From a virus, in IMG/VR virus record IMGVR_UViG_3300024999_000410, positions 1 to 23,324 of that record: 23,324 nucleotides of DNA. One strand, given 5' to 3'. The notes under the pieces were generated by a model that did not search any database, was not told the origin of the DNA, and was given only the letters and a program-made list of their open reading frames with translations. Position numbers and translations under genes: made by a program. Positions 1-23,324 of this stretch are shown here, piece after piece; within the stretch, counting starts at the first letter, position 1, and each line of letters opens with the position of its first letter.

Positions 1-105
1 GATAAGAAAACAATTAAAAAGAAGATTGGGAGAAGCCCAGACAAGTTTGCTTCTTTAATGCAATGTTTCTTTGAGCCTGCGATTCCTCATATAAGAGTAA
101 TATGA
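1..105 (+). CDS. terL: Terminase large subunit, C-terminal end (partial)
   Basis: Only the last 34 codons are in the window, in frame 1, ending at TGA 103-105. The peptide contains GRSPDKFASLMQCFF, which matches the conserved tail of phage large terminase subunits, where a Gly-Arg-Ser-Pro-Asp-Lys stretch is followed by an Ala-rich helix next to the nuclease domain. The large terminase is the ATPase and nuclease that packages DNA into the prohead through the portal. Context supports the call: a portal gene follows 330 bases later. The stop overlaps the next start (ATGA). The catalytic domains lie upstream of the window, so activity cannot be judged here. Confidence 0.72.
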   Translation, partial: DKKTIKKKIGRSPDKFASLMQCFFEPAIPHIRVI

Positions 106-437
106 TAAAAAATATTTTTAAACTACTCTACAATATTTTTTATATATTTGCAACAAAAAATTTGGCTCAAAATTATTATTTTTTTTCTGCAAAATTAGAA
201 GAAATATTTCCAAAAGGTCTTTTATTAATTCATGATGGTATAGAATTTTATATTAAAGACTATTCTTCATCACCAGATTTTATTTTAAGAGAGTTAGATC
301 CAGAAGAAAATAAGTTATATATTATTACAGAATATTTTGATACAGAAAAAAAAGAGTTTATTGAAAAATATTTTCATGAAGACTTTTTTAAAAATAGATA
401 TAAAGTTTATCTTGAAGCTTCTCAAGGAAATAAATAA
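102..437 (+). CDS. Small phage protein of unknown function between terminase and portal
   Basis: This 111-aa protein starts at ATG 102, overlapping the terminase stop, and its TAA overlaps the portal ATG (TAATG). It is therefore translationally coupled on both sides and is surely a real gene. The N-terminus is hydrophobic and aromatic (MIKNIFKLLYNIFYIF), which could be a membrane segment or an amphipathic helix. The rest is acidic and rich in Asp, Glu, Tyr and Phe, without Cys pairs or a catalytic motif I recognise. I do not recognise the family. The position suggests a packaging or head-assembly accessory role, but that is inference from neighbours only. Confidence 0.75.
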   Translation: MIKNIFKLLYNIFYIFATKNLAQNYYFFSAKLEEIFPKGLLLIHDGIEFYIKDYSSSPDFILRELDPEENKLYIITEYFDTEKKEFIEKYFHEDFFKNRYKVYLEASQGNK

Positions 438-1822
438 TGATAGACCCTTTTAAATATGAAATTGAAATGAGAGCTGCTAGGGTTGGAAGAAAAAGAACGT
501 CATTGCCATGGCTTTATCCATGGCAATATGGTAGAGAGTTATACCCAGAAGATGATTTTAATGCGATGGTGAATTCTTATAAATCTTGGGTGTATATTGC
601 AAGTTCTAAAAATGCTGATAGTGTAGCAAATATTCCTCTTAGACTTTATGTGGCAAAAAATAAGAAAGGTCAAAAAATAAAAAATTTCCCTACGAGAAAT
701 ATTTCAAAATCTCAAGATGCTTTTATTAGGGAAAATCCATTTTTATCAAATATAACTTCTGTTAGAAAAGCCAGTGAGTTTGAAGAAGTTCTTGATCACC
801 CATTTCTTGATTTGAAAAAAAATGTAAATAATTTCATGAATAATTTTGATCTGATGCAAATGACACAATTGTATCAGGAACTTACTGGAAATACGTTCTG
901 GCATATTCTTGAAGACCGAATGGGGATTCCAAAAGAAATTTGGATTATTCCACCACAAAATTGTAAGGTTGTTCCCGATAGTAAAAGTTTTATTTCTGGC
1001 TATCAATATCAAAAAGGAACTCAGTCTATAGATTTAAAAGAAAAGGCTGTAATTCATTTTAAAATGCCAAATCCAAAATCTGTTTATTATGGGTTTCCTC
1101 CTTTTTCTTCTATTACTGAAGAATATTCATTAAATCATTCTATTAATGAATATGAAGAAGCAATGTTTAAAAACCAAGGAACATTGTCTGGAACATTTGA
1201 AACAGATAGCGAGCTCGGAGACCATGAATTTGAAAGGTTAAAAGCAGAAATTAAACAAGCATTTACTGGTCCTAAAAATGCGGGGAAAATGCCATTACTT
1301 GATAGTGGCTTAAAATTTAAACCAGTTGGAACCTCACCTAAAGAGATGTCTTATCTTGGCGGTAGAGAAAAGATAAGAGAATTAATTTTAAACGCTTTTG
1401 GACAAGCACTTGGTATGTATAGCAAAGAAGCGAATAGAGCGAATGTAGATGCTGCTATATATCAATACATGAGCTTTACAATCCAGCCGAGATTGAGAAG
1501 GATTGAAGAAAAGCTAAATGAAAAATTGATTTGGCGATATGATGAAAAATTGTTTCTAGCATATGATAATTGCGTTCCTGACTCAAGAGAAGAATTGTTA
1601 AGTGAGAGAATTAAACATGTTCAAACATCAATTCTTTCGGTTGATGAGGCTAGGGGTTCTTTAGGTAAAGAACCACTAGGGGGTATTTTTAATAAACCTT
1701 TTATCCCTGTGAATATGACTACTCCTGAGAATATATTAACAAATATTGGGGATGGAAATGGGTCCGGGAATATTGTTAACGATTCTAAAAAAATGATGGA
1801 GTTGCTGGGAAATAAAATATAG
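437..1822 (+). CDS. Portal protein, HK97-like
   Basis: This 461-aa protein has the usual length for HK97-type portals. The portal dodecamer forms the vertex through which DNA is packaged and to which the neck attaches. Visible family features are the N-terminal YKSWVYIASSKNADSVANIPLRLY segment with its clip and wing context (residues about 49-71), a YQELTGNTFWHI segment, a VYYGFPPFSSI loop followed by a long helix ending in EEAMFKNQG, and the C-terminal QPRLRRIEEKLNEKL helix with a following SVDEARGSLG motif. ATG 437 overlaps the previous stop. The TAG stop (1820-1822) lies inside the left arm of a strong inverted repeat. Confidence 0.93.
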   Translation: MIDPFKYEIEMRAARVGRKRTSLPWLYPWQYGRELYPEDDFNAMVNSYKSWVYIASSKNADSVANIPLRLYVAKNKKGQKIKNFPTRNISKSQDAFIRENPFLSNITSVRKASEFEEVLDHPFLDLKKNVNNFMNNFDLMQMTQLYQELTGNTFWHILEDRMGIPKEIWIIPPQNCKVVPDSKSFISGYQYQKGTQSIDLKEKAVIHFKMPNPKSVYYGFPPFSSITEEYSLNHSINEYEEAMFKNQGTLSGTFETDSELGDHEFERLKAEIKQAFTGPKNAGKMPLLDSGLKFKPVGTSPKEMSYLGGREKIRELILNAFGQALGMYSKEANRANVDAAIYQYMSFTIQPRLRRIEEKLNEKLIWRYDEKLFLAYDNCVPDSREELLSERIKHVQTSILSVDEARGSLGKEPLGGIFNKPFIPVNMTTPENILTNIGDGNGSGNIVNDSKKMMELLGNKI

Positions 1823-1876
1823 TGTGACTAGGCTGATCACCGAAAGCAAAGAATCCTTACTTTGTTGTCACACTAT
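1819..1876 (+). ncRNA. Structured three-way-junction RNA element, copy 1 (putative)
   Basis: A 10-bp perfect outer stem (1819-1828 with 1867-1876, core AGTGTGAC/GTCACACT) encloses two smaller hairpins. After the stem come TA (1829-1830), then GG...CC (1831-1832 with 1840-1841, loop CTGATCA), then GAA, then a 7-bp hairpin AGCAAAG/CTTTGTT (1845-1851 with 1860-1866, one G-U pair) whose loop AATCCTTA holds AATCC. The outer stem includes the portal TAG, and a short T run follows. Copies at 14132-14201 and 15404-15464 share the architecture and junction bases but not the stem sequences. It could act as a terminator, an mRNA 3' end or processing element, or a protein-binding site. The fold was drawn by hand. 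Confidence 0.6.
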
Positions 1877-1909
1877 TTTAAAAGGATCTATGCTAAAAGG
1901 AGGTATAGG

Positions 1910-2038
1910 GTGGACAAAATTAAAATTTGTTGCGTTTGTAAAAAAGAAAAATTTATCAATTCCTTTAGCAAGGATAAAAATAAAAAAGATGGGTTTGGAT
2001 TAAAATGTAAAGAATGCCACAAACACGAAGGTTGCTAG
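1910..2038 (+). CDS. Small zinc-ribbon protein, 42 aa
   Basis: This 42-aa ORF starts at GTG 1910 behind a strong Shine-Dalgarno (AAAGGAGGT, ending at 1903) and stops at TAG 2036-2038. It carries CxxC (CCVCKKEKF) and a second CxxC/H set (CKECHKH) separated by a basic FxKDKNKKDGFG stretch. This layout is typical of a small zinc finger seen alone or at the N-terminus of phage HNH endonucleases. It probably binds zinc and nucleic acid. It could be a stand-alone regulator or the remnant of a longer endonuclease; no nuclease residues follow it. It sits between the structured element and a secreted-protein gene. Confidence 0.6.
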   Translation: MDKIKICCVCKKEKFINSFSKDKNKKDGFGLKCKECHKHEGC

Positions 2039-2050
2039 TTGGAGGACAAG

Positions 2051-2506
2051 ATGGTTAAAAGATTGGTTTTTTTGTTTTTATTTTTATTTGTTCCAATTAA
2101 TGTTTATTGTGCAGAACTTGTAACATTTTCTGTATCAAAAAGTACAATGTCTGGATTAAGGACTTTAACAATAGCTTATGAAACTGCTGCTGATGGATCT
2201 TTATCTACTGCGACACGAATTTCTGTAAGTAGATATTATGGTTTTATTTTAAAAATAAGACATATACCCGGAACTACACCTGTGACGACTGGTGTCGCTG
2301 ATATAACATTGAAAGATGATGCTGGAGTAGATGTGTTTGGCACTGCTTTATCTAATATAGATACAAGCGGTACTATTGAAAAATACTCAATGATTGATAG
2401 TAATAACGCTAACTATCCAATTGGAAGCCCAACTACATTACAACTTGATATTGCGTCAAATAGTGGTGTCAGTGCTACCGGAACGATTATTCTTACTTTA
2501 CTTTAA
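2051..2506 (+). CDS. Secreted beta-rich protein of unknown function
   Basis: I choose ATG 2051 because GGAGGA (2041-2046) lies at the right distance; an upstream TTG would place the Shine-Dalgarno inside the gene. The 151-aa product begins with a clear Sec signal peptide: MVKR, a run of Leu/Phe, then VYCA with a likely cut before Glu22. The mature part is rich in Thr, Ser, Gly and Ala with alternating hydrophobics, suggesting a beta-sandwich. I recognise no family. Composition is AT-rich like the phage backbone, unlike the secreted genes that follow. Export means it is unlikely to be incorporated into the head by cytoplasmic assembly; an envelope or extracellular role is more likely. Confidence 0.7.
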   Translation: MVKRLVFLFLFLFVPINVYCAELVTFSVSKSTMSGLRTLTIAYETAADGSLSTATRISVSRYYGFILKIRHIPGTTPVTTGVADITLKDDAGVDVFGTALSNIDTSGTIEKYSMIDSNNANYPIGSPTTLQLDIASNSGVSATGTIILTLL

Positions 2507-2509
2507 TAT

Positions 2510-2854
2510 ATGAATTTTTTGGCTGATAATAACATGAATCTTGACGGCGAATGGGCAGTTGAGTGCTTAGGCTGGGCGGCAATCTTCAACCCGCTAAATG
2601 ACCACAAAGTCATCCGGGACGGCCAAGGCTTCAACCGGGCCGTGGGGATTGAGGGGGCGTATTTCAAAATAATTAAGAATCCATTCGGCAAAGACGACAA
2701 TGAATATTTGCTGGATTACAATGTGGAATGGAACGATAAATTTTTCCATAACATTACCGATCTTGTGCAGGTCCAGCCGGACGGCACAGCAAAAGGTGTG
2801 CTTTATAAGGCGGGTAGGCCAAAGTTTGAATTCACGCTGACGAGGGTGAAATGA
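2510..2854 (+). CDS. Unknown small protein at the left edge of the GC-rich cassette
   Basis: This ORF of 114 codons runs from ATG 2510 (or ATG 2534, residue 9) to TGA 2852-2854. Neither start has a convincing ribosome binding site. The first 8 codons are AT-rich like the phage, while from about 2534 the codon use switches to GC-rich, so the present start may be a hybrid created at a junction. The TAA of the preceding gene is in the same frame, just one codon upstream of ATG 2510. Visible features are LDGEWAVECLGW near the start and a beta-strand-rich remainder. I do not recognise the family; a lipocalin-like fold is only a guess. Confidence 0.5.
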   Translation: MNFLADNNMNLDGEWAVECLGWAAIFNPLNDHKVIRDGQGFNRAVGIEGAYFKIIKNPFGKDDNEYLLDYNVEWNDKFFHNITDLVQVQPDGTAKGVLYKAGRPKFEFTLTRVK

Positions 2855-4482
2855 AAAATAAACTCCTCACTGTCGCGGCTCTGCTGCTTCTGCCTTCTGT
2901 GGCAATGGCAAAGGGCGTCTATATTGCCGGGGCAACTCAAGGCGATGATTCAGGCACAAGTTGTGCTACGGCCCATGACGAGACTTGGTTTTCCACACAA
3001 GGCAATTGGGGTGTTGATGCCGCCGATATGACCCCAGGAGATACCATTTACTTTTGCGATGATGCCGGGCCAATTGATGGGCAGCTTATCGTTAGGGCTA
3101 CCGGTACGTCAGATGCATGGTATTACTTCGCGCCAGCTTTCGGGGATGCGCCGGTTTTGTCTTACTCCGCAACGCAAGGCCTTCTTTTCGGAGTAGCCGG
3201 CAGGGGATATTATCAAATTGACGGTCTCGACACCCTAACATTTTCCGGTGGTGCTGCGCTCGGGAGAATGGTGTATTTCTTCGGGCAGCATGATGTAGAA
3301 GTAAAAAATATCATTTGTGATTCCGACACTTCCCAGACATGCCTTGATATCTACACGTCAACCGCTGATTCCTACAACATAAATTTTCACCACAATGATT
3401 TTCGCAGCAATGGGACAATGGAAGGGATCAGGATGGCGCAGGCGGGAGCAAATGCGAAACACCCGTATAATATCTCCATTACCGATAACATTGGCGACTA
3501 CCTCAAAAATTTCATATTCGGCACCGCTGACGCAGATGTCTGGAGTGGGGGGCACAGGGTAGAAGGGCTGACAGTTGCCAGGAATGATGTTGACCACACA
3601 CGCGGCCCATTTATGGGGTTGCCTGGCGGAATTGACGGCAGCACATTGGCGTCTTCCATTGATCATAACCATGTCGGACAGTGCGGTGACTCAGACTATC
3701 CGGCGGTAAATTGTCTCCAACTCCACTGGATCAATGATGTTGATATTCTCTCGAATCGTATTGACTCTGTTGATACCGCGAGCTGCGACGGTTGCGGTAT
3801 CATTTTGGATTGGGCGAATTTGGATGACACATTGCTGTCTACTAATAACCACGTTTCGTTGAATATTATCAAAAACACCAACGCTGCTTGCGGTGGCAGA
3901 GGGATATGTATTTTTAAAGGCACAGGGAACCTGATAGATTATAACCTCGTAAATGGCTCAAGCGGCATGGGGTTAAGGAACGCCAGTAACGAGAGCAGCG
4001 GAAACAGATGGATTGGCAACACTGTTATGAGTCCAGATGTATGTTTTTCACAAGCCGATGGCGACAACATAGGAAATACCACTACGTGGATTCTTAACCT
4101 CTGCTCCAGCCCTACAAGTAAAGGTTTTGAAACGCTTAACAATTCTGTCGCAATTGAGCATGACAACCTTGTTTACAACGCACCGGACAACGACATAGTG
4201 CTCGACGCCACCGACTTAACCGTTGACCCACTGCTCGACACTCAAGGTCGCCCACGCCTCAAATCGATCTTTGACGCCGGAACAGCTCATGACAATGTCT
4301 ATTGCGGGTCTGGTGAGCCAATAGGAGCCTACGAGTTGTGCAAAGGCGTGTCAATGCCGCCGCCACTGTGGTTTCTTGGGACGCCGGATAGCTATGAGTT
4401 GGGTGGTGGACTGGTGCATGTTGAGCTGGTAACTTTCGACGGTGAATCAGTAACTTTCGGCGGTGAAGCCGTTACATGGTGA
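2851..4482 (+). CDS. Secreted right-handed beta-helix protein
   Basis: This 543-aa protein starts at ATG 2851, overlapping the previous stop (ATGA), with GAGGG upstream. It has a classical signal peptide, cut after AMA at about residue 20. The mature start, GVYIAGATQGDDSGTSCATAHDETW, is the typical opening of parallel beta-helix proteins, followed by many N-rich rungs of the type HHNDFRSNG, NHVSLNIIKN and NTVMS. Such folds occur in polysaccharide lyases, depolymerases and tailspikes. The C-terminus ends with a short repeated VTF-GE-VTF-GE pattern. No catalytic residues can be assigned by eye. Since it is exported, it may act on extracellular polysaccharide instead of being a conventional virion tailspike. 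Confidence 0.75.
   Translation: MKNKLLTVAALLLLPSVAMAKGVYIAGATQGDDSGTSCATAHDETWFSTQGNWGVDAADMTPGDTIYFCDDAGPIDGQLIVRATGTSDAWYYFAPAFGDAPVLSYSATQGLLFGVAGRGYYQIDGLDTLTFSGGAALGRMVYFFGQHDVEVKNIICDSDTSQTCLDIYTSTADSYNINFHHNDFRSNGTMEGIRMAQAGANAKHPYNISITDNIGDYLKNFIFGTADADVWSGGHRVEGLTVARNDVDHTRGPFMGLPGGIDGSTLASSIDHNHVGQCGDSDYPAVNCLQLHWINDVDILSNRIDSVDTASCDGCGIILDWANLDDTLLSTNNHVSLNIIKNTNAACGGRGICIFKGTGNLIDYNLVNGSSGMGLRNASNESSGNRWIGNTVMSPDVCFSQADGDNIGNTTTWILNLCSSPTSKGFETLNNSVAIEHDNLVYNAPDNDIVLDATDLTVDPLLDTQGRPRLKSIFDAGTAHDNVYCGSGEPIGAYELCKGVSMPPPLWFLGTPDSYELGGGLVHVELVTFDGESVTFGGEAVTW
4429..4470 (+). repeat. 21-base imperfect tandem repeat at the 3' end of the beta-helix gene
   Basis: Two adjacent 21-base units (4429-4449 and 4450-4470) begin GTAACTTTCG and encode VTFDGES and VTFGGEA, followed by a degenerate third start encoding VTW. 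The repeat makes a short beta-strand-like C-terminal tag. It may arise from slippage and might serve as an attachment or oligomerisation tail. Confidence 0.7.
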
Positions 4483-4491
4483 GGAGATGAA

Positions 4492-5832
4492 ATGAAAAGA
4501 CTTTTTTTGATAGCAGCACTGGTTTTAATCCCCTGGCAAGCATTGGCGGTTGAGCTGGACGCCGACAGCAACGGCTATCAGGACCTTGACAAAGGCGGAA
4601 CGAATGCAGCGACTGAGCAAGATCCAACCGTGGACACCTCGGCAGAGATCCAGGCCATTATCGGGGCGGGGGTGTATGAACCATCCCTGGATAATCCAGC
4701 CACAACTGGATTTGTCCTTAGCTCAACAGATGCCGGGGTCAGGTCATGGGTTGCTGTTCCAACTGCGGCCAGCCTTGCGGTTGATGACCTGATCACCCTC
4801 TCAGGCGTGGCGGAAGGTGCTGCAAACCTTGGGGCGTTCACCGGGTCCACGATTGCGGATAACCAAACTGTCAAAGCAGCTATCCAGGCATTGGAGACAT
4901 TCGCCGAAACCCTGGGAGGTGGTGTGGACTTTACCGCCTACGACGGCGTGATATGGGGCACTGCCGCAGGAGGTTCGCAGGTTCACACATTTGATACCGG
5001 TGCCGGGACAGACCCGGCATTCACGGTCAGTGATACGGATTTTACTTTCAACAAGCCTTTGGTGGCTTCTGGATTCACTTCTAACGCAGCAGACGGTGAG
5101 CACTACTATGAAGCCATTAATACCACAGCAATTACCGCTACCGCCACAGCTGGGAGAGTTTCCTACTATAACGGGTTCCACTATATTGCCGATGGCACAG
5201 ACTGGAATGATTATCTGTTGAACAAGGAAATGATTGACACTCTTTCCGAGTTCGAAACCGTGCTTTTCGTTATCAATACCATTCGTGACATCGACGCAAC
5301 GGGAGCAGTAACTTTCACCGGCCAGTCAGCAACCAGGGCGAAGACCCTTTCCGACGCCGCTGATACCATCGTTGAAAAATCTGGATCTTACACTGACGCT
5401 ACCGGAACATACCGGACAAGCGGCATCGTAAGCGGCAGGCTTGGAGAAGTCATCAAAACAGCTTCAGCAACCTTGACCGCTTATGAAACCAACGGAACAG
5501 TGATCTCCAACTACGGAGAGACTGACGACGCCGATCTTATCCTGACTGGAAATGATGTTGACACCTTTCCAGGCCACAGTTTTGTCTATAATATCGTTGC
5601 CGCGATGGCTACAAACGACACCTGTTTCAAAGCTGCTGCTGACAATTTCCTGAACTTTGAGGGAACAAGCGGGACTGATAATGGGTGTATCTGTAATGCT
5701 GCCCCAGCACTTGGGGATAAGCTGACTTGTTATGCGCTGACAACTGGTGCCGGTGCTACTGATTGGTTCTGCGAGGGGACACGAGGGACATGGGTCGCTG
5801 TCGCTGATAATACTGGCGATTGCCCAGATTGA
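4492..5832 (+). CDS. Secreted fibre-like protein
   Basis: This 446-aa protein starts at ATG 4492 with GAGGAGA upstream, 9 bases after the beta-helix gene. A signal peptide (MKRLFLIAALVLIPWQALA) is followed by DADSNGYQD, which looks like a calcium-binding DxDxNG loop, and then KGGTNA, a phrase common in phage tail-fibre proteins. The central part has a TVKAAIQALETFAETLG helix and repetitive Thr/Ala/Gly/Asp-rich segments like fibre shafts. The C-terminus holds several Cys (NDTCFKA, NGCICNA, WFCEGTRG), unusual for a cytoplasmic phage fibre and consistent with an oxidising exterior. Function is not established; surface adhesion or an exported fibre is plausible. Confidence 0.6.
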   Translation: MKRLFLIAALVLIPWQALAVELDADSNGYQDLDKGGTNAATEQDPTVDTSAEIQAIIGAGVYEPSLDNPATTGFVLSSTDAGVRSWVAVPTAASLAVDDLITLSGVAEGAANLGAFTGSTIADNQTVKAAIQALETFAETLGGGVDFTAYDGVIWGTAAGGSQVHTFDTGAGTDPAFTVSDTDFTFNKPLVASGFTSNAADGEHYYEAINTTAITATATAGRVSYYNGFHYIADGTDWNDYLLNKEMIDTLSEFETVLFVINTIRDIDATGAVTFTGQSATRAKTLSDAADTIVEKSGSYTDATGTYRTSGIVSGRLGEVIKTASATLTAYETNGTVISNYGETDDADLILTGNDVDTFPGHSFVYNIVAAMATNDTCFKAAADNFLNFEGTSGTDNGCICNAAPALGDKLTCYALTTGAGATDWFCEGTRGTWVAVADNTGDCPD

Positions 5833-5840
5833 GGCCAAAC

Positions 5841-6626
5841 ATGAAAAGATTATTTTTTACTCTATTCTTTATATTTCTTGCGGCTGTCTGCTATGCTAAC
5901 CCATTTATGGCCACGGTTGTGCAGCAACAGACCTGTGTCGCCACCGAAACCCCAGAGACATCATGCGCTGACAGTATTGATAATGACTGTGACGGTTTGG
6001 TTGACGGGGCTGATAGTGATTGCGGCACACCGGTTGAAATAACTTTTCAAGATGGTGTTGATAGTTATGCTGGCACGATAGATACATATATCGTCCAAGA
6101 CGCTACAACGACAAACTACGGGACATCAGCCACTTCACATTCGCGTGCAGCTAACGGTGGTGGTTATATAAGAAACATTTTGATAAGTTTTGACTTATCA
6201 AGTATAACCGGGCCAGTTACGGTTACAAATGCCACGCTCTCGATTTTGAGAGGTGGTACACACGATGGTGATACAACATGTAGTGCGTATAGACTATTGC
6301 GCAACTGGGTAGAAACAGAGGCAACATGGAATGTGTATTCTACAGGAAACTCATGGTCAACAGCAGGAGCTGCATATAATAATGCGGACAGGGATGTTGA
6401 CCTGAGTGCCGCTGTCATACTAGACACAATCGGTGACTTGGAGTGGAAAGATTTTTCATCGGCACAATTAGCTGCCGACGTTCAGGATATGATCAATAAT
6501 GGCAGCAACTATGGCTGGGTTCTTTTTCTGAATACCAGCCCAGTCGCATGGCATGTGTTTGTTTCTAGTGAGGATGTCACAACTACAAATAGGCCGAAAT
6601 TAACAATAACTTATACGGTGGACTGA
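5841..6626 (+). CDS. Secreted protein with MopE-type metal-binding motif and DNRLRE/CBM-like domain
   Basis: I choose ATG 5841, which begins MKRLFFTLFFIFLAAVCYA, a good signal peptide with GAGG upstream; an earlier in-frame ATG at 5820 would overlap the previous gene and bury the signal. The 261-aa protein then shows CADSIDNDCDGLVDGADSDC (mature residues about 25-50), the Cys/Asp-rich motif of MopE-like and other extracellular metal-binding proteins. From about residue 55 it matches the DNRLRE domain pattern: DTYIVQDATTTNYG, a central LISFDLSSI strand, NWVETEATWN, and a terminal RPKLTITYT. That family is a beta-sandwich carbohydrate-binding module in secreted proteins. It likely binds surface glycans. 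The MopE motif is commonest in deltaproteobacterial proteins. Confidence 0.75.
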   Translation: MKRLFFTLFFIFLAAVCYANPFMATVVQQQTCVATETPETSCADSIDNDCDGLVDGADSDCGTPVEITFQDGVDSYAGTIDTYIVQDATTTNYGTSATSHSRAANGGGYIRNILISFDLSSITGPVTVTNATLSILRGGTHDGDTTCSAYRLLRNWVETEATWNVYSTGNSWSTAGAAYNNADRDVDLSAAVILDTIGDLEWKDFSSAQLAADVQDMINNGSNYGWVLFLNTSPVAWHVFVSSEDVTTTNRPKLTITYTVD

Positions 6627-8215
6627 TGCGAACTCTTTGGATATTTTTGCTTTTATTTTTGTCAGCTGCTGACCAAGGGTATACCGCAACCTATTATATG
6701 GCTCCTGGTGGAAGTGATAGCGGAACTGGGGCGACCGATAACGAGTGGTTGACACTAAGATACGCGGTAAGTCAAATGTCACAAAGCGATGTTCTTATCA
6801 TCCGCGATGGAACATATTCAGGGCCTAATAATGTGTTGTCCCAAACACAACTTCCACCGTCAGGTTTAGCGGGTGCATTTACCACAATTCGTGCCGAACA
6901 TGACGGACTAGCAATTTTCCAAGATGGTTTTATACAGATGGATGGTAATCCTGCTGCTCCGTATGCATATATCTCATTTGAGGGGATTAAGGCTCTTGAT
7001 TATACTATGACATATGGTGTTAATCTAAGTTATTTTAAATTTTCACGTTGTGCTTTTACCTATGACGAAACAACTCCACCATCAGCCGGGGCATCGTTTT
7101 GGATAGGGGCAGGATGCTCTTATTTTTTAGTAGAGGATTGTTGGGCGTGGGGGGCAGGAAGATATAGATTTATAGCTGGGGGCCATCATCATGTTTTTAG
7201 GCGTTGTGTGGCAAGATATGACAGAACAGACTGGACTGATCCAATGGCTAATTTCACCTCTTACGATAGTGATTATGTTGCTTTCCAGAATTGCATTGCG
7301 ATAGATAGCGATCATGAAGAGTTTTGGCTAAATACTTCTGAAGTAGCAGGGACTTTTTATATTCATCACGGTTCTGAATACAATACTGTTAAAGGATGCA
7401 TCAGCGTCAACAACCATAATCCATGGCTTACCGGTTCGCCCGGTCTTGGATTAGCAATAGAAAATAACCTGGCTATTGATATTGCTAATATTGGTGAGCA
7501 AACAAGAGCAGACACCTATAGTACAGGCGCATTCTCAATAGAGAATTGCACACTTATTAATATAACTGGGGACGGGTTGCATCCCTGGGGTGGAAGTGCT
7601 GATAGTGTAACAGTAGTAAATAACGTACTGTATGGGATAGGGGGGGTAGCACTTTACGGCGCAGATCTCGCGGATGGAACATATAATTGCTTATATAATA
7701 ATACTACTGATTATTATATCACAGCATCAGACATAAACGACTACTGCGCGGCACAATCAAATGCTATTGACCCGGCAGATGGAAATCCTGGAAATGGTAT
7801 ACCTGCAATACTTTACCCTGTTCGAGTGGAAAGTGGATCAAATTTAGATGGTACTGGTTATGCTGGGGCAGGTCGCGGGGCGACAATTTTGTATCGTTTA
7901 GGAGTGGCCGGTACCTTCTATGGCGAAGCTGGATGGGACACGGAAACTGAAGATTCCTTGTGGCCATGGCCGAACGAAGGAAGAATAAAGGCAGATATGG
8001 CTGACTATTTGTACACTGGAGAAATAGTGGGAGGTGGAACGGATACCCTATCCGGCGCAAGGGGTTTTGCCGCCGTCGGCAAGCAATTAAATGGGGTTGA
8101 TGATATAACCTTAACCTCTTATATTTGGGAGTATCTAGGTAATCAGATTCCTCCTGAAATTTATGGGTATAGTCACGGCGGCGGGCATTTCAGCGGTATG
8201 GGTAATTTTAGATAG
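6626..8215 (+). CDS. Secreted right-handed beta-helix protein (second)
   Basis: This 529-aa protein starts at ATG 6626, overlapping the previous TGA (TGATG). The signal peptide is cut at about residue 21 (GYTA). The mature N-terminus, TYYMAPGGSDSGTGATDNEWLTLRYAVSQM, followed by DVLIIRDGTYSG, is the hallmark opening of parallel beta-helix proteins. Rungs follow with FSRCAF, VEDCWAW, FRRCVARYD, FQNCIAID and IENNLAID. Carbohydrate-active or surface adhesin roles are usual for the fold. It resembles the beta-helix protein at 2851-4482 in architecture but is less GC-rich, so the two may have separate origins. No catalytic residues can be assigned. Confidence 0.75.
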   Translation: MRTLWIFLLLFLSAADQGYTATYYMAPGGSDSGTGATDNEWLTLRYAVSQMSQSDVLIIRDGTYSGPNNVLSQTQLPPSGLAGAFTTIRAEHDGLAIFQDGFIQMDGNPAAPYAYISFEGIKALDYTMTYGVNLSYFKFSRCAFTYDETTPPSAGASFWIGAGCSYFLVEDCWAWGAGRYRFIAGGHHHVFRRCVARYDRTDWTDPMANFTSYDSDYVAFQNCIAIDSDHEEFWLNTSEVAGTFYIHHGSEYNTVKGCISVNNHNPWLTGSPGLGLAIENNLAIDIANIGEQTRADTYSTGAFSIENCTLINITGDGLHPWGGSADSVTVVNNVLYGIGGVALYGADLADGTYNCLYNNTTDYYITASDINDYCAAQSNAIDPADGNPGNGIPAILYPVRVESGSNLDGTGYAGAGRGATILYRLGVAGTFYGEAGWDTETEDSLWPWPNEGRIKADMADYLYTGEIVGGGTDTLSGARGFAAVGKQLNGVDDITLTSYIWEYLGNQIPPEIYGYSHGGGHFSGMGNFR

Positions 8216-8224
8216 GAGATCAAT

Positions 8225-8458
8225 ATGACATCATCAATCGCGTTCGCTTTTTTATGTCTTATCATTGGGTCGTGCTATGTGGCGGCGGTATCTTTTCTCA
8301 CTGTTCCGCCGGAAAATAAAGACATCGTGAATATCATCATAGGCTTTATCAACGGCACGATGCTCGGGACTAGCATCACCTATGTGATCGGGACAAGTTC
8401 ATCATCGGCCAAAAAGGATGAGGTAAAAAAGGAACAGGAAGATGACCATAAAAATTGA
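8225..8458 (+). CDS. Holin-like small membrane protein
   Basis: This 77-aa protein has ATG 8225 with GGAGAT upstream. Two transmembrane segments are visible: residues about 4-27 (IAFAFLCLIIGSCYVAAVSF) and about 35-58 (VNIIIGFINGTMLGTSITYVIG), separated by a PPENKD turn. A charged, Lys/Glu-rich tail follows. Size, two membrane helices and the GFxNGTxLG segment fit small phage holins or holin-like proteins that permeabilise the inner membrane at lysis. No endolysin or spanin gene is adjacent, so the lysis role is inferred. It ends the co-directional cassette and overlaps the next short ORF by 17 bases. Confidence 0.6.
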   Translation: MTSSIAFAFLCLIIGSCYVAAVSFLTVPPENKDIVNIIIGFINGTMLGTSITYVIGTSSSSAKKDEVKKEQEDDHKN

Positions 8459-8540
8459 AGCCGAATCTTGCCAGCACTGCATGAATTGCCGTGTTGCCCT
8501 GGCGGACGATACCTTGCCCGTTTCCGATAATATATTTTAA
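8442..8540 (+). CDS. 32-aa Cys-containing ORF at the right edge of the cassette
   Basis: This short ORF begins at ATG 8442 inside the holin-like gene, with GGAACAGGA upstream, and ends at TAA 8538-8540. The peptide includes CQHCMNC, a CxxCxxC cluster, followed by an Ala/Asp-rich stretch. The last codons switch from GC-rich to AT-rich at about 8526, so this may be the 5' remnant of a longer gene cut off at the cassette boundary. It could also be a genuine small metal-binding peptide. I cannot tell which. Confidence 0.4.
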   Translation: MTIKIEAESCQHCMNCRVALADDTLPVSDNIF

Positions 8541-8562
8541 TAATTTAATTAGAGGATAATAA

Positions 8563-9339
8563 TTGTTAATATTACCAATAGGTGATTGTCATATAGATGA
8601 ACTTGATGATTTAAGTAGGTTTAAATTGTTAAGCAAATTTATTGTTGATAAAAAACCAGACGTTATTATTTTTATGGGTGATTTTTTGACAATGAGTTGT
8701 TTATCATTTTTTGATAAAGATAAACGTCAAAGAATGGAAGGTAGGAGATATAAAAAAGAAATAGATAAAGGGAACGCAGCATTAGATGTTATATTTTATG
8801 ACCTTTTAGAATTACAAGAAAAACAAAGATTACAAAAATTAAAAATATATAGGCCAAATATTTATTATTTAATTGGCAATCATGAAAACAGAATTGTTAG
8901 ATATTTAGAATATGATCCAACCTTTGAAGGACTAGTAAGTATAGAAAAAGATCTGAAATTAAAAGAAAGGAATATAAAGTCTATTCCTTATAGAGAATAT
9001 TTAAGTTTAAATAAAATAAATTTTACGCACATTCCTTTTAATAAAACGAAAGAAGTTTGTGGAGTAAATATTACAAGAAAAGTTAGCCAACTAATGTTTA
9101 CAAGTTGCGTATTTGCTCATGTCCACAGTATGGAGTATGAAAGTTTTAAAAGGCATGGGCAAGATGATTTACAACAAATATTAAGCGTAGGTTGTTTTTT
9201 TGAGAAACATGAAGATTATGTACATGGTAGAATTACAGAATATTGGAAGGGTTTGGTTTTACTCGATTCATTTAAAGAAGGAAGGTTTGATATCCAAACC
9301 TATTCATTAGAAAAATTAAAAAAGGAATATCATGATTAA
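8563..9339 (+). CDS. Calcineurin-like metallophosphoesterase
   Basis: This 258-aa protein uses TTG 8563 as its start (AGAGGA upstream; no in-frame ATG precedes the first motif). Metallophosphoesterase motifs appear in order: GDCHID (Asp8, His10), MGDF (Asp40), LIGNHEN (Asn106, His107), and a FAHVHS motif near residue 187 in place of the usual GHxH. The enzyme binds two metals and hydrolyses phosphomonoesters or diesters. Phage relatives may act in nucleic acid metabolism or end repair, but the substrate is unknown here. Composition is AT-rich like the phage backbone. The stop overlaps the next gene by 8 bases, so they form one unit. Confidence 0.85.
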   Translation: MLILPIGDCHIDELDDLSRFKLLSKFIVDKKPDVIIFMGDFLTMSCLSFFDKDKRQRMEGRRYKKEIDKGNAALDVIFYDLLELQEKQRLQKLKIYRPNIYYLIGNHENRIVRYLEYDPTFEGLVSIEKDLKLKERNIKSIPYREYLSLNKINFTHIPFNKTKEVCGVNITRKVSQLMFTSCVFAHVHSMEYESFKRHGQDDLQQILSVGCFFEKHEDYVHGRITEYWKGLVLLDSFKEGRFDIQTYSLEKLKKEYHD

Positions 9340-9541
9340 TCTTGTTCGTGCAGTACAAAACAATAAAAATCAGCTAATCCCAGAGAATTATGAATTTTGC
9401 CCAAGATATAATCATGATAGTGTAAAATTGAAATGTATAGCAAATAAAGAATGTAAATGTATGGGGATTGACGATAGTTCTGTAATAAAAAAAATTGGCG
9501 ATAATAAATTTCTTATCCAATGTAATTATTGGTGTGATTGA
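9332..9541 (+). CDS. Cys-rich small protein, unknown
   Basis: This 69-aa protein begins at ATG 9332, overlapping the phosphoesterase stop. AAAAAAGGA upstream can serve as the ribosome binding site. It contains six Cys in the order C-x18-C, ANKECKCMG, and a C-terminal QCNYWCD, suggesting one or two metal sites. It is not recognised. Because it is coupled to the phosphoesterase, it may be a partner protein, but this is only positional inference. Confidence 0.55.
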   Translation: MINLVRAVQNNKNQLIPENYEFCPRYNHDSVKLKCIANKECKCMGIDDSSVIKKIGDNKFLIQCNYWCD

Positions 9542-10210
9542 ATGATTAAAGTTTGTGAGTACTGTAAAGGAGAATTTCAAACTAATTCAAAAAGGAAGAA
9601 ATATTGTTGTACGGTTTGTAAAAATAAATATTCGATAAATAAAAATAGTATTTGTAAAATATGTGAATAAAATGAATCGGCATATAAAACATTGTTTTGT
9701 GAGAATTGCAAAAAAGAGTATAAGGTTTTTGGGGTTAAAGAGTGGAAAATTTGGGCAAATAGAAAGGAAAGAAGATATTGTAGCATAAAATGTTCTAATG
9801 AGGCCAGAATTGGTAAATATGTAGGAGAGGAGAGTGTTAATTGGAAAGGCGGCTTAACTTTTCTCCAAAATTTGATAAGGAAGTCGTCAGAATATTTAGA
9901 TATTAGGAAGAAATGTTTTAGTAGAGATAAAAATACTTCTATTTTATCAAAAAGAAAAGGTAAATTGCATCATCACCATATAAAATCATATTCTACTATT
10001 ATTAAAGAAAATTGCATAACAAAAGAAAATTGGAGATTGTTCAAACACATTTTGTTCGATATTAATAATGTTGTGACGTTAATTGAGAAAGAACATATTC
10101 ATTTTCATAATTTATACGGGAAGGTCACAACACCAGAACAATTTGAAGAATTTAAAAATAATTATTCAGGAGGACAAAATGGATTTAATAACTCAGCAAT
10201 TTTCTCTTAA
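9542..10210 (+). pseudogene. HNH endonuclease with N-terminal zinc ribbons, interrupted by in-frame TAA
   Basis: Reading frame 9542-10210 is open except for TAA at 9668-9670. The first 42 codons (CEYCKGEF, then KKYCCTVCKNKY, then CKIC) are a typical zinc-ribbon start of phage HNH proteins. After the stop the same frame continues with FCENCKKEYKVF and RYCSIKCSNEAR, then WKGG and an HNH core (LHHHHIKSY, a NVVTL strand, HIHFHNLYG). The downstream part could only start at TTG 9692, which has no ribosome binding site. I read this as one homing endonuclease gene inactivated by a nonsense mutation. Its last 32 bases overlap the protease start. Alternatives are readthrough, two separate proteins, or a sequencing error. 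Confidence 0.7.
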
Positions 10211-12770
10211 TGATTGCAGTGAATTTACTAAAAAAATTGCAAAACAAATTTCTAAGCAATTTGATATAGATTTAGAAAAAACTTCATATATTAGAAAAGG
10301 GCTTGTTCCTAGTGATATAAAATTTGAGGATAATGAAACATCATCTATTGATTATATTACGACTAAATCAGTTGATAGAGATGGTGATATTGTTTTGCCA
10401 CAAGGCGCGATTTTAGAGCATTATACCAAACATCCAATTGTTTTGTATTGCCATAAATATAAGCTTGAGGATGGTGAATTACCCCTTGGTAGAAGTATGT
10501 GGATTAAATCAGATGATAATGGGTTAGTTTCAAAAACCCAATATTACACAGAAGATTCTGATTGTATGGGGGCAAAGGTGTGGAGATATAGGAAAGCTGG
10601 TTTCCCTATGGCTAAAAGCATTGGTTTTATTCCCATTTCATATATTGATGTTAGTGATGTTAATGACAAAATATTAAAAAATATGAAGTTGAATGAAGAT
10701 GATATAAAAGGAGCAGAGCGTATTTTTACTCAATGGGTTATGACAGAATATAGCGATGTCCCTGTTCCAAGCAATCCAGATGCTTTGCAGATTGCTATAT
10801 CAAAAGGCTTTGGGACAAAAGAAGATATCAAAAAAATGGGTAATTGGTATGTTGATATAGAGTTTATTGAAAATAAAGAAGTTGATGAATTGGATAAAGA
10901 AGTAAATCTTACTGATGATGAATTGAAAGAATTGACATCTATTGCTTTTCTTGAAATTAAAAATTTTTATAATAGTGATGGTAGTTTAAAATATAAAAAT
11001 TTCTCTGATATTCCAGTTGATTTTTCTGCTGTTGTAGAAAAATATGAAAACGATGAAAATGGCCATATTTCTAAATTGTTTTTTAAAGACAAAGGTCAGG
11101 CATTAGAAAAATTGTCAAAAGAATTGGATTTACTTGGTGTTAATGAAGTAGATAATAATGAATCTTTAATTGAGAAAGATCAAGAATTAGAGGGTATTAA
11201 AGAGTCAGAACTAGACATAATTATTGAAAAAGAATTAGACGATTTTAATAAAGAGAAACAAGAAGAAGAGATTAAAAATGAAACGGATGTAATAGACGAA
11301 AGAATTAAATTTTTCAATTCTTTAAAAGTAAAAAATATTGATGCTGAAAAAATAAAAAAAGAATATGTCAATGATTTTGATATTACTCAAGTAAGAACAG
11401 AACCGGCAGGATTTGAATATAAAATTTTTACTAAATATTTGGGATGTAAAATCAAAGATATCTTCACTACAGATTTTTTTATTCCAAATGCGATGAAAGG
11501 CAATTTTTTGTCTGCGTTCAAAAATGTTCTGTCTAAGCATGAATTACTTGATCAAAGAAATTTTTATGGTAATGGATCTGAAATACCGTTACAACATTCT
11601 GTTGTAAAATTGAATTCGAAATTAGAAGAAGAATTTTTAGTAACTGGAACTCAATTTTATAAATCAAATGATGGTGATAGGTTTGTTTTTCAAATTTATA
11701 AAAATTGGGGTGGTTTAAGTATTGATATTTTTACTTCTAATAAAAATATTGAATTAAATAAATCGTTTGTCAGAGATGCTATAAAATGGGTTGATGAGAA
11801 TAATTATCTTAAAGGTGAAAAATTTTCTATTGGTGGAGAATTTCTTGAGGTTAAGGAAATAGGATGGGATGATGTCATTTTCCCAAATGATGAAGCAAAG
11901 GATAAAATTAAGAAGAATATTGAAAAATTATCTACAAAGTCTCCTAGTCGTGGAATGATGTTTATTGGTTCCCCAGGTACGGGCAAAACATTAACTGGGA
12001 AGATTTTGATGAATAAAGCAGATACGACTTTTATCTGGGCTTCATCTAAAGATTTTGGCTGGGGAGCTGCTAGTGCTTTAGGCATTGGCTTTGAAATGGC
12101 TAGAACTCTTGCGCCTAGTGTTTTCTTTTTAGAAGATATTGATACATGGCTTAGTGGCTATACTGTTGATTTGTTAAAAACTGAAATGGATGGGATAAGG
12201 GAAAATAAAGGTGTTCTAACTATTTTAACTTCAAATTTCCCAGAAGATATTCCAGACGCATTGATTGATAGGCCTGGTAGGTTTCATCATATTATAAATT
12301 TTTCACTTCCAGATGAAGATAACAGAATAAAACTATTAAAGTTTTTTATAAAAGATGCCGATAAGGATATTATAACTGAGTTTGCTAAATTAACAGATGG
12401 ATATTCTGGCGCTCATTTAAAAGAATTAGTAGAATTTGCTAAAATGATTGCTGAAGATGATGGAATTAGTATTGAAGAAGCTCTAATTCAGTCTTTAGAA
12501 CAAATGAAAGAGCAAAGATGCTTAATTCAAGATTTAAAGAACGTAGATAAGAAAAAAGATATTGGCAATAATATAGAGACAAAAAGCATTGATTTTATAG
12601 AAATAGAAATCCCGGTTAAAAAATCAGAAGTCGAATTTGACTTTGATGCTATTCAAATAAAAGATATATTTGTTGATAAAGTTAAAAAGACATTTGATGA
12701 GATCGATCTTTCTGATTTAGTGGAAGATAGAATTAAAAAAGCTAAGGGTATAATTGAATTTGAGGATTAA
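10179..12770 (+). CDS. Prohead protease / AAA+ ATPase fusion with terminase-small-like middle
   Basis: I choose ATG 10179 (CAGGAGGA at 10167-10174); an upstream in-frame ATG at 10083 lies in the HNH gene. The product is 863 aa, about four times a usual prohead protease. Residues about 40-220 match HK97-family S78 proteases: VDRDGDIVLPQG, His92 (CHKY) and Ser147 (AKSIGF) fit the catalytic pair. Residues about 243-322 resemble the C-terminal part of terminase small subunits. An acidic coiled linker follows. Residues about 400-800 are a classical AAA+ ATPase: Walker A GSPGTGKT (597-604), Walker B FFLEDID (649-655), and an arginine-finger RPGRF (698-702). The tail is acidic. It should cut capsid and scaffold; the ATPase may unfold or feed substrates. 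The MCP gene follows directly. Confidence 0.85.
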   Translation: MDLITQQFSLNDCSEFTKKIAKQISKQFDIDLEKTSYIRKGLVPSDIKFEDNETSSIDYITTKSVDRDGDIVLPQGAILEHYTKHPIVLYCHKYKLEDGELPLGRSMWIKSDDNGLVSKTQYYTEDSDCMGAKVWRYRKAGFPMAKSIGFIPISYIDVSDVNDKILKNMKLNEDDIKGAERIFTQWVMTEYSDVPVPSNPDALQIAISKGFGTKEDIKKMGNWYVDIEFIENKEVDELDKEVNLTDDELKELTSIAFLEIKNFYNSDGSLKYKNFSDIPVDFSAVVEKYENDENGHISKLFFKDKGQALEKLSKELDLLGVNEVDNNESLIEKDQELEGIKESELDIIIEKELDDFNKEKQEEEIKNETDVIDERIKFFNSLKVKNIDAEKIKKEYVNDFDITQVRTEPAGFEYKIFTKYLGCKIKDIFTTDFFIPNAMKGNFLSAFKNVLSKHELLDQRNFYGNGSEIPLQHSVVKLNSKLEEEFLVTGTQFYKSNDGDRFVFQIYKNWGGLSIDIFTSNKNIELNKSFVRDAIKWVDENNYLKGEKFSIGGEFLEVKEIGWDDVIFPNDEAKDKIKKNIEKLSTKSPSRGMMFIGSPGTGKTLTGKILMNKADTTFIWASSKDFGWGAASALGIGFEMARTLAPSVFFLEDIDTWLSGYTVDLLKTEMDGIRENKGVLTILTSNFPEDIPDALIDRPGRFHHIINFSLPDEDNRIKLLKFFIKDADKDIITEFAKLTDGYSGAHLKELVEFAKMIAEDDGISIEEALIQSLEQMKEQRCLIQDLKNVDKKKDIGNNIETKSIDFIEIEIPVKKSEVEFDFDAIQIKDIFVDKVKKTFDEIDLSDLVEDRIKKAKGIIEFED

Positions 12771-12843
12771 ATTGCTAGAGATATCATACAAGAGATATTA
12801 GGCGATTATTAAACATAAAATAAAATTTGGAGGATAAAATAAA

Positions 12844-14124
12844 ATGGCTGAAGAAACTAAAAGTAAGATGACTATTGATGAACTTAATGAAGTTATCAGC
12901 AAGGGTGCTGCTTCCGTAGTTGAAGGCGCTGTTCTTAAGTTTAAAGAATCGCTTGCTCTTGAAATTGATGCAAAAATTAAAGCCGCAGTAGAGCCGATTG
13001 AAAAACGTATTGTGGTTGGTCAGAGTGAAGCAGAAAAAGATAAGAAGGCTGGGTTTAAAACACTTGCCCACTTTGCAACTGATGTTGCTAAAGCTGCTCA
13101 GTCTGGATATCGTAAACTCTCTCCAGAACTTTCTAAATGGGAAGATAATTGTGCAACCATTAAAGCTGCTGGTTCTCCTTCTCAGAATGTTGGTGACGGC
13201 GAAGCCGGTGGTTATCTGGTTCCTGAAGAATTTCGGCAAAACCTTCTTGTTGCGGCTAAAGAACAGAATGAGTTGATGGGTCGGTGTACTCAAATTCCTA
13301 TGCAGTCAAATTCTGTAAAAATTCCTTATGTCAATGGTTTCGATAAATCTGGGAACTTGGTATATGGTAACGTTGCTTGGCAATGGACTGAAGAGGAAGG
13401 GTCTCTTACTGAAAAGAATATCAAGTTTGGTTATATTAATCTAAATCTTCATAAAGTAACAGCTCTTGCCTATGCTAGTGATGAAATTCTTCGCTTTTCT
13501 CCTATGAGTATGGAGAATATATTGCGTGAAGGGTTTACTGATGGTTTTAATTATGAAATGAACAGGGTTATCCTTAAAGGTACTGGCGCTGGCCAGCCAC
13601 AGGGGTTACTCTCTGCCCCTTGTCTTGTCTCTATCACTGCTGAGACTGGTCAACCAGCTACGACCATTGTTTGGGAAAATGTTATTAAAATGTATGCGCG
13701 TTGCATTAATCCATCTAATGCTGTTTGGATTGCCAACCCCAATACTCTTCCTCAGCTTGCAAGCATGTCTCTAACTGTAGGCACCGCTGGTGTCCCTGTA
13801 TTTATGCCAGCGGGTGGGGCTAGTGGGAAACCGTATAATACGTTGTTTGGGCTCCCTGTTGTTTTTAGCCACCATGCAAAAGCTTTAGGCACTGCTGGCG
13901 ATTTGATTCTTGCTGACATGAAACAGTATCTACTCGGTATGCTTAGTGGTGATGGTGGTATTGGTTTTGACACTTCTATGCACCTAAAATTCGACGTTGA
14001 TCAGATGGCATATCGGTGGCGCTTTTACGTTGCTGGTCAAAGCTGGATGCCGCAGGCATTGGTGCCTCCAGAGGCCAGTTCTGACACAATTTCTCCGTTT
14101 ATTGTAATTACTTCAAGAAGTTAA
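12844..14124 (+). CDS. Major capsid protein, HK97 fold
   Basis: This 426-aa protein starts at ATG 12844, with GGAGG 8 to 12 bases upstream. Residues 1 to about 105 are charged, helical and Lys/Glu/Ala-rich, as expected of the delta (scaffolding) domain removed by the prohead protease. The mature domain opens with GDGEAGGYLVPEEF (117-130), a hallmark of phage HK97-type capsids, and shows GTGAGQPQGLLSAP later. Cleavage probably falls between residues 100 and 118; this is inferred from the family. Codon use is richer in G+C than the neighbours, in keeping with very high expression. It ends in TAA, 7 bases before structured element copy 2. The 73 bases upstream are AT-rich with no other gene seen. 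Confidence 0.96.
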   Translation: MAEETKSKMTIDELNEVISKGAASVVEGAVLKFKESLALEIDAKIKAAVEPIEKRIVVGQSEAEKDKKAGFKTLAHFATDVAKAAQSGYRKLSPELSKWEDNCATIKAAGSPSQNVGDGEAGGYLVPEEFRQNLLVAAKEQNELMGRCTQIPMQSNSVKIPYVNGFDKSGNLVYGNVAWQWTEEEGSLTEKNIKFGYINLNLHKVTALAYASDEILRFSPMSMENILREGFTDGFNYEMNRVILKGTGAGQPQGLLSAPCLVSITAETGQPATTIVWENVIKMYARCINPSNAVWIANPNTLPQLASMSLTVGTAGVPVFMPAGGASGKPYNTLFGLPVVFSHHAKALGTAGDLILADMKQYLLGMLSGDGGIGFDTSMHLKFDVDQMAYRWRFYVAGQSWMPQALVPPEASSDTISPFIVITSRS

Positions 14125-14131
14125 TAATATT

Positions 14132-14201
14132 AGTGTGGATAGGCTTTGGTTTTAAACTAAAGTTGATAAGCTAAGAAATCTCCCGTCTTAGCTTCCACAT
14201 T
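14132..14201 (+). ncRNA. Structured three-way-junction RNA element, copy 2 (putative)
   Basis: The outer stem pairs AGTGTGGA (14132-14139) with TCCACATT (14194-14201), including one G-U pair. Junction TA (14140-14141) leads to a long second hairpin starting GG (14142-14164, core CTTTGGTT/AACTAAAG). GATA follows. The third hairpin is AGCTAAG/CTTAGCT (14169-14175 with 14187-14193), loop AAATCTCCCGT. Junction bases TA and GG, the GA-rich linker and an AATC-containing third loop match copies 1 and 3, while stems differ. It follows the capsid gene stop by 7 bases and is followed by TTTATTAAT. Terminator, processing or protein-binding roles are possible. Confidence 0.6.
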
Positions 14202-14255
14202 TTATTAATATCGTAGGGGGTATAATTTTATAATATAAATATGGAGGTATAAATT

Positions 14256-14741
14256 ATGGGTGGAAGACTTTTTCAGAATGTTCATGTTGTAAACGCCATG
14301 CCTAGTGCTAGTCAAGCAGCTTATGAGGATTTGTTTAATGGTAGTCCTAATACGGATATTGTTAATCTTGGCAAATACGAACAGTGTCTTTGGGTAATTC
14401 AAAAAGCGGCTGGTTCTACTGGTGTTGCACGTATCAGTGTTGAAAGTTGTGATGATGTTACGCCTTCAACTGCGACAACTGTAGCATTTAATTATTGGAC
14501 TTGTACTAGTGGTGATACTTGGTCTGATATGCAGACAGCTACTGCGTATGGGTTCACAACTACTGCTGGTAGCGACCAAATTTATGCGATTGAGATCGAT
14601 AGTTCTAGACTTTCTGGTACTGATAAATATGCAAGGCTCGCCACTGATGAAACTACTGATGACCCAGTAGATGGGACAATTGTATGTATTCTTGGTGGTG
14701 GTAAGATTATCCAAGAAGTAAAACCAACAGCCATTGTTTAA
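14256..14741 (+). CDS. Putative capsid decoration or minor virion protein
   Basis: This 161-aa protein starts at ATG 14256 with GGAGG at 14243-14247. It has no signal peptide. The sequence alternates small polar and hydrophobic residues (YEQCLWVIQKAAG, ARISVESCDDVTP, FNYWTCTSGDTWSD, IYAIEIDSSRL), consistent with an all-beta protein. Similar beta-rich proteins encoded just after the capsid gene are often decoration or stabilising proteins on the outer shell. Phage context and a strong ribosome binding site suggest high expression. No specific family is recognised, so the role is inferred from position. Confidence 0.55.
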   Translation: MGGRLFQNVHVVNAMPSASQAAYEDLFNGSPNTDIVNLGKYEQCLWVIQKAAGSTGVARISVESCDDVTPSTATTVAFNYWTCTSGDTWSDMQTATAYGFTTTAGSDQIYAIEIDSSRLSGTDKYARLATDETTDDPVDGTIVCILGGGKIIQEVKPTAIV

Positions 14742-14754
14742 TTTATTGATTTAA

Positions 14755-14786
14755 ACAAAGCTTGAGATATTTCACTCAAGCTTTGT
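14755..14786 (+). terminator. Strong 12-bp hairpin, possible terminator or mRNA-stabilising stem
   Basis: A perfect 12-bp inverted repeat (ACAAAGCTTGAG at 14755-14766 with its complement at 14775-14786) encloses the 8-base loop ATATTTCA. It lies between a stop (14741) and a start (14805). It is followed only by CTTT, so it is a weak intrinsic terminator at best and could instead protect upstream mRNA ends. It lacks the junction architecture of the three-way elements. Confidence 0.6.
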
Positions 14787-14804
14787 CTTTAAAGCAGGGA
14801 GAAA

Positions 14805-15026
14805 ATGAATAAATTAGAATATGTAAAAGTAGAATTCATTGGGGAGTGGATGGGGAATAAAGCCCCAATGAAAATGACTATATTAAAACAGAAAGCATTG
14901 GATTTGGAAAGTAAAGGTATCGTTGTTATTCTCGATTCTAAAATAGAGAATAAGTCGTTAGACTTTCCGATAAAAGATAAGATGGTAAAAGACCCAAAAG
15001 TTAAGAAAGGCAAGAATAAGAAGTAG
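14805..15026 (+). CDS. Small basic phage protein, unknown
   Basis: This 73-aa protein starts at ATG 14805 with CAGGGAGA upstream (14795-14802). It has an N-terminal beta/alpha-like segment (YVKVEFIGEW, then ALDLESKGIVVILDSK) and a very basic tail KVKKGKNKK. No family is recognised. It lies among virion-type genes after the capsid gene, so a small structural or nucleic-acid-contacting role is possible. Between its stop and the next gene are 51 bases with a short GCGG/CCGC hairpin. Confidence 0.6.
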   Translation: MNKLEYVKVEFIGEWMGNKAPMKMTILKQKALDLESKGIVVILDSKIENKSLDFPIKDKMVKDPKVKKGKNKK

Positions 15027-15077
15027 AATGCGGAACCACCGCTGATAAACATTTGTATGGATTAGGAGGATATAATT

Positions 15078-15395
15078 ATGCCCGTTACTTTAGTTAAATC
15101 AGAATGGTCAAGTGGAAGCCTAATTTTTAAGAAAGTAGGTACTGGTGCAACAACTGGTATTGTTTTAGGGGAAGACGCTACTGGTTTGGATTTTAAATGT
15201 TATGGCGATACTACTGGCAAATACATGCTTTGGGATCAGTCCGCTGATAAACTGATCGTGGTGGGTTCAGCCGATATGGGGACAAGTTTAAATGTAGCAG
15301 CCTATACAGTCGGTTCAACTGCTGGTGCTGATTTTGCCAGTGGTGCCGTAACAAATCTCCATGTAATCAAAGGATTAGTGGTTTACGCAAGTTAG
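15078..15395 (+). CDS. Putative virion decoration protein, beta-rich
   Basis: This 105-aa protein starts at ATG 15078 behind AGGAGG. The central phrase, GEDATGLDFKCYGDTTGKYMLWDQSADKL, has a pattern I associate with small phage structural proteins carrying repeated GD-x-kYMLWD-x-SADkL strands. The rest is Gly/Thr/Ala-rich and beta-like. It is probably a surface or fibre-associated virion component, made in high amounts judging by the ribosome binding site. Structured element copy 3 follows 9 bases after its stop. The exact role is not known. Confidence 0.55.
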   Translation: MPVTLVKSEWSSGSLIFKKVGTGATTGIVLGEDATGLDFKCYGDTTGKYMLWDQSADKLIVVGSADMGTSLNVAAYTVGSTAGADFASGAVTNLHVIKGLVVYAS

Positions 15396-15403
15396 AATAT
15401 AGT

Positions 15404-15464
15404 TATATTGAGGGATAGGGAGCGCACCCGACAAGAGATTTAATCCACCTCTTCTCTCAATATA
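15404..15464 (+). ncRNA. Structured three-way-junction RNA element, copy 3 (putative)
   Basis: The outer stem is 11 bp (TATATTGAGGG, 15404-15414, with 15454-15464; one G-U pair). Junction ATA or TA leads to GGG-AGCGCA-CCC (15418-15429), then GAC(A), then AAGAG/CTCTT (15433-15437 with 15449-15453) with an 11-base loop ATTTAATCCAC carrying AATCC. The same order of parts occurs in copies 1 and 2 with unrelated stem sequences. No T run follows, arguing against a plain intrinsic terminator. It lies between a virion gene and an HNH-AP2 endonuclease gene. Confidence 0.6.
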
Positions 15465-15489
15465 TTATGGATTGTATAGGAGGAATACT

Positions 15490-16218
15490 ATGAGTAATAA
15501 TGTAAAAGAATATGTTTTGGGATGCGTTTATGGAAGATGGGTTGTAATTTATGCTGATTTGCCATATAGTCAGAGGCAAGGTAGGCTAGTCGTTGTAAAA
15601 TGTTTATGTGATAAAGAGACAATTAAATTAGTTAATTTACAAGTTTTGAGGAGTGGGAAATCACAATCTTGCGGCTGTCTTAAAATAGAGAAATTAGTAG
15701 AGAGATCCACAATTCATGGGATGGGTGGAAGAAAATCAAGGAATAAAATTTATTCACTTTGGAAACATATCAATAGTAGATGTTCAAATGTGAATAATGG
15801 ATCGTATGACAGTTATGGTGGGCGTGGAATTTATGTATGTAGTGAATGGGTGTTTGAATTCCCCGTGTTTAATGATTGGTGTTTAAATAATGGATGGGAA
15901 GAAGGTCTTCAATTAGATCGAATCGATAATGATGGTCCTTATGCTCCTTGGAATTGTAGATTTATAACTATAAGAGAGAATGGATTTAATAAAAGATTAT
16001 TACAGTCGAATAACACTTCTGGATATTGTGGGGTGTCTTATAAACCGGAGAGAAAATCTTTTTCTGCAATTGTAAGAAATGATGGGAAGACAGTATTTAA
16101 CAAAACAACATTTAAAACTGCTAAAGATGCAGCATTAGCAAGAGATAAATTTATTATAAGAGAAGGATTGCCTCATAAATTAAACTTCCCGGAACTAGCA
16201 ATTAGCTGGTGTTTGTAA
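15490..16218 (+). CDS. HNH homing endonuclease with AP2 DNA-binding domain
   Basis: I choose ATG 15490 (AGGAGG at 15478-15483). The 242-aa protein has an N-terminal zinc-ribbon set (Cys38/40 with CGC at 61-63), a central nuclease region with GGRGIYVC and LDRIDNDG (142-149) followed by NCRFIT, and a C-terminal AP2/ERF-like domain at about 177-233 (GYCGVSYKPERKSFSAIV, then FKTAKDAALARDKF). This is the usual architecture of phage homing endonucleases, which cut a target site and spread by copying. It sits between virion genes as a free-standing element. Its TAA overlaps the next ATG. Confidence 0.88.
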   Translation: MSNNVKEYVLGCVYGRWVVIYADLPYSQRQGRLVVVKCLCDKETIKLVNLQVLRSGKSQSCGCLKIEKLVERSTIHGMGGRKSRNKIYSLWKHINSRCSNVNNGSYDSYGGRGIYVCSEWVFEFPVFNDWCLNNGWEEGLQLDRIDNDGPYAPWNCRFITIRENGFNKRLLQSNNTSGYCGVSYKPERKSFSAIVRNDGKTVFNKTTFKTAKDAALARDKFIIREGLPHKLNFPELAISWCL

Positions 16219-16829
16219 TGGGTAATATTAACATCGCCATTGGTCTTCCTTGCAACTGGGATTTTTTATCGACCAAATTTTTTGAATCATGGATAGAGTT
16301 GAAGAAACCCCAACATAGTGTAATAATTGGGAATAGGGGAAGAGTAGACGATCAACGAAATTCAATAATTCATGCCGTTCTTAAAGATGGGACATTTAGC
16401 CATATATTGTTCCTTGATACAGATCATAGACATCATTCCGATACCATCCTTAAATTATTGTCACATGATAAAGATATTGTATCTGGTTTATCTTTTAGGC
16501 GTTCTTATCCATATGACCCAATTATATTCGAACAAGATGGTGATAAATTCAAGAATATAATACAATGGAATAAAAATGAATTAATTGAAGTAGATGCTAT
16601 TGGAGCTGCTTCATTATTGGTTGATGTCAGTGTTTTTAAAGAAATTAATTATCCTTGGTTCGAAATGAATTATAGGTTTGGCGACGGTGTTGTAAGTGAA
16701 GATTTTGCATTTTGTTTAAAGGCTAAACAGGCTGGATATAAAATATATTGTGATACCGGTTGTGATAACAAACATTTAGGTACAATTGAAATAGATCAAA
16801 CATATTGGGAGAGATTTAATCCAAGGTGA
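16218..16829 (+). CDS. GT-A fold glycosyltransferase (GT2-like), paralogue 1
   Basis: I choose ATG 16218, which overlaps the endonuclease stop (TAATG); a GTG at 16209 is also in frame but less likely. The 203-aa protein carries LFLDTDHRHH with a DxD motif (Asp67, Asp69) for metal and nucleotide-sugar binding, IVSGLSF just after, and a late GAASLLVDVSVF and VSEDFAFC acid motif as in GT2 enzymes. Length is short for a GT2, so it is probably just the catalytic domain. It is a clear paralogue of 19983-20612, sharing the order of motifs. It could glycosylate virion proteins, host lipopolysaccharide or DNA bases; substrate unknown. Confidence 0.82.
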   Translation: MGNINIAIGLPCNWDFLSTKFFESWIELKKPQHSVIIGNRGRVDDQRNSIIHAVLKDGTFSHILFLDTDHRHHSDTILKLLSHDKDIVSGLSFRRSYPYDPIIFEQDGDKFKNIIQWNKNELIEVDAIGAASLLVDVSVFKEINYPWFEMNYRFGDGVVSEDFAFCLKAKQAGYKIYCDTGCDNKHLGTIEIDQTYWERFNPR

Positions 16830-16834
16830 AAATT

Positions 16835-17218
16835 ATGTTAAAGAAAATTTGTTTTGCGACTATTTTTGTTTTATTCTTATCCAGTTATGCTTTTGCTGCC
16901 GAGGCAAGGTTCTCTTGGTCTCCAAATGCAGAGACCAGCCTTGCCGGGTATAAGATCTACTATGGCACAGCGTCAAAAAAATACACTTTAGATGTTGACC
17001 AGAAAATGGGCACAATGGTGGATGGTCATGTTGAGGGCTCAGTAGGGGATCTTGTTGTTGGAACAACCTATTATTTCGCCGCCACAGCTTATGATGTCTA
17101 TGGTTACGAAAGTGATTATTCAACTGAGGTAAAATGGGTGGCTCATGACCGTATCATTAAGCCAATCAATTTCTACGTTAACCCTGAAAAGAAAGTCACG
17201 ATTTCAGTTTCGCCATAA
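16835..17218 (+). CDS. Secreted fibronectin type III domain protein
   Basis: ATG 16835 has AGGTGA 5 bases upstream; a GTG at 16826 would overlap the previous gene. The 127-aa protein starts with a signal peptide (MLKKICFATIFVLFLSSYAFA), then one fibronectin III domain: ARFSWSPNAETSLAGYKIYYGTASKKYT, then TTYYFAATAYDVYGYESDYSTEV. Such domains bind carbohydrate or act as spacers. Bases 16921-16980 are 28/60 G+C, against 18/60 in 16561-16620 of the previous gene, so it looks acquired, like the secreted cassette. An extracellular or periplasmic location is likely. Confidence 0.82.
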   Translation: MLKKICFATIFVLFLSSYAFAAEARFSWSPNAETSLAGYKIYYGTASKKYTLDVDQKMGTMVDGHVEGSVGDLVVGTTYYFAATAYDVYGYESDYSTEVKWVAHDRIIKPINFYVNPEKKVTISVSP

Positions 17219-17239
17219 CTTTAGACGGGAGAGATTTAA

Positions 17240-17554
17240 ATGTTGATTAAGTTGAGTGTTTTTGATAGGATCTTGCTTTTAAATTTATTGCCTCAAGAAG
17301 TGGACATGACTATTTATGGTATGTATCAAGATTGTCTAAGATATTTGTCTTTTACTGAAGATGAGCATGACTTGTACTCAATAACCCATCAAGAAGATGG
17401 AGAAGTTAAATGGACTAATGATTCTGAAAAAGAATTTTATATTCCTAAAAATGTTTTAAATATAATTAAAGGCAGATTAAAAGTTTGTAAAGAAAAAGAT
17501 TTTTTGACTGAAGAGCACATGAGTCTTTATAATAAATTTGTAGATCAAGAATAA
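17240..17554 (+). CDS. Conserved-looking small phage protein, unknown
   Basis: This 104-aa protein starts at ATG 17240 with GGGAGAG upstream. It is acidic and helical: a Leu-rich start (DRILLLNLLPQEVDMTIYG), a central LSFTEDEHDLYS, a VKWTNDSEKEFYIP strand, and LTEEHMSLYNKFVDQE at the end. Proteins of this layout occur in several phages between capsid and connector genes, but I cannot name a function. It is separated by 12 bases from the connector gene and probably co-expressed. Confidence 0.65.
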   Translation: MLIKLSVFDRILLLNLLPQEVDMTIYGMYQDCLRYLSFTEDEHDLYSITHQEDGEVKWTNDSEKEFYIPKNVLNIIKGRLKVCKEKDFLTEEHMSLYNKFVDQE

Positions 17555-17566
17555 TTAGGTAAAATT

Positions 17567-18724
17567 ATGGCCATTGTAAGTTTAGATGATTGTCTTACAT
17601 TTTTAGATATTGATAAAGGATATTTTACAATAACTAAAGCGAATAACACTCTTAATCTTACTAGTTCTAGTGGTGGTCCAGTAAATATAGATTTGAGTGA
17701 TGGTACATATGATGGATCTGGGCTAGCCTCTCATCTTCAGACTCAAATGAACGCAAACACTACTTTGACCGGCACAGGTGTAATAACATTTGCTGTATCA
17801 TATTCTTCTACAACAAGACTTTTTACTATAAATGCTGGAACGGGCAAGACAATTGCTTATACTCATACAAGTTCTGACGCCGGACTTACACTTGGACTTG
17901 ATAGCAATAAAAGTGCGGCTCAAACTATAGTCTCAGATATTGAAGCCGGAGATCCAACTCTGATAGTTGATATAATCAGAGAAGATGTTGAAGGACTTGT
18001 TTCTGATTATTGTAGACGCGTATTTGAAGAAACAAGTTATAGATTGGAAAGGTACGATAGTAGCGGCGGTTCTATAATTAATTTAAACAATTATCCCATA
18101 ACAGCAGTAGATAGAGTTGCGGTATGGATAATTGGAGTAATGAAAGTCAGAAACACTAACTCAACATCAACAGCAACTGTCTCTGTTACTACAACTGGGT
18201 TAAGACTTGTTTTAGATGGTACTGCCGATACTTCTGTTACATTTGCCTCTAATACTACTGTAACGGCTGTTGTAGCCGCGATTAACGCCTTAGGCAATGG
18301 ATGGGAAGCAGAAATTCTTTCGTCTGTCTACGGTAGCGTTAAGTCCACAGAATTGATTCCTGTGTATGGGCTAAATGTGATAGACAGTAATTGGGTTGAT
18401 TTATATAAAACAGACGATCATGAAGATAGTTTTTATGTTGATTTAGATAAAGCTCAAATTCGGAAATTTGGTGGATGGCCAGAAGGTTTTAGAAATATCT
18501 ATGTTGATTATACTGCTGGGTATTCTGCTGACAATATGCCGAAAAATTTGCAACTGGCGGTAAAAATATTGGTGAAGTATTTTTACAATAGAAGGAATGA
18601 AGATGGGTTTGGCCTAACTCAATATAGGGTTGGTAATAATTCTGTTTTATCTGTTTTTGAAGCTGGAGATTTTCCAAAAGAAGCTAAAATGATTCTTGAA
18701 AGATATAAAAAACGCAAGGTATAG
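17567..18724 (+). CDS. Head-tail connector protein, gp6-like, with two inserted beta domains
   Basis: This 385-aa protein starts at ATG 17567 with a weak AGGT. The gp6-like core is split over residues 1-15 (SLDDCLTFLDID), about 130-190 (LIREDVEGLVSDYCRRVFEETSYRLERYD, then NYPITAVDRV) and about 285-385 (VDYTAGYSADNMPKNLQLAVKILVKYFYN, then the helix to the end). Two extra pieces interrupt it: residues about 16-125, with a TITKANNTLNL and GTYDGSGLASHLQTQMNA pattern, and about 191-284 with a MKVRNTNSTSTATVSVTT and VVAAINALGNGWEA pattern. Both resemble small beta-sandwich modules seen in environmental phage connectors and fibres. The protein attaches the tail to the portal. Usual gp6-like length is nearer 100-200 aa. 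Confidence 0.83.
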   Translation: MAIVSLDDCLTFLDIDKGYFTITKANNTLNLTSSSGGPVNIDLSDGTYDGSGLASHLQTQMNANTTLTGTGVITFAVSYSSTTRLFTINAGTGKTIAYTHTSSDAGLTLGLDSNKSAAQTIVSDIEAGDPTLIVDIIREDVEGLVSDYCRRVFEETSYRLERYDSSGGSIINLNNYPITAVDRVAVWIIGVMKVRNTNSTSTATVSVTTTGLRLVLDGTADTSVTFASNTTVTAVVAAINALGNGWEAEILSSVYGSVKSTELIPVYGLNVIDSNWVDLYKTDDHEDSFYVDLDKAQIRKFGGWPEGFRNIYVDYTAGYSADNMPKNLQLAVKILVKYFYNRRNEDGFGLTQYRVGNNSVLSVFEAGDFPKEAKMILERYKKRKV

Positions 18725-18726
18725 TA

Positions 18727-19044
18727 ATGGTTGGCCATAAAGTCAAATTAGAAATACATAGACAGACATCTGTTTCTGATGGAATGGGTGGTTACACAAC
18801 GTCTTGGTATGGCATTAAGACTTTAAAAGGGACTCTTATTGCTTTTAAAGCCAGGGAAAGATTTGTCAACGATTCGACAAAAACTATTTCTACGCATTAT
18901 TTTAACTGTGATTTTCCAAAAGATATTGTTGTAACAGAGAAAGATAGGGCATTTTGTGATGGTATATTATATCAAATAAATTTTGTAGATAATCTCGCCA
19001 ATAAGAATATTACGCTATCATTAGAATTGAAGAAAGTAGAATGA
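18727..19044 (+). CDS. Head-closure / head-tail adaptor protein
   Basis: This 105-aa protein begins at ATG 18727 with AAGG upstream, 3 bases after the connector stop. It matches the phage head-tail joining family: a start with LEIHRQTSVSDGMGGYTTSW, a mid TLIAFKARERFVND, and a DRAFCDGILYQINFVDNLANKNITLSLELKKVE end, all beta-rich and of typical length. It plugs the head after packaging and joins connector to tail. The stop overlaps the next ATG (ATGA), giving translational coupling. Confidence 0.87.
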   Translation: MVGHKVKLEIHRQTSVSDGMGGYTTSWYGIKTLKGTLIAFKARERFVNDSTKTISTHYFNCDFPKDIVVTEKDRAFCDGILYQINFVDNLANKNITLSLELKKVE

Positions 19045-19508
19045 AAGCTGTTTGGTTTGACGACAAGGTTTTGGCTGCTGTTAAAACTATTGGCGAAGAA
19101 GCAATTAAAGAAAGCTGTGTCGCCGTGACAGCTAATGTTAGAGATTCTATGATTGAAGGTACGGGCAGAATGTGGCCATCTAAAGTCCCAGGACAAGGTT
19201 TGCATCAAGCTTCTGTCCCTGGTGTTCCTCCTGCTCCAGATACTGGTGATTTGAACGGGTCTATTTCTTGGGTGACATCTGGGGGAGAAAGTGGTGGGGC
19301 AGAAAGTGGAGATAGCAAAATAAGCCCAATTATTTATGGTAACAATATCCAAGCAATTTTTGGGAGAGTTGGAACTACAAATGATAACGGTGTCAGACAT
19401 GAGTTGGGCCTGACATGGTATTCTGCTAAAAGGCCATTTTTGAGACCACAGTTAAAGCAAAATACATCTGAAATTTTAAATATATTTAAAAAATATTTAG
19501 GAAAATAA
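19041..19508 (+). CDS. HK97 gp10-like neck protein
   Basis: This 155-aa protein has ATG 19041 overlapping the previous stop. The family pattern is visible: an N-terminal helix (KVLAAVKTIGEEAIKESCVAVTANVRDSM), a proline-rich loop (GVPPAPDTGDLNGSISW), a YGNNIQAIFGRVGTTNDNGVRHELGL strand set, and KRPFLRPQLKQNTSEILNIF at the end. This is the usual HK97-gp10-like layout for a tail completion or neck protein. The loop region has an unusual Gly/Ser/Glu-rich stretch (SGGESGGAESGDSK). Its stop overlaps the next start (TAATG). Confidence 0.88.
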   Translation: MKAVWFDDKVLAAVKTIGEEAIKESCVAVTANVRDSMIEGTGRMWPSKVPGQGLHQASVPGVPPAPDTGDLNGSISWVTSGGESGGAESGDSKISPIIYGNNIQAIFGRVGTTNDNGVRHELGLTWYSAKRPFLRPQLKQNTSEILNIFKKYLGK

Positions 19509-19927
19509 TGAATTCTATTTCTACTGCAATTTATTCAAGGGGAACGGCTTCTAGTAATTTTAATACATCTATAGGTAGCAGGTTATATTTTGTAAAGGCC
19601 CCACAAGTTCCAGTCTTTCCATTTGTTAGATATTTTTTATTTAACCATTCTTATGACTGTTTTTTTAATTCAGTTTCTGATCAGACACAAGCGATTGATG
19701 ACATCACTTGCCAATTTAATATTCATTCTAATACAATAAATTCTTCTTCTGAAGCAGGTACGATTTTAGGCTATTTAATTACTCAGTTTAATAATTATAA
19801 ATTATCTATAACAGGATATAATAGTCATAGAATGGGGTTAAAGAATATATTTGGCCCGTTTTGGATAGAAGAAGATGAATCTTGGGTTTACTCAATCGAA
19901 TTTAACGTTGTTATTCAAAAAAGTTAA
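19508..19927 (+). CDS. Tail terminator / completion protein
   Basis: This 139-aa protein starts at ATG 19508 (TAATG overlap). It has the expected length and layout for tail terminator proteins: IYSRGTASSNFNTSIGSRLYFVKAPQVPVFPFVRYF near the start, a paired strand DITCQFNIHSN, a helix AGTILGYLITQF, and an EESWVYSIEFNVVIQ type end. These cap the tail tube. Position after the gp10-like gene is canonical. Tail tube and tape measure genes are not in the window; a glycosyltransferase block intervenes. Confidence 0.78.
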   Translation: MNSISTAIYSRGTASSNFNTSIGSRLYFVKAPQVPVFPFVRYFLFNHSYDCFFNSVSDQTQAIDDITCQFNIHSNTINSSSEAGTILGYLITQFNNYKLSITGYNSHRMGLKNIFGPFWIEEDESWVYSIEFNVVIQKS

Positions 19928-19940
19928 AGTCTTTTTATAA

Positions 19941-19979
19941 TTTTCCGATAAGAAAAATAAAACATTCATTATCGGGAGA
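19941..19979 (+). promoter_or_regulatory. RBS-sequestering hairpin, fourU-like, upstream of glycosyltransferase 2
   Basis: TTTTCCGATAA (19941-19951) pairs with TTATCGGGAGA (19969-19979) in an 11-bp stem, with two G-U pairs and a 17-base A-rich loop. The Shine-Dalgarno GGGAG (19974-19978) for ATG 19983 lies within the 3' arm, and four Ts face GAGA. This resembles a fourU-type RNA thermometer or other translational switch, though a weak stem may open readily. Hand-drawn fold only. Confidence 0.45.
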
Positions 19980-19982
19980 AAA

Positions 19983-20612
19983 ATGAAAGACGTAAAATTA
20001 GCTATAGGAGTGCCATTAACACACAATACAGTACCAGTTGAATTTTTTGAATCGTTCATGGCTATGCGCAAGCCTGATAATCACGTATTTTTTAGAGCTG
20101 GTGGTTATCAAGGACTGGCATCAATGAGAAATCAATTAGTTGACGCCGCACAAAAATACAACTGTACGCACATACTTTTTCTTGATGTAGACCATCGACA
20201 TAACCCAGATACAATAATTAAGTTACTTTCACACAACTTACCTATTGTATCTGGGTTGTCTTTTATGAGGACTACACCATATTCAGTCTGTGCTTTTAAT
20301 GGTATGATAAACAATTATAAAACGATAGATAATGTCCCAGAGAATGAGTTAATTGAAGTAGATAGTGTTGGCGCAGCATGTTTATTAGTTAATATGGATG
20401 TTTTCAACAAAATTAAAAAGCCTTATTTTTCTTTTATGAAAAATCCAGATCCTAACATTCAATTCGATATTGGTGAAGACGTTTATTTTTGTAATTTAGT
20501 TAAACAAGCTGGCTATAAAATATTTATAGATACGAGTTGTACAAATAAACATTTGGGGACAGTTGAAGTAGATAAAGAGTTTTCGGCAATTTGGAATAGG
20601 GGAGAAAAATGA
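19983..20612 (+). CDS. GT-A fold glycosyltransferase (GT2-like), paralogue 2
   Basis: This 209-aa protein starts at ATG 19983, with its Shine-Dalgarno in the hairpin above. It has LFLDVDHRHNPDTIIKLLSH, with a DxD motif, then IVSGLSF, VDSVGAACLLVNMDVF and FDIGEDVYFC. The same motifs in the same order as 16218-16829 show paralogy, so a duplication separates the two across the connector block. It ends in a TGA overlapping the next ATG. The target is unknown; the linked radical SAM and methyltransferase genes suggest a multistep glycan or nucleotide modification. Confidence 0.82.
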   Translation: MKDVKLAIGVPLTHNTVPVEFFESFMAMRKPDNHVFFRAGGYQGLASMRNQLVDAAQKYNCTHILFLDVDHRHNPDTIIKLLSHNLPIVSGLSFMRTTPYSVCAFNGMINNYKTIDNVPENELIEVDSVGAACLLVNMDVFNKIKKPYFSFMKNPDPNIQFDIGEDVYFCNLVKQAGYKIFIDTSCTNKHLGTVEVDKEFSAIWNRGEK

Positions 20613-21670
20613 TTAAAGAGGAATATTCACCATACAAAATTATTCATAGCTTTGACAAATTAATTCAGTTTAAAGATGGAGAACAACCAAATCCATTGCA
20701 AGTCCAGATTATTCCGTCAAATAAGTGTAACAATTCTTGTTTAACATGTGCGTATCGCTTGAAGGGGAATAAATCAAATGAAATATTTAATGATAAAGAC
20801 TTACTTTCTTATGAAAAAATTGTTGAAACGTTAGATTCTTGTGTTGATATGGGGGTAAGAGCTATTCAAATAACCGGAGGAGGAGAGCCTCTTGTCCACC
20901 CAAAAATTAAAAATATATTCAGAGATATATTAGATAGAAAACTAGAACTAGCTCTAGTTTCAAATGGCATGGCGTTAGATGATGAATTGTGTAAGATTTT
21001 AAGCGATTCAGCTTGGGTTAGAATATCAGTTGATTGTGCTACACCAGAAACATATTCATCTTTTAGAAAAGTAAATAAAAAGATGTTTTTCAGGACTATT
21101 GAAAATATTAAAAATTTAGTTAAATACAAAAAAGATAGTGTTATAGGAGCAGGATTTGTTGTTAACAAATATAATTACAAAGAAATATTTGATGCAGCAA
21201 AATTATTTAAAGAAATTGGAGTAGATAATTTTAGAATATCTGCTGCTTTTACCCCAGATGGCTATTCTTATTTTGATGGCATATATGAAGATTCTTTTGA
21301 GTTGGCTAAAAAAGCTCAAGAACTATCTGATGATAATTTTACTGTTTTTAATCTTTTTAATGATAGAATGAAAGACATGTTTGAGGGAGTTCAAGACTAT
21401 AATTTTTGTCCTACAAAAGATTTACTTGCTTATGTAGGGGCTGATTATAATGTCTATACTTGCTGTACACTTGCGTATAATAAAAAAGGGAAGATTGGTT
21501 CTATAAAAAATCAATCGTTCAAAGATTTGTGGATGAGTGATGACAAGATCAATATGTTTAAATCTCATAATCCTGATCTGAGATGTAAAAATCCTTGTCT
21601 TTATAAAGCTAAAAATGAATTCATAAATTATTGTATCAAAGATAAACCAAAACATATTAATTTTATTTAA
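20609..21670 (+). CDS. Radical SAM / SPASM-like enzyme
   Basis: ATG 20609 overlaps the previous stop, with GGGGAG upstream. The 353-aa protein has the CxxxCxxC cluster motif (Cys40, Cys44, Cys47) that binds the 4Fe-4S cluster activating S-adenosylmethionine, a TGGGEPLVHP SAM-binding motif, and a C-terminal SPASM-type set: CPTKDLLAYVGADYNVYTCC, KIGSIKNQSFKDLW, and CKNPC. Such enzymes do radical chemistry on peptides, sugars or cofactors. The substrate is unknown. Its presence among glycosyltransferases and a methyltransferase suggests sugar or surface modification. It is unusual among head and tail genes. Confidence 0.9.
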   Translation: MIKEEYSPYKIIHSFDKLIQFKDGEQPNPLQVQIIPSNKCNNSCLTCAYRLKGNKSNEIFNDKDLLSYEKIVETLDSCVDMGVRAIQITGGGEPLVHPKIKNIFRDILDRKLELALVSNGMALDDELCKILSDSAWVRISVDCATPETYSSFRKVNKKMFFRTIENIKNLVKYKKDSVIGAGFVVNKYNYKEIFDAAKLFKEIGVDNFRISAAFTPDGYSYFDGIYEDSFELAKKAQELSDDNFTVFNLFNDRMKDMFEGVQDYNFCPTKDLLAYVGADYNVYTCCTLAYNKKGKIGSIKNQSFKDLWMSDDKINMFKSHNPDLRCKNPCLYKAKNEFINYCIKDKPKHINFI

Positions 21671-21678
21671 GGCTTACT

Positions 21679-22227
21679 ATGAATTGGCTAGGTGATTTAG
21701 TTCAAAAAGAAATAACTGGAAACGATTCTGTTTCAAGCCTTGGATGCGGGGTATTGCAAGAGGTTATGGGGTTAAGGTGTAAATCTTTTGTTGGATTTGA
21801 TATATATGAGCCTTATATAAATAAAATTAAGTTGCTGGGCGTAAATGCTATTTGTGCCGATATAACAAAATATGAATTTGGAATAAACACAATTGATGTT
21901 GTAATTGCCTTAGATATATTAGAGCATCTTGATTTTAAAGAAGCTTATAATCTTATAAAAAAGATGAAAAGAATGGCTAGAAAAAAGGTTATTATTTATA
22001 CACCATCTCATTTCTTTGACAATATTAACATCAATTGGTTGGGTCAGAAAAATAATATATTTGAATGGATGGAGAACTCTCCAGATTCAGATTGGAAAGG
22101 CACTGGAATAAATAAATATCAAGAACATAAATGTTTTATTCCAGATAGAGTATTTAAAAAATTTGATTTTAAAACATCTACAGATAATATTGATAAAAAT
22201 ACATATGCGATTTGGGAGAATCAATGA
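21679..22227 (+). CDS. Class I SAM-dependent methyltransferase
   Basis: This 182-aa protein starts at ATG 21679 with AAGG upstream, 8 bases after the radical SAM gene. Motif I appears as VSSLGCGVLQEV, with GFDIYEPYI after it, CADIT at the second acidic position, and VVIALDILEHLDF as the post-motif. This is the small Rossmann methyltransferase fold. It is short but within family range. The substrate is probably a sugar or other small molecule made by neighbours, since DNA methylase NPPY-type motifs are absent. Its TGA overlaps the next ATG (ATGA). Confidence 0.83.
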   Translation: MNWLGDLVQKEITGNDSVSSLGCGVLQEVMGLRCKSFVGFDIYEPYINKIKLLGVNAICADITKYEFGINTIDVVIALDILEHLDFKEAYNLIKKMKRMARKKVIIYTPSHFFDNININWLGQKNNIFEWMENSPDSDWKGTGINKYQEHKCFIPDRVFKKFDFKTSTDNIDKNTYAIWENQ

Positions 22228-23048
22228 TACCTAAGAAAATTCATTTGTATTGGGGTAAAAATAAACCCTTGTCTTATATGAAATATTTGACAGTGGTTTC
22301 TTTTTCTAAATTAAATCCGGATTGGCAGATTTTTGTTTACTATCCTAAAAATATTAATAAAGAAATTAAATGGGACGGATTTGAACAAAAAAAATATTGT
22401 CCTGTAGGAAAGGACTATTTTGATGATTTGGCCAATATAAAAAATGTGTCTTTGGTTGAAACTGATTTTAAATTAGCTAAAGAGATATCTGAAGTCCATA
22501 AGTCTGATTTATTAAGATTGAGTTTACTTTCATCTGTTGGAGGCTTGTGGTCAGACTTTGATATTTTTTATACTTCTCCAGTAGATAAGTTATTTAATAA
22601 ATTTGAAAAGAAAGATACTCTAGTTTGTTATCACTATAATTGCCACAATATTGGATTTCTAGCAAGTGCTGGTGATAATAAATTTTTTAAACAATTATTT
22701 GACATGTGTGTAAATTCTATAAATAAAATAGATAATTTGCAATATCAAACAATTGGGAGAGATTTATTTACTTCTTTTTTTAAATATAATAAAAAAAATA
22801 TTGACGATTTTTCAGAAAAATATGAATGCAAAATTGATAATATTCCGTTTACAACTGTCTATCCATTTGATTGGAGACAAATTGAATTAATTTTTGGCAA
22901 GCACTCTAATTTATTTGAAAATACGGTTGGTATTCACTGGTTTGCTGGTGCTGAAAAAACCAGTGAATACGAAAATATTGTAACAGAAGAAAATATTAAA
23001 GCGTTTGATAACTTTCTTCTAAAATTGATGGCTGGCATTAATGAGTAA
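22224..23048 (+). CDS. GT32-like glycosyltransferase (DxD sugar-binding)
   Basis: ATG 22224 overlaps the methyltransferase stop and has GGGAGA upstream; a TTG at 22212 is less likely. The 274-aa protein begins MIPKKIHLYWG, the characteristic start of the Gly_transf_sug/GT32 family, and shows HKSDLLRLSLLSSVGGLWSDFDIFYTSP, including the DxD (Asp111, Asp113) and SDxxR features. It likely transfers a hexose from a nucleotide sugar. The C-terminal VGIHWFAGAEKTSEY fits the family end. The next gene starts within its last 8 bases. Confidence 0.87.
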   Translation: MIPKKIHLYWGKNKPLSYMKYLTVVSFSKLNPDWQIFVYYPKNINKEIKWDGFEQKKYCPVGKDYFDDLANIKNVSLVETDFKLAKEISEVHKSDLLRLSLLSSVGGLWSDFDIFYTSPVDKLFNKFEKKDTLVCYHYNCHNIGFLASAGDNKFFKQLFDMCVNSINKIDNLQYQTIGRDLFTSFFKYNKKNIDDFSEKYECKIDNIPFTTVYPFDWRQIELIFGKHSNLFENTVGIHWFAGAEKTSEYENIVTEENIKAFDNFLLKLMAGINE

Positions 23049-23324
23049 AAAATATTCAATAGTATTCCCATATATAAAAAGGGCGGGATGGTTACATAAT
23101 ACATTGCTGTCTTACTATCACCATTATAAAAACAGAGATGATTATGAAGTAGTAATTGTTGAAGATGTTAAAAATATAGAAGACAGTGAAGAACGTGATA
23201 AATTAAAAGAAATATTAAAGTTTTTTACTAAAAATGCCGATAAGTATATTGATATCAAGTTGGTAGAATCTAATTTTATCAATAATCATAACCCCGCTCC
23301 ATTATTTAATTTAGGTGTTTCTAA
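23041..23324 (+). CDS. GT2-like glycosyltransferase, N-terminal part (partial)
   Basis: The frame opens at ATG 23041, overlapping the previous stop (ATGAGTAA), and is still open at the window end after 94 codons. It begins MSKKYSIVFPYIKRAGWLHNTLLSYYHHY, the typical first strand and helix of GT2-like enzymes, with YEVVIVEDVKN as the second strand and a late NNHNPAPLFNLGVS resembling the nucleotide-binding loop with N-x-G. The catalytic DxD is expected downstream, beyond the window. It continues the modification cassette. Confidence 0.75.
   Translation, partial: MSKKYSIVFPYIKRAGWLHNTLLSYYHHYKNRDDYEVVIVEDVKNIEDSEERDKLKEILKFFTKNADKYIDIKLVESNFINNHNPAPLFNLGVS

Follow-up and report, generated by a model that had tools for sequence, protein, structure and literature searches.

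Three short structured elements occur on one virus fragment from IMG/VR (23,324 bases, hereafter the window), where they follow the portal gene (437–1822), the gene for the major capsid protein (MCP; 12844–14124), and a small ORF of the virion gene cluster. Their position raises the question of whether they serve the genes that they follow or those that they precede, and by which means. A sequence-only reading of the window had taken them for copies of one new RNA motif and had related them to the virion genes upstream.

Fold and family of the three elements

The hand-drawn fold of that reading was borne out for all three elements on the plus strand, each consisting of an outer stem P1, the joining bases UA, a hairpin P2, the joining bases GA(N)A, and a hairpin P3, with minimum free energy z-scores of -3.2, -4.4, and -2.4 against dinucleotide shuffles. 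Copy 1 (1819–1876) is composed of P1 (1819–1828/1867–1876), UA as J1/2 (1829–1830), P2 (1831–1841) with UGAUCA in its loop, GAA as J2/3 (1842–1844), and P3 (1845–1866) with the loop AAUCCUUA. In copy 2 (14132–14201), P1 (14132–14139/14194–14201) encloses a long P2 (14142–14164) with UUUAAA, the junction GAUA (14165–14168), and P3 (14169–14193). Copy 3 (15404–15464) comprises P1 (15404–15415/15453–15464), UA (15416–15417), P2 (15418–15429) with GCGC in its loop, GACA (15430–15433), and P3 (15434–15452) with the loop AAUCC. Only in one detail was the fold itself corrected, namely that P2 of copy 2 ends in UU and not in CC.

Scanning Rfam with permissive filters identified copy 1 as int-alpA (RF02996; 38.5 bits at a cut-off of 35.8, covering all 71 positions), which a gathering scan with the default filter had missed, while targeted scans of copies 2 and 3 revealed no int-alpA match even at an E value of 10. 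Copies 2 and 3 represent a sister type (type A), which is filed apart from int-alpA (type B) and was not found in Rfam. Thus, the supposed novelty of the motif is lost for copy 1, an Rfam match having been named by the sequence-only reading itself as evidence to the contrary, and is retained for copies 2 and 3. Altogether, int-alpA is a known Rfam family without an assigned function, while the family at large and the role proposed for it appear to be new; among 5.39 million open-access papers, int-alpA was mentioned in one, outside its title and abstract, and we found no description of such an element together with homing endonucleases.

Viral contigs were searched with two anchor patterns, which gave 67 and at least 120 stretches, and filtering and clustering led to at least 94 distinct members among the matches listed. 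Type A is described by GGA-UA-GG..CC-GAYA-AGU (copies 2 and 3) and the int-alpA-like type B by C-UA-GG..CC-GAAAA (copy 1); the conservation of these anchors is built in by the search design, that of other positions is not. The junction bases UA and GAYA or GAAAA are unpaired and nearly invariant across unrelated phages. Several type-B phage members scored 37.8–45.7 bits against int-alpA, and most of the type-A loci scanned gave no match, with two exceptions; the negatives of a quick genome search with RF02996 were disregarded, as it missed even the window. Further copies in related phages were found as well, since phages with portal or capsid proteins of 58–79% identity carried the same motif after the portal or MCP gene, mostly with a zinc-finger or HNH-type ORF within about 40 nt of it. 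A BLASTn search of phages with the type-A consensus resulted mostly in fragments, some of them with different junctions (L254, L256). No match to the family models was detected in phages T4, Aeh1, 25 (models R1 and R2 in these three), and P1, phage P4 yielded weak matches only (15.9 bits, E 0.003; 10.7 bits, E 0.08), and all matches in phage SPO1 were above an E value of 0.5. Several type-B elements with a very short P2 (8–11 nt) were noticed at a group of loci (L155, L168, L225, L124, L148, and L187) in which type B precedes ORFs of about 950 aa, including DUF927 or primase-like families, and which possibly form a separate sub-family.

A covariance model from which the window and its relatives had been held out recovered copy 3 (40.2 bits, E 6.5e-9) and copy 2 (24.4 bits, E 2.8e-4), so that the shared fold exceeds chance. 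Stem covariation amounted to 0.565 compared to 0.169 after shuffling for 37 type-A sequences and to 0.692 compared to 0.156 for 36 type-B sequences, in register in both types. Because these sets had been pre-filtered for pairing, the unfiltered pair counts are the cleaner figure: the first pair of P1 outside the search anchors was Watson-Crick in 39/46 members of type A and 85/88 of type B, and pairs 2–4 of the type-B P3 were so in 84, 80, and 80 of 88. Covariation and the held-out model together uphold the view that the copies share one three-way-junction RNA, in which the stems changed in a compensatory manner and the junction bases were kept. Its action as RNA is argued from position and orientation, because G-U and A-C counts in P1 (50 and 48, with a register slip in the type-A P3) do not separate the strands.

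The P3 loop and its two target sites

Downstream of P1 lie two sites, typically 11–16 nt apart, to which the loop of P3 is complementary. The sequence-only reading had drawn the boundary of the element at P1 and had listed AATC as a shared feature of the loop; this loop proved to be variable in the family and to co-vary with the downstream sites, and site 1, a hairpin P4, and the downstream start codon also belong to the element. Comparison of each loop with its own tail revealed a longest complement of 5.22 nt on average at site 1, compared to 2.94 +/- 0.13 nt when tails were swapped between members (z 17.4), and of 4.65 nt compared to 3.42 nt at site 2 (z 10.7), and no excess of loop complementarity was detected in the next 22 nt downstream of the sites (z -0.6). 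The effect was present in each type taken alone, with z-scores for duplex energy of -15.6 and -8.1 and of -14.8 and -10.5. Site 2 overlapped the best Shine-Dalgarno hexamer in 59 of 66 cases and mostly ended 4–12 nt before the start codon, which in most members is located 37–45 nt after P1. The Shine-Dalgarno region sits in the loop of P4, whose stem scored 5.09 compared to 3.74 after shuffling and 4.09 in control windows. Among 78 members with a suitable start codon, one site was weak (above -5 kcal/mol) in 19 and both were weak in 5.

In copy 1, site 1 (AAGGAU, 1882–1887, plus strand) is the complement of AUCCUU in the P3 loop, and P4 (UCUAUGCU[AAAAGGA]GGUAUAGG, 1887–1909, plus strand) holds in its loop site 2 (AAGGA) and part of the Shine-Dalgarno sequence AGGAGG. 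The alignment of this copy also showed that AAGG, the conserved 3' tail of int-alpA, is able to pair with CCUU of the P3 loop, and int-alpA loci of E. coli have this loop and both of its sites as well, followed by an ORF of about 300 aa. Copy 2 has retained a remnant target (GGGGG, 14216–14220, plus strand), which is complementary, with G-U pairs, to CUCCC of its P3 loop. In copy 3, site 1 (UGGAUU, 15468–15473, plus strand) is the complement of AAUCCA in the P3 loop, and P4 (UAUAG[GAGGAAUA]CUAUG, 15475–15492, plus strand) encloses the Shine-Dalgarno sequence and the AUG.

These data also bear on the idea of a stable trans-acting sRNA with targets elsewhere, placed before these genes by chance or for the sake of expression. 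The Rfam type of int-alpA, 'Gene; sRNA', would agree with it; the permutation test, however, disfavours it, as the loop co-varies with the tail in cis, and so does the fixed spacing of the start codon, so that we consider such an sRNA very improbable.

Downstream genes and mobile cassettes

The elements are leaders of the next gene and not 3' elements of the virion genes. Out of 20 type-A members sampled from contigs other than those of close relatives (not blind, as the ORF starts were already visible), 17 had a downstream ORF matching endonuclease PHROGs, namely HNH, GIY-YIG, endonuclease VII-like, or intron-type; the ORFs after these genes were mainly virion genes, and the families listed for them included no endonuclease. 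Downstream ORFs of type B, i.e., HNH, DUF927 primase-like, DUF1376 primosomal, Rha, KilA-N, P22_AR, and Dam, are broader than endonucleases, and homing is therefore not the sole context. In named phages, the element was identified before a Seg-like homing endonuclease gene (RHph_X2_25), before the gene for a Rha regulator (Ab105-2phi), and before small ORFs inserted in head operons.

The window itself displays three stages of cassette decay. Copy 3 precedes an intact gene for an HNH homing-type endonuclease (15490–16218, plus strand; phrog_374, E 8e-53), copy 1 a remnant of 42 aa with a GTG start and an endonuclease VII-like zinc finger (1910–2038, plus strand), and the ORF of copy 2 is lost here and present in relatives L006 and L024. 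Full-length relatives of the copy 1 ORF with 315 and 330 aa follow the same element behind the portal gene in L024 and L008/L027. The element could thus serve as a simple predictor of sites of mobile endonuclease cassettes, even after decay of the gene as in copies 1 and 2. Another HNH-type gene, apparently broken into two frames, was noticed at 9541–10210, with no element copy nearby.

The location behind virion genes had led the sequence-only reading to 3' end formation or mRNA stabilisation for the upstream gene, or a coat-protein site. Portal, MCP, and small virion-cluster ORF do precede the three copies, with their stop codons close by. However, no intrinsic terminator (a G+C-rich hairpin followed by a T run, i.e., a U tract in the RNA) was predicted at any of the three copies, in other members the element comes after int or other genes, and covariation is with the downstream start region; the constant partner is a downstream start codon with its Shine-Dalgarno sequence, mostly of an endonuclease gene. 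We therefore give this explanation next to no weight: the location as such stands, since cassettes insert between virion genes, and its value as a functional clue does not. As a separate observation, a long hairpin (ACAAAGCTTGAG..CTCAAGCTTTGT, 14747–14790) follows the ORF at 14256–14741 and is a possible terminator without a long T run.

Cassette 1 is missing from an otherwise conserved site in relative L023. Compared to this phage, the segment 1634–2036 of the window, comprising the 3' end of the portal gene, element 1, and its ORF, is replaced: residues 1–398 of the portal protein are 99% identical and residues 399–461 only 43%, revealing a mosaic breakpoint in the portal gene, both element 1 and its ORF are absent from L023, and an identity of about 95% resumes from 2040. 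This pattern fits co-conversion of the sequence around a cassette that was inserted, but other kinds of recombination would produce it as well.

Since the cassettes are mobile, the P2 loops rich in palindromes, and G-U pairs no commoner than A-C mismatches, a DNA element of the cassette (a cruciform, a protein-binding site, or a homing site) was considered instead of an RNA. Against it, the element has a fixed orientation upstream of the gene, the loop co-varies with a site at the Shine-Dalgarno sequence, P4 lies at the start codon, and the layout is that of C4, a proven antisense RNA (see below), which makes a DNA element highly unlikely.

Some further arrangements were noted. In L052 (326–2415), the ORF downstream of a type-A element resembles TnpA, the IS607-type recombinase, and a RAGATH-18 RNA (69.5 bits) lies beyond it, so that the leader may also serve a transposon. 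L088 contains a group I intron (57 bits; 2097–2406), with an int-alpA-scoring element and the endonuclease gene belonging to it about 1.6 kb away. In the window, the block 2510–8500 has a G+C content of 0.41–0.53 compared to about 0.28–0.37 in most of the rest, encodes secreted, beta-helix-like proteins as judged by eye, and looks recently acquired.

Similarity to C4 and proposed control of translation

The closest known layout is that of C4 of phages P1 and P7. As in C4, the three-way junction is located just upstream of the controlled gene, the P3 loop is antisense to a site at the Shine-Dalgarno sequence (b' in C4), a second target lies right after P1, and mobile or phage accessory genes are found downstream. 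In C4, the second target pairs with the joining strand between P3 and P1 (a'), whereas in the window elements both sites pair with the P3 loop; J3/1 measures 0–3 nt in all members, which is the search maximum, and was directly seen for the three window copies. Furthermore, P2 of the P1 C4 ends in a UUCG tetraloop, which the window elements do not have. The C4 model RF01695 resulted in no match on the window (E 5), at the three sites (E 10), or at type-B elements, while the C4 of phage P1 as a control scored 68.8 bits; membership in C4 was rejected on this ground and for want of an a' stretch, in spite of the similar layout. The Rfam model of int-alpA stops near site 1 and includes neither site 2, P4, nor a stated function. 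In the record of phage P1, the C4 targets a2/b2 are annotated upstream of icd-ant. RNase P trims C4 to a length of about 77 nt; its b' stretch covers ribosome-binding sites in part, and a' accounts for specificity (PMC5320573).

Based on these comparisons, the element is likely a C4-like translational repressor leader on mobile endonuclease cassettes, and the family probably blocks translation of downstream homing endonucleases and other add-on genes. The junction of P1, P2, and P3 would display the P3 loop, antisense to two copies of one short sequence. Pairing of this loop with site 2 would, together with P4, hide the ribosome-binding site and switch the gene off, while pairing with site 1 would be an alternative or a specificity contact, in whichever order the two pairings may form. 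Points against this model are the members with weak sites, the broken HNH gene that has no element nearby, the breadth of the genes downstream of type B, and the conservation of the junction bases (see below). Translational repression is plausible here because RNA hairpins hide the ribosome-binding sites of T4-like homing endonucleases (I-TevI, segB, and Aeh1 mobE; PMC2988022). As in the proposed leader, the Shine-Dalgarno sequence of a phage homing endonuclease is hidden by RNA structure in these cases; those are, however, simple hairpins with a promoter-choice switch, lacking a three-way junction or an antisense loop. HEARO, the IscB omega RNA, likewise adjoins a phage or mobile HNH gene; it is a guide RNA of different fold and size, and was dropped as a candidate since no Rfam match to HEARO was found here.

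Strict conservation of the junction bases could point to the binding of a ligand or protein. In a riboswitch-like sensor, the junction would bind a small molecule or protein, and the P3 loop would toggle between site 1 (on) and site 2 with the Shine-Dalgarno sequence (off), in line with nearly invariant unpaired bases across unrelated phages and with one loop having two mutually exclusive partners. Yet no metabolic theme is common to the genes downstream (HNH, GIY-YIG, primase, Rha, KilA-N, Dam, IS607-like), and the C4 leader has conserved junctions with no known ligand, so that a sensor seems unlikely. The conserved core of unpaired bases and the cutting of the C4 precursor by RNase P (PMC5320573, citing Hartmann 1995) would also suit a self-cleaving or processing element that separates the mRNA of the cassette from that of the virion genes, with no antisense control involved; this would leave the two co-varying target sites unexplained, and we hold it to be extremely improbable.

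With a leader of the C4-like kind, int-alpA gains a proposed function that can be tested, a sister family is added to it, and both are tied to the way C4 works. It also suggests that one RNA device, controlling expression, is common to homing endonucleases of unrelated enzyme families, whose spread is therefore traceable by covariance model. The junction may, like C4, be excised and also target another copy of the same cassette in trans, which would confer cassette-specific 'immunity'. Extended to phages at large, each homing-endonuclease cassette would encode a C4-like antisense RNA of its own, which would be released in trans, possibly dimerised with itself through the palindromic P2 loop, and silence further copies of the same cassette; we regard this as a doubtful, though conceivable, extension, by which selfish genes would use RNA to curb the cost that they impose and to keep out rivals, a loop of 5–8 nt setting the specificity.

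Regarding P2, the palindromes in the apical loop measure 4–6 nt and are different in each window copy. A self-complementary 4-mer was detected in the P2 loop of 44 of 65 distinct sequences, some of which share descent, compared to 16–24 expected and unlike P3 loops; kissing dimers through the P2 loops would be one reading of this excess.
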